Assembly (NCBI RefSeq): GCF_001432305.1
Contig: NZ_KQ483358.1
Coordinates: forward strand, 308,213-372,212
Length of the DNA stretch: 64,000 nucleotides
Source of the DNA: Curvibacter sp. PAE-UM
GTDB lineage: Bacteria > Pseudomonadota > Gammaproteobacteria > Burkholderiales > Burkholderiaceae_C
Direction of reading: 5' to 3'
Part shown: positions 1 to 64,000 of the stretch, piece after piece
How the letters are laid out: each line of letters begins with the position of its first letter
Position numbering within the stretch: position 1 is the stretch's first letter
Translations under genes and position numbers: made by a program
Notes under the pieces: generated by a model
The model's database searches: none
Told to the model about the DNA's origin: nothing
Seen by the model: only the letters and a program-made list of their open reading frames with translations

Positions 1-6
1 AGCCGA

Positions 7-1344
7 TCAAGACTGGCAGTCAGCGCCGGTGCGGCGCGTCAGCTTCTTCTCGGCCGCGTACTTGTCGGCTGCGTTCTTCACCATGGGCTTGAGGATCTGC
101 TCGTCAGCCTGGTACCAGTCGGAACTCCAGACGAACTTGCTGCCATCCCAGGTGTGCACGCGGGCCCAGGAAGCGCCCATATGGTCCTGGCAGCTGGTGG
201 AGATGGGGCGCATCACACCCTTGAAGCCCAGCGCGTCAAGCTTGGCCTGCGTCAGGTTCAGGTTCTCGTAACCCCAGCGTGCCTGCTCGCCGGTCACAAT
301 CTTGCCCTTGCCGTAACGTTCCTGCGCGGCGCGCACACCTTCGACGGCAAACATCGCTGCCTGCAGGCCGCGCATGTACAGCACCTGGCCCACTTCTTCC
401 TTCGGCCCGGTGCCCTGGCCCTTGGCGTGCACCTTCTCCAGCACTTCCTTGGCCACGGCGGCATTCGGCTCGGCGCCGTGCTGCATCATGATGGCGTTGT
501 AGCCCTTGGCGCCCTGGCCCACGTCCTTGACGTCGGGCTCGGCACCGGCCCACCACACGCCGTACATCTTCTCGCGCGGGTAGCCGGTGGCCTGGGCCTC
601 CTTGAGCGCGGTGGAGTTCATCACGCCCCAGCCCCAGTTGAGCACGTAGTCGGGACGGTTCTGGCGGATCTGCAGCCAGGTGGCCTTCTGCTCCACGCCC
701 GGGTGGGTCACGGGCAGGAGGCTGAGCTGGAAGCCGTGCATGGCGGCGCGCTCCTGCAGCAGCGGGATGGGCTCCTTGCCGAAGGGGCTGTCGTGGTAGA
801 CCAGCGCGATCTTCTTGCCCTTGAGCTTGTCGTAGCCGCCTTCCTTCTTGGCGATGTGCTGGATCAGCGTGTCAGCCGCCACCCAGTACGTGCCCGACAG
901 CGGGAAGTTCCACTTGAAGACCATGCCGTCGGCCGACTCGCTGCGGCCGTAGCCGGCGGTGATCAGCGGGATCTTGTCGCCCGGGGCCTTCTCGGTCAGC
1001 GCGAAGGTGATGCCGGTGGACAGGGGCTGGAACACGGTGGCGCCGCCGTTCTTGCCCTTCAGGCGCTCGTAGCACTCGACGCCGCGGTCGGTGGCGTAGC
1101 CGGTCTCGCATTCCTCGAAGGAGACCTTCACGCCGTTGATGCCGCCGCGCGCGTTGACCAGCTTGAGGTAGTCGACGTAGCCGTTGGCAAAGGGCACGCC
1201 GTTGGGCGCGTAGGCGCCGGTGCGGTAGACCAGCACCGGGAAAAACTGTTCCTTGGCCTGCGCGAACGCGGCCGTGGAACAAAGCGCACCGGTGACGGCG
1301 GCGGCCGTCAGCGAGGCGGCGAGGGCGAGTTGACGAAGCTTCAT
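7..1344 (-). CDS. ABC transporter substrate-binding protein, branched-chain amino acid type
   Basis: This is a periplasmic binding protein of the LivK/type I family (445 aa) that delivers a small amphipathic ligand to the LivHM permease encoded just upstream. Residues 1-29 form a signal peptide ending in AAFAQA. The mature part has the family's early PNG...YVDYLKLVNARGGI segment and the two-lobe length. It is the last gene seen in the minus-strand operon ligase-livG-livH-livM-this gene; the livF partner is not inside the window and probably lies beyond base 1. Because an acyl-CoA ligase leads the operon, the ligand may be a carboxylic acid rather than an amino acid (inference). Confidence 0.9.
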   Translation of the reverse strand: MKLRQLALAASLTAAAVTGALCSTAAFAQAKEQFFPVLVYRTGAYAPNGVPFANGYVDYLKLVNARGGINGVKVSFEECETGYATDRGVECYERLKGKNGGATVFQPLSTGITFALTEKAPGDKIPLITAGYGRSESADGMVFKWNFPLSGTYWVAADTLIQHIAKKEGGYDKLKGKKIALVYHDSPFGKEPIPLLQERAAMHGFQLSLLPVTHPGVEQKATWLQIRQNRPDYVLNWGWGVMNSTALKEAQATGYPREKMYGVWWAGAEPDVKDVGQGAKGYNAIMMQHGAEPNAAVAKEVLEKVHAKGQGTGPKEEVGQVLYMRGLQAAMFAVEGVRAAQERYGKGKIVTGEQARWGYENLNLTQAKLDALGFKGVMRPISTSCQDHMGASWARVHTWDGSKFVWSSDWYQADEQILKPMVKNAADKYAAEKKLTRRTGADCQS

Positions 1345-1408
1345 GGTTTGTCTCCTGTAGGTAGATGGAATGGTTGAAGCACGCGGGGGGAAAATCAGAA
1401 AAACGGCG

Positions 1409-2485
1409 TCAGTGCGGGAAGGGCCACAGGCGCAGCTTCTGCTTGCCTATGCTCCAGAGCTTGGCCAGGCCGTGCGGCTCGACGATCAGGAACCAGACGA
1501 TCAGGGCGCCGAAGACCATGAATTCGGTATGCGAGATGGCCGCCGTGGAAATCTCCACGCCGACCAGACTGCCCAGCGCCGGCAGCAGCTGGTTGAGCAC
1601 GATGGGCAGCACCACGATGAAAGCCGCGCCGAAGAAGCTGCCCATGATGGAGCCCAGGCCGCCGATGATGACCATGAACAGCAGCTGGAAGGAACGGTCC
1701 ACCGAGAAGGCCGCCGGCTCCCAGGCGCCCAGGTGCACAAAGCCCCAGAGCGCGCCGGCCACGCCGATGATGAAGGAGCTCACGGCAAAGGCGCTGAGCT
1801 TGGCGTACATGGGGCGGATGCCGATCACGGCCGCGGCCACGTCCATGTCGCGGATGGCCATCCACTCGCGGCCGATGGCGCTGCGCACCAGGTTCTTGGC
1901 CAGCAGCGCGAACAGCACCAGCAACGCCAGACAGAACAGGTACTTCTGCAGCGGCGACTCCACTGGCAGGCCGAAGACCTGCAGGTTGGACACCGAGACC
2001 GAGCCCGAAGGGTTGCCGTGGGTGAACCAGCTGATGCGCAGGAAAGCCCAGTCGCAGAAGAACTGCGCGGCCAGCGTGGCCACCGCCAGGTACAGGCCCT
2101 TGACCCGCAGGCTGGGGATGCCGAAGAAGATGCCCACCAGCGTGGCGAAGAAACCGCCCGACAGCAGCGCCACGAGCAGCGGCATGCCCTCGATGCGCAC
2201 CCAGGTGTTGTAGGCCGCATAGGCTCCCACCGCCATGAAAGCACCCGAACCCAGCGAGATCTGGCCGCAGTAGCCGACCAGGATGTTCACGCCCACCGCG
2301 GCCAGCGCCAGGATGAGGAAGGGGATGAAGATGGCGCGGAACAGGTATTCATCGGCCAGCATGGGCACGCCGATGAAGGCAAAGGCAATCAGCGCCAGGA
2401 TGGCCCAGCGGTCCTGCGCGATCGCAAAGATCTGCTGGTCCGCCGCGTAGGTGGTCTTGAACTGGCCGTTTTCTCTATAGAACAT
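1409..2485 (-). CDS. livM: branched-chain amino acid-type ABC permease LivM
   Basis: This 358-aa inner-membrane permease has many hydrophobic segments and the LivM family signature region NILVGYCGQISLGSGAFMA near residue 80. It pairs with LivH to form the translocation pore. The frame stays open upstream to 2662, but that extension would overlap livH and is arginine/serine-rich, so I place the start at the ATG (MFYREN) at 2485. No strong Shine-Dalgarno precedes it, so the start is less certain than the identity. Confidence 0.88.
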   Translation of the reverse strand: MFYRENGQFKTTYAADQQIFAIAQDRWAILALIAFAFIGVPMLADEYLFRAIFIPFLILALAAVGVNILVGYCGQISLGSGAFMAVGAYAAYNTWVRIEGMPLLVALLSGGFFATLVGIFFGIPSLRVKGLYLAVATLAAQFFCDWAFLRISWFTHGNPSGSVSVSNLQVFGLPVESPLQKYLFCLALLVLFALLAKNLVRSAIGREWMAIRDMDVAAAVIGIRPMYAKLSAFAVSSFIIGVAGALWGFVHLGAWEPAAFSVDRSFQLLFMVIIGGLGSIMGSFFGAAFIVVLPIVLNQLLPALGSLVGVEISTAAISHTEFMVFGALIVWFLIVEPHGLAKLWSIGKQKLRLWPFPH

Positions 2486-2555
2486 ATTCGCTACCGGTCG
2501 GTGATCTTTTAAGGACGACTCGCTGCTGTTGAATTTCCGGAGGGCATCGGTCGCG

Positions 2556-3485
2556 TTACACGCGATCGATGATCTTCTCCCCGAACAGCCCCTGCGGCCG
2601 GAACAGCAGGAACACCAGCGCCAGCATGTAGGCAAACCAGATCTCGATGCCGCCGCCGACAAAGGGGCCGAGATACACCTCGGACAGCTTCTCGCCCACG
2701 CCGATGATCAGGCCGCCGATGATGGCGCCGGGCACCGAGGTCAGGCCGCCCAGGATGATCACGGGCAGCGCGCGCAGGGCGACGGTCGCCAGCGAGAACT
2801 GCACGCCCAGTTTGGAGCCCCAGATCATCCCGGCCACCAGGGCCACCACACCGGCCACGCACCAGACGATGACCCAGATGCGGTTGAGCGGAATGCCGAT
2901 GGACTGCGCGGCCTGGTGGTCGTCGGCCACGGCACGCAGCGCGCGCCCGGTGGCCGTCTTCTGGAAAAACACCGACAGGCCGGCCACCAGCACCGCGGCA
3001 ATCGCCGCGGCGATCAGGTCTTCCTGGTTGATCAGGATGCCGCCGGGGAACACCGATTCGAACGCGAAGATCGGCTCCTTGGGCATGCCGATGTCGATCT
3101 TGTAGATGTCGCTGCCGAACAGGGTCTGGCCCAGGCCTTCCATGAAATAGGTGATGCCCAGTGTCGCCATCAGCAGCGTGGCGGCTTCCTGGTTGACCAG
3201 GTGGCGCAGCACCAGGCGCTCCACCAGCCAGGCCACCACGAACATGACGGCGCCGGCCAGCACGAAGGCCACCGTGTTGGCCAGCCAGCGGCTTTCAATG
3301 CCGGTCCACTGCGGGATCCATTCGGCAAAACGCGCCATGGCCAGGGCCGCGAACAGCACCATGGCGCCCTGCGCGAAGTTGAACACGCCCGAGGCCTTGA
3401 AGATCAGCACGAAGCCCAGCGCCACCAGCGAATACAGCATGCCGGCCATCAGGCCGTTCAACAAAGTTTCCAGGAAAAATGCCAT
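2556..3485 (-). CDS. livH: branched-chain amino acid-type ABC permease LivH
   Basis: This 309-aa polytopic inner-membrane protein has the LivH hallmark early segment NGLMAGMLYSLVALGFVLIFKASGVFNFAQG and a C-terminal ...PQGLFGEK tail. It forms the heteromeric channel with the downstream LivM. A GAGGAAC ribosome-binding site sits just before the ATG. The gap to livG carries a GC-rich repeat (3501-3575). Confidence 0.92.
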   Translation of the reverse strand: MAFFLETLLNGLMAGMLYSLVALGFVLIFKASGVFNFAQGAMVLFAALAMARFAEWIPQWTGIESRWLANTVAFVLAGAVMFVVAWLVERLVLRHLVNQEAATLLMATLGITYFMEGLGQTLFGSDIYKIDIGMPKEPIFAFESVFPGGILINQEDLIAAAIAAVLVAGLSVFFQKTATGRALRAVADDHQAAQSIGIPLNRIWVIVWCVAGVVALVAGMIWGSKLGVQFSLATVALRALPVIILGGLTSVPGAIIGGLIIGVGEKLSEVYLGPFVGGGIEIWFAYMLALVFLLFRPQGLFGEKIIDRV

Positions 3486-3500
3486 GGTGTGTTCCTCAGC

Positions 3501-3575
3501 CGCCGCAGGGCCGCCCCAAGGCGGCTGAAGCCCCCTCGGGGGGCAGCGAATTACATGAAATGAAGAGCGTGGGGG
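3501..3575. repeat. REP-like GC-rich intergenic element inside the liv operon
   Basis: Between livG and livH two compact inverted repeats follow each other: GCCGCC-CCAA-GGCGGC (3510-3525), then CCCCC-TC-GGGGG within 3531-3543, followed by an AT-richer tail. I recall similar GC-clamp elements between genes of Comamonadaceae, but copy number cannot be judged from one window. It could also act as an mRNA hairpin that sets the livG/livH ratio. Confidence 0.5.
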
Positions 3576-3580
3576 TCATG

Positions 3581-4366
3581 TCAGTGCCCCGTGCCCAGGT
3601 AGGCCCGGATCACTTCCTCGTTGTTGCGCACGGCGTCGGGGGTGCCGTCGCCGATCTTCTTGCCGTAGTCCAGCACCACCACGCGGTCGCTGATGTCCAT
3701 CACCACGCCCATGTCGTGCTCGATCAGCACCACGGTCGTGCCGAACTCGTCGTTGATGTCGAGCACGAAACGGCACATGTCCTGCTTCTCTTCCACGTTC
3801 ATGCCGGCCATGGGCTCGTCCAGCAGCAGCACCTGCGGCTCCATGGCCAGGGCGCGGCCCAGGTCCACGCGCTTTTGCAGGCCGTAGGGCAGCTGGCCCA
3901 CCGGCGTCTTGCGGTGCGCCTGGATCTCCAGGAAGTCGATGATGTGCTCGACGAACTCGCGGTGGCGGATCTCCTCGCGCTGGGCCGGGCCGATGCGCAG
4001 GGCCTGCAGCAGGATGTTGCTGCGGATCTTGAGGTTGCGCCCGGTCATGATGTTGTCCAGCACGCTCATGCCCTTGAACAGGGCCAGGTTCTGGAAGGTG
4101 CGCGCCACGCCCATCTCGGCCACCTGGCGGCTGTTCATGTGGTCGAAGGTCTGGCCGCGGAAGGTGATGGTGCCGTGCTGCGGCGTGTACACCCCGTTGA
4201 TGCAGTTGAGCATGGAGCTCTTGCCCGCGCCGTTGGGGCCGATGATGGCGCGGATCTCGTGCTCGCGCACGTCGAAGGAAATGTCGGTCAGCGCCTTCAC
4301 GCCGCCGAAGGCCAGCGAGATGTTTTTCACATCCAGGATCACGTCGCCCAGTTTTCTTTGCGTCAT
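3581..4366 (-). CDS. livG: branched-chain amino acid-type ABC ATPase LivG
   Basis: This 261-aa cytoplasmic ATPase energises the LivHM pore. It shows Walker A GPNGAGKSS, a QNLALF Q-loop region, a degenerate signature around LPYGLQKRVDLGRAL, Walker B VLLLDEPMAG and the switch His in LIEHDM. The frame is open 19 codons further upstream to 4423, which would overlap the ligase gene. The ATG at 4366 (MTQRKLG) gives the normal family length and a 16-nt gap, so I chose it. Confidence 0.9.
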   Translation of the reverse strand: MTQRKLGDVILDVKNISLAFGGVKALTDISFDVREHEIRAIIGPNGAGKSSMLNCINGVYTPQHGTITFRGQTFDHMNSRQVAEMGVARTFQNLALFKGMSVLDNIMTGRNLKIRSNILLQALRIGPAQREEIRHREFVEHIIDFLEIQAHRKTPVGQLPYGLQKRVDLGRALAMEPQVLLLDEPMAGMNVEEKQDMCRFVLDINDEFGTTVVLIEHDMGVVMDISDRVVVLDYGKKIGDGTPDAVRNNEEVIRAYLGTGH

Positions 4367-4382
4367 TTGGTCTTCACTCTTC

Positions 4383-6332
4383 TCAGGCGACCTTGGCCGC
4401 GCCCGGGTAGCGCTTGGCGTCACGGATGGGCAGCGTGGCCGAGACGGTGCCGCTGCGGCCGTCCTCGAACTTCACCTGCGTTTCGATGAACTGCTCGCTG
4501 CGCCCGGCGTACAGCGCCTCGATCAGCACCGCGTATTTGTCGCCGATGAAACCCCGGCGCACCTTGCGCGTGCGGGTCAGCTCGTCGTCGTCGGGGTCCA
4601 GCTCCTTGTGCAGCACCAGGAAACGTGCGATCTGCGTGTCGGCCATGCCGGCCTCGGCCGCCAGGTCGACGTTGACCTGCTGCACGCAGTCGGCCAGCAT
4701 GTCCAGCACCGTCGGCTTGCTGGCCAGGTCCACGTAGCCGCTGTAGGGCAGGCCCTGGCGTTCGGCCCAGTTGCCCACCGCCTCGAAGTCGATGTTGATG
4801 AAGGCACAGACCTGACCGCGGCCGTGGCCGAAGCACACGGCCTCCTTGATCTGCGGGAAGAACTTGAGCTTGTTCTCGATGTAGTTGGGCGCAAAGATGG
4901 CGCCGCTGGCCATCTTGCCCACGTCCTTGGCCCGGTCGATGATGATCAGATGGCCGTCGGGGTCGATCACACCGGCGTCACCGGTGTGGAAATAACCCTC
5001 GGCATCCATCACCTCGGCGGTGGCGTCGGGCCGCTTGTAGTACTCCTTGAGCACCGAGACACCGCGCACCAGCACCTCGCCGCTGTCGGCAATCTTGATC
5101 TCGATGCCCGGCGCCGCCTCGCCCACGCTGTTGAGCTTGACGCGGCCGTTCTTCTGGATGCAGACATAGGCGCAGGTCTCGGTCTGGCCGTAGAGCTGCT
5201 TGAGGTTGATACCGATGGAGCGGTAGAAACGGAACAGGTCCGGCCCGATGGCCGCGCCCGCCGTGTAGGCCACGCGGATGCGGCTCAGGCCCAGCACATT
5301 GCGCAGCGGGCCGTAGACCAGCGCATTGCCCAGCGCGTAGAGCAGGCGGTCCGTGGACGACACCTTGTGCCCGTCCAGGATCTCGGCGCCGCAGCGCCGC
5401 GCCACGTCCATGAACTTTTTGTAGAGCCAGCGCTTCGGCGCGGCCGCGTCCTCCATGCGGATGGAGACGGAGGTCAGCATGCTCTCGAACACCCGCGGCG
5501 GTGCAAAGTAATAACTCGGCCCGATCTCGCGCAGATCGATGCTCACCGTCTCGGCCGACTCGGGGCAGTTGGTGGTGAACCCCGCCACCAGCCACTGGGC
5601 AATGGAGAAGAGGTGGTCACCCACCCAGGCCGGCGGCAGGTAGGAAATGATGTTGTCCTCGGGCACCAGGCCATCCACCAGCACGCCGCCCCGGGCCGCC
5701 TCGATGAAGCTCTGGTGCGTCTGGCACACACCCTTGGGCCGGCCCGTCGTGCCCGAGGTGTAGAGGATGACCGACACGTCGGAGGGCTGGCCCGATTCGA
5801 CCGAGTTCCGGTAGAAGTCCGGGTGCTGCCGTTCGTACTGGCGCCCCAGCTCGAACAGGCGCTCGATGCTGATCAGCCCCTCGTGCTGGTAGTTGCGCAG
5901 GCCGCGCGGGTCATCGAAAACGATGTGCTGCAGCAGGCCACCAGCCGCGTCCTTGAGGGTCTCGCGCAACTCCAGCAGCTTGTCGACCTGCTCCTGGTTT
6001 TCGGCGAAGGCGAAATGGATTTCCGCGTCTTCCAGCACAAAGGCCATCTCGCTGGCGATGGCGTCCTGGTACATGGGCACGGGCACCCCGCGCAGGCTTT
6101 GCGCCGCAATGAAGGCCTGGTACAGGTGCGGCCGGTTGTCACCCACGATGGCCAGGTTCTGCCCGGGCTGGAACCCCAGCGCGGCCAGGCCGCAGCTCAT
6201 GAGGCGCACGTCCTCGGCGGCGCGCGCCCAGCTCCAGGTCTGCCAGATGCCGTATTCCTTCTCGCGCATGGCAGGGGCCTGGGGCCGCTGCGCCGCATGC
6301 TGCATCAGAAGTCTGGGAAAAGTCGTCTGCAT
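4383..6332 (-). CDS. AMP-dependent acyl-CoA synthetase (long-chain fatty-acid-CoA ligase family)
   Basis: This 649-aa enzyme of the ANL superfamily activates a carboxylic acid to its CoA thioester through an acyl-adenylate. The P-loop-like motif YTSGTTGRPKG, the YGQTET motif, and HTGDAG followed by IIDRAKD are all present. It is the first gene of the minus-strand liv operon, 16 nt before livG. This suggests that the imported ligand, or a metabolite of it, is CoA-activated on entry; the substrate is unknown. It diverges from the Crp/Fnr regulator at 6483. Confidence 0.9.
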   Translation of the reverse strand: MQTTFPRLLMQHAAQRPQAPAMREKEYGIWQTWSWARAAEDVRLMSCGLAALGFQPGQNLAIVGDNRPHLYQAFIAAQSLRGVPVPMYQDAIASEMAFVLEDAEIHFAFAENQEQVDKLLELRETLKDAAGGLLQHIVFDDPRGLRNYQHEGLISIERLFELGRQYERQHPDFYRNSVESGQPSDVSVILYTSGTTGRPKGVCQTHQSFIEAARGGVLVDGLVPEDNIISYLPPAWVGDHLFSIAQWLVAGFTTNCPESAETVSIDLREIGPSYYFAPPRVFESMLTSVSIRMEDAAAPKRWLYKKFMDVARRCGAEILDGHKVSSTDRLLYALGNALVYGPLRNVLGLSRIRVAYTAGAAIGPDLFRFYRSIGINLKQLYGQTETCAYVCIQKNGRVKLNSVGEAAPGIEIKIADSGEVLVRGVSVLKEYYKRPDATAEVMDAEGYFHTGDAGVIDPDGHLIIIDRAKDVGKMASGAIFAPNYIENKLKFFPQIKEAVCFGHGRGQVCAFINIDFEAVGNWAERQGLPYSGYVDLASKPTVLDMLADCVQQVNVDLAAEAGMADTQIARFLVLHKELDPDDDELTRTRKVRRGFIGDKYAVLIEALYAGRSEQFIETQVKFEDGRSGTVSATLPIRDAKRYPGAAKVA

Positions 6333-6409
6333 CCCGTTTCCTTGTCTACTCGCCTGAGGTCACTCTGGACCCCGCTTGCAGCCATGGTAGGGAGCGATTT
6401 GACGTCATG

Positions 6410-6427
6410 TTGTCATTGCGACGACAA
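6410..6427. promoter_or_regulatory. candidate Crp/Fnr-type dyad between ligase operon and regulator
   Basis: The 18-bp sequence TTGTCATTGCGACGACAA has TTGTC/GACAA arms around an 8-bp centre, and 7 of 9 half-site positions are symmetric. It lies 78 nt before the ligase start and 56 nt before the divergent Crp/Fnr-family gene. Size and symmetry suit a dimer of that family. Binding by the adjacent regulator is inference. Confidence 0.5.
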
Positions 6428-6482
6428 TTCAGGGGAATCCCTAGCTGGTACTTTCCCGCCCTGTCTCTCTCTGTCCTTGTCC

Positions 6483-7193
6483 ATGACAACCGAACCTAGC
6501 CTGCACCAGCGCCGACGCGCGCCCACCGCGGCCGAACTGGCAGGCATCCCCTGGCTGAGGCAGCTCAGCCCCGAGGAGTACGCCATCGCCGTGGCCGAGC
6601 TGCAGATCAGCGAGGCACAACCCGGTGATCTGGTCTGCCGCATCGGTCGCCCGGTGACCTACTGGTTCGGCGTGGTCGACGGCCTGCTCAAGATGAGCGG
6701 AGAAAACGCCGAGGGCCAGGCCATGACCTTTGCCGGCCTGCCGCCGGGCGGCTGGTTCGGCGAAGGCACGGTGCTCAAGCGCGAGAGCTACCGCTACAAC
6801 GTGCAGACCCTGCGCAAGAGCCTGGTGGCCGGCCTGCCCGTGGACAGCTTCCACCGCCTGCTGGACCATTCCATCGGTTTCAACCGTTTCGTCATGAACC
6901 AGCTCAACGAACGCCTGGGCCAGTTCATCGCGGCGCGCGAGATCGACCGGATGAACAGCCCCGACCTGCGCGTGGCGCGCAGCCTGGCCGCGCTGTTCAA
7001 CCCGGTGCTCTACCCCGGCGTGGGCGAGGTGCTGCGCATCACGCAGCAGGAACTGGCCTATCTGGTGGGCCTGTCACGCCAGCGCGTCAACGAGGCGCTG
7101 GCCAATCTGCAGGAGCGCGGCCAGATCCGGATCGAGTACGGCGGCCTGCGCGTGCTCGACCTGGAAGGCCTGCGCTCACAGCGGCACGCTTAG
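6483..7193 (+). CDS. Crp/Fnr family transcriptional regulator
   Basis: This 236-aa protein has an N-terminal cyclic-nucleotide-type beta-barrel (about 20-140) and a C-terminal winged helix-turn-helix (about 170-230) with the recognition region ITQQELAYLVGLSRQRVNEAL. No N-terminal cysteine cluster typical of FNR is seen, so an Fe-S sensor is unlikely. The frame is open for a very long way upstream, opposite the ligase, but that is antisense shadow; the ATG at 6483 (MTTEPS) fits the family length. It probably controls the divergent ligase-liv operon and itself. Its 3' end overlaps the convergent TonB receptor gene by 18 nt. Confidence 0.88.
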   Translation: MTTEPSLHQRRRAPTAAELAGIPWLRQLSPEEYAIAVAELQISEAQPGDLVCRIGRPVTYWFGVVDGLLKMSGENAEGQAMTFAGLPPGGWFGEGTVLKRESYRYNVQTLRKSLVAGLPVDSFHRLLDHSIGFNRFVMNQLNERLGQFIAAREIDRMNSPDLRVARSLAALFNPVLYPGVGEVLRITQQELAYLVGLSRQRVNEALANLQERGQIRIEYGGLRVLDLEGLRSQRHA

Positions 7194-9281
7194 GCGCACA
7201 CCGAGGGTCCAGTTGAACCCGGGGGCCGGCTCGTAGAACTGGCTGGCCGCCTGGTTGACGATGACCGAGCCCACGTAGCGCTGGTCCGTCACGTTGTCCA
7301 GCCGCCCATAGGCCGTCAGGCTGCCCTTGCCGGCCACCGGCCAGCCCTGGCTGGCCTTGAGGTTGAGCGTGGTGTAACCCTCGGCCGAAGCGGTGTTGCT
7401 GTCGTTGGCGTAGAGCTTGCCGGCGCTCACCACCTCCGCGCCGGCCTGCGTGCCCAGCCCCGGCTTGCGGCCCGCGTTGTCCAGGGCCTGCGCCGACCAC
7501 AGCAGCTCGGTGAACAGGAAATGCTGCGGGATGCCCGGCAGGCGGTTGCCGGAATTCACGGCCACCCCGTTGGTGACGAAGGTCTCCGAGAACTGCGCCT
7601 CGATCGCCGACGCCGACAGCGTGCCCCGCCAGTTCGGGCTCAGCAGGGTGCGCCCGGCCAGTTCCCAGCCCGTGCGCGTCGTGCCCGGCGCATTCTTGTA
7701 GGCCGTGCTGCCGCCGCTGCTCACCGCCACCACGATCTCGTCCGTGGTGGTGATCCGGTAGACCGTGAAGTCCACGCGCGAGCGCGCCTCGGGCGCCCAC
7801 TTCGCACCCAGCTCGTAGTGCTGGCTGCGCGCGGCGTTGATGTTGGGGTTGAAGTTCGGCGCGCCGGTGCCGGTGTAGGCCACCTCCACCAGCGTGGGCG
7901 TCTCGAAACCGCGCCCGTAGTTGGCGTAGAGGTTGAGCGTGTCCAGCGTGTGCCAGGTCAGGCCCAGCACCGGGTTGGCCGCGCTGTAGCTCACGTCGCC
8001 CGAGCCGTTGCCATTGCCCAGGAAGTAGTCCTCGCTGGCGATGCGCACCGAACTCGCGCGCAGGCCGGCCGTGGCGGACAGGCGATCGGCCGCCAGCACC
8101 GTGGCCTGGGCAAAGGCATCGCTGTTCTGCGCGCTGTTGTCCTCGTTGCGCGTCGGCGCGCCTGTTTTCTCGCCGCCACTCACGCCGCCGGACTGGCGGC
8201 GTTCCTTGGAATAGTCGTACTCGTAGCCGGCCACCCAGTTCACCGGGCGGCTGCCCCAGCGCGCCTGGGCGTTGTACTGCAAGCCGGCGCCGTAGTAGTC
8301 GCGGTTCAGGCCCACCCAGTTGGTGGGCAGGTACTGCAGGTTGTCACGCTTGCCGTAGTACAGGCGCGCCGTCACCGAGCGGCTGGCGTCCAGCGCATGC
8401 GTCACGGAAGTGCCGGCCTGGCTCTGGCTGGTGATCTTGCGCAGGCGGGCGCTTTGGGCGCTGGTGCCGGCCTGCGTGGCGTCCTTCGCCAGCTGCGCCG
8501 CCGTCAGGCCCACCGGGTCCTGGGCCAGCGGCATGTCGAAGTGGTTGAACACCAGGTTCACGCGGGTGTGCGCGTCCGGCCCGAAGCTCACCTTGCTGTT
8601 GAACTGCTTGCGCTCGGTCGTGCTGTGGTCGCGAAAGCCGTTGGTGTCGAAGGTGCTGTAGTCAGCCACCAGGCCCACGCCGCCCACGCGGCCGGCCACC
8701 TGCCAGTCGGTACGGCGCATGTCGTAGGAGCCCGTGTAGAACTGCGCGCCGAACTCCGGCACCTCGGGCGCTTCGCGCGTGAAGGCCTGGATCACGCCGC
8801 CGGCGGAGTTGCCGTACATCAGCGCCAGCGGGCCGCGCAGCACCTCGATACGCTCGGCCGAGGTCAGGCTCACCGAGGAGCCCTGGCCCTGCCCGTCGGG
8901 TGTGGTGGCCGGGATGCCGTCGATCAGCAGGCGGATGCCGCGGATGCCGAAAGCCGAACGCGCACCGAAGCCACGGATGGAGACCTGCAGGTCCTGCGCA
9001 TAATTCTGCCGGTTCAGGATGGTCAGGCCCGGCACGCGGTTGAGCGACTCCGACAGGTTGACCTGCGGGCCGGCACTCTGGAGGGTCTCGCGGTCGACCG
9101 ACTCGATGGCCGCCGGCGCGTCGAAGCTGCGCTGCTGCGCGCGCGAGGCCGAGATCACCACGTCGTCCAGTGTCTGGGCCCAGGCTGGCACGGCGCCCAG
9201 GCCGGCCACCAGCAGCGCCAGCGTGGTGCGCACGCCGGGGAAGCGGTTCACCCGGCTGTCTTGTTGTTGGTGCAATCTCAT
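7176..9281 (-). CDS. pqqU: TonB-dependent outer-membrane receptor, PqqU/YncD type (PQQ uptake)
   Basis: This 701-aa protein has a signal peptide (ending near PAWAQ), a TonB-box-like LDDVVISA, a plug domain and a 22-strand-type barrel ending in ...LGVRLSVPL. Recalled from memory, it matches E. coli YncD/PqqU unusually well, for example VNLSESL..VPGL, NRQNYAQDLQ.SIRGFG, DGIPAT.PDGQGQ, GRGFETPT and YVGSVIVN...YYEPAPG. YncD/PqqU is established as a TonB-dependent PQQ importer. The start codon overlaps the stop of the cytochrome c gene (ATGA), so the two are translationally coupled. The neighbouring PQQ-type dehydrogenases fit PQQ uptake. Confidence 0.85.
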   Translation of the reverse strand: MRLHQQQDSRVNRFPGVRTTLALLVAGLGAVPAWAQTLDDVVISASRAQQRSFDAPAAIESVDRETLQSAGPQVNLSESLNRVPGLTILNRQNYAQDLQVSIRGFGARSAFGIRGIRLLIDGIPATTPDGQGQGSSVSLTSAERIEVLRGPLALMYGNSAGGVIQAFTREAPEVPEFGAQFYTGSYDMRRTDWQVAGRVGGVGLVADYSTFDTNGFRDHSTTERKQFNSKVSFGPDAHTRVNLVFNHFDMPLAQDPVGLTAAQLAKDATQAGTSAQSARLRKITSQSQAGTSVTHALDASRSVTARLYYGKRDNLQYLPTNWVGLNRDYYGAGLQYNAQARWGSRPVNWVAGYEYDYSKERRQSGGVSGGEKTGAPTRNEDNSAQNSDAFAQATVLAADRLSATAGLRASSVRIASEDYFLGNGNGSGDVSYSAANPVLGLTWHTLDTLNLYANYGRGFETPTLVEVAYTGTGAPNFNPNINAARSQHYELGAKWAPEARSRVDFTVYRITTTDEIVVAVSSGGSTAYKNAPGTTRTGWELAGRTLLSPNWRGTLSASAIEAQFSETFVTNGVAVNSGNRLPGIPQHFLFTELLWSAQALDNAGRKPGLGTQAGAEVVSAGKLYANDSNTASAEGYTTLNLKASQGWPVAGKGSLTAYGRLDNVTDQRYVGSVIVNQAASQFYEPAPGFNWTLGVRLSVPL

Positions 9282-9592
9282 TTCTCTTCCACCCGGATCT
9301 GCAGCGACGCGTACCACGCCGCCAGGTTGTCGATGTCGGCGTTGCTCAAGGGCTTGGCGATGACCGTCATCACCTCGTTGGCCCGTTTGCCATTGCGGAA
9401 ATGCTTGAGCTGCTCAGCCAGGTAGACCTCCTGCTGCCCGGCCAGATGCGGCACGCCTGGCTGCATGGACAGGCCCAGCGGGCCATGGCACATGGCACAC
9501 GCGGCGGCCGCCTTGGCCTTGCCTGCGGCCACATCGGCCTGCGCTGCTGCCGCCAGGGCCAGCAACACTCCTCCCAGAACACACTTGTTCAT
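9278..9592 (-). CDS. class I monohaem cytochrome c, periplasmic
   Basis: This 104-aa protein has a signal peptide (to about residue 19, AQA), one CAMCH haem motif and a distal Met candidate in the KRANEVMTVI region. It is probably the electron acceptor for a periplasmic dehydrogenase. I take the ATG at 9592, preceded by GAGTGAGG, over an in-frame GTG at 9607. Its stop overlaps the pqqU start. It lies downstream of a PQQ-type dehydrogenase but is separated from it by a terminator. Confidence 0.88.
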   Translation of the reverse strand: MNKCVLGGVLLALAAAAQADVAAGKAKAAAACAMCHGPLGLSMQPGVPHLAGQQEVYLAEQLKHFRNGKRANEVMTVIAKPLSNADIDNLAAWYASLQIRVEEK

Positions 9593-9609
9593 TCGAAAAT
9601 TCCTCACTC

Positions 9610-9640
9610 AAAAAAACGACGGAGATCGTCACGATCTCCG
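9610..9640 (-). terminator. intrinsic terminator after the minus-strand PQQ-type dehydrogenase
   Basis: On the minus strand CGGAGATC-GTGAC-GATCTCCG forms an 8-bp stem (the full dyad is 10 bp per arm), followed within four bases by seven T. It sits between the dehydrogenase (stop 9693) and the cytochrome c gene (start 9592). Transcription is therefore probably attenuated here, or the cytochrome has its own start. Confidence 0.85.
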
Positions 9641-9692
9641 CCGGGTCTCAGCGATGCCGCGCGCTCGACGCGCGCGACATCATGGGCCACAC

Positions 9693-10973
9693 TCAGTGGC
9701 TGTGGGTCACGCGGTAGATCGCGCCGACATAGTCATCCGAGATCAGCAGCGAGCCGTCCTTCATCACGGCCACGTCCACCGGCCGGCCCTTGTAGATGCC
9801 ATTGGCATCCAGCCAGCCTTCGGCGAAGACCTCCGAGGCGCCTGCCGTGCCGTCAGCCTTCACGGGCACGAAGTTGATCAGCGCGCCGGTGGCCTTGGTG
9901 CGGTTCCAGGAACCGTGCGAAGCCACGAAGATGCCGCCGCGGTACTTGGCCGGGAACATGCCGCCGTTGTAGAAGGTCATGCCCAGCTGGGCCTGGTGGG
10001 CAGGGAACTCGACCTGCGGCTTGGTCCAGCTCGCCGGTGCCTTCATGCCCTTGAGGTCGGGCGCCGCGCCCGTACCGGCGATCTGGGTGTTGTTGCCGTG
10101 GATGAAGGGGTAGCCGAAGTGCTCGCCACCCGCCTTGGTGATGCGGTTGAGCTCACCCGGCGGGATCTCGTCACCCATGCCGTCGGTCTGGTTGTCGGTG
10201 AACCAGACCGTCTTGTCCTTCGGGTTGATGTCCATGCCCACCGAGTTGCGCACGCCCACGGCGACCACCTCGCGCTTGGAGCCGTCGAAGGGGTCCATCC
10301 GGATCATGCCGCCGATGCCCAGCTTCTCGTACAGCGCCACCTTCTCCTTGGGCTGCACGTTGTAGGGCTGGCCCAGGGTGACGTAGAGCTTGCCGTCGTC
10401 ACTGACGCGGCAGGTGCGTGCCCCGTGGTTGTAGGACTCCTCTTCTTCCGGCACCAGCTTGCCCTGCGGCACCACCTCGATCACCGCCACGTCCGGGCCT
10501 TCATAGAAGAACTCGGCGGCCGGGAAGTTGAGCACGCGGTTGTGCTCCGCGACGATCAGGAAACCGTCCTTGGTCCAGCACACGCCGTTGGGCACCTTGA
10601 AGTTGAGCGAGGGCGCAAAGGCCTTGACCTCGTCGGCCGTGCCATCGCCATTGCGGTCGGTCACCGCCCAGACCTTGGTCTTGCGCGTGCCCACGAAGAG
10701 CATGTTGGTCGAGGGCGCCACCGCCATGTGGCGCGCGTCGGGCACCACGGCAAACAGCTCGATCTTGAAACCCGGCGGCAGCTTGACGCTCTTGAGGTTG
10801 GCGCGTATCGCGTCCGCATTGCGCCCTTCCTGGGGCACCAGCGGAATGTTCAGATCGGTGGTGGCAACCTTCATCTGCTTGAGCGTGGACAGGTTGTCCT
10901 TGCCCGCCTGGGCACTGGCCCCGCTGGCGAGACCCGCCATCAGCAAGGCGGCGAAAAGTTTCTGCATCTTCAT
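9693..10973 (-). CDS. PQQ-dependent sugar dehydrogenase family (L-sorbosone dehydrogenase-like), periplasmic
   Basis: This 426-aa secreted beta-propeller protein has a signal peptide ending at ASA-Q. It carries family segments such as KLPPGFKIELFAVVPDARHMA, the GVRNS...WFTDN region and the late FVASHGSWNRT and GRPVDVAVMKDGSLLISDD motifs. Members oxidise aldoses or sorbosone-like aldehydes with PQQ and pass electrons to cytochrome c. A good AGGAG ribosome-binding site precedes the ATG. It is divergent from a paralogue at 11278 and upstream of a cytochrome c and the PQQ receptor gene. The exact substrate cannot be told. Confidence 0.85.
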   Translation of the reverse strand: MKMQKLFAALLMAGLASGASAQAGKDNLSTLKQMKVATTDLNIPLVPQEGRNADAIRANLKSVKLPPGFKIELFAVVPDARHMAVAPSTNMLFVGTRKTKVWAVTDRNGDGTADEVKAFAPSLNFKVPNGVCWTKDGFLIVAEHNRVLNFPAAEFFYEGPDVAVIEVVPQGKLVPEEEESYNHGARTCRVSDDGKLYVTLGQPYNVQPKEKVALYEKLGIGGMIRMDPFDGSKREVVAVGVRNSVGMDINPKDKTVWFTDNQTDGMGDEIPPGELNRITKAGGEHFGYPFIHGNNTQIAGTGAAPDLKGMKAPASWTKPQVEFPAHQAQLGMTFYNGGMFPAKYRGGIFVASHGSWNRTKATGALINFVPVKADGTAGASEVFAEGWLDANGIYKGRPVDVAVMKDGSLLISDDYVGAIYRVTHSH

Positions 10974-11277
10974 TCCTGCTCCTTGGTTGTTCGGTTTTTT
11001 GTTTCCAAAAAGAATTTGGAACAGCCATTAAGCAAACCCTCAGGGCAAATTGCAAGTTGCCATCGGCTACCCATGACCGTATCGAGGGTAAGTCCCCAAT
11101 CAAGTGTCAATTTTTGAAGCACTCGCATGCCACCGATTCATCACCCGGGTCTTATGTCTGTGCGGCCGGCGAAATCGTATGCATACGTGGAAACCCTAGA
11201 ACCAGCCGGCGCCGGCGGTACTAGCATCGGCTTCGGTCCCTCTACAACAAACAACATCTTCTACGGAGACATCCTTC
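10974..11277. promoter_or_regulatory. 304-bp divergent control region between two PQQ-type dehydrogenases
   Basis: No gene is supported here. It must contain the start signals of both divergent dehydrogenases. Visible elements are an inverted repeat TTCCAAA-AAGAA-TTTGGAA at 11003-11021, about 30 nt before the minus-strand start, and a perfect 12-bp palindrome CGTATGCATACG at 11176-11187, about 90 nt before the plus-strand start. Either could be an operator. I could not assign -10/-35 boxes with confidence. Confidence 0.55.
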
Positions 11278-12585
11278 ATGACCAGAAAACTCACCCTGGC
11301 GGGCGCCGTGCTCGTCGGCCTGCTGACCGGCTGCGCCACCTCCGAGCCGCCCAAGCCCCAGGCCGCGCCTGCCCAGCCCGCACCGCAAGTCGCGGCCGCC
11401 CAGCCTGCTGCCGCACCCGCCCCGATGGCCGCCGCGACACCAGCACCCCCGCCCCCGCCCGCCTGGCAGCAGGGCCGCCCGGCCAGCATGGCCGACTCCA
11501 GGCTGGCCCCGGTAGCCGGCAAGAACACCGTGACACCCGCCTCTGAAATCCCGCTGGACAAGCTCAAGCTGCCGCCGGGCTTCAAGGTCGAGGTCTGGTC
11601 CACCGGCACACCCGGCATCCGCGCCATGTCGCGCGGCGCCAGCGGCAAGATCTACGCCGGCACGCGCGGCCTGGGCCGCGTCTACGAGATCAGCGACAAC
11701 GGCAAGGAGCGCACGAGCCGCGTGGTGGTGGACAAGCTCAACCAGCCGGCCGTGGTCATGCACAAGGGCAATCTCTACGTGATGGCCATCGACAAGGCCC
11801 TGCGCTACGACGGCATCGAGAAGAACCCCGGCGTGGCACCGGTCGACATGACCGCCGCCTTCAAGCTGCCGCCGCAACAGCACCACAACTGGAAATACCT
11901 GCGCTTCGGCCCGGACGGCAAGCTCTACGTACCCTTCGGCGCACCGTGCAACATCTGCGCCCTGCCCACGCAGGAATACGCCCAGATCCGCCGCTACAAC
12001 GCGGACGGCTCGGGCATGGAAGTCATCGCCACCGGCGTGCGCAACACCCAGGGCTTCGACTTCCACCCCGTCACCAAGGAACTCTGGTTCACCGACCACG
12101 GCCGTGACTGGCTGGGCGACGACGGCCCGGAAGACGAACTCAACCGTCTGGGCAAAAAGGGCCAGTTCTTCGGCTTCCCCTCCTGCCATGCCAACGGCAT
12201 TGCCGACCCCGACGTCAAGAAGGACGACGCCTGCAAGGGCGTGACCCTGCCGGTGCGCACCATGGGCCCGCACGCCGCCAACATGGGCCTGCACTTCTAC
12301 ACCGGCAAGATGTTCCCGGCCAAGTACAAGAACGTGGCCTTCATCGCACGCAAGGGCTCCTGGAACCGCACCACCAAGATGGGCTACGACGTGGTCACGG
12401 TGAACGCCGATGCCCAGGGCCGCAACCCGGTGATGACGCCCTTCATCACCGGCTTTGCCGACCCGGCCGCCAACACCTTCTGGGGCCGTCCGACCTACTT
12501 CCTGCAAATGCCCGATGGCGCCCTGCTGCTCTCCGACGAGCAACTGGGTGCGATCTACCGCATCTCGTACAGCGCCAAGAAGTAA
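11278..12585 (+). CDS. PQQ-dependent sugar dehydrogenase family lipoprotein
   Basis: This 435-aa paralogue of the divergent gene starts with a lipoprotein signal (lipobox LLTGC, Cys about 18). An Ala/Pro-rich tether to about residue 80 follows, then the same propeller fold, with KLPPGFKVEVWSTGTPGIRAM, GVRNTQGFDFHP and GSWNRTTKMGY. It is therefore probably membrane-anchored in the periplasm, whereas its paralogue is soluble. A terminator and a dihaem cytochrome c follow. PQQ dependence is inferred from the family. Confidence 0.85.
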   Translation: MTRKLTLAGAVLVGLLTGCATSEPPKPQAAPAQPAPQVAAAQPAAAPAPMAAATPAPPPPPAWQQGRPASMADSRLAPVAGKNTVTPASEIPLDKLKLPPGFKVEVWSTGTPGIRAMSRGASGKIYAGTRGLGRVYEISDNGKERTSRVVVDKLNQPAVVMHKGNLYVMAIDKALRYDGIEKNPGVAPVDMTAAFKLPPQQHHNWKYLRFGPDGKLYVPFGAPCNICALPTQEYAQIRRYNADGSGMEVIATGVRNTQGFDFHPVTKELWFTDHGRDWLGDDGPEDELNRLGKKGQFFGFPSCHANGIADPDVKKDDACKGVTLPVRTMGPHAANMGLHFYTGKMFPAKYKNVAFIARKGSWNRTTKMGYDVVTVNADAQGRNPVMTPFITGFADPAANTFWGRPTYFLQMPDGALLLSDEQLGAIYRISYSAKK

Positions 12586-12604
12586 GCCCGGCCTGACCCG
12601 GCAA

Positions 12605-12629
12605 GCAGGGCTGCGGCCCTGCTTTTTTT
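12605..12629 (+). terminator. intrinsic terminator after the plus-strand PQQ-type dehydrogenase
   Basis: The stem GCAGGGC-TGCG-GCCCTGC is followed directly by seven T. It lies in the 70-nt gap before the dihaem cytochrome c gene, mirroring the arrangement on the minus-strand side. Confidence 0.9.
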
Positions 12630-12655
12630 ATGTGCATCGATTAACGGTGAACGCC

Positions 12656-13222
12656 ATGCCTCTGATCTACCTCCTGCTCCCCGCCCTGGCCCTGCTGCTG
12701 GCGGCGGATGTCCGAGCCCAGCAACCGCCCCGGCTCGAACTCTGCGCGGCCTGCCACGGCCCGCAGGGCAACTCACAGAACCCGCAGTTCCCTTCGCTGG
12801 CCGGGCAGCCGAAAGTCTTCATGGAGAACCAGCTGGTGCTGATCCGCGAAGGCTTGCGCGACATCCCGCCCATGAAGGGCGTACTCGACGGCCTCACGGA
12901 CGCCGACCTCATCGTGCTGGCCAGATACTTTTCGGAGCAGGTGCCGGTGCCGTTGGCCACCCCGGTCGATGCCGAGCGTTTTGAACGCGGCAAGGTGCTG
13001 GCGCGCAGCATGCTCTGCGGCACCTGCCACCTGCCCGACTACAAGGGGCGCGAGCAGATGCCGCGCCTGGCCGGCCAGCACGAACTCTTCCTGCGCGCCG
13101 TCATGGAGGAGTACCGCGACAAACCCGGCCCCGGCCGCGACACGGTCATGACCAATGCCCTGGGCGGCCTGAACAACCAGCACCTGGACGATCTGGCCCA
13201 CTTCCTGTCCCACGTCAAATAG
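12656..13222 (+). CDS. dihaem cytochrome c, periplasmic
   Basis: This 188-aa protein has a signal peptide (ending near VRAQ) and two cytochrome c domains, with haem motifs CAACH (about residue 31) and CGTCH (about residue 121). It resembles cytochrome c4-type dihaem proteins in size. The ATG at 12656 gives a proper signal peptide; the longer open frame from 12455 overlaps the dehydrogenase and was rejected. It is the likely electron acceptor for the upstream lipoprotein dehydrogenase. Confidence 0.9.
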   Translation: MPLIYLLLPALALLLAADVRAQQPPRLELCAACHGPQGNSQNPQFPSLAGQPKVFMENQLVLIREGLRDIPPMKGVLDGLTDADLIVLARYFSEQVPVPLATPVDAERFERGKVLARSMLCGTCHLPDYKGREQMPRLAGQHELFLRAVMEEYRDKPGPGRDTVMTNALGGLNNQHLDDLAHFLSHVK

Positions 13223-13259
13223 GCGCCGGCCCAGGGGGCACCTCTACAATTGGGGCCTG

Positions 13260-14162
13260 ATGAAGGACACCCCCGAAAAGCCCGCCGCCCCCACCCTGCG
13301 CCGCGCGCCGCGCCCCGAAGGCGCCGCCGCGCCCAAGCCCGGCGGTGCGGCCGCCACCAGCCGCATCAACAAGCGCATGGCCGAGCTCGGCCTGTGTTCG
13401 CGCCGCGAGGCCGACGCCTGGGTCGAGAACGGCTGGGTCAAGGTCAACGGCAAGACCGCCGAGATGGGCCAGCAGGTCACGCCCAGCGACCGCATCGAGG
13501 TCGACAAGCAGGCGCAGAACCAGCAGGCCACGCAGGTCACCATCCTGCTCAACAAACCCATCGGTTACGTCAGCGGCCAGGCCGAGGACGGGCACGAACC
13601 CGCCGTGGTGCTGGTGCAGCCGCAAAACCGCTGGCGCGACGACAACGCCCGTTTCTTCTTCAACGGCGCGCAATTGCGCGGCCTGGCGCCAGCCGGCCGG
13701 CTGGACATCGATTCCACCGGCCTGCTGGTGCTCACGCAGGACGGCCGCGTGGCGCGCCAGCTCATCGGCGAAGACTCGGTGATGGAAAAGGAATACCTTG
13801 TGCGGGTGGTCTACCTGGGCACACCGGCCGCAGACGCCGCCCCCACCCAGCTCACCCGCATCGATGACGACGACCCCATCTCCACCAATGTGCAGGCCGT
13901 CTTCCCCGCCGCCATGCTGGCCAAGCTGCGCCATGGCCTGAGCCTGGACGGCCAGGCCCTCAAACCCGCCAAGGTGGACTGGGAGAACCCCGAGCAGCTG
14001 CGCTTTGTGCTGACCGAAGGCAAGAAGCGCCAGATCCGCCGCATGTGCGAACTCGTCGGTCTGAAAGTGGTGGGCCTCAAGCGCGTGCGTATCGGCCGCG
14101 TCATGCTGGGCCAGCTGCCGGTGGGTCAGTGGCGCTATCTGGCGCCGCACGAGAAGTTCTAG
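13260..14162 (+). CDS. rRNA pseudouridine synthase, RsuA/RluB/RluF family
   Basis: This 300-aa enzyme has an S4 RNA-binding domain (about residues 34-85) and a catalytic domain with the GRLDIDSTGLL motif, in which Asp is the nucleophile. The C-terminal GKKRQIRRMCELVGLKV motif is also typical. The N-terminal ~30 residues are Pro/Ala/Arg-rich and probably disordered. The sequence seems closest to RluF-type enzymes, which modify 23S rRNA, but the family member is uncertain. It lies 37 nt after the cytochrome gene in the same direction. Confidence 0.87.
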   Translation: MKDTPEKPAAPTLRRAPRPEGAAAPKPGGAAATSRINKRMAELGLCSRREADAWVENGWVKVNGKTAEMGQQVTPSDRIEVDKQAQNQQATQVTILLNKPIGYVSGQAEDGHEPAVVLVQPQNRWRDDNARFFFNGAQLRGLAPAGRLDIDSTGLLVLTQDGRVARQLIGEDSVMEKEYLVRVVYLGTPAADAAPTQLTRIDDDDPISTNVQAVFPAAMLAKLRHGLSLDGQALKPAKVDWENPEQLRFVLTEGKKRQIRRMCELVGLKVVGLKRVRIGRVMLGQLPVGQWRYLAPHEKF

Positions 14163-14165
14163 GGT

Positions 14166-14193
14166 CTTGAAACCCCGGGCCCCCGCCCATAAT
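14166..14193 (+). promoter_or_regulatory. sigma32-type heat-shock promoter of htpG
   Basis: CTTGAAA at 14166-14172 and CCCATAAT at 14186-14193 are separated by 13 bp. They match the heat-shock consensus (CTTGAAA and CCCCAT-like) about 57 nt before the htpG start. It lies right after the pseudouridine synthase stop. Confidence 0.75.
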
Positions 14194-14249
14194 TCCCGTT
14201 TTTACCGGCCCGCCCGGCTCCCCCTGTTTTTGTACCGCTGTCTGATCCC

Positions 14250-16181
14250 ATGAGCAAACAAACCCATTCCTTCCAGGCCGAAGTTGCGCAACTGCTGCAC
14301 CTCGTCACCCACTCGCTGTACTCCAACAAGGAGATCTTCGTCCGCGAACTGGTCTCCAACGCCTCGGACGCCTGCGACAAGCTGCGTTACGAAGCGCTGA
14401 ACAACAGCGCCCTGTACGAAGACGCGCCCGAGCTGCGTGTGCGCATCGCCTTCGACCCGGCCGCCAAGACCCTGACCATCACGGACAACGGCATCGGCAT
14501 GAGCGCGCAGGAGGCCATCGACCACCTGGGCACCATCGCCAAGAGCGGCACCAAGGACTTCATGAGCCGCCTGGGCGCCGAGAAGCAGGCCGACGCCAAG
14601 GAACAGGGCCAGCTGATCGGCCAGTTCGGCGTGGGCTTCTATTCGGGTTTCATCGTGGCCGACAAGATCACCGTGGAATCGCGCCGTGCCGGCCTGAAAC
14701 CCGAAGAGGGTGTGCGCTGGATCAGCGGCGGCACCGGCGACTTCGAGGTGGAGGCCATCACCAAGCCTGAGCGCGGCACCAGCGTCACCTTGCACCTGCG
14801 CGACGACGCAGGCGACTACCTGCAGGCCTGGAAGGTCAAGGGCATCATCGCCAAGTACTCCGACCACATCGCCCTGCCCATCCAGATGCGCAAGGAAGAG
14901 TGGAAGGAAGGCGAGAACGGCCAGCCTGGCGAGATGGTCAGCACCGACGAATGGGAAACCGTCAACAAGGCCAGCGCCCTGTGGAGCCGCCCCAAGAAGG
15001 ACATCACGCAGGAAGAGTACGAAAGCTTCTACCAGGCCATCAGCCACGACTACGAGGCCCCGCTGGCCTGGAGCCACAACCGCGTGGAAGGCAGCACCGA
15101 ATACACCCAGCTGCTCTTCGTGCCGGCCAAGGCCCCGTTCGACCTGTGGAACCGCGACAAGAAGGGCGGCCTCAAGCTCTATGTCAAGCGCGTCTTCATC
15201 ATGGACGAGGCCGAGGCCCTGCTGCCCAATTACCTGCGTTTTGTCAAAGGCGTGGTGGACAGCGCCGACCTGCCGCTCAACGTCAGCCGCGAACTGCTGC
15301 AGGAAAGCCGCGACGTGCGCGCCATCCGCGAAGGCAACACCAAGCGTGTGCTGAGCCTGCTGGAGAACCTGGCCCAGCACGACATGCCCGCCGCCGATGC
15401 GAGTGACGAAGACAAGGCCGACGCCGGCAAGTACACGAAGTTCTACGCCGAGTTCGGCCGCGTGCTGAAAGAAGGCCTGGGCGAAGACTTCGGCAACCGC
15501 GAGCGCCTGGCCAAATTGCTGCGCTTCGCCAGCACCACGAGCGACACGGCCAATGTGTCCCTGGCCGACTACAAGGCGCGCATGAAAGAAGGCCAGGCGG
15601 CCATCTACTACATCACCGCCGACACCCTGGCCGCCGCCAGGAACAGCCCGCAGCTCGAAGTCTTCAAGAAAAAGGGCATCGAGGTGCTGCTCATGAGCGA
15701 GCGCGTGGACGAGTGGGCCCTGAGCCATCTGCCCGAGTTCGACGGCACGCCGCTGCAAAGCGTGGCCAAGGGCGCGGTCGACCTGGGCACCCTGCAGGAC
15801 GAAGCCGAGAAGAAGGCCGCCGAAGAAGCCGCCGAGGCCTTCAAGCCCGTGCTGGCCAAACTGAAAGAGGCGCTGAAGGACAAGGCCGAGGACGTGCGCG
15901 TCACCACCCGCCTGGTCGATTCACCGGCCTGCCTGGTGGTGAAAGAAGGCGACATGAGCAACCAGCTGGCCCGCCTGCTGAAACAGGCTGGCCAGAAAGC
16001 GCCCGACAGCAAGCCGGTGCTGGAAGTGAACCCCGAACACGCGCTGGTGAAAAAGCTCGACGGCTCGGTGCACTTCAATGACCTGGCGCACATCCTCTTC
16101 GACCAGGCCCTGCTGGCCGAAGGCGGCCTGCCCGACGATCCGGCCGCCTACGTCAGGCGCGTCAACGCCCTGCTGGTCTGA
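14250..16181 (+). CDS. htpG: molecular chaperone HtpG (Hsp90)
   Basis: This 643-aa cytosolic Hsp90 has an N-terminal GHKL ATPase domain with the [24 protein letters not shown] and [11 protein letters not shown] motifs, then middle (client/ATP gamma-phosphate) and C-terminal dimerisation domains. Length is normal. A sigma32-like promoter precedes it, so heat induction is likely. A long hairpin follows the stop. Confidence 0.97.
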
Positions 16182-16188
16182 TCCGCGG

Positions 16189-16217
16189 CGGTGCTGTCTC
16201 GTCTTGAGACAGCACCG
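16189..16217. terminator. 12-bp hairpin immediately after htpG (no U-tract)
   Basis: CGGTGCTGTCTC-GTCTT-GAGACAGCACCG is a perfect dyad with 12-bp arms starting 8 nt after the htpG stop. It lacks a T-run, so it may be a 3'-end stabiliser or a factor-dependent end rather than a classical intrinsic terminator. Confidence 0.55.
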
Positions 16218-16401
16218 TAAGTGGTTCTACCAAGTTCCCGCCGGACAGAACGGCGTGACCGGCGCCTGAGCGCCGGGGCGAGGGGAAACACTCATGCCCG
16301 CTTGCGCCCGTCCGCACTACCATTCATCTGTGTAATTACGATCGGGGCCTCCGGGTCACGATGCGAACGACAAATGGAGACCGGGCCACGGGCCCAATGG
16401 C

Positions 16402-17166
16402 ATGAGTGCAGACATCATTCTCGAAACGCGCGAACTCACCCGGGAGTTCAAGGGCTTCGTCGCAGTGGACCACGTGAACCTCCAGGTCAGGCGTGGCTCC
16501 ATCCACGCGCTGATCGGCCCCAACGGCGCAGGCAAGACCACCGTCTTCAACCTGCTGACCAAGTTCCTCCCCCCCACCTCGGGCCAGATCCTCTACAAGG
16601 GCGAAGACATCACGCACCGCGCCGCCGCCGAAGTGGCGCGCTCGGGCATGGTGCGCTCCTTCCAGATCTCGGCGGTGTTCCCGCACCTCACCGTGCTGGA
16701 GAACGTGCGCGTGGCCCTGCAGCGCAAACTGGGCACCAGCTTCCATTTCTGGAAACCCGAGTCCACGCTCTACGCGCTGAACGACCAGGCCATGGCCCTG
16801 CTGGAGTCGGTCGACCTCGGCAGCTTTGCCGGCACGAAGACGGTGGAGCTGCCCTACGGCCGCAAGCGCGCGCTGGAGATCGCCACCACCCTGGCGCTGG
16901 ACCCCGAGCTCATGCTGCTGGACGAGCCTACCCAGGGCATGGGCCACGAGGACGTGGGCCGCGTGGTCGAGCTCATCCGCAAAGTCGCGGCCAACCGGAC
17001 CGTGCTCATGGTGGAACACAATATGAACGTGGTCGCCAACCTGAGCGACACCATCACCGTGCTGGCCCGCGGTACCGTGCTGGCCGAAGGGCCCTACGAA
17101 ACGGTCTCCAAAGACCCGCGCGTGCTCGAAGCCTATGTCGGCTCCTCCGAAGAGGAATCCGCATGA
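16402..17166 (+). CDS. livG: branched-chain amino acid-type ABC ATPase LivG (second system)
   Basis: This 254-aa ATPase has Walker A GPNGAGKTT, Walker B LMLLDEPTQGMG and the switch His in MVEHNM. It begins the second liv operon (livG-livF-binding protein-livH-livM). Its stop codon overlaps the livF start (ATGA). The intact Walker A contrasts with its LivF partner. Confidence 0.92.
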   Translation: MSADIILETRELTREFKGFVAVDHVNLQVRRGSIHALIGPNGAGKTTVFNLLTKFLPPTSGQILYKGEDITHRAAAEVARSGMVRSFQISAVFPHLTVLENVRVALQRKLGTSFHFWKPESTLYALNDQAMALLESVDLGSFAGTKTVELPYGRKRALEIATTLALDPELMLLDEPTQGMGHEDVGRVVELIRKVAANRTVLMVEHNMNVVANLSDTITVLARGTVLAEGPYETVSKDPRVLEAYVGSSEEESA

Positions 17167-17867
17167 GCAAGGTGCTGTTGAAGATCGAGAACCTGCACGC
17201 CTGGTACGGCGAATCGCACATCCTGCACGGCGTGAACTTCGAGGTGCGCGAGGGCGAGCTCGTCACCCTGCTGGGCCGCAACGGCGCCGGCCGCACCACC
17301 ACGCTCAAGGCCATCCTGGGCCTGACCGGCAAGCGCACCGGTGGCATCCAGGTCATGGGCCGCGAGACCGTGCACCTGCCCACCAACCGCATCGCCCGCC
17401 TGGGCCTGGGCTACTGCCCCGAAGAGCGCGGCATCTTCTCCACACTCTCCTGCGAAGAAAACCTGCTGCTGCCGCCCAAGGTGGGCGACGGCGGCATGTC
17501 GCTGGACGAGATCTACGAGATGTTCCCCAACCTCAAGGAACGCCGGCACAGCCCCGGCACGCGCCTGTCGGGCGGCGAGCAGCAGATGCTGGCCATGGCG
17601 CGCATCCTGCGTTCGGGTGCCCAGGTGCTGCTGCTCGACGAGATCACCGAGGGCCTGGCCCCGGTCATCGTGCAGACGCTGGGCCGCGTGATCCGCGCGC
17701 TCAAGGCCAAGGGCCTGACCATCATCCTGGTCGAGCAGAACTTCCGCTTCGCCGCGCCGCTGGCCGACCGCCACTACGTGATGGAGCATGGCCAGATCGT
17801 GGCCACGGTGAACAAGGACGAGTTGAGCGAGAAGGCAGCCATGCTGCATGAGTTTTTGGGTGTGTGA
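17163..17867 (+). CDS. livF: branched-chain amino acid-type ABC ATPase LivF with Arg in Walker A
   Basis: This 234-aa ATPase has the LivF-type layout: Walker A GRNGAGRTT (38-46), signature LSGGEQQM, Walker B VLLLDEITEGLAP and switch His region. The invariant Walker A Lys (residue 44) is replaced by Arg (codon CGC, 17292-17294). All other motifs are intact, so this is not simple decay. The pair with LivG may have one weakened nucleotide site. The long open frame upstream to 16221 is a shadow of livG; the ATG at 17163 is coupled to the livG stop. Confidence 0.9.
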   Translation: MSKVLLKIENLHAWYGESHILHGVNFEVREGELVTLLGRNGAGRTTTLKAILGLTGKRTGGIQVMGRETVHLPTNRIARLGLGYCPEERGIFSTLSCEENLLLPPKVGDGGMSLDEIYEMFPNLKERRHSPGTRLSGGEQQMLAMARILRSGAQVLLLDEITEGLAPVIVQTLGRVIRALKAKGLTIILVEQNFRFAAPLADRHYVMEHGQIVATVNKDELSEKAAMLHEFLGV

Positions 17868-17896
17868 GTTTTGACAACCATTTCTAGGAGACAAGC

Positions 17897-19114
17897 ATGA
17901 AACGCAAACTGATCGCCGCCGCCGTGGCGGCCACCCTGGCCGGCACCTTTGGCCTGGCCCAGGCCCAGAAGCTCTCGGGCGACGCCGTCAAGATCGGCGT
18001 GCTGACCGACATGTCCGGCGTCTACGCCGACTACGGCGGCCCCGGCGCCGTGGCTGCGGCCAGGCTGGCCGTGCAGGACTTCGGCGGCAAGATGTTCGGC
18101 AAGCCCATCGAAGTGGTGAACGCCGACCACCAGAACAAGCCCGACATCGCCAAGAACGTCACCCAGGCCTGGTTCGACCGCGACGGCGTGGACATGACGG
18201 TGGAGAACCTGAACTCCGCCGTGGCCCTGGCCGTGCAGGCCCTGGGCAAGGAAAAGAACAAGATCACCATCGTCAATGGCGCCGCCTCCTCGCGCCTGAC
18301 CAATGAAGACTGCGCCCCGGCCACCGGCATCCACTACCTGATGGACACCATCGCCCTGAGCAACGTGGTGGGCAAGGCCATCGTGAAGGACGGCGGCAAC
18401 ACCTGGTACTTCCTGACCGCCGACTACGCCTTCGGCCACTCGCTCGAGAAGGACACCAGCAGCACGGTGGTGGCCTCCGGCGGCAAGGTGCTGGGCGCCG
18501 TGCGCCACCCGCTGTCCACCGGCGACTTCTCATCCTTCCTGCTGCAGGCCCAGTCCAGCGGCGCCAAGGTGGTGGGCCTGGCCAATGCCGGCGGCGACAC
18601 CGTCAACAGCATCAAGGCTGCGGCCGAGTTCGGCCTGACCAAGAAGCAGAACCTGGCCGCCCTGCTGATGCTGCTGACCGACGTGCATGCGCTGGGCCTG
18701 AACACCGCACAGGGCCTGTACCTGACCGAAGGCTGGTACTGGGACATGAACCCCGAGACGCGCGCCTGGGCCGACAAGTTCAGCAAGGTGATGAACGGCC
18801 GCAAGCCCAACTCCAACCACGCTTCCGTCTACTCGGCCACCCTGCACTACCTGAACGCCGTCAAGGCCGCCGGCACGGACGACACCGCCGCCGTCATGGC
18901 CAAGATGCGCTCCACGCCCATCAACGACATGTTCGCCAAGGGTGGCAAGCTGCGCGAAGACGGCCGCATGGTGCACGACATGTACCTGTTCCAGGTCAAG
19001 AAGCCCGCCGAATCCAAGGGCCCCTGGGACTATTACAACCTCAAGGGCACGGTCAAGGGTGACGACGCCTTCCAGTCCCTGGCCAACAGCCGCTGCGTTG
19101 CCATCAAGAAGTGA
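17897..19114 (+). CDS. ABC transporter substrate-binding protein, branched-chain amino acid type (second system)
   Basis: This 405-aa periplasmic binding protein has a signal peptide (AQAQ, cut near residue 24), then VKIGVLTDMSGVYADYGGPG, a common start of aromatic/short acid binders in this family. A strong TAGGAGA site precedes the ATG. It sits between livF and livH, followed by a GC-rich hairpin. The ligand is unknown; sequence differs clearly from the binding protein at 7-1344. Confidence 0.92.
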   Translation: MKRKLIAAAVAATLAGTFGLAQAQKLSGDAVKIGVLTDMSGVYADYGGPGAVAAARLAVQDFGGKMFGKPIEVVNADHQNKPDIAKNVTQAWFDRDGVDMTVENLNSAVALAVQALGKEKNKITIVNGAASSRLTNEDCAPATGIHYLMDTIALSNVVGKAIVKDGGNTWYFLTADYAFGHSLEKDTSSTVVASGGKVLGAVRHPLSTGDFSSFLLQAQSSGAKVVGLANAGGDTVNSIKAAAEFGLTKKQNLAALLMLLTDVHALGLNTAQGLYLTEGWYWDMNPETRAWADKFSKVMNGRKPNSNHASVYSATLHYLNAVKAAGTDDTAAVMAKMRSTPINDMFAKGGKLREDGRMVHDMYLFQVKKPAESKGPWDYYNLKGTVKGDDAFQSLANSRCVAIKK

Positions 19115-19137
19115 TGCGCAGCTGATGTGACCTGAAC

Positions 19138-19164
19138 GGGCGGGCCGCACGCGCGGGCCCGCCC
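19138..19164 (+). other. GC-rich mRNA hairpin between binding-protein gene and livH
   Basis: GGGCGGGCC and GGCCCGCCC form 9-bp arms around a 9-nt loop, 23 nt after the binding-protein stop. No T-run follows. Such hairpins after binding-protein genes often protect the upstream mRNA and keep the binding protein in excess over the permease. Confidence 0.6.
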
Positions 19165-19177
19165 CTCTCCGATCCGG

Positions 19178-20071
19178 ATGAACATGTCAGAAATTTTTGG
19201 TATCCCGATACAGGCCCTGATGGGCCAGCTCATGCTCGGGCTGGTCAACGGCTGCTTTTACGCCATGCTGTCGCTGGGCCTGGCCGTGATCTTCGGCATG
19301 CTCAACATCGTGAACTTCGCGCACGGCGCGCTCTACATGGTGGGCGCCTTCTTCGCCTGGATGCTGCTCAACTACGCCGGCGTCAACTACTGGTTCGCCC
19401 TGCTGCTGGCCCCCATCGGGGTGGCGGCCATCGGCATCGTCATCGAGAAGACCATGCTGCGCTGGCTGCACCAGCTCGACCACCTCTACGGCCTGCTGCT
19501 GACCTTCGGCCTGGCCCTGGTGCTCGAAGGCCTCTTCCGCGAGTTCTATGGCTCCTCGGGCCTGCCCTATGAGCTGCCCGCGCTGTTCCGCGGCGTGTAC
19601 GACCTGGGCTTCATGATGCTGCCCAAGTACCGCGCCTGGGTGGTGGTGGTGTCCATCGTGGTGTGCCTGTTCACCTGGTACGTCATCGAGAAGACGCGCC
19701 TGGGTGCCTACCTGCGCGCCGGCACCGAGAACCCGAACATGGTCAAGGCCTTCGGCATCAACGTGCCGCTGATGGTCACCCTCACCTACGCCTTCGGCGT
19801 GGGCCTGGCCGGCCTGGCCGGCGTGATGGCCGCGCCGATTTATCAGGTGAGCCCGCTGATGGGCTCCAACATCATCATCGTGGTGTTCGCGGTGGTGGTG
19901 ATCGGCGGCATGGGTTCCATCCTGGGCTCCATCCTCACCGGCCTGGCGCTGGGCCTGATCGAAGGCCTGACCAAGGTCTTCTACGCCGAGATTTCGAGCA
20001 CCGTGGTCTTCATCATCATGGCCATCGTGCTGCTGGTGCGACCCGCAGGCCTCTTCGGCCGGGAAAAATAA
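19178..20071 (+). CDS. livH: branched-chain amino acid-type ABC permease LivH (second system)
   Basis: This 297-aa polytopic permease has LGLVNGCFYAMLSLGLAVIFGMLNIVNFAHG near the N-terminus and the terminal RPAGLFGREK typical of LivH. Two Met codons (19178, 19184) could start it. Its TAA stop overlaps the livM ATG by one base. Confidence 0.92.
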   Translation: MNMSEIFGIPIQALMGQLMLGLVNGCFYAMLSLGLAVIFGMLNIVNFAHGALYMVGAFFAWMLLNYAGVNYWFALLLAPIGVAAIGIVIEKTMLRWLHQLDHLYGLLLTFGLALVLEGLFREFYGSSGLPYELPALFRGVYDLGFMMLPKYRAWVVVVSIVVCLFTWYVIEKTRLGAYLRAGTENPNMVKAFGINVPLMVTLTYAFGVGLAGLAGVMAAPIYQVSPLMGSNIIIVVFAVVVIGGMGSILGSILTGLALGLIEGLTKVFYAEISSTVVFIIMAIVLLVRPAGLFGREK

Positions 20072-20991
20072 TGAAGAAGTCTGCCCTCCTCTACAGCGCC
20101 CTGCTGCTCGCCCTGCTGGTGGCCCCCTTCGTGGGCTACCCCATGTTCCTCATGAAGCTGCTGTGCTTCGCCCTGTTCGCCTGCGCCTTCAACCTGCTGA
20201 TCGGCTTCACCGGCCTGCTCTCCTTCGGCCACGCCATGTTCTTCGGTTTCGCGGCCTACGTCTCGGGCCACGCCGCCAAGGTCTGGGGCCTGACGCCCGA
20301 GCTGTCCATCCTGGCCGGCACGCTGAGCGCCACCGTCATCGGCGTCGTCACCGGCTGGCTGGCCGTGCGCCGCCAGGGCATCTACTTCGCCATGGTCACG
20401 CTGGCCCTGGCGCAGATGATCTACTTCATCTGCGTGCAGGCGCCCTTCACCTACGCGGAGGACGGCATCCAGAGCATCCCGCGCGGCAGCCTCTTCGGCC
20501 TGATCGACCTGCACAACGACCGGGTCATGTACTACGTGGTGCTGGCGCTCTTCGTGGGCGGCTTCGCGCTGATCTACCGCATCATCCACTCGCCCTTCGG
20601 CCAGGTGCTGAAATCCATCCGCGAGAACGAGCCGCGCGCCTTGTCCCTGGGCTACAACGTGGACCGCTACAAGCTGCTGGCCTTCGTGCTCTCGGCCACG
20701 CTGGCCGGCCTGGCCGGCGCCATCAAGGCCATCGCCTTCGGCATCGCCACGCTGACCGACGTGAGCTGGCAAATGTCCGGCGAAGTGGTGCTGATGACCC
20801 TGCTGGGCGGCATGGGCACCATCCTGGGCCCCGTCCTCGGCGCCGGCATCATCGTGGCCATGCAGAACTACCTGTCCGGCCTCGGCTCCTGGGTCACCAT
20901 CATCATGGGCCTGACCTTCGTGGTCTGCGTACTGCTCTTCCGCCGCGGCATCGTGGGCGAGATCGAGCACCGGCTGCTCAAGAAACCCTGA
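20071..20991 (+). CDS. livM: branched-chain amino acid-type ABC permease LivM (second system)
   Basis: This 306-aa polytopic permease has the LivM motif NLLIGFTGLLSFGHAMFFG and RRQGIYFAMVTLALAQM. The ATG at 20071 overlaps the livH stop (TAATG), so translation is coupled. The longer upstream frame is a livH shadow. An intrinsic terminator follows the stop and ends the operon. Confidence 0.92.
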   Translation: MKKSALLYSALLLALLVAPFVGYPMFLMKLLCFALFACAFNLLIGFTGLLSFGHAMFFGFAAYVSGHAAKVWGLTPELSILAGTLSATVIGVVTGWLAVRRQGIYFAMVTLALAQMIYFICVQAPFTYAEDGIQSIPRGSLFGLIDLHNDRVMYYVVLALFVGGFALIYRIIHSPFGQVLKSIRENEPRALSLGYNVDRYKLLAFVLSATLAGLAGAIKAIAFGIATLTDVSWQMSGEVVLMTLLGGMGTILGPVLGAGIIVAMQNYLSGLGSWVTIIMGLTFVVCVLLFRRGIVGEIEHRLLKKP

Positions 20992-21010
20992 GCCGGCACA
21001 CGCCCAAAGA

Positions 21011-21039
21011 AAAACCGCCTGCGGGCGGTTTTTGTTTTT
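21011..21039 (+). terminator. intrinsic terminator of the second liv operon
   Basis: AAAACCGCC-TGCG-GGCGGTTTT forms a 9-bp stem with a T-rich tail (TTTTTGTTTTT) 20 nt after livM. Confidence 0.9.
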
Positions 21040-21094
21040 GATAGGGGGGGATGCCGTCAGCGTGGGCGGATGCTTTCCCTCCTGGTTTTCAGCG

Positions 21095-21502
21095 TCAGCT
21101 CTCGGCTTGCTTCGACGACTGGACGTGATCCGCGTAAGCCACGCCATGCCCCAGCGACCAGTCCATACGGGAATTCTCCACGAGGGCGATCATCACGTCA
21201 TCGGGGCGAAACCCTGCCTCGACGGCGCGCGCAGTCAACTGCTTGTAAAGCTGCCGCTTCTGCTCGTCCGTTCGCCCCTGGAGAAAGGTGATCTCCACGA
21301 TGCAGGCGTCTAACGACCGTCTGACACCGCCGAAGGTGGGGTCCAGAATCATCTCCTCGGCATCAAAGCGCGCCAGCAACTGGAAGAGGTCATTGGGCGG
21401 GACATTGCAGGTGCTGACCAGGGCCTCCTGTGCCGCGTCGGCCAGCGCCTTGACCTTGGCGTGGGGCAGGTGCCGGGGTGCGGAGATTCGGGTCAGTGGC
21501 AT
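21095..21502 (-). CDS. tautomerase-superfamily protein
   Basis: This 135-aa protein resembles the 4-oxalocrotonate tautomerase/MSAD-like superfamily in its two-unit length and the VEITFLQGRTDEQKRQLYKQLT segment. The chosen start at 21502 puts Pro right after Met (MPLTRIS), the superfamily's catalytic N-terminal proline. The upstream-extended frame to 21733 would bury this Pro and was rejected. The substrate is unknown. It begins a lower-GC stretch and faces the terminator of the second liv operon. Confidence 0.75.
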   Translation of the reverse strand: MPLTRISAPRHLPHAKVKALADAAQEALVSTCNVPPNDLFQLLARFDAEEMILDPTFGGVRRSLDACIVEITFLQGRTDEQKRQLYKQLTARAVEAGFRPDDVMIALVENSRMDWSLGHGVAYADHVQSSKQAES

Positions 21503-21558
21503 GGTTGAGTCCTGAAGAAGCGGGCAAATATCAAAGGCTTCTGCACTTGACTGAAGGG

Positions 21559-21867
21559 CTATTTTGCATCGCTGAACTTCCACCAATATAACGGCGCAAC
21601 CAGTGGGCCAGCAAAAAGCATACTTATCGCCCAGAGGAGACGTGAAAAGCCTGATTTCCCGATACTCATCAAAGCGTGGCCAACGAAATAGAGGTTCGCC
21701 GCGATTGCCGTCACTGCAATCATTCCCCACCACCAGGTCGTCAAGAACTCAATTACAGGCCCTTTGCCAACCACTGGACTATTCCAGGACTCGGGCGCAC
21801 TCCCACCCACGACAGTGACAATCAGGGGGAGGGAAGCAATTGCGGCCCAGAGAAGCGTTCGTCGCAT
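21559..21867 (-). CDS. small hypothetical membrane protein
   Basis: This 102-aa product has three predicted hydrophobic segments (about 5-22, 42-64, 75-95) separated by short loops. I do not recognise the family. The gene is less GC-rich than the flanks and lies in a run of minus-strand accessory genes. No ribosome-binding site is convincing, so the call rests on membrane-protein character. Confidence 0.5.
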   Translation of the reverse strand: MRRTLLWAAIASLPLIVTVVGGSAPESWNSPVVGKGPVIEFLTTWWWGMIAVTAIAANLYFVGHALMSIGKSGFSRLLWAISMLFAGPLVAPLYWWKFSDAK

Positions 21868-21906
21868 ATCTTGCGCAACTTGGCGACATTGTTAGAGAGC
21901 AGTCTT

Positions 21907-22377
21907 TTATGACCTGAGTGCAGAAAGAAGCTCTTCATGCCCTCGTACTGCGAGCATCAGTATGCGCGTCGCTCCGTCCCTTCCTCGGATCTCGATGCGC
22001 ACCCTGTTTCGACTCGGCGTTGAAGCGGTCTCTACACGCAGGATATTCGATCGCGGGACGTAGTGTTCCAGATCGTTGAAGCCAGGAGGCATGAGCCATT
22101 TGAAGATACCCACCGGCTCAACGAGCAAGGCATCCTTTAGAACCGTTACCACTAGTGCATTCCGCGCACCACCGACACGGGTGAACAGATTTTTGTCCGA
22201 CGAACCCGATACATATTTCTCCGAGAAACGAACATCCGATCCAGAAAATGGTGGATGGGTTGGTCCTGCGCCATGGCGTCGCCACGCGAAGAAGGCGCCC
22301 CAGGCCAACACCCACAAAAAGCAGAACACGAAGAACAGCTCGAAGTGCTGCTCCATCCATTTCAGGTATTCCATCAT
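21907..22377 (-). CDS. hypothetical protein with one N-terminal membrane segment
   Basis: This 156-aa product has one hydrophobic helix (about 13-32) followed by a soluble domain with beta-rich character (VTVLKDALLVEPVG, RVRIEIRGRDG), reminiscent of PH-like membrane-associated domains. The fold is a guess. It has lower GC than the core genes and no recognised family. Confidence 0.55.
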   Translation of the reverse strand: MMEYLKWMEQHFELFFVFCFLWVLAWGAFFAWRRHGAGPTHPPFSGSDVRFSEKYVSGSSDKNLFTRVGGARNALVVTVLKDALLVEPVGIFKWLMPPGFNDLEHYVPRSNILRVETASTPSRNRVRIEIRGRDGATRILMLAVRGHEELLSALRS

Positions 22378-22741
22378 CTCTTCTGCCCTTTAACTAAATA
22401 CAGACCGTAAAAGTGCAGGCTATCCTAGCCGGATGTTCATGGTCTGAGCCCCCTTGGAGCGTCCCAGTGCTTGTTTCGTATTGGCTTTCTTGTGCTGCGC
22501 GCAGTCTGGTAGGTGTATTCGCAAACTGTAAACCCCCGCATAGGTGATTGAAATTCTAGGAAGGTCGAAACAATAGGCCCATCCCCCAAACGGGGGATAA
22601 CACCACACTCACACCGCCGCGGGAAAGACAAGCCCCCCAGACCAGCAGCAGCACGACCGCCGCGTCGCGCAGACATTTGAAAAGGATCGAGGTCATCGAC
22701 GCTCACACCTCTTCTGTGAGTGTCTGTAAGATTATCGAATC
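22378..22741. promoter_or_regulatory. 364-bp divergent intergenic region upstream of the AlbA_2 protein
   Basis: No convincing gene is found. It holds an 18-bp dyad at 22581-22598 (separate entry) and an inverted repeat CTCACA-N7-TGTGAG at 22702-22720. A -10-like TAAGAT at 22727-22732 lies only about 10 nt before the ATG at 22742, and no Shine-Dalgarno is visible. The downstream gene might therefore be read from a very short or leaderless mRNA, controlled at the repeat. Confidence 0.45.
22581..22598. promoter_or_regulatory. 18-bp dyad, copy 1 of a motif seen twice
   Basis: ATCCCCC-AAAC-GGGGGAT has perfect 7-bp arms. The same motif with spacer AAAT occurs at 28580-28597. It lies 204 nt before the minus-strand gene at 22377 and 144 nt before the plus-strand gene at 22742. 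Size and symmetry suit a dimeric regulator; the regulator is unknown. Confidence 0.55.
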
Positions 22742-24391
22742 ATGATCACCACACCAGAGCAACTCGTGTATTGGCTGGCCGAACCAGAGGGTTTGCGGCT
22801 GGAGTTCAAGGAAGCCAGGAACAACTACCACTTCGACAAACTGGTGCAGTACTGTGTAGCCTTGGCGAATGAAGGTGGCGGCAAGATCATTCTGGGAGTC
22901 AGTGATCGTCGTCCGCGTCAGATCGTGGGCACAAGCGCTTTTGAAGAACCTGGGCGAACCGAAGCAGGACTACATGAACGATTGTCACAGCGCATCCCGA
23001 TAGAAGAGTTGCGAGTACCCGCAGGACGTGTTTTGATCGTACACGTACCAGCGCGCCTGCCCGGCACAGCCTGGCAGATCGATGGCCGCTATCTCAAACG
23101 CGCTGGCGACGAATTGACGGCTTTGGGTGACGTCGAACTCAAAAACATCTTTGCAGAAACTGGCCCCGATTTTTCCGCCGAACTGTGCCCGGGCGCCGGA
23201 CTGCAAGACTTGGCACCGGCAGCCATTGCGCTGTTTCGTGAGCGGTGGGCCAGGAAGTCGCACGACGAACGCAAGCTACGCTGGAACGACACTGAAACGC
23301 TCACGAATGCTGAACTGCTGCTGGGCGGGCAGATCACTTATGCCGCATTGATCCTGTTCGGCACGCGTGCTGCCCTGGGGGGATGGCTGGCACAGGCGGA
23401 ACTGGTATTTGAATACCGCCCATCCGATGCCTCAGGCCCTGCAGCCGACCGCGAGGAATACCGGGAGGGCTTCTTTAACTGGCAGGACGCACTGTGGAAC
23501 AAGATCAACCTGCGCAACGAAAAGCAAAGCTACCAAGATGGTCTTTTCCGTCTGGATTTGCTGACGTTTGACGAAGTCGCAATGCGCGAAGCGTTGCTCA
23601 ACGCAGTGGCACATCGTGATTACCGGCTGGGTGGCTCGGTATTCGTTCGCCAATACCCTCAACGACTGGAAGTGGTGAGCCCCGGGGGCTTGCCGCCTGG
23701 TATCACCCCAGCCAACATCCTGGATCAGCAAAACCCGCGCAATCGCCGACTGGCCGAGGCACTTGCCAAATGCGGCCTGATTGAACGGTCGGGTCAAGGT
23801 ATGAACCTGATGTTCGAAAGCGCCATCCGTCAAGGTAAACAATTGCCCAGTTTTGCAGGCACAGCCGAACACGAAGTACGTTTGACACTGGATGGCATGG
23901 TACGAAGCCCGGCCTTTGTACGCTTCCTGGAACGCCTGGGTGAGCAAACCCTGCGTTCATTTTCCACCGAGGATTTTCTGACGCTGGATGCGCTGCATCG
24001 CGAACAACCACTGTCGCCGCACATGAAGGAACGCTTGCCTGGTCTGGTAAGCGTAGGGGCAGTGGAAGTCGTAGGACGTGGCCGGGGAGTGCGTTATATC
24101 CTGTCTGAAGCGCTTTATGCTGCGTTGGGTGCCAAAGGCACGCACACTCGCAAAAAAGGACTGGACCGCGAAACCAACAAGGCGCTTCTTCTCAAGCACC
24201 TGTCCAAACAAAAAGAAGAAGGTGCCCCACTCGCAGAACTACGCCAAGTACTGCCAGCACTACCTGCCAGTGCCGTGCAAGCTCTGATGCATGAACTCCG
24301 GGAAGAACGCGCTGTGTTCCTGCACGGCCAACGCCGATGGGCTCGATGGAAACTGATGGAATACAAGGTCTATAAGTTGGAAGACCTTTGA
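22742..24391 (+). CDS. AlbA_2/Schlafen-type putative DNA-binding, RecG-like ATPase-domain protein
   Basis: This 549-aa protein begins with an AlbA_2 (divergent AAA-4/Schlafen-type) domain, residues about 10-125, with LEFKEARNN and LANEGGGKIILGVSD. Next comes the associated GHKL-like module, EALLNAVAHRDYRLGG to NPRNRRLAEALAKCGLIERSGQGM. The C-terminal ~150 residues look like winged helices. Such proteins are annotated as transcriptional regulators or RecG-like, and some relatives occur in defence or toxin-antitoxin settings. Lower GC than the neighbours and an AT-rich 3' flank suggest acquisition. Biochemical role is not established from sequence. Confidence 0.8.
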   Translation: MITTPEQLVYWLAEPEGLRLEFKEARNNYHFDKLVQYCVALANEGGGKIILGVSDRRPRQIVGTSAFEEPGRTEAGLHERLSQRIPIEELRVPAGRVLIVHVPARLPGTAWQIDGRYLKRAGDELTALGDVELKNIFAETGPDFSAELCPGAGLQDLAPAAIALFRERWARKSHDERKLRWNDTETLTNAELLLGGQITYAALILFGTRAALGGWLAQAELVFEYRPSDASGPAADREEYREGFFNWQDALWNKINLRNEKQSYQDGLFRLDLLTFDEVAMREALLNAVAHRDYRLGGSVFVRQYPQRLEVVSPGGLPPGITPANILDQQNPRNRRLAEALAKCGLIERSGQGMNLMFESAIRQGKQLPSFAGTAEHEVRLTLDGMVRSPAFVRFLERLGEQTLRSFSTEDFLTLDALHREQPLSPHMKERLPGLVSVGAVEVVGRGRGVRYILSEALYAALGAKGTHTRKKGLDRETNKALLLKHLSKQKEEGAPLAELRQVLPALPASAVQALMHELREERAVFLHGQRRWARWKLMEYKVYKLEDL

Positions 24392-24447
24392 GTAAGCTTT
24401 AGAGATAGTCAAAATTAAAAAAAATATCAACAAAAACAACGACTTAT

Positions 24448-24489
24448 AAAACAATTCATTGCGCGAACTTAAGCGCCGCACAATGAATT
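24448..24489 (-). terminator. intrinsic terminator downstream of the lipase-like gene
   Basis: AATTCATTG (24453-24461) and CAATGAATT (24481-24489) pair, extended by inner GCG/CGC pairs. On the minus strand the hairpin is followed by TTTTATAAG and further T-rich DNA. It lies 36 nt beyond the lipase-like gene. The stretch 24392-24450 is strongly AT-rich. Confidence 0.7.
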
Positions 24490-24524
24490 AGGGCGCCAAA
24501 CTCAGCCCGCACGTACAGAAACGC

Positions 24525-25910
24525 TCAGTACGTCAGCTCCAGCACCGTCACCCGCTGCTGCGCCGCCGGCCAGACCCGGCCCACCAGTTTTTCGCCATTG
24601 AACTCGGCCGCGATGGCCCGGTCTGCCGCACTGGGCAGCTTGAGTTTGGCGCTGGACACGCCGGCGCCAGCCGGCGGCACACCCGGCAGCGCGGTCTGGC
24701 CGTCGAAGCGCATCTGGTCGCGTTGCGCATCGAAGTAACCCCGCGGCCGCGTGAAGATGGCCAGCGCCTGGGCGTCCTGGTCGGCAGCGGCGATACGCTC
24801 GGGCCGCAGGTTGACGATGCTGCTGGAGCGCGGGAAGGCACTGCGGTAGATGTGCGTGGTGGCGTAGCCGGGCGCCTGGATCTCGAACTCGTAGGCCGTG
24901 CCGGCCTGGGCCGTGAAGGGCCCCCAGCGGCCGTCGGCCCCCACCTTGCGTGTGTAGGCCGCCGCGCCCGTGCGCTGGCCCGTGGCCGCATCGGTGGCGT
25001 AGATGGTCAGTTCGGCGCCGGCGATGGGCAGGTTGTTGGCGAAGTTGCCCGTGGCCGGATTGAGCGGGTCCACGCCCTGGCCGGTGATGACACCGCCGAG
25101 TTCGATCCGCGACTCGGGCACGATGTCGCGCACCAGGGTGGCGCGGCCGGTGATGAAGCTGTAGGCCGCGGCGAAGGCTGCAGGCGAAAAGGAGGTCTCG
25201 CGGTGGTCGATGCGCGGGATCACGATGTTGGTGGCGCCCTTGAGTTCGGGGCCGGCATACGTGACGTTGGTGGGCTTGCCCTTGGCACCGATCCACAGGC
25301 CGTCGGGCTGGGCGAACTTGTCGTTGTTGTCGCTGCGGAGGGTGAGCCAGCGCACCGGGCCCGTGACCTCGTCGCCATTGGCGTTCTTGGGTGCGTTCAG
25401 GCCCGTGAGGAAAGGCCCCGTTCCCGAGAACTCGTTGCCTTCGCGAAAACCGGGGATGGCCCAGACGCCGTGGTTGGGTGTGCCGCCCAGGATGGCGTGC
25501 GAGACCGTGGCGACACCGCCGCCGTTCTGGATGTAGTGACGGATGGCATTGCCCCCGCGTGAATTGCCGAAGAGCACGACCTGCTGCGCACCGGTGGCGC
25601 GCAAGACCTTTTCGACTTCGGCCTTCAGAAAAGCCATGTGCTCGGCGGTAGAGCTGCGGCCGGGCTGGGACTTGCTGTCATCGTCCCGCGCCAGCGGGTA
25701 GGGTAGTTCGATGGCGTACAGGCGCTCGCGCGGCCAGCCGTTGGATTCGAAGCGCCAGAGTGTGGTCAACCACAGCGCGGCGCTGTCGCCGTTGCCGTGC
25801 ACGAAGACGATGGGCGGGGCCTCGCTGAGCGAGGGCGACGGCGCCGTGGCGCAGCCACCCAGGAGGGCCAGGCCGGCCAGCAGGCCCAGGAGATGACGAC
25901 GGATCAACAT
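24525..25910 (-). CDS. alpha/beta-hydrolase lipase-like lipoprotein
   Basis: This 461-aa exported protein has a lipobox (LLGGC, Cys20), the oxyanion-side HGNGDSA motif and the nucleophile elbow GNSRGG (Ser117) of a lipase-type hydrolase. A C-terminal half (about 270-461) holds beta-rich repeats like those of AF1763-type lipase lipid-binding domains. It would be an outer- or inner-membrane-anchored esterase or polyester hydrolase; the substrate is unknown. GGAGGG precedes the ATG. It is the last gene of a minus-strand run with a ModA-like and a Bug-type protein (gaps of about 40 and 34 nt). Confidence 0.78.
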   Translation of the reverse strand: MLIRRHLLGLLAGLALLGGCATAPSPSLSEAPPIVFVHGNGDSAALWLTTLWRFESNGWPRERLYAIELPYPLARDDDSKSQPGRSSTAEHMAFLKAEVEKVLRATGAQQVVLFGNSRGGNAIRHYIQNGGGVATVSHAILGGTPNHGVWAIPGFREGNEFSGTGPFLTGLNAPKNANGDEVTGPVRWLTLRSDNNDKFAQPDGLWIGAKGKPTNVTYAGPELKGATNIVIPRIDHRETSFSPAAFAAAYSFITGRATLVRDIVPESRIELGGVITGQGVDPLNPATGNFANNLPIAGAELTIYATDAATGQRTGAAAYTRKVGADGRWGPFTAQAGTAYEFEIQAPGYATTHIYRSAFPRSSSIVNLRPERIAAADQDAQALAIFTRPRGYFDAQRDQMRFDGQTALPGVPPAGAGVSSAKLKLPSAADRAIAAEFNGEKLVGRVWPAAQQRVTVLELTY

Positions 25911-25950
25911 GTTTACCCTCCCTGGTGCCTGCGCCCAGCGGCGCCAGCGC

Positions 25951-26646
25951 TTATTCGAAGCCGCCTGCGCGGCGCAGTTCCGCTGCGGCCGGTGCGGCCA
26001 TGAGGTCGATCATCATGCGTGCGGCCTGCGGCTGCTCGGCCTTGGCTGCGATGGCGGCGGTGTAGACCGTGGCCAGTTCAAACTCTTTGGGTAGCAGGCT
26101 GATGAGCTGCACACCCGGTGTGTAGAGGATTTCCGTGACCTGGGTGCAGCCGATCAGGCCCGCGCCGCTGGCCTCTGCCATGGCCTTCATGGCGGCGGCG
26201 CCATTGGGGTAGGGGCGCAGCGCGCCAGCCACCTGCTGGTCTATGCCCAGTTGCTTGAGCACGTTCATGAAGTGGATGCCGGCCGTGGCCTTGACCGGGT
26301 CGGGGAAGTAGATGCCCTTGGCAGCCAGCAGCGCGGCCTTGAGTGTTTCGGGCGTGTCCACCTTCGGTTGCGGCTCGCCGCTTTTCACGGCGACGCCGGT
26401 CTTCACCACCCCCAGCGGCGTGGCGCTGCCGGGCTGGACGTGGCCGTTGCTGGTGAGATCGGCGATCAGCGCCTGCGTGAGGATGACCACGTCGCAGGGC
26501 TCGCCCGCGAGCAGCTTGTCGCGCATGAGGCCCACGGCGCCGAAGCTGCCTTCGACGGCGCGGCCGGTTTCGTTGTAGATGGCGCCGCGCAGCTGGTTGA
26601 CCAGCCCCTGGGCAGCGCCGCCGCTAAGGATGTGCAAAGAACTCAT
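25951..26646 (-). CDS. ModA-like substrate-binding-domain protein without signal peptide
   Basis: This 231-aa protein is made almost entirely of a type II periplasmic-binding fold like that of molybdate-binding ModA (LHILSGGAAQGLVNQL, SFGAVGLMRDKLLAGEPCDVVIL, FPDPVKATAGIHFMNVL). No signal peptide is visible at the N-terminus (MSSLHILSGG), so it is predicted cytoplasmic, unlike ModA. No modB or modC is adjacent. It could be a ligand sensor or a soluble binding protein; a missed upstream start is possible but the Bug gene ends only 34 nt before. Confidence 0.72.
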   Translation of the reverse strand: MSSLHILSGGAAQGLVNQLRGAIYNETGRAVEGSFGAVGLMRDKLLAGEPCDVVILTQALIADLTSNGHVQPGSATPLGVVKTGVAVKSGEPQPKVDTPETLKAALLAAKGIYFPDPVKATAGIHFMNVLKQLGIDQQVAGALRPYPNGAAAMKAMAEASGAGLIGCTQVTEILYTPGVQLISLLPKEFELATVYTAAIAAKAEQPQAARMMIDLMAAPAAAELRRAGGFE

Positions 26647-26680
26647 GTCGTGAAGTGTCGCAGTTTTGTCGCCGGCAGGT

Positions 26681-27646
26681 TCAGTCGACTTTAATGCCGG
26701 CGCTCTTGATCACTTTCGACCACTTGTCGATGTCCTCGCGCATGTACTTGTCGAACTCCTGCGGGTTCATCTTCATGGCCACGGCGCCCTGCTTGGTCCA
26801 GAGCTGCACCACCTCGGGCTGGCTCACGATCCTGCTCACCGCCTCGTTGAGTTGCTGAACGATGGCCGGCGGCGTGCCCTTGGGCGCCATCAGGCCGAGC
26901 CAGATGGTGGCTTCGTAACCGGGCAGGCCAGCCTCGGCCAGGGTGGGCACGTCGGGCAGCACGGCCGAGCGCTGGCGGCCGCTGGTGGCGATGGCGCGCA
27001 CCTTGCCGGCACGGGCCTGCTCGGCCATGGTGGTGACGGCGTCGAACATCATGTCGACCTGGCCACCGATGATGTCGGTGCGCGCGCCGGAGCTGCCGCG
27101 GTAGGGAATGTGCACCAGGTAGATGCCAGCCATGCTCTTGAAGAGTTCACCCGCCATGTGGTACGGCGTGCCGTTGCCCGAGGAGGCGTAGTTGTACTTG
27201 CCGGGCTTGTCCTTGGCCAGCTGAAGGATGTCCTTCAGGTTCTTGACCGGCAGCGAGGGGTGCGCGACCAGCACCAGGTCGGAATAGTTGACCGGTGCCA
27301 CGGGCACGAAGTCGCGCATGAGCACGAAGGGCTTGCTGGGGACGAGGGTCTCGTTCACCGTGTGGGTGTTGGACATCATCAGCAGGGTGTAGCCGTCGGC
27401 CGGGGCCTTGGCCACCACGTCGGTGCCGATGATGGAGCCGGCCCCGGGCCGGTTGTCGACCACGAAGGGCTGGCCCAGGGTTTCGCTCAGGCGCTGGCCG
27501 ATGAAACGCGCATAGTTGTCGGCCGGGCCGCCCGCGGCGAAAGGCACGACGATGCGCACCGACTTGCTGGGGTAGTTCTGGGCCTGGGCCGCGCCGGCTG
27601 CCAGCAGCAGCACGGCCAGCAGGCCGCGCAGAATGGGGAATCGCAT
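26681..27646 (-). CDS. Bug/TctC-family tripartite tricarboxylate-type substrate-binding protein
   Basis: This 321-aa periplasmic binding protein has a signal peptide (ending AAQAQ), then YPSKSVRIVVPFAAGGPADNYAR, the Bug family hallmark. These proteins bind carboxylates or amides and are strongly expanded in Burkholderiales. The start at 27646 has a good AGGAGA site; the longer frame to 27850 was rejected. No TctA/TctB membrane genes are beside it, which is common for Bug proteins. Confidence 0.9.
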   Translation of the reverse strand: MRFPILRGLLAVLLLAAGAAQAQNYPSKSVRIVVPFAAGGPADNYARFIGQRLSETLGQPFVVDNRPGAGSIIGTDVVAKAPADGYTLLMMSNTHTVNETLVPSKPFVLMRDFVPVAPVNYSDLVLVAHPSLPVKNLKDILQLAKDKPGKYNYASSGNGTPYHMAGELFKSMAGIYLVHIPYRGSSGARTDIIGGQVDMMFDAVTTMAEQARAGKVRAIATSGRQRSAVLPDVPTLAEAGLPGYEATIWLGLMAPKGTPPAIVQQLNEAVSRIVSQPEVVQLWTKQGAVAMKMNPQEFDKYMREDIDKWSKVIKSAGIKVD

Positions 27647-27809
27647 GATGCAGTCTCCTGATAGGTATGCATGCATGCTAGCCGCAGGGCAACAAGACCG
27701 CACCCGGGCTATCCCGAACTTGGCTCGCATTGGTTGGCTGCGAGCAGGGCCACGTCTCAGCCAGCAGGAGCAAGCAAGCCCGCTCCTCCTGCTGGCACTG
27801 GGATGGCGC

Positions 27810-28499
27810 CTAGTTCGCGGCCCACCACTGCTGCGCCTTGGCCCGGTCAAAGGCGGGCAGCAAAGCTTTCTGGATCGCCACCCCGTTCAAGGCAGGGAAC
27901 TTGGCGCGGAATACAGCTTCATCGGTCGCAAACCGGTCACTGATTTCTACATCGAAAGTTCCACTCGATGCTCCTGCCACCGCTTGATCGATGAGAGGCA
28001 CCGAAGGACCGGCCTTGAACTCTTCGCCCTGGCGTTCGCGCACCGTGGCAGTGACATGACCCAGGTAATACACGCCGGGTTTGCTGACGTCGAGCGGCGC
28101 ATGCAGCGGCGTGAAGAACATGGCGACGAAGGGGAAGGACATGGACTGGCTGGTCAGCCCCCGGATCTCATAACGACCGGCCTCCAGCTCCAGGCGCAGC
28201 AGGTAGCTGTTGCCCGCATCGGCCGCGACGGCCTTGTTCATGGCCTTGTCGTCCATCGTGAAATTGAGCCGGTCCGCGGCCTCCTTGGCCCCGGCCTTTT
28301 CCACGTTCACGACTATCAAATTCGGCTGGTAGGACGGTTTGTAGTTGTTCTTGATGGTCGCGGTCATCAGGTAAATGGGTTTGCTGGTTTCCGTCACCTT
28401 CTGGGTATCATCCTCGAATGCCATCTTGGTCCGGGTGGCGCACCCCGTCAGTGTCAAGGCCAGAAAAGCCAGTGTCCAGCCAATTATTCTTTGTTTCAT
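27810..28499 (-). CDS. hypothetical lipoprotein
   Basis: This 229-aa protein has a lipoprotein signal with lipobox LTLTGC (Cys19) and a long hydrophilic body. I do not recognise the domain. The 18-bp dyad at 28580 lies 81 nt upstream of the start. An imperfect hairpin (CCAGCAGGAGC...GCTCCTCCTGCTGG) sits after the stop without a T-run. Confidence 0.7.
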   Translation of the reverse strand: MKQRIIGWTLAFLALTLTGCATRTKMAFEDDTQKVTETSKPIYLMTATIKNNYKPSYQPNLIVVNVEKAGAKEAADRLNFTMDDKAMNKAVAADAGNSYLLRLELEAGRYEIRGLTSQSMSFPFVAMFFTPLHAPLDVSKPGVYYLGHVTATVRERQGEEFKAGPSVPLIDQAVAGASSGTFDVEISDRFATDEAVFRAKFPALNGVAIQKALLPAFDRAKAQQWWAAN

Positions 28500-28579
28500 G
28501 ATCGATCAGCTCCCCATGTTTTTTGCCACCTGCCAAGTGCAGGCCGGCGCATCCTAAAGGGATTCGTGTCTGATCGTCC

Positions 28580-28597
28580 ATCCCCCAAATGGGGGAT
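28580..28597. promoter_or_regulatory. 18-bp dyad, copy 2 of a motif seen twice
   Basis: ATCCCCC-AAAT-GGGGGAT has the same 7-bp arms as the copy at 22581, with one spacer change. It lies upstream of the minus-strand lipoprotein gene at 28499 and downstream of the SrkA gene. Placement suits an operator for the lipoprotein. Confidence 0.55.
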
Positions 28598-28642
28598 GTG
28601 GTGGCAAAACACAACGCACCACCCAAGCCCGGCAAATTTTTG

Positions 28643-29671
28643 CTAGACCGACAGCGGCTCTTCCTGCATGGCCTCGATCTGGTCTTCCAGCATCTGCACC
28701 TGGCCCTGCCAGTAGTCGCTGCTGCCGAACCAGGGGAAGTTGATGGGGAAGGTGGGGTCGTCCCAGCGGCGCGCCAGCCAGGCGCTGTAGTGGATCAGGC
28801 GCAGGGTGCGCAGTGGTTCGATCAGCGCGAGCTCGCGGCGATCAAACTCCCGCATCTGCTCATAGCCGTCGAGCAGGCAACTGAGCTGGTAGGTGCGCTG
28901 GGCGCGGTCGCCCGAGAGCAGCATCCACAGGTCCTGCACGGCCGGGCCCATGCGCGCGTCGTCCAGGTCCACGAAATGCGGCCCCGGCCCGGCGGCGGCC
29001 GGCACGTCCACCGGCGTCCAGAGCACATTGCCCGAATGACAGTCGCCGTGCAGGCGCAGGCGGCGGATGTCGCTGGGCGCGCCCGTCAGCACCGGCTGCT
29101 GCGCGATCAGGGCCAGCGCCTCTTCGCACTTGCGCTGCCAGCTCGACTGCACGTCCAGCGGGATCATCTCGTGCTGCAGCAGCCAGTCCATGGGCTCGCG
29201 TCCGAAAGATTGCAGATCGAGCGCGGGGCGACTGGCAAAGGGCCGGGCCGCACCCACGACATGCAGGCGGGCGAGGAAACGGCCGATCCACTCCAGCACC
29301 TCTTCATCGTCCAGCTCGGGCGGGCGGCCGCCGCGGCGCGGGCAGACCGAGAACATGAAACCGGCATGCCGGTGCAGCGTGCTGCCATTCAGTGTGAGCG
29401 GCGCCACCACCGGCACCTCGGCGGCCACCAGTTCGGCCGCAAAGGCATGTTCTTCGAGGATCTGCGCTTCGCTCCAGCGCGCGGGGCGGTAGAACTTGGC
29501 CACCACCGCCTGCCCGTCGTTCAGCTGCACCTGGTAGACCCGGTTCTCATAGGAACTCAGGGCCTGCTGGCGGCCGTCGCAGGACAGGCCCAGGCCCTCC
29601 AGCGCGTCCATCACCACGTCGGGCGTGAGCTGCTCGAAGGGATGGCGGGCGGCAGTTTCAGGTTGGGTCAT
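28643..29671 (-). CDS. srkA: stress response kinase A (SrkA/YihE/RdoA) family protein
   Basis: This 342-aa aminoglycoside-phosphotransferase-fold Ser/Thr kinase matches SrkA in length and in the motifs SYENRVYQV near the N-terminus, RLHGDCHSGNVLW (catalytic loop, HGD) and FVDLDDARMGPAVQDLWML (metal-binding Asp). SrkA counteracts envelope-stress-induced death in E. coli. It is divergent from an HD-GYP gene. Confidence 0.9.
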   Translation of the reverse strand: MTQPETAARHPFEQLTPDVVMDALEGLGLSCDGRQQALSSYENRVYQVQLNDGQAVVAKFYRPARWSEAQILEEHAFAAELVAAEVPVVAPLTLNGSTLHRHAGFMFSVCPRRGGRPPELDDEEVLEWIGRFLARLHVVGAARPFASRPALDLQSFGREPMDWLLQHEMIPLDVQSSWQRKCEEALALIAQQPVLTGAPSDIRRLRLHGDCHSGNVLWTPVDVPAAAGPGPHFVDLDDARMGPAVQDLWMLLSGDRAQRTYQLSCLLDGYEQMREFDRRELALIEPLRTLRLIHYSAWLARRWDDPTFPINFPWFGSSDYWQGQVQMLEDQIEAMQEEPLSV

Positions 29672-29760
29672 GCCCCGATTGTCGCCTGCGCAATCCGTGT
29701 GCGGTGTCGCTGGCGTTTTCCCTAGGCCGGGGCCACAGGGGCGTGGCTACACTGGTTCGC

Positions 29761-31017
29761 ATGTCGCCCCTGCTTCCTTTCCACCGCAAGCTCGCGCTCG
29801 GCACCGCTGGCGTGGCGCTGGCCGTGGCCGCGCTGGCCGGCCTGGCGGCGGGCTTCATCGCCCACGACAAGGCCGAGGACACGCTGGTGGCCCAGGCCAC
29901 CGAAGACACGCAGCGCCTGCTGCGCCACGAGACCTACCGCCCCGAGGGCGTGTTGGCCACGCGCAATGCGCAGGCCGCGGCGCAGGCGCTGGCCGCCAGC
30001 CATTTCGACATCGCACAGATCTACACCGCCGGCGGCCTGCTGATGGCCGAGCAGTTCAGCGCCGATGGCCGCGCACTCGATGCCGAGCTGCCGCCGCGCA
30101 ACGCGCGCAACTACACCCAACCCTGGTTTGAGCGGCGCTGGCTGCCCGGACGCCGCCCGGTGCTGCTCCTGTTCATCCCGCTGCGCAGCGAGGGCCAGGC
30201 GCTGGCCGCTTATTTCGAGGGTGCTCGCCTGGTGCCGGACTGGCAGCGCGCGCGCATGCTGGCCGACGCGCGCCGCACGGGCCTGCTGACGGCACTGGCC
30301 GTGCTGCTGTGCGGCGCCGCTCTCTACCCGCTGGTGCTGCGCCTGAACCGCGACAGCCAGAGCCGCCAGCGGGAGCTGCTGGAGTCGCACATCGCGATGA
30401 TGGAGGCGTTGGGCCGCGCCATCGCGCGGCGCGATTCGGACAACGGCATCCACAACTACCGCGTGGCCTGGATCTCGGCCACGCTGGCCGAGGCCGTGGG
30501 CCTGCACGGCACACGCATGCAGGAGCTGATCGTCGGCAGCTTCCTGCACGACGTGGGCAAGATCGGCATCCCCGAGCACATCCTGCTCAAACCCGGCCCG
30601 CTGAGTCATGAGGAAATGCTCATCATGCACACGCATGTGGCCGCGGGCGAGGACATCGTCAGCGGTTCGGGCTGGCTGGCCGGCGGCCAGGCCGTGGTGG
30701 CCGGCCACCACGAGAAGTGGGACGGCAGCGGCTACCCGCGCGGCCTGGCGGGCACCGACATCCCGATGGTGGCGCGCATCTTCGCGATTGCCGACGTGTT
30801 CGATGCGCTGTGCTCGCGCCGGCCCTACAAGGAACCGGTGCCCCTTGAAACCGCCATGGCGGCCCTGCGCGCGGAATCCGGCAAGCATTTCGACCCGCAC
30901 CTGGTGCAGGTCTTCGACCAGCAGGCCGCCACGGTCTACCGCACACTGACCGAGGCCGACGAGGAACAGCTGCAGGCCCTGCTCACGCGCATGGTGCGCA
31001 AGCACTTCAGCCTCTGA
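29761..31017 (+). CDS. HD-GYP domain membrane sensor (putative c-di-GMP phosphodiesterase)
   Basis: This 418-aa protein has an N-terminal membrane helix (about 10-32), a periplasmic region, a second helix (about 180-200) and a cytoplasmic HD-GYP domain (about 220-400). The domain has HDVGKIGIPE and HHEKWDGSGYP, both needed for c-di-GMP hydrolysis. The ATG at 29761 is preferred to an in-frame GTG at 29704. Its 3' end overlaps the convergent kinase-UspA gene by 11 nt. Confidence 0.87.
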   Translation: MSPLLPFHRKLALGTAGVALAVAALAGLAAGFIAHDKAEDTLVAQATEDTQRLLRHETYRPEGVLATRNAQAAAQALAASHFDIAQIYTAGGLLMAEQFSADGRALDAELPPRNARNYTQPWFERRWLPGRRPVLLLFIPLRSEGQALAAYFEGARLVPDWQRARMLADARRTGLLTALAVLLCGAALYPLVLRLNRDSQSRQRELLESHIAMMEALGRAIARRDSDNGIHNYRVAWISATLAEAVGLHGTRMQELIVGSFLHDVGKIGIPEHILLKPGPLSHEEMLIMHTHVAAGEDIVSGSGWLAGGQAVVAGHHEKWDGSGYPRGLAGTDIPMVARIFAIADVFDALCSRRPYKEPVPLETAMAALRAESGKHFDPHLVQVFDQQAATVYRTLTEADEEQLQALLTRMVRKHFSL

Positions 31018-32455
31018 CTTTTTCTTCCATGGGCGTCGCCAGCTGCTCGAAGGGCAGGGTCTGCTTGACGAGGATGACGGTGCAGGGCGCGTCCATGGCC
31101 ACCTTGATGGGCACGGTGGCGATGAAACGCTGGGTCTTCAGGCCGTGCGTGGCCGCCCCCATGACGATGACGCTCACGCGGTTGCCGCGCGCGTAGTCGA
31201 TCAGCGCCTGCGCCACGTCACCTGACTCCAGCACGTGGCAGGAGGTCTGGTGCCCGGGCCGCTCCAGCGGCTGGGCCCACAGCCTGAGCTGTGTCAGATA
31301 GCGCCGGTGCACACTGGTTTCGCTGTCGCGCTCGCTGACCGAGCTGGTCGCACCGGGAGAGATGACCGTGACGCAGGCCAGGCGCGCGCCGGGGCGCGTG
31401 CCCAGCGAACGCGCCGCCGCCTCGCGCAGCGAATAGAGCGTGGCATCGCTCACGTCCTGGTGCGGCACGGCCACCAGAACGATGGGCACCTCGGCAATCT
31501 GGCGCTCGGGCAGCGGGCTGGGCTGGTAGTGCAAACCGGCAGCGCGCACCCAGCGCTTGAAGAGGAACCAGGCCCCGGCGCCGTGTCGTCGTTCGCCGCG
31601 CGCGCTCATACGCACCTGCTGCGGGTGCTGCAGGTCGAAGGCCAGGTGGGCTGCGGACGGGTAGCGTTGCGCGGCCTCGGGCGCCAGGCAGCGCAGCACC
31701 ACTTCCTGCAGCCAGGCCGGCAGCTCGGGGCGGTAACGGCGCGGCGGCGGCGGCTCCATCCACAGGCGCTGGCGCAGGCCGCCGGCCGTCACGGGCTCGC
31801 CGAAGGGCAGCTCGCGCGTGAGCAGCTGGTAGAGCATCACGCCGATGGCGAAGACGTCGCTGCGCGGGTCGCCGCGCACGCCCACCACCTGTTCGGGGGC
31901 CATCCAGGCCGGCGAGCCGACCGCGCGGCGCAGCTCCTCGGCCAGCAGGTCGGGGTAGTGCGCGTGGCAGGACAGGCCGAAGTCCAGCAGCAGCACGCGG
32001 CCATCATCGCGCACCAGCACATTGGCCGGCTTGAGGTCCAGGTGCACGGTGTTCTGCTGGTGCAGGCTGTGCACGGCATGGGCCAGGGCCACGCCCAGCG
32101 CCACCACTTCCTCGATGGGCGTCGACTCAGGCTGCTCCAGCCAGTGCTCCAGGGTGCGGCCGGGCACGTACTCCATGACCAGATAGGGCAGGCGCTCCAG
32201 GTCACCGGCCGCGACAAAACGCGGCACGTGCGGGCCGCTCAGGGCCTGCAGGATCTGGTGCTCGACCTCGAAGCTCACGATGTTTTCCGCGCCGTCGCCC
32301 TCGGCCATGCGCGGCACTTTCATGGCCAGGGGGAAGCCGGGATCGGGAGCGCCGTTGGCGTAGTGCACGCGGTAGATGTGGGCCATGCTGCCGTGGTGGA
32401 TGCACTCCTCCACCACGAAACCATCCAGTTCGCTGCCAGGCTCCAGCAGTTTCAT
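31007..32455 (-). CDS. Ser/Thr protein kinase fused to a universal stress protein (UspA) domain
   Basis: Residues about 10-280 form a Hanks-type kinase with Lys46 (AMKVP), Glu64, catalytic loop HLDLKPANVL (Asp140, Asn145) and DFG (158-160). The HRD Arg is Leu and the glycine loop is reduced (HHGSMA), so regulation may differ from RD kinases. Residues about 322-465 are a UspA domain ending MGAATHG...DAPCTVILV with a nucleotide-binding-type glycine pattern. The start overlaps the metallophosphoesterase stop (ATGA), so kinase and phosphatase-like protein are translationally coupled. It is a cytoplasmic stress-linked signalling protein (inference). Confidence 0.88.
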   Translation of the reverse strand: MKLLEPGSELDGFVVEECIHHGSMAHIYRVHYANGAPDPGFPLAMKVPRMAEGDGAENIVSFEVEHQILQALSGPHVPRFVAAGDLERLPYLVMEYVPGRTLEHWLEQPESTPIEEVVALGVALAHAVHSLHQQNTVHLDLKPANVLVRDDGRVLLLDFGLSCHAHYPDLLAEELRRAVGSPAWMAPEQVVGVRGDPRSDVFAIGVMLYQLLTRELPFGEPVTAGGLRQRLWMEPPPPRRYRPELPAWLQEVVLRCLAPEAAQRYPSAAHLAFDLQHPQQVRMSARGERRHGAGAWFLFKRWVRAAGLHYQPSPLPERQIAEVPIVLVAVPHQDVSDATLYSLREAAARSLGTRPGARLACVTVISPGATSSVSERDSETSVHRRYLTQLRLWAQPLERPGHQTSCHVLESGDVAQALIDYARGNRVSVIVMGAATHGLKTQRFIATVPIKVAMDAPCTVILVKQTLPFEQLATPMEEKVRG

Positions 32456-33204
32456 CGTCCCAGCTCCAGGCGGTCGGCAAAGAAGTCGGGCAGGCCGGCG
32501 TCGCGGATCGCCTCGGCGGCCGCGTGGTGGTCGTAGGCCACCCGGTGGAAAGTCAGTTGTGCCTGCGTGGTGTCGAACACCGCGTACATGGCCTTGGGAC
32601 TACCGTCACGCGGCTGTCCGACCGAGCCGATGGTGGCGAGCCAGTGCCGCCGGGCCGACACCGGCACCGCCACGCCGGCCGTGGGCACGAAGGAGATGAG
32701 CTTGTCGTCCGCACCACGGTAATAGAGCGACTGGCGGTGCACGTGGCCGCCAAAGACGTAGCGCACTCCCTCGAGCTTGCCGGCAGCTTCCAGGCTGAGG
32801 GCGGCCACCTGCGCGTCATAGACATAACGCCAGAGCGCGGGTTCATCGGCGGTGGCGTGCACCAGCAGCACGCGATCGTCCTGCACGGTCATGGGCAGCC
32901 CGGCCAGGAAGGCGCGCTGCACGACATCGAGCTGTTCGTGCGTCCACCAGGCCGTGCTCTCGCCCAGGGTGGTGTTGCCCGCGGGTGGATGGGCCGCCAT
33001 GTCGTCGTGGTTGCCCTTGAGCACCAGGGCCCCTTCGTCGGCCAGATCCATGATGCGACGCACCACGGGCCCCGGGTCGGCGCCATAACCGACCAGGTCA
33101 CCCAGGAAGGCCAGCCGCTCGGCACCCTGCGCCTGGGCATGTGCCAGGCAGGCCTCCAGGGCCTGGAGGTTGGCATGAAGGTCGGACAACAAGGCCAGTC
33201 GCAT
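32452..33204 (-). CDS. metallophosphoesterase (calcineurin-like phosphoesterase)
   Basis: This 250-aa protein carries the binuclear-metal motifs SDLHAN, GDLVGYG, GNHDD and GGHVHRQ. Its size suits YfcE/ApaH-type or phosphoprotein phosphatase-like enzymes. It leads a two-gene minus-strand operon with the kinase-UspA gene through an ATGA overlap. It may dephosphorylate targets of that kinase, or a nucleotide such as Ap4A bound by the UspA domain. Both are inference. Confidence 0.87.
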   Translation of the reverse strand: MRLALLSDLHANLQALEACLAHAQAQGAERLAFLGDLVGYGADPGPVVRRIMDLADEGALVLKGNHDDMAAHPPAGNTTLGESTAWWTHEQLDVVQRAFLAGLPMTVQDDRVLLVHATADEPALWRYVYDAQVAALSLEAAGKLEGVRYVFGGHVHRQSLYYRGADDKLISFVPTAGVAVPVSARRHWLATIGSVGQPRDGSPKAMYAVFDTTQAQLTFHRVAYDHHAAAEAIRDAGLPDFFADRLELGR

Positions 33205-33344
33205 GCTGGCAGTATGCCTTGCCGTACCGGACTGAACAGGGGGTTTGCACCTGGCTTTTGATGCAAGTCAAGCCGGCATGCGGGTATCACCCGGGGCAGC
33301 AACCGGGGGTCTGTCGCTAACATGCCAGCAGCGGGAGACTGTTC

Positions 33345-34934
33345 ATGTACGACTACATCATCATCGGCGGCGGCTCGGCCGGCTGCGTCCTGGCGGCGCG
33401 CCTGTCGGAAGACCCGGGCGTGCAGGTGGCACTGCTGGAGGCCGGCCCGCGTGACGACAGCGTGCTGATCCATTGCCCGGCCGGCCTGGCGCTGCTGGCC
33501 AAGAGCGGCCAGGCCAACTGGGGCCTGCAGACCGTGCCGCAGGCCGGCCTGAATGGCCGGCGCGGTTACCAGCCGCGCGGCAAGGTGCTGGGCGGCTCCA
33601 GTTCGGTCAACGCCATGATCTACACGCGCGGCCACCCGCGCGACTACGACGACTGGGCCGCCCAGGGCAACCCCGGCTGGGCCTGGTCCGACGTGCTGCC
33701 TTTTTTCAAGCGGGCCGAACACAACGAACGCGGTGCGGACGATTTCCACGGCAGCGGCGGCCCGCTCAACGTGATGGATCTGCGTTGCCCCAACCGCCAC
33801 AGCCCGGACTTCGTGCAGGCCGGCATCCAGGCCGGTTATGCGCACAACCCCGACTTCAACGGCGCCGGGCAGGAAGGCGTGGGCCTGTACCAGGTCACGC
33901 ACAAGAACGGCGAGCGCTACAGCGCCGCCAAGGCCTACCTCACACCCCACCGTACACGCGCCAACCTGCACGTGCTCACCGGCGCGCATGCCACGCGCAT
34001 CCTGCTGGAAGGAAAGCGTGCCGTGGGCGTGGCGTTCGTGCAGGACGGCCAGCAGCGCGAACTGCGCGCCAGCCGCGAGGTGCTGCTGAGCGCCGGCGCC
34101 CTGCTCTCGCCGCAACTGCTGATGCTCTCGGGCATCGGCGCGGCGGACCAGCTGCGCGGGCACGGCATCACGCCCTTGCACGAGCTGCCCGGCGTGGGCT
34201 GCAATCTGCAGGACCACGTGGACGTGGTGCTGGTCTACGACGCGCCGCAGCTGACCGACCTGTTCGGCCTGTCCTTCAAGGGCGCGCTCAACATGGTGCG
34301 CGGCATCTTCGAGTGGCGCCGCCAGCGCAGCGGCATGCTGACCACCAACTTCGCCGAGGCCGGCGGTTTCATCCGCAGCCAGGCCAGCGAGCCCATCCCC
34401 GATCTGCAGCTGCACTTCGTGGTGGGCAAGCTGGTAAACCACGGCCGCACCACGACCACGGGCCACGGTTATTCCTGCCATGTCTGCCTGCTGCGCCCGA
34501 AAAGCCGCGGCAGCGTGCGCTTGGGCCAAGCCGACCCGCTGGCCGCGCCGCTGATCGACCCGGCCTTCCTGGCCGAGCGCGACGACATGGACCGGCTGAT
34601 CCGCGGCTTCAAGCTGATGCGCAGCATCCTGTCGCAACCGGCGCTGGCGCGTTTCGGCGCGCGCGAGCTGCCGGCCTCGGCCGGCGCACAAAGCGACGCG
34701 CAGATCGAGGAATTCATCCGCAACCATGCCGACACCATCTACCACCCGGTGGGCAGCTGTCGCATGGGGCCGGGCCCGCTGGACGTGGTGGATGCGCAGC
34801 TGCGCGTGCACGGGCTGCAGGGCCTGCGGGTGGTGGATGCTTCGGTCATGCCCGGCCTGGTGGGCGGCAATACCAACGCACCGGTGATCATGATGGCCGA
34901 GAAGGCCGCCGCGCTGATCCGCGCGGCCGGCTGA
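33345..34934 (+). CDS. GMC-family FAD oxidoreductase (choline/alcohol dehydrogenase-like)
   Basis: This 529-aa flavoprotein has the N-terminal FAD dinucleotide motif YIIIGGGSAGCVLAARLSED, GMC signature 1 (GGSSSVNAMIYTRG), signature 2 (GALLSPQLLMLSGIG) and the C-terminal active-site HPVGSCRMG with a second conserved Asn/His region (GNTNAPVIM). It probably oxidises a primary alcohol. No signal peptide is visible, so it is predicted cytoplasmic. It stands alone with divergent metallophosphoesterase upstream. Confidence 0.9.
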   Translation: MYDYIIIGGGSAGCVLAARLSEDPGVQVALLEAGPRDDSVLIHCPAGLALLAKSGQANWGLQTVPQAGLNGRRGYQPRGKVLGGSSSVNAMIYTRGHPRDYDDWAAQGNPGWAWSDVLPFFKRAEHNERGADDFHGSGGPLNVMDLRCPNRHSPDFVQAGIQAGYAHNPDFNGAGQEGVGLYQVTHKNGERYSAAKAYLTPHRTRANLHVLTGAHATRILLEGKRAVGVAFVQDGQQRELRASREVLLSAGALLSPQLLMLSGIGAADQLRGHGITPLHELPGVGCNLQDHVDVVLVYDAPQLTDLFGLSFKGALNMVRGIFEWRRQRSGMLTTNFAEAGGFIRSQASEPIPDLQLHFVVGKLVNHGRTTTTGHGYSCHVCLLRPKSRGSVRLGQADPLAAPLIDPAFLAERDDMDRLIRGFKLMRSILSQPALARFGARELPASAGAQSDAQIEEFIRNHADTIYHPVGSCRMGPGPLDVVDAQLRVHGLQGLRVVDASVMPGLVGGNTNAPVIMMAEKAAALIRAAG

Positions 34935-35074
34935 GCGCCGGTGTCAGGCACAGCAGAGGTGCTTGTCAGGTAAATTCCGACACGCGAAACCGGCAGATGC
35001 CGATTCAAGTTGGCTGACACGGGGCCTAGAGTGATTGCACCACATCCGCAAATGATGTGATGCAAGGAAAACCT

Positions 35075-35284
35075 GTGAGAACCAACCCCATTTCGCTCAA
35101 CCCCTTCAGCCTCATGATGGAGCCGGAGATCGTGCTCCAGGCCATGGAGCATTCCAAGTCCCTGCGTGCACTGCGCCGCCACAAGCTGCGCCCGCTGGAC
35201 AAACCCCTGATCCCCTACGCCGTCAACCCGGTCGACGACGAACTGGACGAAGAGACCATTCCGGGCGAGCTCAGCAACCACTGA
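35075..35284 (+). CDS. small uncharacterised protein
   Basis: I place the start at GTG 35075, 6 nt after AAGGA, giving 69 aa (MRTNPISLNPF...). An in-frame ATG at 35060 would add five residues but has no Shine-Dalgarno. The product has basic and acidic halves (LRALRRHKLRPLDK then DDELDEETIPGELSNH). No family is recognised. It stands alone between the GMC gene and the TehA-type gene, with a 39-nt gap to the latter. Confidence 0.6.
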   Translation: MRTNPISLNPFSLMMEPEIVLQAMEHSKSLRALRRHKLRPLDKPLIPYAVNPVDDELDEETIPGELSNH

Positions 35285-35323
35285 GCCGCTGGCGCGGCCC
35301 GCGGTGCTGCTAGCATCGGGCGC

Positions 35324-36301
35324 ATGCATATCCCGTCCTGGCTCCTGCGTTTTCCTGTCGGTCTTTTTGCCATCCCCGTTGGCCTGCTGGCGCTCGGTGG
35401 CGCCTGGCGCCGTGCCACGCAATTCGGCTGGGCCTGGGCCCGCGACGTCGGCGACCTGCTGGCCTGGTCCGCCCTGGCCGTCCTGGCTGTCCTGCTGCTG
35501 ATCTATCTGGCCAAATGCCTGCGGCATCCGCAGACCATCGCCGCCGAGTTCACCCACCCGCTGGCCGGCTCGCTGATGGCGCTGGTGCCACTGTCCATCC
35601 TGCTGTGCATCATCTATTTCGGCACACCCGGCCATGCCGGCTGGCTGCTCCTGCTGCTGGCCACGCTGGCGATGCAAGGGGTGATTGCCATCCGCATCGT
35701 GGCCATCATCACCAACGCCTCCTTGCCCGCCGGTGCGGTCACCCCGGCACTTTATGTACCCCCGGTCGCCGGCGGTTATGTGGGCGGCATGGCCCTGCAG
35801 GTGCTGGGTTACCCGGGCTGGGCCGCCCTGCTCCTGGGCATGGGCCTGGTCAGCTGGGCGCTGCTGGAGATCCGCGTGCTCAACCGCCTGTTCGAAGGCG
35901 CCATGCCCGAGGCCCTGCGCCCCACCATCGGCCTGGAACTGGCGCCTGCCACGGTGGGCACGCTGACGGTGGCCACGCTGTGGCCGCAGCTGCCGGGTGA
36001 GCTGCTCATCATCGGCCTGGGCATCGCGGCCGGGCCGCTGGTGGCGGTCATGGCACGCTACAAGTGGTGGGGGCACCTGCCCTTCGCCATCGGGTTCTGG
36101 TCCTTTTCCTTCCCGGTAGCGGCTTTTGCCGCCGTCCTGATCGAGGTGGTCTACCGTGGCGCCTGGCCGCCGGCCGTCGCCGCCGTCGGCCTGGCCCTGG
36201 CCTCGGTGGTCATCGCCTTCCTCGCACTGTCCACGCTGCGCCTGCTGGCCCAAGGCCGGCTGATCCCCACCGCACCGGCACCGACAGCGCCGCGGCCATG
36301 A
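35324..36301 (+). CDS. SLAC1/TehA-family anion channel or dicarboxylate transporter
   Basis: This 325-aa polytopic membrane protein has about ten hydrophobic segments and the TehA/SLAC1 features PVGLLALGGAWR near the N-terminus and ...VPPVAGGYVGG. The family (TDT) covers tellurite-resistance TehA and C4-dicarboxylate and anion transport. The stop overlaps the start of the next gene (ATGA), so the two are coupled. Confidence 0.85.
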   Translation: MHIPSWLLRFPVGLFAIPVGLLALGGAWRRATQFGWAWARDVGDLLAWSALAVLAVLLLIYLAKCLRHPQTIAAEFTHPLAGSLMALVPLSILLCIIYFGTPGHAGWLLLLLATLAMQGVIAIRIVAIITNASLPAGAVTPALYVPPVAGGYVGGMALQVLGYPGWAALLLGMGLVSWALLEIRVLNRLFEGAMPEALRPTIGLELAPATVGTLTVATLWPQLPGELLIIGLGIAAGPLVAVMARYKWWGHLPFAIGFWSFSFPVAAFAAVLIEVVYRGAWPPAVAAVGLALASVVIAFLALSTLRLLAQGRLIPTAPAPTAPRP

Positions 36302-37356
36302 ACTTCTGGCCTTCCTGCGGTTACGACCGCCTGCAACGCAATGCGCAGGGCTGGCTGCTCGTCACGCCGGACTACCTACGCCTGTTCCTCGACCGGCCCG
36401 AGCTGGCCCTGGTCCCCGAGTCCTGCAAGGCCGAACGCCGGCTGCACCAGGCCCTGCGGGACGATCCGCTGCAGTCGGTCGCGCCGGAAACACTGGCGCG
36501 TTTCAAGGACGCCGATGCGCGTGACAACTACCAGTTTTTCCTGGACTTCCGCGACGCCCTGCTGGCTGCCGGCACGCTGGAGGCGTATTACCTGCAGCTC
36601 ATGCGCAGCGGCCGCATCACCATCCCCCCGCTCTTCATCGACCTGATCGTGCAGGCCATGCTGCGCGGCCTGCTGGCGGACAACGAGGACGCGCAGCAGC
36701 TGCGTGCGGCCGAGCTGCTGTTCCGCCCGCAGCGCCTGACCGTGCAGGAGGGCCAGGTGCTGGCCGCCGACCAGGCCGTGGTGGACCTGTACAGCGAGAA
36801 CGCCGGCCTGGGCGAGATCGGCCGCCTGCTGATGGAAAACAAGTCCCGGCTACGCGAGGCCGAGCTGGCCGTGCTCGATGCATCGAACGCCGCACGTTAC
36901 TGGGAACGCAGCGAGCGTTACCACTACCTGCTGGACCTCACGCACGAAGTGCAGCAGGAGCTGAGCCACGGCCTGACCCTGCGCATGACACGCGCACGCA
37001 GCGGCCTGAAGGCGCTGGCGCGGGTGCTGGAACTCTGGGTGCAGCACCTGCTGGGCGTGGAAGTGACGATCGAGCCGCTGGCGCGCGTGGACGATACGGC
37101 CTGGCGCTGGCACATCGGCCTGGACACCGAGGCCACGGCCATCCTCAACGATCTGTACGAAGAGCAGACGGTGGAGCCCGAGCGCATGCAGCGCCTGGTC
37201 AGCCTGTTCCGCCTGAGCTTTGCCGACCCGGCCCAGATGCAGGCCGAACTGGCGGGCAAACCGGTCTACCTGGGCCTGGCCATGAACGCGCAGGGCCTGC
37301 TGCGCCTGAAGCCGCAGAACCTGCTGCTCAACCTGCCGCTGGCCAAGCAGCAATAG
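36298..37356 (+). CDS. DUF6352-type protein of unknown function
   Basis: This 352-aa soluble protein begins MNFWPSCGYDRL and has a helical, charged body (YLRLFLDRPELALVPESCKAER, NYQFFLDFRDALLAAGTLEAYYLQLMRSG). I match it from memory to a Burkholderiales-type domain of unknown function, with moderate certainty. The ATG at 36298 overlaps the TehA stop; the longer upstream frame is a shadow. Coupling to a SLAC1/TehA channel gene is its most informative context. It converges on icmF with a 3-nt gap. Confidence 0.7.
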   Translation: MNFWPSCGYDRLQRNAQGWLLVTPDYLRLFLDRPELALVPESCKAERRLHQALRDDPLQSVAPETLARFKDADARDNYQFFLDFRDALLAAGTLEAYYLQLMRSGRITIPPLFIDLIVQAMLRGLLADNEDAQQLRAAELLFRPQRLTVQEGQVLAADQAVVDLYSENAGLGEIGRLLMENKSRLREAELAVLDASNAARYWERSERYHYLLDLTHEVQQELSHGLTLRMTRARSGLKALARVLELWVQHLLGVEVTIEPLARVDDTAWRWHIGLDTEATAILNDLYEEQTVEPERMQRLVSLFRLSFADPAQMQAELAGKPVYLGLAMNAQGLLRLKPQNLLLNLPLAKQQ

Positions 37357-37359
37357 GGT

Positions 37360-40300
37360 TTACATGTTCCGGCGGTACTGGCCGCCGACCTCGAACAGCG
37401 CAGTGGTGATCTGGCCCAGGGAGCAGACACGCACCGCGTCCATCAGCACCGCGAACACATTGCGGTTCTCGATCACGGCCTGCTGCAGGCGTTGCAGCTG
37501 GGCCGGCGATTCGTCGGCGTGGCGCGCGTGGAAGTCGGCCAGGCGCTTGAGCTGGCTCTGCTTTTCCTCGTCGGTCGAGCGCGCCAGCTCCAGCTTCTCC
37601 ATCACGGTGTCGCCGTGCGGGTTGCGGAAGGTGTTGACACCGATGATGGGCAGCTCGCCGGTGTGCTTGAGCATCTCGTAGGTCATGCTCTCGTCCTGGA
37701 TCTTGCCGCGCTGGTAGCCGGTCTCCATGGCGCCCAGCACACCACCGCGCTCGCTGATGCGCTCGAACTCGGCCAGCACGGCCTCTTCCACCAGCTCGGT
37801 CAGCTCCTCGATGATGAAAGCGCCCTGACTGGGGTTCTCGTTTTTCGCCAGCCCCCACTCGCGGTTGATGATGAGCTGGATGGCCATCGCACGGCGCACG
37901 GAATCTTCCGTGGGCGTGGTGATGGCCTCGTCGAAGGCGTTGGTGTGCAGCGAGTTGCAGTTGTCGTAGATGGCAATCAGGGCCTGCAGCGTAGTACGGA
38001 TGTCGTTGAACTGGATCTCCTGCGCGTGCAGGCTGCGGCCGCTGGTCTGAATGTGGTATTTCAACTTCTGCGACCGTTCATTCGCGCCGTACTTCTCCTT
38101 CATGGCCACGGCCCAGATGCGGCGCGCCACGCGGCCCATCACGGTGTACTCGGGGTCCATGCCGTTGGAGAAGAAGAAGGACAGGTTGGGCGCGAAGTCG
38201 TCGATGTGCATGCCGCGCGCGAGATACGCTTCCACCAGCGTCAGGCCGTTGGACAGGGTGAAGGCCAGCTGGCTGATGGGGTTGGCGCCGGCTTCGGCGA
38301 TGTGATAACCGCTGATGGACACGCTGTAAAAATTGCGCACACCGTGGTGCACGAAAAACTCGGCGATGTCGCCCATGACCTTGAGCGAGAACTCGGTGGA
38401 GAAGATGCAGGTGTTCTGGCCCTGGTCTTCCTTGAGGATGTCGGCCTGCACGGTGCCGCGCACGTTCTCCAGCACCCACTCGCGGATCTTTTCGGCTTCG
38501 GTGTCGGTGGGCACGCGGCCGTTGTCGGTCTTGAATTTGGCCAGGTACTGGTCGATGGCCGTGTTCATGAACATGGCCAGGATGGTGGGCGCCGGGCCGT
38601 TGATGGTCATGCTCACGGACGTGGCCGGGTCGCAGAGGTCGAAGCCCCCGTAGAGCACCTTCATGTCGTCCAGCGTGGCAATGCTCACGCCCGAGTTGCC
38701 GACCTTGCCGTAGATGTCGGGGCGCGGGTCCGGGTCGTTGCCGTAAAGCGTGACCGAGTCGAAGGCCGTGGACAGGCGCTTGGCCGGCATGTTGGCGCTC
38801 AGCAGCTTGAAGCGCTTGTTGGTGCGAAAGGGGTCGCCCTCGCCTGCGAACATGCGCGTGGGGTCTTCGTTCTCACGTTTGAAGGCAAAGGTGCCGGCCG
38901 TGTAGGGGTAGCTGCCGGGCACGTTATCCAGCATCAGCCACTTGAGGATTTCGCCGTGGTCCTCGTATTGCGGCAGCGCCACCTTGCGGATGGTGGTGCC
39001 CGAGAGTGACTTGGTGGTCAGCGCGGTGCGGATCTCCTTGTCGCGAATCTTCACCACGTACTCGTCACCCGCATAGGCCTGTTGCATGGCGGGCCACTGG
39101 GCCAGCAGGCGGCTGGCATCGGCATCCATCTGCAGCTGGCGCGACTGCGCCAGATCGATCGCCGCCTCGGCGGCCTTGGCGCGATCCGGTTTGTCCTGCT
39201 TGAGCATGGCCGCGGCCGCGTTGAGCTGCTGGATCTCGCGCGCCAGGCGGGCCTGGGACCGCGCACGGCGCTTGTAGCCACGCACCGTGTCGGAAATCTC
39301 GGCCAGGTAACGCGTACGGGCACCGGGCACGATGGGGCTCTGGTTGCTGCTGTGGCGCACGCTCACAACCGGCAGGCGGCCGGTTTCGAGCTTCAGGCCC
39401 AATGCGCCCAGCCGTACCTTGAGGGCCTGGTAGAGCGCGGTCACACCGTCGTCGTTGAAGCGCGCGGCCATGGTGCCGAAGACCGGCATCTGCTCGGGCG
39501 GGATGCTCCAGGCTTCGCGGTTGCGCTGCACCTGCTTGGCCACGTCGCGCAGGGCGTCGGGCGCGCCCTTGCGGTCGAACTTGTTGATGGCCACGAACTC
39601 GGCGAAGTCCAGCATGTCGATCTTTTCGAGCTGGCTGGCGGCGCCGAACTCGGGTGTCATCACGTACAGCGGCACATCCACATGCGGCACGATGGCGGCG
39701 TCGCCCTGGCCGATGCCCGAGGTCTCGACCACGATGAGGTCGAAGCCGGCGCACTTGCAGGCGGCCACCACATCGGGCAGGGCCGCGCTGATCTCGCTGC
39801 CGGCATCGCGTGTGGCGAGTGAGCGCATGAAAACACGTGGTCCCTGCGCCCAAGGGGAAATCGCGTTCATGCGGATGCGGTCACCCAGCAAGGCGCCGCC
39901 ACTCTTGCGGCGCGAGGGGTCGATGCTGATCACGGCCACACGCAGCGCATCGCCTTGGTCCAGGCGCAGGCGGCGGATCAGCTCATCCGTAAGCGAGCTC
40001 TTGCCGGCGCCGCCGGTGCCGGTGATGCCCAGCACGGGAACCTTCCTGGCGGCCGCTTGCTCACGCAAGCGTGCGACCAGCCCCGCATCGGCGCTGCCGT
40101 TCTCCAGTGCCGTCATGAGCTGGGCCAGCGCGCGCCAGGCGGCCTCGCCATGGCCCTGAAGGGCGTCGATCTTTTTCGGTGCCAGGGCGCTGATGTCCCG
40201 GTCGCAGCGCATGACCATCTCGCCGATCATGCCGGCCAGGCCCATGCGCTGACCATCCTCGGGGCTGTAGATGCGCGTCACGCCGTAAGCCTGCAACTCG

Positions 40301-40653
40301 CGGATCTCGGTGGGCACGATCACTCCGCCGCCGCCGCCGAAAACCTGGATGTGGGCGCCGCCGCGCGCCTTGAGCAGGTCCATCATGTACTTGAAGTACT
40401 CGACGTGACCGCCCTGGTAGGAGCTGATGGCGATGCCCTGCACGTCTTCCTGCAGTGCGGCCGTGACGACCTCGTCCACGCTGCGGTTGTGCCCCAGGTG
40501 GATGACCTCGGCGCCCATGCCCTGCAGGATGCGGCGCATGATGTTGATGGCCGCATCGTGCCCGTCGAACAGGCTGGCTGCGGTGACAAAACGCACCTTG
40601 TGCGTGGGACGGTAATTCGCGAGGGCCTTGAAGTCGGCGGACAGGTCGGTCAT
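37360..40653 (-). CDS. icmF: fused isobutyryl-CoA mutase (IcmF): B12 domain + MeaI-type G-protein + mutase
   Basis: This 1097-aa protein interconverts isobutyryl-CoA and butyryl-CoA, or a related acyl-CoA, with adenosylcobalamin. The N-terminal B12-binding domain has the DGHD motif (His32 is the likely lower ligand), ISSYQGGH and GGGGG. The central chaperone GTPase has Walker [10 protein letters not shown] (212-220) and ETSGIGQ. The C-terminal mutase barrel follows (about 550-1097). The IcmF domain order is complete, with no frameshift. Whether it is specific for isobutyryl, pivalyl or another acyl-CoA cannot be decided from motifs I can see. A 22-bp palindrome lies 12 nt before the ATG. Confidence 0.93.
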
Positions 40654-40665
40654 GGTGTACCCACG

Positions 40666-40687
40666 TTGACGTTTACGTAAACGTCAA
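40666..40687. promoter_or_regulatory. perfect 22-bp palindrome at the icmF start (operator)
   Basis: The half-site TTGACGTTTAC is followed by its exact reverse complement. It ends 12 nt from the icmF ATG. A palindrome of this type is what I recall for MerR-family LiuR operators that control branched-chain amino acid and fatty acid catabolism in proteobacteria. That assignment is from memory. Confidence 0.75.
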
Positions 40688-40714
40688 TCTTACCGTTTCC
40701 CGGCTGACCGACCA

Positions 40715-40741
40715 AGAAAAAGGGGCGCTTGCGCGCCCCTT
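40715..40741 (-). terminator. intrinsic terminator of the TRAP transporter operon
   Basis: On the minus strand AAGGGGCGC-GCAA-GCGCCCCTT is followed by TTTCTT, 26 nt after the dctM stop. It also lies just upstream of icmF on the same strand, separating the two units. Confidence 0.85.
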
Positions 40742-40766
40742 GATCGATCCACCAGCGTACGGCTGA

Positions 40767-42662
40767 TTACTTGTACAGCACCTGCGGCAGCCACAGGCCG
40801 ATGGCAGGGAAGTTGTACAGCAGGATGATGGCAAACACCTGGATGCCCATGAAAGGCAACATGCCGGCAAAGATCTGGTTCAGCGTCACGTGCGGCGGGC
40901 TCACGCCCTTCAGGTAGAAGGCCGCCATGGCCACCGGCGGGCTCAGGAAGGCGGTCTGCAGGTTCAGGGCCACGAGCAGGCCGAAGAACAGCGGATCGAC
41001 ACCGAAGTTGTCCAGCAGCGGGATGAAGATGGGCATGAAGATCACGATGATCTCGGTCCACTCCAGCGGCCAGCCCAGGATGAAGATGATGACCTGGCTG
41101 AGCACCAGGAACTGGGTCTTGGTCAGGTTCATCGACATGACCCAGTTCTCCACCAGCTCCTGGCCGCCCAGCAGGGCGAAAGCCGCGGAGAAGATGGCGG
41201 AGCCGACGAAGAGCCAGCACACCATGGCCGAGGTCTTGGCGGTCAGGAACACGCTCTCGGTCACCACACTCAGCGTGAGCTTCTTGTACGCCGCCGCCAG
41301 CAGGAAACCGCCCAGCGCGCCGACGGCGGCCGCTTCGGTCGGCGTGGCCAGGCCCATGACGATGGAGCCCAGCACGGCCAGGATCAGCACCAGCAGCGGG
41401 AAGAAGCTGGTCAGCAGCATCTTGAAGACTTCAAACCGCGTGAAGCTCAGCAGGCCGTAGTAGACAGCCAGCGCCAGCGCGCCGACGCCAGTACCGATCC
41501 AGAAGCCGGCCGGGGCGGGCTGGCTGGTCGGCGCCGCAGCGGCAGCGGCCACCGGCTCGGCGGGTTCGGCCAGCGCAGGCGCGGACTCGGCTTCAGCCTT
41601 GTCGATCTCTTCTGCCTCGGTGCCCGGGGGCACGGCCAGGCCGCCTTCGTCCGCATCAGCGGCTTCGTCGGCATTGCCGGCGCCCATGACTTGCAGCGAG
41701 CTCACCTCTTCGACCGGCGGCACGGTGGTGACGCTGGCGTAGCTCCACAAGGCCACGAAGACAAACAGGATCAGGGGCATCAGCACCACACCCAGCTGCT
41801 TGAGCAGATAGCTGGTGGGCACATCGGCATTGCGCTGGCCCTTGAGGGCCTTGAGCAGGGCCGGCAGCGCCAGCGAGGTGTGCGCAGGGGCCACTTTCTC
41901 CAGCAGCGGCGGCAGCGGAATGTAGCGTTCCTTCTCGGTCAGCGGCGGAGCCATGTGCGGCTTGAACTTGGCCACGATGATCACGTACAGGATGTACAGA
42001 CCGGCCAGCATCAGGCCCGGGAAAAAGGCACCCGCATACAGCTGCACCACGGACACGCCGGCGGTGGCGCCATAGACGATCAGCATGACCGAGGGCGGGA
42101 TCAGGATGCCCAGGCAGCCACCGGCCGTGATGGCACCGGCCGACATCTTGACGTCGTAACCCGCGCGCAGCATCTGCGGCAGGGCCAGCAGGCCCATGAG
42201 CGTGACCACGGCACCGACGATGCCGGTGGCCGTGGCGAACACGGCGCAGGTCACCAGCGTGGCGACGGCCAGGGCGCCGGGCAGGCGCGCCAGGGCCAGG
42301 TGCAGGCTGCGGAACAGCTTTTCGATCAGGTTGGCACGTTCGACCAGGTAGCCCATGAACACGAACAGCGGGATCGAGATCAGCACGTCGTTGCTCATGA
42401 CCTTGTAGGCCGCGGACACCATCAGGTCCAGTGTCTTGGTCGTGTTTTCCTCATAGGCGACCCAGGTGAAGATCATGCCCATGCCCATCAGCGTGAACGC
42501 CGTGGGAAAGCCCAGCATGATGGCCACGACCACGAGCGAGAGCATCAGCAGGCCGATGTGGCCGTTGGTGATCTTGTCGACGCTGACCAGCATGGTCAGG
42601 GCGGCCAGGATGATCAGCCCCATGAGGGTGAAGCCGAACCAGAGTTCTTTGCGGATCTTCAT
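40767..42662 (-). CDS. dctM: TRAP transporter large permease (DctM) with a large cytoplasmic-type insertion
   Basis: This 631-aa protein is the main TRAP channel, which uses a sodium or proton gradient. It has the early GFPTAFTLMGM and GILIPPSVMLIVYG motifs and the later VMGLATPTEAAAVGALGG. DctM is usually near 430 aa. The extra length lies around residues 236-415, including an Ala/Glu/Pro-rich acidic stretch (about 316-386) between two added hydrophobic segments. The start at 42662 overlaps the dctQ stop (ATGA); the basic extension to 42785 was rejected. Confidence 0.88.
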   Translation of the reverse strand: MKIRKELWFGFTLMGLIILAALTMLVSVDKITNGHIGLLMLSLVVVAIMLGFPTAFTLMGMGMIFTWVAYEENTTKTLDLMVSAAYKVMSNDVLISIPLFVFMGYLVERANLIEKLFRSLHLALARLPGALAVATLVTCAVFATATGIVGAVVTLMGLLALPQMLRAGYDVKMSAGAITAGGCLGILIPPSVMLIVYGATAGVSVVQLYAGAFFPGLMLAGLYILYVIIVAKFKPHMAPPLTEKERYIPLPPLLEKVAPAHTSLALPALLKALKGQRNADVPTSYLLKQLGVVLMPLILFVFVALWSYASVTTVPPVEEVSSLQVMGAGNADEAADADEGGLAVPPGTEAEEIDKAEAESAPALAEPAEPVAAAAAAPTSQPAPAGFWIGTGVGALALAVYYGLLSFTRFEVFKMLLTSFFPLLVLILAVLGSIVMGLATPTEAAAVGALGGFLLAAAYKKLTLSVVTESVFLTAKTSAMVCWLFVGSAIFSAAFALLGGQELVENWVMSMNLTKTQFLVLSQVIIFILGWPLEWTEIIVIFMPIFIPLLDNFGVDPLFFGLLVALNLQTAFLSPPVAMAAFYLKGVSPPHVTLNQIFAGMLPFMGIQVFAIILLYNFPAIGLWLPQVLYK

Positions 42663-43279
42663 TTGTGGGCGCCTTCCTTCACGACGTACTTGTCCAGCGC
42701 CTGGATGTCTTCGTCTTTCACGTGAACCATTTCCTTTAGCTTTTCGACGTCGACTTCCTCGACGTCTTCTTCGCGCGAGGGCCATTCGCCGTCACGGATG
42801 CACTGAATGCAACGGATGATCTCGACGATACCCTGGAGCAGCAGCAAACCACCCGAGAGCGGGATGATGAACTTGAAGGGGTAGACCGGCAGCGCTTCAG
42901 CCGAGAAGGTCTGCTCGCGGATCACCAGCGATTCGTTGAAGTAGGTCCAGCCAGCCCATGTCAGCGCGGTGATGCCGGGCAGGAAGAAGATGAAATAGAG
43001 GATCAGATCGAGCGTGGCCTGTGTGCGCGGGCGGAAGAAACCATAGAGCACGTCACCGCGCACATGGCCGTTCTTGGACAGCGTGTAGGCGCCAGCCGTC
43101 ATGAAGAGCGTGCCGTACATCATGATCTGGAAGTCCAGCATCCAGGCGTGGGGTTGGTTCAGCGCATAACGCGAGAACACCTCCCAACTGATCGTGAGGG
43201 TAAGGATAAGGGCGGTCCAGGCAAAGATCTTGCCTATCCAGGTGGACAGGCGATCGACCGCGAGCAGGAAATTCTGCAT
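42659..43279 (-). CDS. dctQ: TRAP transporter small permease (DctQ)
   Basis: This 206-aa membrane protein has four hydrophobic segments and the family's N-terminal LDFQIMMYGTLFMTAGAYTL region. It is larger than typical DctQ, with a charged C-terminal tail rich in Glu/Val (EDVEEVDVEKLKEMV). It is translationally coupled to the downstream dctM. Confidence 0.88.
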   Translation of the reverse strand: MQNFLLAVDRLSTWIGKIFAWTALILTLTISWEVFSRYALNQPHAWMLDFQIMMYGTLFMTAGAYTLSKNGHVRGDVLYGFFRPRTQATLDLILYFIFFLPGITALTWAGWTYFNESLVIREQTFSAEALPVYPFKFIIPLSGGLLLLQGIVEIIRCIQCIRDGEWPSREEDVEEVDVEKLKEMVHVKDEDIQALDKYVVKEGAHK

Positions 43280-43325
43280 AGTGTTCCCAGCAGGTCAGGT
43301 TGTAGTCAGAGTGTCAGAATGAACT

Positions 43326-43357
43326 GAGGGCGCCATGGTCTGCACCACAGCGCCCTC
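43326..43357 (-). other. mRNA hairpin between TRAP binding-protein gene and dctQ
   Basis: Arms GAGGGCGC (43326-43333) and GCGCCCTC (43350-43357) pair, with an inner TGGT/ACCA stem. There is no T-run. It lies between dctP (stop 43392) and dctQ (start 43279), where it could stabilise the dctP transcript and reduce permease expression. Confidence 0.6.
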
Positions 43358-43391
43358 GGAGGGCGAGCGCGGATTTTATCCGCTCAGGCCA

Positions 43392-44513
43392 TCAGGCCTT
43401 CTTGGCGGTCTTCTTGCCGAAGTAATGGTTGGAAGCCATCTTGAAATCGACGGTGTAGTCGCTCTGCCACTGGGTGGCGCGCTCTGCGTAGGCACGCTGC
43501 GAATCCAGCACCTTCTGGAACAGCGCGTTCTCGCCGCCCTTCTTGGCCATGATCTTGTCCCAGGAGGCCAGCTGCGCCTGCAGCACGGCGTTCGGGGTCT
43601 TGTAGAACTTGATACCGGCCTTCTTGAGCTCGATGTAGTCCTTGGAATTGCGCTCGATCGCCTTCCAGCTCATGTCGGCGCTGGCGGCCTGCACGGCGTA
43701 GTCGATGATGGACTTGAGTTCGGCCGGCAGGGCGTTGAGCTTGCTCTTGTTGAACAGGATTTCGAACTGTTCGCCGGACTGGTGGAAGCTCTGCAGCATG
43801 CAGTTCTTCACCACGTCGGGGAAGCCCAGCAGACGGTCGGAGGATGCGTTGTTGAACTCGGCGCCGTCGATCAGGCCGCGGTCCAGGGCCGGCACGATTT
43901 CGCCGCCGGGCAGCGGGTTCACTGCAGCACCCATGTCGGTGTACATGTCAACGGCCAGGCCCACGGTACGGAACTTGGTGCCCTTGACGTCGGCCACCTT
44001 GGTGATCGGCTTCTTGAACCAGCCGAAGGGCTGGGTGGGCATGGGGCCGTACAGGTAGGAGACGACGTCCATGTTGATGGACTTGTAGATCTCTTCCAGC
44101 AGGGCCTTGCCGCCGCCGTAGTTGTGCCAGGCCAGCAGCATGTTGGGGTCCATGCCGAAGGACGGACCGGAACCCCAGAGGGCCAGGGCCGAGTTCTTGC
44201 CGTAGTGGTAGGCCACCACGCCATGGCCGCCGTCCAGCGTGCCCTTGTTCACGGCTTCGAGCAGCTGGAAGGCCGGCACGACGGAGCCGGCAGGCAGCAC
44301 TTCGATCTTGAGCTTGCCGCTGGCCATGTCATTGACCTTCTTGGCGAAGTCGCTGGCGTACTCGTGAAAGATGTCCTTGGACGGCCAGGTGCTCTGGAAG
44401 CGCAGGGAGGTGGTGGTCTGTGCAGTGGCAACCATCGGGGCGGCCATGGCGCCAGCGGCGACGGCAACGCCCTTGAGCAGGCTGCGGCGATTGGGGGTTT
44501 TGTTATCGGTCAA
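43392..44513 (-). CDS. dctP: TRAP transporter substrate-binding protein (DctP), Tat-type signal, TTG start
   Basis: This 373-aa periplasmic binding protein has a twin-arginine-like signal NRRSLLKGVAVAAGA. The body, LRFQSTWPSKDIFHEYASDFAKKV and onward, fits TRAP receptors of the mannitol/chloroaromatic or keto-acid group. The start is TTG (44511-44513), supported by AGGAG about 6 nt upstream, and no earlier ATG exists. It heads dctP-dctQ-dctM and diverges from an exported FAH-family gene. The ligand is unknown. Confidence 0.87.
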   Translation of the reverse strand: MTDNKTPNRRSLLKGVAVAAGAMAAPMVATAQTTTSLRFQSTWPSKDIFHEYASDFAKKVNDMASGKLKIEVLPAGSVVPAFQLLEAVNKGTLDGGHGVVAYHYGKNSALALWGSGPSFGMDPNMLLAWHNYGGGKALLEEIYKSINMDVVSYLYGPMPTQPFGWFKKPITKVADVKGTKFRTVGLAVDMYTDMGAAVNPLPGGEIVPALDRGLIDGAEFNNASSDRLLGFPDVVKNCMLQSFHQSGEQFEILFNKSKLNALPAELKSIIDYAVQAASADMSWKAIERNSKDYIELKKAGIKFYKTPNAVLQAQLASWDKIMAKKGGENALFQKVLDSQRAYAERATQWQSDYTVDFKMASNHYFGKKTAKKA

Positions 44514-44730
44514 AGTGATCTCCTAGTGGGGGGACAGAACAATCAGTTTACTTACTGTCCGGCCGGATTCTGCGCCTGTGCGCTGTGGAATACACCTAGG
44601 GGTTTTCACCAATATTGCACACACTTCCAGGGAAACTGTTTTCACTAATCGATACCCATTCCCCTGCAGACACTGGTACAAATCTGTTGTGCTCACCCAC
44701 ATCAAAACCATTTCCAACGAGGAGACTTTC

Positions 44731-45516
44731 ATGGATCGACGTCATTTTTTCCAGAACACGGCCCTGGTCACCACCGGTGCACTGGCGGGTTGCGCCCTGC
44801 CGGGCGTGGCACAGAACAAGGCCAAGACCCCCTTCGAGGTCAGCGACACCTACATCCCCATCGTCGGCAGCGACGAGATGTTCCCGGTGCGCCGCATCTA
44901 TTGCATAGGCCGCAACTACCGGGCCCATGCGATTGAAATGGGCTCCAACCCGGACCGCGAACCGCCCTTTTTCTTCCAGAAGCCGACCGACGCCATCCAG
45001 CACGTGGCTGCCGGCACCGTGGCCGACCACCCCTACCCTTCGCTGACCAAGAACTACCACTACGAAGCGGAACTGGTGGCTTGCCTGGGCAAGGGCGGAC
45101 GCAACATCCCGGTGGAAAAGGCGCTCGATCTGGTCTACGGTTACACCCTGGGCCTGGACATGACACGACGCGATCTGCAGCGCGCCATGGGTGACCAGAA
45201 AAAGCCCTGGGAAATCGGCAAGAGCTTCGACAAGTCGGCGCCCATCGGCGCCGTGCACAAGCTCGGCAAGGTCGAGCACTTCACCAAGGGCAACATCTGG
45301 CTCAAGGTCAATGGCCAGACCAAGCAGAACGCCAACCTCAACCAGATGATCTGGTCGGTGGCCGAGCAGATCAGCCAGCTCTCCCAGGCCAATGAGCTTT
45401 TCCCCGGCGACATCATCTACTCGGGCACACCGGAGAACGTGGGCCCGGTGGTGCGTGGCGACGTGATCGAGATGCACATCGACGGCCTGCCCAACCTGAG
45501 CGTCAAGATCGTCTGA
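44731..45516 (+). CDS. fumarylacetoacetate hydrolase (FAH)-family protein with an export signal
   Basis: This 261-aa protein has the FAH catalytic fold (RRIYCIGRNYRAHAIEMG, FFFQKPTDAI, NYHYEAELVACLGKGG, YTLGLDMTRRDLQ), used for fumarylpyruvate and related C-C hydrolases. Residues 1-27 (DRRHFFQNTALVTTGALAGC) contain a twin-arginine motif and a lipobox-like LAGC, which is unusual because relatives are cytosolic. A strong GAGGAGA site precedes the ATG at 44731; the 153-nt open frame upstream was rejected. It diverges from the TRAP binding-protein gene. Confidence 0.83.
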   Translation: MDRRHFFQNTALVTTGALAGCALPGVAQNKAKTPFEVSDTYIPIVGSDEMFPVRRIYCIGRNYRAHAIEMGSNPDREPPFFFQKPTDAIQHVAAGTVADHPYPSLTKNYHYEAELVACLGKGGRNIPVEKALDLVYGYTLGLDMTRRDLQRAMGDQKKPWEIGKSFDKSAPIGAVHKLGKVEHFTKGNIWLKVNGQTKQNANLNQMIWSVAEQISQLSQANELFPGDIIYSGTPENVGPVVRGDVIEMHIDGLPNLSVKIV

Positions 45517-45536
45517 TCCCGCTCTGCCGCAAGGCA

Positions 45537-45579
45537 GCGAGGGCCGCGTCATCCCGGTGACGCGGCCCTCGCTTTTTTT
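45537..45579 (+). terminator. strong intrinsic terminator after the FAH-family gene
   Basis: A perfect 15-bp stem (45537-45551 with 45558-45572, loop TCCCGG) is followed by seven T. It isolates the FAH gene from the next gene at 45630. Confidence 0.95.
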
Positions 45580-45629
45580 GCGTATCCTTGGGGACTGTTA
45601 CTGCATCCGGCCCGGATGCCCTACGCACC

Positions 45630-46754
45630 ATGAACCCGATCCAGCTCTTCGATCCCGCCTCCAGTACCTACACCTACCTGCTGTTCGACACCGATAGCCG
45701 TGAGGCGCTCATCATCGATCCGGTCGACGAGCAGCTCGGGCGCGACCTGGGCGTGCTGCGCGAATACGGCCTCCAGCTCATGCTGGTGGTGGAGACCCAC
45801 GCCCATGCCGACCATGTCACCAGCGCCAGCCTGCTGGTGGAACACACCGGCGCCCGGACCGCCGCGCCCGAGGCCTGCGGCATCCGCACGGCGGCCATCC
45901 AGTTGCAGGACGGCGCCGAGCTTCGCTTCGGCCGCCAGCACATTCGCGCCCTGCACACCCCCGGACACACCGCCGGCAGCATGAGCTATGTCTGGGAGTC
46001 CGAAGGACAGCACCACGTCTTCACCGGCGACACCCTGCTCATCAACGGCTGCGGTCGCACTGATTTCCAATCCGGCAGTGCCGATGCGCTCTACAACAGC
46101 CTGACCCAGGTGCTGTTCGCGCTGCCGGACGACACCGTGGTCTGGCCTGGCCACGACTACCAGGGTCGCAGCCACTCAACCATCGGCGCCGAGAAGGCGG
46201 GCAATGCGCGGGTGGCCGGCAAATCGCTGGCCGAGTTCAAGGCCATCATGGACAACCTGAACCTGCCCCGGCCCAGGCGTATCGATGAAGCCGTGCCGGC
46301 CAACCTGCAATCCGGCCTGCGTCACGATGCCGATGGCGCTGCGCTCATGGCCGTTCGCCCGGCCGAGGGCTACGCGGGCAATATCACACCGCAGTTGGCC
46401 TGGTCATGGGTGCAGGCCGGTGAGGCCGTCTTGGTCGACGTGCGCAGCGACGCGGAACGCGAGTGGGTGGGGTTCGTGCCCGGGAGTGTCGCGCTGGCCT
46501 GGAAACAATGGCCCGGCATGGTCGCGAACCCTGATTTCGACGCGGGCCTGCGTGCCGCCGTGGCCACCGGCCAGAAAACCGTTTTGCTGTGCCGCAGCGG
46601 GGTGCGGTCGATTGCCGCTGCGCGTCGCGCCACGGAACTCGGCCTGGAGGCCTACAACATCCTTGAAGGTTTCGAGGGCGACCCGGACGAGTTGGCGCAT
46701 CGCGGCCGCAAGGGGGGCTGGCGTTACCACGGCCTGCCCTGGCGCCAGGGCTGA
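45630..46754 (+). CDS. persulfide dioxygenase-rhodanese fusion (ETHE1-like)
   Basis: This 374-aa protein has an N-terminal metallo-beta-lactamase-fold persulfide dioxygenase (about 1-240) with HAHADH and the HTPGHTAGSM and GRTDFQSG motifs. A rhodanese domain follows (about 255-374) with the active-site loop CRSGVRS. Such fusions oxidise glutathione persulfide to sulfite and regenerate or use the persulfide via the rhodanese. It functions in sulfide detoxification in the cytosol. The ATG at 45630 is preferred over an upstream frame from 45588. Confidence 0.92.
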   Translation: MNPIQLFDPASSTYTYLLFDTDSREALIIDPVDEQLGRDLGVLREYGLQLMLVVETHAHADHVTSASLLVEHTGARTAAPEACGIRTAAIQLQDGAELRFGRQHIRALHTPGHTAGSMSYVWESEGQHHVFTGDTLLINGCGRTDFQSGSADALYNSLTQVLFALPDDTVVWPGHDYQGRSHSTIGAEKAGNARVAGKSLAEFKAIMDNLNLPRPRRIDEAVPANLQSGLRHDADGAALMAVRPAEGYAGNITPQLAWSWVQAGEAVLVDVRSDAEREWVGFVPGSVALAWKQWPGMVANPDFDAGLRAAVATGQKTVLLCRSGVRSIAAARRATELGLEAYNILEGFEGDPDELAHRGRKGGWRYHGLPWRQG

Positions 46755-46803
46755 TCCAAGAGCTTCCTTTATGATCTGAGCCGTCGCCAACGGATCACAA
46801 ACC

Positions 46804-47580
46804 ATGTCTTTTCTCGCCATCGACGTTGGCAACACCCGTCTCAAGTGGGCCCTGTACGACGCGCCACAGCCCGGCGCACAGGTCCTGGCCCAGGGGGCAG
46901 AATTCCTGGATCACATCGACCGCCTGGCCGAATCGGCCTGGGCCGGACTGCCGTCGCCCAGCTGCATGCTGGGCTGCGTGGTCGCCAGTGACGCGGTCAA
47001 GCACCGCGTCGAGGCGCAGATGGAGCACTGGGACGTCTCGCCACACTGGGTCATCTCCAGCGGGCAGGAAGCCGGCCTGAGCAATGGCTACGACCATCCG
47101 GCACGGCTCGGCCCGGACCGCTGGGTGGCCATGATCGGCGCCTGGCACGGCATGCTGGCCATGGGGCCGCCCCGCCCCATCGTGGTGGCCATGGTCGGCA
47201 CGGCGGTCACGGTGGAAGCCATCGATCCGGATGGCAAGTTCCTGGGCGGCTACATCCTGCCGGGCCACGGCATCATGCTGCGCGCGCTCGAATCCGGCAC
47301 CGCCGGCCTGCACGTCCCCACAGGCGAAGTGCGCCCCTTTCCCACCAACACCAGCGATGCGCTGACCAGCGGCGGCACCTACGCGATTGCAGGCGCCATG
47401 GAGCGCATGGTCGATCATGTGCGCGAGCACTGTGGTGCCGAGCCATGGTGCGTCATGGCCGGTGGTGCCGGCTGGAAGATGGCACCCAGCCTGTCCACAC
47501 CCTTCGAGCTGGTCGACACGCTGATTTTTGACGGTCTGCTACAGATCGCCGCCCACCGCGGTTTCTGCCTGCCACGCTGA
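46804..47580 (+). CDS. coaX: type III pantothenate kinase (CoaX)
   Basis: This 258-aa cytosolic ASKHA-fold enzyme phosphorylates pantothenate, the first step of CoA synthesis. It shows [17 protein letters not shown], the [13 protein letters not shown] motif and [11 protein letters not shown]. CoaX needs a monovalent cation and resists CoA feedback (family knowledge). The stop is 7 nt from the convergent M20 gene. Confidence 0.93.
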
Positions 47581-47587
47581 AGCTGCG

Positions 47588-48781
47588 TCAGCGCTGCGGC
47601 GCCAGCCAGGCCTCGGCCAGCCGCACCCAGTAGCTCGCCCCCAGCGGGATGAGTTCGTCATTGAAGTCGTAGCTCGGGTTGTGCAGGGTGCAGGGGCCAC
47701 CCCCATGCCCCATCTCGCGGTGCACGCCGTCACCATTGCCGATAAAGGCATAGGCACCCGGCTTGGCCAACAGCATGTAGGCGAAGTCTTCGGCGCCCAT
47801 GGTGGGTTCCTGCTTGAGCACATGGTCCTCGCCAACGATGTCAGCCATGACCTTGCGCGCGAAGGCCACTGCCTGCTCGGCATTGATGGTGGGCGGGTAG
47901 TTGCGTTCGAACTCGAAATCGCAGCGCGCGCCAAAGGCGGTACAGGTGTGCTCGGCCACCTCGCGCATGCGCGCCTCGATCTGGTCCAGCACTTCCAGTG
48001 TGAACGTGCGCACCGTGCCCTGCAGTTCGCAGCTGTCAGCGATCACGTTGCTGGCGTGCCCCGCATGGATCATGGTGACCGAGATCACACCAGCGTCGAT
48101 GGGTTTGATGTTGCGGCTGATGATGGTCTGGAAGGCCTGCACCATCTGGCAGGCCACCAGCACCGGATCCACCGCGTTGTGCGGCATGGCCGCATGCCCA
48201 CCCTTGCCGCGGATGGTGATCTTGAACTCGTTGCTCGACGCCATGACCGGCCCCGGGCTCAGCGCAAAGGTGCCGGCCTTCATGCCGGGCCAGTTGTGCA
48301 TGCCGAACACGGCGTCCATCGGAAACTTTTCGAAGAGGCCGTCCTTGATCATCTCGTTGGCCCCAGCGCCGCCTTCTTCGGCCGGCTGGAAGATCAGGTA
48401 GACCGTGCCATCGAAATTGCGCTGCTGCGCCAGATGCTGGGCTGCGGCCAGCAGCATGGCTGTATGGCCGTCGTGCCCGCAAGCGTGCATCTTGCCGTCA
48501 TGCCGGCTGGTGTGGGAAAAAGTGTTGCTCTCCTGCAGGGGCAGGGCGTCCATGTCGGCGCGCAGGCCGATGGCACGCGGGGAATGGCCCTGCCGGATGA
48601 CGCCCACCACGCCGGTGCCGGCCAGGCCGCGGTGCACGGGGATACCCCATTCCGTCAGCTTGGCTGCGACCAGTTCGGCGGTGCGTTTCTCCTCGAAAGA
48701 GAGCTCCGGGTGGGCGTGAATGTCGCGCCGGATGGCTGCCATGCCGGCGGCCTGGGCGACGATGGAGTCGATGACCTTCAT
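47588..48781 (-). CDS. M20 family amidohydrolase (hippurate/IAA-amino-acid hydrolase-like)
   Basis: This 397-aa zinc-dependent hydrolase has HAHPELSFEE, the metal motif CGHDGHTAMLL, the EEGGAG catalytic Glu region and GAEDFAYM near the C-terminus. It cleaves N-acyl amino acids such as hippurate or related amides. It lacks a signal peptide. It lies 60 nt after the ABC binding-protein gene on the same strand; they may be co-transcribed and functionally linked. Confidence 0.9.
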   Translation of the reverse strand: MKVIDSIVAQAAGMAAIRRDIHAHPELSFEEKRTAELVAAKLTEWGIPVHRGLAGTGVVGVIRQGHSPRAIGLRADMDALPLQESNTFSHTSRHDGKMHACGHDGHTAMLLAAAQHLAQQRNFDGTVYLIFQPAEEGGAGANEMIKDGLFEKFPMDAVFGMHNWPGMKAGTFALSPGPVMASSNEFKITIRGKGGHAAMPHNAVDPVLVACQMVQAFQTIISRNIKPIDAGVISVTMIHAGHASNVIADSCELQGTVRTFTLEVLDQIEARMREVAEHTCTAFGARCDFEFERNYPPTINAEQAVAFARKVMADIVGEDHVLKQEPTMGAEDFAYMLLAKPGAYAFIGNGDGVHREMGHGGGPCTLHNPSYDFNDELIPLGASYWVRLAEAWLAPQR

Positions 48782-48841
48782 GGGAGAGAGTCTATGCGGA
48801 CGGCTACCCCCTTGTCATCCGGGGTAATTCCCCGGTCTGCT

Positions 48842-49972
48842 TCAGGTACGTACCCGTCCGTCGCCGGTCAGCATGGACAGCTCGACAAAGCTCGACGCAA
48901 CGTGCTGGCTGGCCGAGAAGTTGAGCTGGAAGCCGCCCAGGCTCTGGCTGCCGATGGCTTCGATGCCCTGGATCAGGCCTTCGCGGCTGTTCATGCGTGT
49001 CCCGGCGCGCTTGAGCCCTTCGGTCACGACCTTGGCGGCCAGGTAGCCTTCCATGCTGGAGAAGTTGGCCTGCGCATTACCGCCGGCCTTCTTCACCGCT
49101 TCGGAAAACTCGCGGGCGATCGGGCGCGCCAGGGAGTAAGGCGAGGGCATGACCTGCGACACCACCACGCCGGCACCGTCCTTGCCCAGCTCGTCGGCCA
49201 GGGCCTGCGTGCCGACAAAGGACACGTTGAAGAAGGTGCCGCCGAAACCGGCTTTGCGGGCTGCACGGATATAGGCTGCACAGGACTTGTAGGCACTGAT
49301 CTGCACCACGGCGTCCGGCCCGGCTGCGTTGATCGTGCGCACGGCAGCTGCCACGTCTACCGAATTGCGCTCTACCGTGGCCGTGGCCACGGGCTTGAGA
49401 CTCAGCTTTTCCAGCGCGAGTGTCACGCCATCCAGGCCCGCCTTGCCGTAGGCGTCGTTCTGGTAGAAAACAGCAATCTTCTTCAGGCCCAGGTTGGTGA
49501 GCTGCCTGACGATCAGCGCCGTCTCGTCGTTGTACGAAGCACGCAGGTGAAAGACCTGCTTGTTGAAGGGTTCGCGCAGACCCATGGCACCCGTGAAGGG
49601 CGCAATGAAGGGCACCTGCGCCTTGCTCAGCAGCGGCAGCGCTGCCAGGCTGGTCGGCGTGCCGATGTAGCCGAAGAGCGCAAACACGTCCTCGGAGATC
49701 AGCTTCTGTGTATTGGCGGCACAACGATCAGGCTCGTAGCCGTCGTCCAGGGTCTTGATCTCGATGGTCTTGCCGGCGACGCCGCCCTGGGCATTGACTT
49801 GGTCGAACCAGATCCTGGCGCCCTGATGGAACTGGATACCCAGTTCCGCTGCGGGCCCCGTGAAGGCAGCCGACTGGCCAAGGATGATCTTGTTATTACC
49901 CTGGGCCTTCAGCAGAGTGGGGACAGCCAGCAGCGAAGCTGCGGCCAGGCCGAATTGGCGGCGAGTGGTCAT
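48842..49972 (-). CDS. ABC transporter substrate-binding protein, branched-chain amino acid type (orphan)
   Basis: This 376-aa periplasmic binding protein has a Tat-like signal (MTTRRQFGLAAASLLAVPTLLKAQ) and KIILGQSAAFTGPAAELGIQFHQGARIWFDQVNAQGGV. The start at 49972 makes a sensible signal; the extra 17 residues to 50023 are not needed. No permease or ATPase is adjacent. Its neighbour is an amidohydrolase, so it may recognise an acylated amino acid or its acid (inference). Confidence 0.88.
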   Translation of the reverse strand: MTTRRQFGLAAASLLAVPTLLKAQGNNKIILGQSAAFTGPAAELGIQFHQGARIWFDQVNAQGGVAGKTIEIKTLDDGYEPDRCAANTQKLISEDVFALFGYIGTPTSLAALPLLSKAQVPFIAPFTGAMGLREPFNKQVFHLRASYNDETALIVRQLTNLGLKKIAVFYQNDAYGKAGLDGVTLALEKLSLKPVATATVERNSVDVAAAVRTINAAGPDAVVQISAYKSCAAYIRAARKAGFGGTFFNVSFVGTQALADELGKDGAGVVVSQVMPSPYSLARPIAREFSEAVKKAGGNAQANFSSMEGYLAAKVVTEGLKRAGTRMNSREGLIQGIEAIGSQSLGGFQLNFSASQHVASSFVELSMLTGDGRVRT

Positions 49973-50053
49973 ATGTAGTTCCAAGAAGGGGGAGCGGGCT
50001 TTTGGCCTGGCTCCTACATTCACGACACTGCTTGTTACAGTGCCCAGAAGCAG

Positions 50054-50077
50054 AAAAGCCCTCAGAAGAGGGCTTTT
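50054..50077 (-). terminator. terminator after tRNA-fMet (hairpin usable on both strands)
   Basis: AAAAGCCCTC-AGAA-GAGGGCTTTT forms a 10-bp dyad just beyond the tRNA 3' end on the minus strand, with T-rich flanks on either strand. It separates the tRNA from the binding-protein gene. Confidence 0.85.
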
Positions 50078-50083
50078 CCTTGT

Positions 50084-50160
<77 letters not shown>

Positions 50161-50170
50161 GTAATCTAGC

Positions 50171-50199
50171 ATTATAGCTTATTCTGCCTTGGCTGTCTC
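50171..50199 (-). promoter_or_regulatory. tRNA-fMet promoter overlapping the rplQ stop
   Basis: On the minus strand, -35 GAGACA (4/6 consensus, 50199-50194), a 17-bp spacer and a perfect -10 TATAAT (50176-50171) end 10 nt before the tRNA 5' end. The -35 lies inside the 3' end of rplQ. The tRNA can therefore be expressed independently of the alpha operon. Confidence 0.75.
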
Positions 50200-50568
50200 A
50201 GAAGATTCAGCAGGACGGTCCACCAGTTCAACCAGGGCCATGGGGGCATTGTCACCCACGCGGAAACCCATCTTCAGGATGCGGGTGTAGCCGCCCGGAC
50301 GCGTCTTGAAACGCGGGCCGAGGTCGTTGAACAGCTTGGTGACGCTGTCGCGGTCACGCAGGCGGTCAAACGCCAGGCGGCGGTTGGCCAGCGTGGCTTC
50401 CTTGGCCAGGGTGATCATGGGCTCGACCACGCGACGCAGTTCCTTGGCCTTGGGGACCGTGGTCTTGATGACTTCGTGCTCGATGAGCGAATTCATCATG
50501 TTGCGCAGCATGGCGAGGCGGTGCTCGCTGGTGCGGTTGAGTTTACGGAGACCGTGTCCGTGACGCAT
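50179..50568 (-). CDS. rplQ: 50S ribosomal protein L17
   Basis: This 129-aa protein begins [21 protein letters not shown], the L17 signature. It is the last gene of the alpha operon, after rpoA, separated from it by a hairpin. It ends 18 nt before tRNA-fMet, whose promoter starts inside it. Confidence 0.97.
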
Positions 50569-50650
50569 GGTGCTTTCCTTTCTTTATATAAACAGGCAGC
50601 CGTATCAGGTACTGCCCGGTGCACACGACCCGGGGTTCCGGGTCTTCTAA

Positions 50651-50696
50651 AAAATCAACGGGCGAGGCTGCTTCAGCAGCCTCGTTATCACCTTGT
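50651..50696 (-). terminator. hairpin element after rpoA (copy 1 of a pair)
   Basis: On the minus strand, starting at the rpoA stop, ACAAGGTGATAACGAGG leads into the stem CGAGGCTGC-TGAA-GCAGCCTCG (50663-50684), followed by CCCGTTGATTTTTT. It looks like an intrinsic terminator or attenuator before rplQ. The same layout follows rpsD. Confidence 0.65.
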
Positions 50697-51686
50697 TTAC
50701 CGCTTTTCGAGCGCGGCCGGCGGCCAGTTCTCGAGCTTCATGCCCAGGGTCAGACCGCGGGAAGCGAGCACTTCCTTGATCTCGTTGAGCGACTTGCGAC
50801 CCAGGTTCGGGGTCTTGAGCAGTTCGTTCTCGGAGCGCTGGATCAGGTCGCCGATGTAATAGATGTTCTCGGCCTTCAGGCAGTTGGCCGAACGCACGGT
50901 CAGTTCGAGTTCGTCGACCGGACGCAGCAGGATCGGATCGAACTGGCTGCCGCTACGCGGTGCCGGTGCGTCAAAGGCGGCGAGCTCGCTGCCCTCGAGC
51001 TGGGCAAACACGGCCAGCTGTTCCACCAGGATCTTGGCCGAAGCGCGCACGGCGTCTTCAGCAGTGATGGCGCCGTTGGTCTCGATCTCGACGACCAGCT
51101 TGTCCAGGTCGGTACGCTGCTCGACGCGGGCGCTCTCGACGGTATAGCTCACGCGCTTGACCGGGGAGAACGAAGCGTCCAGAACGATGCGGCCGATCGA
51201 CTTGGTCGGCTCGTCGCCGTAACGGCGCATGGTACCCGGCACATAACCGCGGCCCTTCTCGACCTTGATCTGCATGTCGAGCTTGCCACCGGCCGACAGC
51301 GTGGCGATCACGTGGTCGGGGTTGATGATCTCGACATCGTGCGGGGTCTGGATGTCAGCAGCGGTGACGACGCCTTCGCCGTCCTTGCGCAGGCTCAGCG
51401 TGACTTCGTCACGGTTGTGCAGCTTGAACACCACACCCTTGAGGTTCAGCAGAATGTTGACCACATCCTCCTGCACGCCGTCGATCGACGAGTACTCGTG
51501 CAGCACGCCGGCGATGGTCACCTCCGTGGCAGCATAACCCGGCATCGACGACAGCAGGACGCGGCGCAGCGCGTTGCCCAGGGTATGGCCATAGCCACGC
51601 TCAAACGGCTCCAGCGCCACTTTGGCGCGGTTCGGGCCGAGTTGTTCGACGTTGATTGCTTTGGGTTTCAGCAGACTGGTTTGCAT
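50697..51686 (-). CDS. rpoA: DNA-directed RNA polymerase subunit alpha
   Basis: This 329-aa protein has the alpha N-terminal dimerisation domain ([23 protein letters not shown]) and the C-terminal DNA- and activator-binding domain ([23 protein letters not shown]). Length is standard. It follows rpsD with a 130-nt gap that carries the paired hairpin. Confidence 0.98.
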
Positions 51687-51770
51687 GCAGACTTCCTGTC
51701 AATACCCCCGGCTCGTTACACCGGTAAGGCTGGTGAAGCGCCTGGCCGGGATGCCTCCCGACCAGGGACG

Positions 51771-51816
51771 AAAAACTCCAAGGCCGAGGTTGCACAGCAA
51801 CCTCGTTTCACCTTGT
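51771..51816 (-). terminator. hairpin element after rpsD (copy 2 of a pair)
   Basis: On the minus strand, directly after the rpsD stop, ACAAGGTGAAACGAGG leads into CGAGGTTGC-TGT-GCAACCTCG (51785-51805), followed by GCCTTGGAGTTTTT. It is nearly the same element as that after rpoA. It may attenuate transcription into rpoA. Confidence 0.65.
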
Positions 51817-52440
51817 TTACCTCGAGTACAACTCGACGATCAGCGATTCGTTGATATCGGACCCGAATTCGTCGCGATCGGGCACTTTCTTGAAGGCGCC
51901 TTCGGCCTTGTCCAGATTCACCTCAACCCAGGCCGGCATGCCGACCTGTTGTGCCAATTGCAGCGCTTCCACCACGCGGTTCTGCTTCTTCGACTTTTCG
52001 CGCACGGCAATCACGTCGCCGGCCTTGACCGAGTACGACGGGATGTTCACGGAATTGCCGTTCACGGTGATCGCCTTGTGCGAGACCATCTGACGTGCTT
52101 CGGCGCGGGTCGAACCGAAACCCATGCGGTACACGACGTTGTCCAGACGGCACTCCAGCAGGAACAGCAGGTTGGCACCGGTGTTGCCCTTGCGGCGATC
52201 GGCTTCCTCGAAGTAACGGCGGAACTGGCGCTCCAGCACGCCGTACATGCGCTTGACCTTCTGCTTTTCACGCAGCTGCAGACCGAAGTCGGAGGTGCGG
52301 GCACCCGAGGTGCGGCCGTGCTGGCCGGGCTTGGAGTCGAACTTGGCCTTGTCGCTGATCGAGCGGCGGGCGCTCTTGAGGAACAGGTCGGTGCCTTCGC
52401 GGCGGGAGAGTTTGGCCTTGGGGCCGAGATTGCGTGCCAC
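51817..52440 (-). CDS. rpsD: 30S ribosomal protein S4
   Basis: This 207-aa primary 16S-rRNA-binding protein begins [23 protein letters not shown] and contains the S4 domain ([30 protein letters not shown]). In enteric bacteria S4 also represses the alpha operon by binding its mRNA; the same is plausible but not shown here. Confidence 0.97.
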
Positions 52441-52534
52441 TTGAACTTCCTTCTATGTCAACTTCCGCAGTTGCCTGCGGGAGCCACCAGCGCAATGCCG
52501 GTGGCGGTGGGCTTGTTAAAAAAGTGCGTACCGC

Positions 52535-52939
52535 TTAGATGCGGCGACGCTTCTGCGGACGGCAGCCGTTGTGCGGCACCGGCGTCACATCGGAGATCAG
52601 GTTGATGCGAATGCCCAGTGCGGCCAAAGCACGCACCGAAGATTCACGACCAGGACCGGGACCCTTGATCTCGACATCGAGGTTCTTGATACCCTGCTCC
52701 ATGGCAGCGCGGCCAGCCACTTCGGACGCCACCTGGGCGGCGAACGGTGTGGATTTTCGCGAACCCTTGAAGCCCTGGCCACCAGACGAGGCCCAGGACA
52801 GGGCGTTGCCCTGGCGATCGGTGATCGTGATGATGGTGTTGTTGAAGGAGGCGTGCACGTGGGCGACGCCGTCAGCCACGTTCTTGCGAACCTTCTTGCG
52901 CACACGCTGCGCGGCATTATTGGCGGGAGCTTTAGCCAT
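52535..52939 (-). CDS. rpsK: 30S ribosomal protein S11
   Basis: This 134-aa platform protein has [21 protein letters not shown] and the C-terminal [13 protein letters not shown]. It sits between rpsM and rpsD in the usual alpha order. The 94-nt gap to rpsD has two small GC hairpins (for example CCGCAG-TTGC-CTGCGG at 52465-52480). Confidence 0.97.
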
Positions 52940-52959
52940 GGTGATCTTTCAATGCCAGT

Positions 52960-53325
52960 TTATTTCTTCAGTGCTGCGGCACCCTTGCGCGGACCCTTGC
53001 GGGTACGGGCATTGGTACGCGTACGCTGACCGCGCATGGGCAGGCCACGGCGATGACGGAAGCCGCGGTAGCAGCCGATGTCCATCAAACGCTTGATGTT
53101 CATCGTAGTCTCGCGACGCAGGTCACCCTCGATGGTGATACCGGCGATCTGGTCGCGGATTTTTTCCAGATCAGAGTCGGTCAGATCCTTGATCTTCTTG
53201 GAATATGCAATGCCGCAGGCATCGCAAATCTTGCGAGCGCTCGTGCGACCGATGCCGAAGATGGCGGTCAAGCCAATTTCTGCATGCTTATGCGGCGGAA
53301 TGTTGATGCCAGCGATACGTGCCAT
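52960..53325 (-). CDS. rpsM: 30S ribosomal protein S13
   Basis: This 121-aa head protein begins [22 protein letters not shown] and ends in the basic tail [16 protein letters not shown] that contacts tRNA. It is the first gene of the alpha group, after rpmJ. Confidence 0.97.
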
Positions 53326-53349
53326 TTTCGTCCTCTATAACTCTTGCAA

Positions 53350-53463
53350 TCAGCCTTGACGCTGCTTGTGGCGGGGATCCGTGCAGATCACGCGCACCAC
53401 ACCCTTGCGGCGGATGATTTTGCAGTTGCGGCAAATTTTTTTGACCGAAGCCGAAACTCTCAT
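53350..53463 (-). CDS. rpmJ: 50S ribosomal protein L36
   Basis: This 37-aa zinc-ribbon protein reads [16 protein letters not shown] at its start and ends PRHKQRQG. It carries the Cys-Cys-Cys-His zinc set (C+ form). I found it by translating the gap between infA and rpsM, since it is below the usual ORF length. It lies 55 nt after infA and 24 nt before rpsM. Confidence 0.96.
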
Positions 53464-53518
53464 TTCACTCTCCTAAAACTTCTAACGCCTGATCCCAGAC
53501 TATCCGGAACCTGCAAAT

Positions 53519-53737
53519 TCATTTGGCCCTGAATACGATCCGTGCTCGCGTCAAGTCGTAAGGCGTCAACTCGACAGTCACTTTGTCACCCGGCAGGATA
53601 CGGATGTAATGCATCCGCATCTTGCCGGAAATATGTCCCAGGACGATGTGGCCGTTTTCCAGCTTCACGCGGAAGGTCGCGTTCGGCAGGTTCTCCACCA
53701 CCTCGCCCTGCATCTGAATCACATCGTCTTTCGCCAT
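53519..53737 (-). CDS. infA: translation initiation factor IF-1
   Basis: This 72-aa OB-fold protein contains [22 protein letters not shown] and [16 protein letters not shown], typical of IF-1, which blocks the A site during initiation. It lies between secY and rpmJ, 5 nt after secY. Confidence 0.97.
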
Positions 53738-53742
53738 CTCTT

Positions 53743-55062
53743 TCAGACACCTGGCGTCGCCTTGAAATTGGCTTTCTTCAGCAGCGATTCATATTGCTGC
53801 GACATCATGTAGTTCTGCACCTGAGCCATGAAATCCATGGTCACCACCACGATGATCAGCAGCGAGGTGCCGCCGAAATAGAACGGCACGTTGTACTTCA
53901 GAATCAGAAACTCGGGCAGCAGACAGACGAAAGTGATGTAGATCGCACCGGCCATCGTCAGACGCAACAGGATGCGGTCGATGTACTTGGCGGTCTGGTC
54001 ACCCGGACGGATGCCCGGGATGAAGGCACCACCCTTTTTCAGGTTGTCGGCCGTCTCACGGCTGTTGAACACCAACGCCGTGTAGAAGAAACAGAAGAAC
54101 ACGATGGCGGAGGCGTACAGCATCACATAGATGGGCTGCCCCGGAGTCAGGCTGCTGGCGATGTCCTTGAGCCACAGCATCGAATCGCCGCTGCTGAACC
54201 AGCTCACCACGGTGGCCGGCAGCAGGATGATCGACGAAGCGAAGATGGGCGGAATCACACCGGCCATGTTCAGCTTGAGCGGCAGGTGCGAGGACTGGCC
54301 GCCATAGACCTTGTTGCCGACCTGGCGCCGCGCATAGTTCACCAGGATCTTGCGCTGGCCACGCTCGACGAACACCACGAAGTAGGTCACCAGGACCACC
54401 AGCGTCACGATGATCAAGGCGGCGATGATGCTCATGGCGCCGGTACGCACCAGCTCCAGCAAGCCACCGATCGCGCCCGGCAGACCTGCGGCGATACCGC
54501 CGAAGATCAGGATCGAGATGCCATTGCCCAAGCCACGCTCGGTGATCTGCTCACCCAGCCACATCAGGAACATGGTACCGGCCGTCAGGGTAACGACGGC
54601 CGTCATGCGGAAGCCGAAACCGGGGGCCATCACCAGGCCGGGCGAGCTCTCCAGCGCCACGGCAATGCCGAGCGACTGGAAAATCGCCAGACCCAGCGTT
54701 GCATAGCGCGTGTACTGGGTGATCTTGCGACGGCCGGCTTCGCCTTCCTTCTTGATCTGCTCGAAGGCGGGCAGCACGTAGGTCAGCAGCTGCATGATGA
54801 TCGATGCCGAGATGTACGGCATGATGCCCAGCGCAAACACCGTGAAGCGCGACAGCGCGCCACCCGAGAACATGTTGAACAGGTTCAGGATGCCGCCCTG
54901 CTGGCCGTCGAACAAGGCCTTGAGCTGGTCCGGATTGATGCCCGGCACCGGAATGTGCGCGCCAATGCGGTACACCACCAGTGCGAGCAGCAAAAATACC
55001 AGCCGGCGACGCAGGTCGCCGTACTTGCCGGTTTTTGCAATCTGAGCCGCGTTCGTTGCCAC
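53743..55062 (-). CDS. secY: preprotein translocase subunit SecY
   Basis: This 439-aa ten-helix channel protein of the Sec translocon has the early [18 protein letters not shown] segment and later [16 protein letters not shown]. Length is normal. It sits at the standard place between rplO and infA. Confidence 0.98.
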
Positions 55063-55086
55063 TTGGTTCTACTCTCGATCCAGTTT

Positions 55087-55521
55087 TCAGGCCACGCTGC
55101 CGCCGGCTGCCTCGATGGCAGCCTTGGCGCCAGCGGTGGCACCGATGCCATTGAGCTTGACAGCCTTCTTGATCTCGCCGGACTTGATGACCTTGATCAC
55201 CTTGGCCAGCTCGCCGACCAGACCGGCCTGCTTGAGCGTCAGAATATCGACAGTGTCAGCGCCCAGCTGCTCCAGCGCACTGAGAGTGATCTCGGCGTTG
55301 TACTTGAGCAGATGCGACTTGAAGCCGCGCTTGGGCAGACGGCGATGCATGGGCATCTGGCCGCCTTCGAAACCGACCTTGTGGTAGCCGCCCGAACGGG
55401 ATTTCTGACCCTTGTGGCCGCGACCTGCGGTCTTGCCCAGGCCGGAGCCGATGCCGCGACCGACGCGACGCTTGGCGTGCTTGGCGCCCGCTGCGGGCTT
55501 GATGCTATTGAGTTCCATCAT
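55087..55521 (-). CDS. rplO: 50S ribosomal protein L15
   Basis: This 144-aa protein begins [41 protein letters not shown]-type Gly/Lys-rich (the printed frame starts MMELN). It is a late-assembly 23S-rRNA protein. It follows rpmD by 7 nt. Confidence 0.96.
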
Positions 55522-55528
55522 CAGCCTC

Positions 55529-55711
55529 TCAGAGAACCTTGACCAGATAGCTGATCTTGTTGATCATGCCGCGCACAGCAGGCGAATCCTGCAGTTCGCT
55601 GACGCTGTTCAGCTTGCGCAGGCCCAGGCCACGTACGGTGGCACGGTGCGATTCCTTGCAGCCGATCGGGCTGCGAACCAGCTGCACTTTGACGGTTTGT
55701 TGCGTAGTCAT
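55529..55711 (-). CDS. rpmD: 50S ribosomal protein L30
   Basis: This 60-aa protein begins [31 protein letters not shown]-type residues and has the L30 ferredoxin-like fold length. It is short but complete, between rpsE and rplO. Confidence 0.95.
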
Positions 55712-55726
55712 GTCTGAAACTCCCGA

Positions 55727-56254
55727 TTAAGCGAAGAGTTCTTCAACGGTCTTGCCGCGCTTGGCTGCCACACCCGCAGGGGTGCTGCAGTTGCTCAGCG
55801 CGTCCAGCGTGGCACGAACCATGTTGTAGGGATTGGTCGAACCGTGGCTCTTGGCCACGATGTCGGTGATGCCCATCACTTCGAAAATGGCGCGCATCGG
55901 GCCGCCGGCGATGATGCCGGTACCCTTGGGTGCCGGCGCCATCATGACGTTGGCGGCACCGTGACGGCCCATCACTTGGTGGTGCAAGGTGCCGTTCTTG
56001 AGCGACACCTTGAGCATGTTGCGGCGGGCCTCTTCCATGGCCTTCTGCACGGCAGCCGGCACTTCCTTGGATTTGCCCTTGCCCATGCCGACGCGACCGT
56101 CGCCGTCACCGACCACTGTCAGTGCTGCGAAACCCAGGATACGGCCACCCTTGACCACCTTGGTCACGCGGTTGACCGCGATCATCTTCTCGCGCAGGCC
56201 GTCCTCAGGACCCTCGGCCCCTTTGCCCTGCATCTTTGCTTGAACTTTAGCCAT
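55727..56254 (-). CDS. rpsE: 30S ribosomal protein S5
   Basis: This 175-aa protein has the S5 dsRBD-like domain ([19 protein letters not shown]) and GVAVKRGK-like end ([16 protein letters not shown]). It takes part in decoding fidelity and translocation. Order is standard after rplR. Confidence 0.97.
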
Positions 56255-56271
56255 CTTTAATTCCGATCTGC

Positions 56272-56637
56272 TTAGAACTGCAAGCCAGCTTCACGTGCCG
56301 CATCGGCCAGCGCCTTGACGCGGCCGTGGTACGCAAAACCTGAGCGGTCAAACGCCACCGTCTCGACGCCGGCCGCCTTGGCCTTCTCGGCGATACGCTT
56401 GCCGATCAACTGGGCTGCGGTGGCATTGCCACCCTTGCCCGAGGCGCCGAGCGACTTGCGCACGTCGGCTTCGGCCGTGGATGCACTGGCCAGAACTTTG
56501 GCGCCGTCGCCGGAGATCACGCTGGCGTAGATATGCAAATTGGTGCGGGTCACGGTCAGACGGGCCACGCCTTGCGTTGCAATGCGGATGCGGGTCTGAC
56601 GGGCCCGGCGGAGACGCTGCTCTTTCTTGGTCATCAT
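56272..56637 (-). CDS. rplR: 50S ribosomal protein L18
   Basis: This 121-aa 5S-rRNA-binding protein has [24 protein letters not shown] and ends [27 protein letters not shown]. Two ATG codons are adjacent; the first has the better spacing (7 nt) from AAGGAG. Confidence 0.96.
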
Positions 56638-56648
56638 GGTGCAGCTCC

Positions 56649-57182
56649 TTATTTCTTCTTGGTCTCTTTGATCGTGACCTTCTCATCCGCATAACGGATG
56701 CCCTTGCCCTTGTAGGGCTCGGGAGGACGAACGGCACGAATTTCAGCGGCGATCTGACCGACACGCTGACGATCTGCACCCTTGATCACGATTTCCGTGG
56801 GGGCCGGGGTGGCCACCGTGATGCCCGCGGGCATCTCGATGTTCACCGGATGGGAGTAACCCACGGCCAGGTTCAGCTTGGCGCCCTGGGCCTGGGCCTT
56901 GTAACCCACGCCGATCAGCGTCAGCTTCTTTTCGAAGCCCTTGCTCACGCCGTTGACCATGTTGTTCACCAGCTGACGCATGGTGCCGCTCATGGCATTG
57001 GCTTCACGGGATTCGTTCGCGGGGGCGAAGCTCAGCTTGCCACCCTCGTTGCTCACCTTGACCAGGGCCGACTGGGTCAGCGACAGCGTGCCACCGGCAC
57101 CCTTGACGCTGATCTGATCAGCCTTGATCGAGACATCCACCCCGGTCGGGATGGCTACAGGCATTTTTCCTACGCGCGACAT
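56649..57182 (-). CDS. rplF: 50S ribosomal protein L6
   Basis: This 177-aa protein begins [19 protein letters not shown] and ends near [16 protein letters not shown], the L6 signature. It binds the sarcin-ricin region. It follows rpsH by 20 nt. Confidence 0.97.
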
Positions 57183-57202
57183 TTCAGTTTCTCCTCAATG
57201 CC

Positions 57203-57598
57203 TTAGGCCACGTAGCAAAGCACTTCGCCGCCGACACCGGTAGCGCGAGCCTTACGATCGGTCATGACACCCTTGGGGGTGGTCACGATGGCCACGCCCA
57301 GACCGTTCTGGACCTGGGGGATGGCGTCGCGGCCCTTGTACACGCGCAGGCCGGGACGGCTCACGCGCTCGATGCGCTCGATCACCGGGCGACCGGCGTA
57401 GTACTTCAAGGCAATTTCAAGTTCGGACTTGCCACCTTCGGACTTCACCTGGAAGCCGTCAATGTAGCCCTCGTCCTTCAGTACCTGCGCGATGGCGATC
57501 TTCACTTTGGAAGAGGGCACCGACACGGAGGTCTTGGCCACCATCTGCGCGTTACGGATACGCGTCAGCAGGTCGGCGATGGGATCACTCATGCTCAT
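57203..57598 (-). CDS. rpsH: 30S ribosomal protein S8
   Basis: This 131-aa protein begins [20 protein letters not shown] and ends [11 protein letters not shown]8 binds 16S rRNA directly and in E. coli represses the spc operon at the rplE site. Confidence 0.97.
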
Positions 57599-57615
57599 CT
57601 CAAATCTCCTGTCGC

Positions 57616-57921
57616 TTACCAGCTGGCCTTGGTGACACCGGGGATGTCACCGGCAAAAGCCAACTCACGGATCTTGGCGCGAGCCAGACCGAATTGGCGG
57701 AACGTGCCACGCGGACGGCCGGTGATGGCGCAACGGTTGCGCTGGCGCGTCGGGTTGGCGTTGCGCGGCAGCTTCTGCAGACCCAGACGGGCTGCTGCAC
57801 GCTCTTCGTCGCTGCGCTTCATGTCGCTGGCGATGGCCTTGAGTTCCGCGTGTTTCTTCGCGTACTTGGCGACCAGTTTGTCTCGCTTGAGCTCGCGCTC
57901 GATCAAAGCTACTTTAGCCAC
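57616..57921 (-). CDS. rpsN: 30S ribosomal protein S14 (zinc-independent form)
   Basis: This 101-aa protein is the longer, C-minus S14 type: only one Cys is present and no zinc ribbon. It shows [28 protein letters not shown]. It lies 9 nt after rplE. Confidence 0.97.
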
Positions 57922-57929
57922 AGGTCACC

Positions 57930-58469
57930 TCAGTTCTTGAAGGGGAATTTGAAGCCGGCGAGCAGTGCCTTGCACTCTTCGTCCGTCCGGGCCGTCGTCG
58001 TGATACTGATGTTCAGACCACGCAGGGCATCCACCTTGTCGTATTCGATTTCGGGGAAGATGATCTGTTCTTTGACGCCGATGTTGTAGTTGCCACGGCC
58101 ATCGAAGGCGCGACCGGAGATACCACGGAAGTCACGCACGCGGGGCAGGGCCACGGTGACGAAACGGTCCAGGAACTCGTACATCTGGACGCCACGCAGG
58201 GTCACCATGCAGCCAATGGCCTGGCCTTCGCGGATCTTGAAACCGGCGATGGCTTTCTTGGCCTTGGTCACGACCGGCTTCTGGCCGGCGATCTTGGTCA
58301 GGTCGCCAACGGCGTTGTCCATGACCTTCTTGTCGGCGACGGCCTCGCTCACACCCATGTTCAGGGTGATCTTGGTCAGGCGCGGCACCTGCATGGGCGA
58401 CTTGTAGCCGAACTTGGCGGTCAACTCGGGGACCACCTTCTCGCGATAGTGTTGTTGCAGACGTGCCAT
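57930..58469 (-). CDS. rplE: 50S ribosomal protein L5
   Basis: This 179-aa 5S-rRNA-binding protein has [21 protein letters not shown] and [23 protein letters not shown]. It is a standard-length gene in the spc order. Confidence 0.97.
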
Positions 58470-58471
58470 GT

Positions 58472-58792
58472 TTATGCCACCTTGATTTCTTCGCCGCTGG
58501 ACTTGTAAACGCGAACGCGTTTGCCGTCAGCCAGCAGCTTGATGCCCACGCGGTCGGCCTTGCCGGTCGCCGCATTGAAAATGGCCACGTTGGACTGGTG
58601 GATGGGCATGGACTTCTCCACGATGCCGCCGGTCGTACCCTTCATGGGGTTGGGCTTGGTGTGCTTCTTCACCGTGTTCACGCCCTCGACCAACACATGG
58701 GTGTCGTCCTTGCGCAGCGCGATCGTGCCGCGCTTGCCCTTGTCGCGCCCGGTGAGGACGATGACTTCGTCGCCTTTGCGAATCTTGTTCAT
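58472..58792 (-). CDS. rplX: 50S ribosomal protein L24
   Basis: This 106-aa KOW-domain protein begins [22 protein letters not shown]. It initiates 50S assembly. It is 10 nt after rplN and 2 nt before rplE. Confidence 0.97.
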
Positions 58793-58802
58793 GGCCGTGT
58801 CC

Positions 58803-59171
58803 TTAGAGAACTTCAGGAGCCAGGGACACGATCTTCATGAACTTCTCGGTACGCAATTCGCGCGTGACCGGGCCGAAGATGCGGGTGCCGATGGGCTCCA
58901 GCTTGTTGTTGAGCAGCACGGCGGCATTGCCGTCGAACTTGACCAGCGAGCCATCGCCACGGCGGATGCCCTTGGCGGTACGGACCACCACAGCGCTGTA
59001 GATCTCGCCTTTTTTGACGCGACCACGCGGAGCGGCTTCCTTGATGCTCACCTTGATGACATCGCCAACACTGGCGTAGCGACGCTTGGAACCGCCGAGC
59101 ACCTTGATGCACAAAACGGACTTCGCGCCGGTGTTGTCGGCGACTTCTAACCGAGATTCAGTCTGGATCAT
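58803..59171 (-). CDS. rplN: 50S ribosomal protein L14 (first gene of the spc operon here)
   Basis: This 122-aa protein begins [17 protein letters not shown], the L14 start; the open frame to 59249 is extra. It is preceded not by rpsQ but by a 155-nt leader with a sigma70-like promoter, and then by glpD. The spc operon is thus disconnected from the S10 operon. Confidence 0.97.
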
Positions 59172-59301
59172 TTCAATATTCCCAACTTGCACCAGTAAGC
59201 ACAAGGCAAACCGGTCAGTCTTGGGCCCGTCGTCCCTGGCATGAACCACTCACGCCGCTTCCGCTGGGCAGAAACTTCAGCTTTTTCAAGCGAAGCCCGC
59301 A

Positions 59302-59330
59302 ATTGTGCCAAACAATTAGCGGGTCGTCAA
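59302..59330 (-). promoter_or_regulatory. sigma70-type promoter of the spc operon
   Basis: On the minus strand, -35 TTGACG (59330-59325), a 17-bp spacer and -10 CACAAT (59307-59302) precede rplN by about 130 nt. The -35 hexamer contains the glpD stop codon TGA, so transcription starts right at the end of glpD. The leader is about 120 nt long, with room for control. Confidence 0.78.
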
Positions 59331-60931
59331 GCGTCTTGTTCGGACGGCCAGCTTAAATAGTCCCGGGCCAAGCCCAGGAAGTCGTCCAGCGCGGGGGCTC
59401 GCCCCGTCTCCTCGGCCAGGATGGCCGCCACCCGTGGCGCCAATGATGCGGCCAAAGCCGCGTCTAGGAAAAGAAGGCGGGATCGCCGGGCAAGGACATC
59501 CTCGACAGTTAGCGCATACTCATATCTAGCCGCAAACCGCACCATGGCCTCATCCAGGCCCGGTGCCAACGCCCGCCCCGCCCCCGGCAGGGTCTGGAGC
59601 AGGGCCAACTCACTGCCATATATATGAGGGCCCGCCGGGGCAGACATGGCCGGACTTGGGGCGTTCCCAGCCGGCTCTGCCCCCACCAGTTTCAGCTGCT
59701 CACTCACACCTGCCGGCTTTTCAGGCAGCAGCCCGGCCTGGAAACAACGCGCCAGCACGTCCTCGGCCATGGCGCGGTAGGTGGTCCATTTGCCACCGGT
59801 CACGGTGACCAGGCCCGCGGCGCTGACCAGCACCGTGTGTTCGCGGCTCAGACTCCCGGTGTCAGAATCGTCGCCCGCCGGCCGGACCAGGGGGCGCAGG
59901 CCGACCCAGATGCTCTTCACATCGGCGCGGGTCGGCGCGCGCGCCAGGTAACGCGCCGCCTCGCCCAGGATGAAATCGAGCTCGGCGCGCAAGGGCCGCG
60001 GTTCGCGCGGCAGGTCGCTGCGCGGCGTGTCCGTGGTGCCCAGCACCAGCTTGCCCAGCCAGGGCACGGCGAACAGCACCCGGCCGTCAGCCGTCTTCGG
60101 CACCAGCAGTGCGTGCTCACCCGGCAGGAAATCCCGGTCCACCACCACGTGCACGCCCTGGCTGGGCGCCACCACCGGGCCGACGCTGCGCCCCAGGGCG
60201 GCGCCGTCGAGCTGGCGCAGCGCGTCAACCCAGACCCCGGTGGCGTTGACGACGCAGCGCGCACGCACCGCGTAGCCCTGCCCGCTGTCGCGATCCTCGC
60301 AGCGCAGGCCCGCCACCCGACCGTCTTCGTGCAGCAGTTGCGTCACCGCGCAGTAGTTCAGCAACAGCGCGCCCTCACGCGCGGCCGTGCGTGCCAGCGC
60401 CAGCGCCAGGCGTGCATCGTCGAACTGGCCGTCCCAGTACGACACACCGCCGCACAAACCCGCGGGCTGCAGGTTGGGCAGGGCGGTCAGCGTCTGCGCG
60501 CGGCCCAGGAAACTCGTTGCGCCCAGGCCGGCACGGCCTGCCAACAGGTCGTAAAGCTTGAGCCCGATGCCGTAGAAGGGCGTCTGCCACCAGGCATAGG
60601 ACGGCATGATGAAAGACAACTTGGATGCCAGGTGCGGCGCGTTGCGCAGCACGGTGCTGCGCTCGTGCAGCGCCTCCCGCACCAGCGAGAGATTGCCCTG
60701 CGCCAGGTAGCGCACACCGCCATGCAGCAGCTTGGTCGAGCGCGAGGACGTACCGCTGGCGAAATCGTGCGACTCCAGCAGCACGACCGAGAGGCCGCGC
60801 GCTGCGGCGTCCAGCGCCACCCCCAGGCCGGTGGCGCCGCCCCCCACGACGGCCAGGTCCCAGGTACGGGGTTCGGCCAGCCGCGCCAATAGATCGGCCC
60901 GCCGTGTGGGTAGGGGTGTCGAGGCCTGCAT
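59327..60931 (-). CDS. glpD: FAD-dependent glycerol-3-phosphate dehydrogenase (GlpD)
   Basis: This 534-aa enzyme oxidises glycerol-3-phosphate to dihydroxyacetone phosphate at the membrane, passing electrons to quinone. It has the FAD motif DLAVVGGGATGLGVALDAAARG, SRSTKLLHGGVRYL and a C-terminal alpha-helical cap. The start at 60931 (MQASTPL) lies 2 nt after the glpK stop; the open frame to 61075 overlaps glpK and was rejected. It follows glpK as a tight pair. Confidence 0.94.
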   Translation of the reverse strand: MQASTPLPTRRADLLARLAEPRTWDLAVVGGGATGLGVALDAAARGLSVVLLESHDFASGTSSRSTKLLHGGVRYLAQGNLSLVREALHERSTVLRNAPHLASKLSFIMPSYAWWQTPFYGIGLKLYDLLAGRAGLGATSFLGRAQTLTALPNLQPAGLCGGVSYWDGQFDDARLALALARTAAREGALLLNYCAVTQLLHEDGRVAGLRCEDRDSGQGYAVRARCVVNATGVWVDALRQLDGAALGRSVGPVVAPSQGVHVVVDRDFLPGEHALLVPKTADGRVLFAVPWLGKLVLGTTDTPRSDLPREPRPLRAELDFILGEAARYLARAPTRADVKSIWVGLRPLVRPAGDDSDTGSLSREHTVLVSAAGLVTVTGGKWTTYRAMAEDVLARCFQAGLLPEKPAGVSEQLKLVGAEPAGNAPSPAMSAPAGPHIYGSELALLQTLPGAGRALAPGLDEAMVRFAARYEYALTVEDVLARRSRLLFLDAALAASLAPRVAAILAEETGRAPALDDFLGLARDYLSWPSEQDA

Positions 60932-60933
60932 GC

Positions 60934-62424
<1,491 letters not shown>

Positions 62425-62495
62425 GAGGCAGCAGGTTATCGCAAACTGCGACAATCCACACCCGGATTTCACCTTGGGCGACCCAGGAACAACAC

Positions 62496-63311
62496 ATGAG
62501 CGAACGCATTGCATTCATCGGCGGCGGCAACATGGCCAGCGCCATCATCGGCGGCCTGATCAAGCAGGGTCGGCCGGCCTCGTCCTTCGAAGTGGTCGAG
62601 CCCTTTGCCGAAGCGCGCCAGGCGCTGAAAGACAAGTTTGGCATCGTCGCCCACGAACAGGCCGGGGCTTTTCTTCAGGGGGTCGGCCTGGTGGTCTGGG
62701 CCACCAAGCCGCAGACCTTCAGGGAAGCCACCGTGCCGGTGCGCGCGCACGTGGTCGGCGCCCTGCACCTGAGCGTGGCCGCCGGCATCCCCAGCGGCAG
62801 CATTGCGCGCTGGCTGGGCAGCGAGCGCGTGGTGCGCAGCATGCCGAACACCCCGGCGCTCATCGGCCTGGGCATGACCGGCCTGTACGCGCGCGGCGGC
62901 GTCACGGCACAGGACCGCACGCTGATCGAAAGCGTGACCGCCACCATGGGCGAATCGCTCTGGGTGGAGCGCGAGGAGCAGCTCGACGCCGTGACCGCAC
63001 TCTCGGGCTCCGGTCCGGCCTATGTGTTCTATTTCCTGGAAGCCATGACCAGCGCCGGCACCGAGATGGGGCTCCCCGCCGAGCAGGCCTACAAGCTGGC
63101 CGTGGAAACCTTCCGCGGCGCCAGCGCGCTGGCCAAGGCCTCAAGCGAGCCGCCCGAAGTGCTGCGCCAGCGCGTCACGTCCAAGGGTGGCACAACCTAC
63201 GCGGCCCTCACGAGCATGGACGAGAGTCAGATGAAGGCGCTGTTCGGGAAAGCACTGCACGCGGCCGAGCGGCGCGCACACGAACTGGGCGTCGAGTTCG
63301 GGAAAGATTGA
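62496..63311 (+). CDS. proC: pyrroline-5-carboxylate reductase (ProC)
   Basis: This 271-aa cytosolic enzyme makes proline from pyrroline-5-carboxylate using NAD(P)H. It has [18 protein letters not shown] (dinucleotide motif), [19 protein letters not shown] and [17 protein letters not shown]. It diverges from glpK and ends 6 nt before the convergent ubiA stop. Confidence 0.95.
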
Positions 63312-63317
63312 TCGGGT

Positions 63318-64000
63318 TCAGCGCAACGCGTAACCGGCCACGATGCCGGCGAACAGCGTGAAGCCCAGCCAGTGGTTCAGGCGGAAGGCCTTGAAACAGC
63401 CTTCGCGTGTGCGCCCGCGGATCAGGCGGTGGTGCCAGACCACCTGGGCCGTGGCCACCACCAGGGCCAGAAACCAGGGCCAGGGCGCCATGCGCTCGAC
63501 CAGCAACACGGTCCACAGCAACAGCTGAACCACATAGAAGCTCGTCACCGCCACCACGTCCCAGCGTCCGAGCGTGATGGCCGAGGTCTTCATGCCGATG
63601 CGCAGATCGTCATCCCGATCGACCATGGCGTACTCGGTGTCATAGGCCAGCACCCAGAACAGGTTGCCGATCAGCAGCCCCCAGGCCAGCGCCGACACCT
63701 CGCCACGCACGGCGGCGAAAGCCATGGGAATGCCGAAGCTGAAGGCCACGCCCAGCACGGCCTGCGGCATGGCAAAGAAGCGCTTGGCATAGGGATAGAT
63801 GATGGCCACGGCCAGCGCCGCGAAAGACCAGGCCACCGCCACGCGGTTGGTCGTGAGCACCAGGCCGAAGGCCAGCAGCGCCAGCACCGCGCCGAGCGTC
63901 AGCGCCTCACGCACCGAGACCTTGCCCGCCGTCACCGGCCGCTGCGCGGTACGCTTCACATGCTTGTCGAAGTCGCGGTCGGCCACGTCGTTGAGACAGC
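63318..64000 (-). CDS. ubiA: 4-hydroxybenzoate polyprenyltransferase UbiA (partial, 5' end off the window)
   Basis: This membrane prenyltransferase of ubiquinone synthesis runs off the right edge. The readable part has the Mg-binding motif [11 protein letters not shown] (NDxxDxxxD) at the edge, the second DxxxD-type motif [14 protein letters not shown], and several hydrophobic helices. The apparent start at 63986 is an internal GTG, not the true start. Confidence 0.93.

What the first reader, a model, noticed from the sequence alone, without database searches (positions are those of the whole stretch)
7176..13222. PQQ scavenging plus periplasmic oxidation module: PqqU receptor, two PQQ-type dehydrogenases, two cytochromes c
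The sequence shows a TonB receptor that matches E. coli YncD/PqqU along its length, next to two divergent PQQ-family sugar dehydrogenases and two c-type cytochromes, all within 6 kb. YncD/PqqU is an established PQQ importer. No pqq biosynthesis gene is in the window. The inference is that this organism imports external PQQ to arm these enzymes and drains electrons into dedicated cytochromes. One dehydrogenase is soluble and one lipoprotein-anchored, so the two may serve different sites or substrates.
Basis: partly seen in the sequence, partly recalled or inferred. Interest (0 to 1): 0.78.

Follow-up and report, generated by a model that had tools for sequence, protein, structure and literature searches.

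The report
PQQ scavenging operon with six-bladed quinoproteins
A bacterium that seems unable to make the redox cofactor PQQ carries, side by side, a probable PQQ importer, two enzymes that keep the PQQ-binding residues, and two electron carriers, and this enzyme type may explain other bacteria that carry a PQQ importer with no obvious use for it.

Summary
Window 7176-13222 encodes a PqqU-type TonB receptor, two PF07995 dehydrogenases and two c-type cytochromes, as two divergent units. The receptor keeps the published PqqU signature (F99, R304, R365). Both enzymes resemble fungal AA12 PQQ dehydrogenases: the nine PQQ-contact residues of CcPDH are all kept in the soluble enzyme, eight in the lipoprotein (His to Lys). 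The genome (rated 100% complete) has no PqqC or PqqD match, only a weak PqqE match, no PF01011 quinoprotein over cut-off, and exactly these two PF07995 genes. So imported PQQ has one evident use. In the host's family the soluble enzyme was followed by its small cytochrome in all 27 loci looked at, co-occurs with PqqU (29 of 31 genomes against 84 of 169) and is adjacent to it in 13. Across 274 genomes of the class, 21 of 21 PqqU carriers have a PF07995 gene against 124 of 253 others, including all 8 carriers without PF01011. Two Nitrosospira genomes, from a family reported to have PqqU but no PQQ enzyme, each carry an enzyme with all nine ligands. The published survey names other profiles, not PF07995. 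Nothing was tested biochemically; the substrate is unknown.

The parts
7176..9281 (-). PqqU-type TonB-dependent receptor (start ATG at 9281, overlapping the cytochrome stop as ATGA; the open frame reaches a GTG at 9317)
9278..9592 (-). small monoheme c-type cytochrome (cytc1), one CxxCH, signal peptide by eye
9617..9643 (-). terminator-like hairpin with a run of seven T between dehydrogenase 1 and cytc1-receptor
9693..10973 (-). soluble periplasmic PF07995/AA12-like six-bladed dehydrogenase (GSDH1); residues at the PQQ-contact places R81 H183 R242 N243 H326 H353 W356 N357 R397
10974..11277 (.). divergent intergenic region between the two units (no sigma-70-like promoter found by the simple scan)
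11278..12585 (+). lipoprotein PF07995/AA12-like dehydrogenase (GSDH2); residues at the PQQ-contact places R115 H203 R255 N256 H332 K359 W362 N363 R404
12603..12624 (+). terminator-like hairpin with T run between dehydrogenase 2 and cytc2
12656..13222 (+). diheme c-type cytochrome (cytc2), two CxxCH, signal peptide by eye

Best explanation
This is a PQQ-scavenging respiratory module. The TonB-dependent receptor (PqqU type) takes external PQQ across the outer membrane (inferred from the signature residues). In the periplasm PQQ loads two AA12-like six-bladed dehydrogenases, one soluble and one anchored by lipid (inferred from the conserved ligand set). They oxidise an unknown substrate, probably a sugar or related hydroxy compound, with His183 or His203 as base (inferred from family mechanism), and pass electrons to the small cytochrome and the diheme cytochrome encoded beside them (inferred from conserved gene pairing). 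A terminator-like hairpin after each dehydrogenase gene probably lowers cytochrome and receptor dose relative to enzyme (inferred). No PQQ synthesis gene that was searched for and no other candidate PQQ enzyme was found in the genome (shown by search, within the profiles used).
For: Receptor signature F99/R304/R365 plus K274, Q84, Q121, Q308, Y481 kept (signature and roles from PMC12124388). No PqqD or PqqC match, PqqE only 52 bits against a 381-bit cut-off. No PF01011 match over cut-off and exactly two PF07995 genes in the genome, both in this locus. Nine of nine CcPDH PQQ contacts in GSDH1, eight of nine in GSDH2; of the 21 proteins of alignment A2, 17 have nine and 4 have Lys for one His. 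AF2 model (pLDDT 84.1): Foldseek ranks 1-4 are AA12, 5-17 other PQQ sugar dehydrogenases. GSDH1 orthologues: 29 of 31 carrier genomes have PqqU against 84 of 169 non-carriers, p 1.4e-6; 13 adjacent, same strand. Of the two carriers without PqqU one is 74% complete and the other (G408) has PqqC. cytc1 follows GSDH1 in 27 of 27 loci, including 9 where PqqU is elsewhere (8) or not found (1). cytc1 and receptor overlap as ATGA. Some other PqqU loci of the family sit beside classical ped-type PQQ genes, so PqqU goes with PQQ enzymes of either type.
Against: No experiment. The receptor scores 472 bits against NCBI's 1200-bit equivalog cut-off, though 0 of 200 family genomes reach it. It has lost R536 (Ser) and N477 (Val); R536E gave E. 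coli PqqU a longer lag. GSDH2 has Lys for His560. 91 of 113 PqqU loci in the family have no PF07995 gene within 6 kb, some for lack of contig. 5 of 50 named PqqU carriers have no PF07995 match. GSDH1 and PqqU are unlinked or on different contigs in 16 of 29 genomes that hold both. PF13360, PF13570, tonB, exbB, exbD, pqqA, pqqB and pqqF were not searched.
Confidence: 0.77

Rival explanations
1. The receptor takes up a different ligand (a metal chelate or another small aromatic acid) and its place next to PQQ-type enzymes reflects a shared substrate rather than the cofactor, for instance import of the oxidation product.
For: R536 and N477 contacts are lost in the window, and R536 varies in its closest relatives (A, Q, N, P, K, S). 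The receptor is about 37% identical to that of G107 in the same family while GSDH1 is 81% identical, so it diverges fast.
Against: The three signature residues are kept in the window and in 111 of 113 family receptors, K274 and Y481 in 112 of 113 each; the best solved match by a wide margin is PqqU. R536 is described as less conserved among accepted PqqU proteins (PMC12124388).
Confidence: 0.12
2. The two PF07995 proteins are not working quinoproteins but propeller proteins with another role, as HHIP is in animals.
For: PF07995 includes members without the ligands: a second Nitrosospira member (L279) keeps only three of nine, and HHIP structures appear in the fold search at ranks 18-29.
Against: Nine of nine and eight of nine PQQ contacts kept, including the catalytic His; constant pairing of GSDH1 with a c-type cytochrome.
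Confidence: 0.1
3. PQQ reaches the enzymes mostly by diffusion through porins, and the receptor matters only at very low PQQ; the grouping is a loose association rather than a functional unit.
For: [quoted passage not shown] GSDH1 and PqqU are unlinked or on different contigs in 16 of 29 genomes with both; 2 of 31 GSDH1 carriers lack PqqU (one is a 74%-complete genome).
Against: 29 of 31 co-occurrence and 13 adjacent pairs, about 0.06 expected by a rough even-placement model; ATGA overlap of cytc1 and receptor.
Confidence: 0.2

Closest known systems
E. coli PqqU (YncD), PDB 6v81 and 9c4o
   Same: Near-full-length TonB-receptor homology; 99 (F for Y), R304, R365, K274, Q84, Q121, Q308, Y481 kept.
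   Different: R536 to Ser, N477 to Val, Q310 to Leu; sits beside a cytochrome and a dehydrogenase; below NCBI's equivalog cut-off.
Fungal AA12 PQQ dehydrogenases (CcPDH 6jt5/6jwf; TrAA12 6i1t)
   Same: Closest solved structures by profile and fold; all nine CcPDH PQQ contacts in GSDH1.
   Different: Bacterial, no fused cytochrome b or cellulose-binding domain; separate c-type cytochromes; GSDH2 has Lys at the His560 place; 16-20% identical in the Foldseek alignments.
E. coli Asd (YliI) and Acinetobacter sGDH
   Same: Same six-bladed superfamily; His base and Arg-Asn pair align.
   Different: Window enzymes show the AA12-type ligand set (R81, His326 and the H/KGSWN loop in GSDH1/GSDH2), not the Lys377/Arg408 set that PMC6881789 describes for sGDH.
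ped-type PQQ alcohol dehydrogenase clusters with PedF cytochrome and quinoprotein relay hydrolase
   Same: Periplasmic quinoprotein plus c-type cytochrome; in some relatives PqqU lies near such genes.
   Different: PF01011-type enzyme, not found in the window's genome.

Membership tests
PqqU | Y/F/W99, R304, R365 (published signature) | tested here: met
   F, R, R in the window receptor; signature from PMC12124388 sections 10 and 25
PqqU | NCBIfam NF041535 equivalog cut-off, 1200 bits | tested here: not met
   472 bits; reached by 0 of 200 family and 0 of 274 class genomes, and by E. coli among the controls, so it marks close E. coli orthologues; therefore called PqqU-type, not an NCBI equivalog
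PqqU | K274 and R536 contacts | tested here: inconclusive
   K274 kept, R536 is Ser; the paper calls both less conserved
PqqU | High-affinity PQQ binding and TonB-driven import | not testable with these tools
   needs binding and uptake assays
AA12-type PQQ dehydrogenase | Nine PQQ-contact residues of CcPDH | tested here: met
   9 of 9 in GSDH1, 8 of 9 in GSDH2 (H560 to K); residue roles from PMC6881789 (passages)
AA12-type PQQ dehydrogenase | Six-bladed propeller closest to AA12 structures | tested here: met
   AF2 model of GSDH1, Foldseek ranks 1-4 are AA12; GSDH2 not modelled
AA12-type PQQ dehydrogenase | CAZy AA12 assignment | not testable with these tools
   no CAZy profile library here
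AA12-type PQQ dehydrogenase | PQQ- and Ca-dependent sugar oxidation | not testable with these tools
   needs enzyme assay
PQQ auxotroph (scavenger) | No PQQ biosynthesis genes in the genome | tested here: met
   PqqC and PqqD not found, PqqE only a weak below-cut-off match (control); pqqA, pqqB and pqqF not searched

The most novel reading that the evidence does not exclude
The reported puzzle of bacteria that encode a PQQ importer but no PQQ enzyme is largely a product of which profiles were searched: these bacteria use six-bladed PF07995 quinoproteins (AA12-like or Asd-like), and this holds for ammonia oxidisers of the Nitrosomonadaceae too, so PQQ-dependent periplasmic oxidation is more widespread among PQQ scavengers than thought.
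Probability: 0.55. Interest if true: 0.66.

Novelty: new variant of a known kind. Interest (0 to 1): 0.55.

Why it matters
PqqU was reported in 2025 as a widespread PQQ importer, but a third of carriers had no PQQ enzyme by the authors' search; for some groups they proposed an enzyme not identified in the search, or an antioxidant role (PMC12124388). Their methods name PF01011, PF13360, PF13570 and one profile from another paper, not PF07995. This locus ties the importer physically to the PF07995 family in an organism with no other candidate found, names two enzymes and two electron acceptors to test, and gives a residue-level prediction that carries over to two Nitrosospira genomes. It makes the open question directly testable with simple reconstitution assays.

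Tried and rejected
Considered and set aside: a siderophore role (PqqU is the only strong near-full-length match among solved structures); a classical quinoprotein elsewhere in the genome (two PF01011 matches, E 0.005 and 0.09, both under cut-off; PF13360 and PF13570 not searched); a cryptic pqqE (one 52-bit match, under cut-off; all 14 control genomes also give a match at that threshold, none over cut-off). The CRP/FNR-type regulator at 6483-7193 converges on the receptor gene and was not counted as part of the module; it was not tested as its regulator. My first local heme scan missed several cytochromes because of an overlap filter; tblastn replaced it. Hairpins: 11 of 25 GSDH1 loci (window included) have a strong hairpin with T run near the GSDH1-cytc1 gap, but one (L091) seems to lie inside the start of the cytochrome gene, one more (L097) is weak, and 13 have no T run; no shuffled control was run for that count. 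No cytochrome was found beside the Nitrosospira AA12-like genes in the stretches looked at. The chance estimate for adjacency assumes one or two PF07995 genes per 4.5 Mb placed evenly and is rough. One of the 13 PF01011-positive PqqU carriers of the class sample (G242) is weak (3.1e-6).
Full report
WHAT IS THERE. They form two units that diverge from a 304-bp gap at 10974-11277. Leftward: a soluble dehydrogenase (GSDH1, 426 aa), a small monoheme cytochrome (cytc1), and a TonB-dependent receptor. Rightward: a lipoprotein dehydrogenase (GSDH2, 435 aa) and a diheme cytochrome (cytc2). The cytochrome 1 stop and the receptor start overlap as ATGA, so these two are probably co-translated. A terminator-like hairpin with a T run lies between dehydrogenase and cytochrome in both units, at 9617-9643 and 12603-12624 (11 terminator-like sites in 6400-13400, some overlapping and some inside genes, against 4.1 in shuffles). 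Of 25 GSDH1 loci looked at, window included, 10 or 11 have a strong hairpin with T run there, with different letters, and the others do not. I read these as partial terminators that keep cytochrome and receptor below the enzyme; that is inference.

THE HOST. The genome is 3.63 Mb in 4 contigs, rated 100% complete. Close named relatives of the receptor are Comamonadaceae, Ramlibacter, Rhodoferax and Limnohabitans records, so the host is probably a member of that family; that is inference.

THE RECEPTOR. Its best solved relatives are E. coli PqqU, aligned over nearly the whole length. Munder et al. 2025 (PMC12124388; I read the abstract, sections 7, 10, 11, 12 and 25, and passages) define PqqU by Y/F/W99, R304 and R365. 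The window receptor has F, R, R, and also keeps K274, Q84, Q121, Q308 and Y481; it has lost R536 (Ser) and N477 (Val), and has Leu for Q310 as most of its relatives in that call do. The signature is met in 111 of 113 family receptors, 17 of 20 further class receptors and 79 of 80 named ones. R536 is Arg in 102 of 113 family receptors but varies in the window's closest relatives. It lies in a loop that closes over PQQ, and the paper says it is less conserved. The score is below NCBI's equivalog cut-off, which no genome of the family sample reaches, so I call it PqqU-type.

THE ENZYMES. By profile search the closest solved proteins are not the bacterial glucose dehydrogenases but the fungal AA12 enzymes TrAA12 and CcPDH. 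An AlphaFold2 model of GSDH1 (mean pLDDT 84.1) gives AA12 structures at Foldseek ranks 1 to 4. The paper on the PQQ-bound CcPDH structure (PMC6881789; passages read; for TrAA12 PMC6881810, passages) lists nine contact residues. Through the HMMER alignment all nine fall on matching columns. GSDH1 has nine of nine, GSDH2 eight of nine with Lys for His560; of the 21 aligned proteins 17 have nine and 4 have that Lys. Ligand conservation is not automatic in PF07995: the second Nitrosospira member keeps three of nine, and six of 54 PF07995-type proteins in a wider set lack the WN of the loop (five gaps, one substitution).

THE GENOME SEARCH. PqqD and PqqC are not found; PqqE gives only a 52-bit match against a 381-bit cut-off. 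The PqqC profile works in this family: 47 of 200 genomes. PF01011, a classical quinoprotein profile, has no match over cut-off; its control rang in E. coli. PF07995 has exactly two matches, both in this locus. PF13360, PF13570, pqqA, pqqB, pqqF, tonB, exbB and exbD were not searched. So the only candidate clients of the importer that I found are its neighbours.

CONSERVATION IN THE FAMILY. In 200 genomes of the family, 113 have PqqU at E 1e-80 and 31 have a GSDH1 orthologue at E 1e-80. Of the 31, 29 have PqqU; of the other 169, 84 do (p 1.4e-6). The two without are G313, 74% complete, and G408, which has PqqC. In 13 of the 29 the two genes lie within about 3 kb on one strand; in 16 they are apart or on different contigs. 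Of 113 PqqU loci fetched (of 115; about 6 kb each side, less at contig ends), 22 have some PF07995-type gene within 6 kb, of several degrees of relatedness, where a rough even-placement model expects 0.8; of 20 further class loci 2 do; of 80 named loci 18 do, with up to 8 kb each side and some of the same genomes. cytc1 follows GSDH1 in 27 of 27 loci looked at: 21 family loci, so that with the window 22 of the 31 carrier genomes were looked at, and 6 named loci; at least one genome appears twice. In 9 of the 27 PqqU is elsewhere (8) or not found (G408). In a census of neighbours, other PqqU loci of the family lie near a methanol/ethanol-type PQQ dehydrogenase (a cluster in 11 loci), PedF cytochrome (5 loci) or the quinoprotein relay hydrolase (9 loci) (only one representative of each cluster was identified). 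Of 113 PqqU genomes 36 have PqqC.

BEYOND THE FAMILY. In 274 genomes drawn across the class, 21 have PqqU at E 1e-100. PF07995 at E 1e-8 is in 145: 21 of 21 PqqU carriers and 124 of 253 others (p 7.5e-7). PF01011 at E 1e-5 is in 74: 13 of 21 (one of them weak) and 61 of 253. Of the 8 PqqU carriers without PF01011, 8 have PF07995, against 78 of 192 non-carriers (p 1e-3). The share without PF01011, 8 of 21, resembles the 33% that Munder et al. report as lacking a predicted PQQ dehydrogenase. Their methods name PF01011, PF13360, PF13570 and one profile from another paper, which I have not seen, and the text does not hold the words YliI, aldose, sorbosone or soluble glucose dehydrogenase. They list Nitrosomonadaceae (40 genomes) among carriers with no PQQ enzyme. 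My named loci include two Nitrosospira records, one a metagenome-assembled genome and one strain Nl5 (family checked), with signature-positive PqqU. Both genomes have PF07995 genes, and each has one with all nine AA12 ligands. Of 50 named PqqU carriers given to the search (of 80), 45 have PF07995 at E 1e-5 and 5 do not. Of the 8 class carriers without PF01011, five besides the window's genome (G012, G155, G223, G236, G266; six genes looked at) carry an Asd-like type that keeps the places of H363, R430, N431 and R621 but has Trp at R273; the G039 gene lacks the His in this alignment, and the G179 gene was not looked at one by one.

WHAT IS KNOWN AND WHAT IS NEW. The receptor, the enzyme superfamily and quinoprotein-cytochrome pairs are known. 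I saw no paper that joins PqqU to PF07995 enzymes in the listings of searches; the library holds open-licence papers only and I read no more than the four papers named by passages here (PMC13088180 by passages, confirms YliI as a PQQ enzyme). New here are the operon itself, the ligand-level match of bacterial PF07995 enzymes beside PqqU to AA12, and the co-occurrence that offers an answer to the orphan-importer question. All of it is sequence inference. Genome size, lifestyle and shared ancestry could raise the co-occurrence, and I did not correct for them.

Noticed in passing
window 9617-9643 (-) and 12603-12624 (+): Terminator-like hairpins inside both units, after the dehydrogenase and before the cytochrome; the position recurs in 10 or 11 of 25 GSDH1 loci although the letters differ.
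   Followed up: partly
window 7176-9281 against L032 8966-11071: Receptor and enzyme evolve at very different rates: GSDH1 is 81% identical between the window and L032, the receptor about 37%.
   Followed up: partly
window receptor, position equivalent to R536 of E. coli PqqU: Loop-8 arginine lost (Ser) and variable in the window's closest relatives; might alter affinity or gating.
   Followed up: partly
L133 6539-8551 and relatives: A sigma-54-type regulator cluster lies near PqqU in 17 family and 3 class loci.
   Followed up: no
window 6483-7193 (+): CRP/FNR-type regulator gene converging on and overlapping the receptor gene by 18 bp.
   Followed up: no
window 36064-37353 (+) and 37363-40653 (-): A DUF6352 protein next to a methylmalonyl-CoA-mutase-type protein with B12-binding, MeaB GTPase and mutase domains in one chain of 1097 aa.
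   Followed up: no
L279 (Nitrosospira sp. Nl5): A second PF07995 protein with six of nine PQQ ligands lost, a natural non-quinoprotein control.
   Followed up: no
G408 (L094): A 100%-complete GSDH1 carrier without a PqqU match that has PqqC, as expected if the enzyme's PQQ can come from either source.
   Followed up: no
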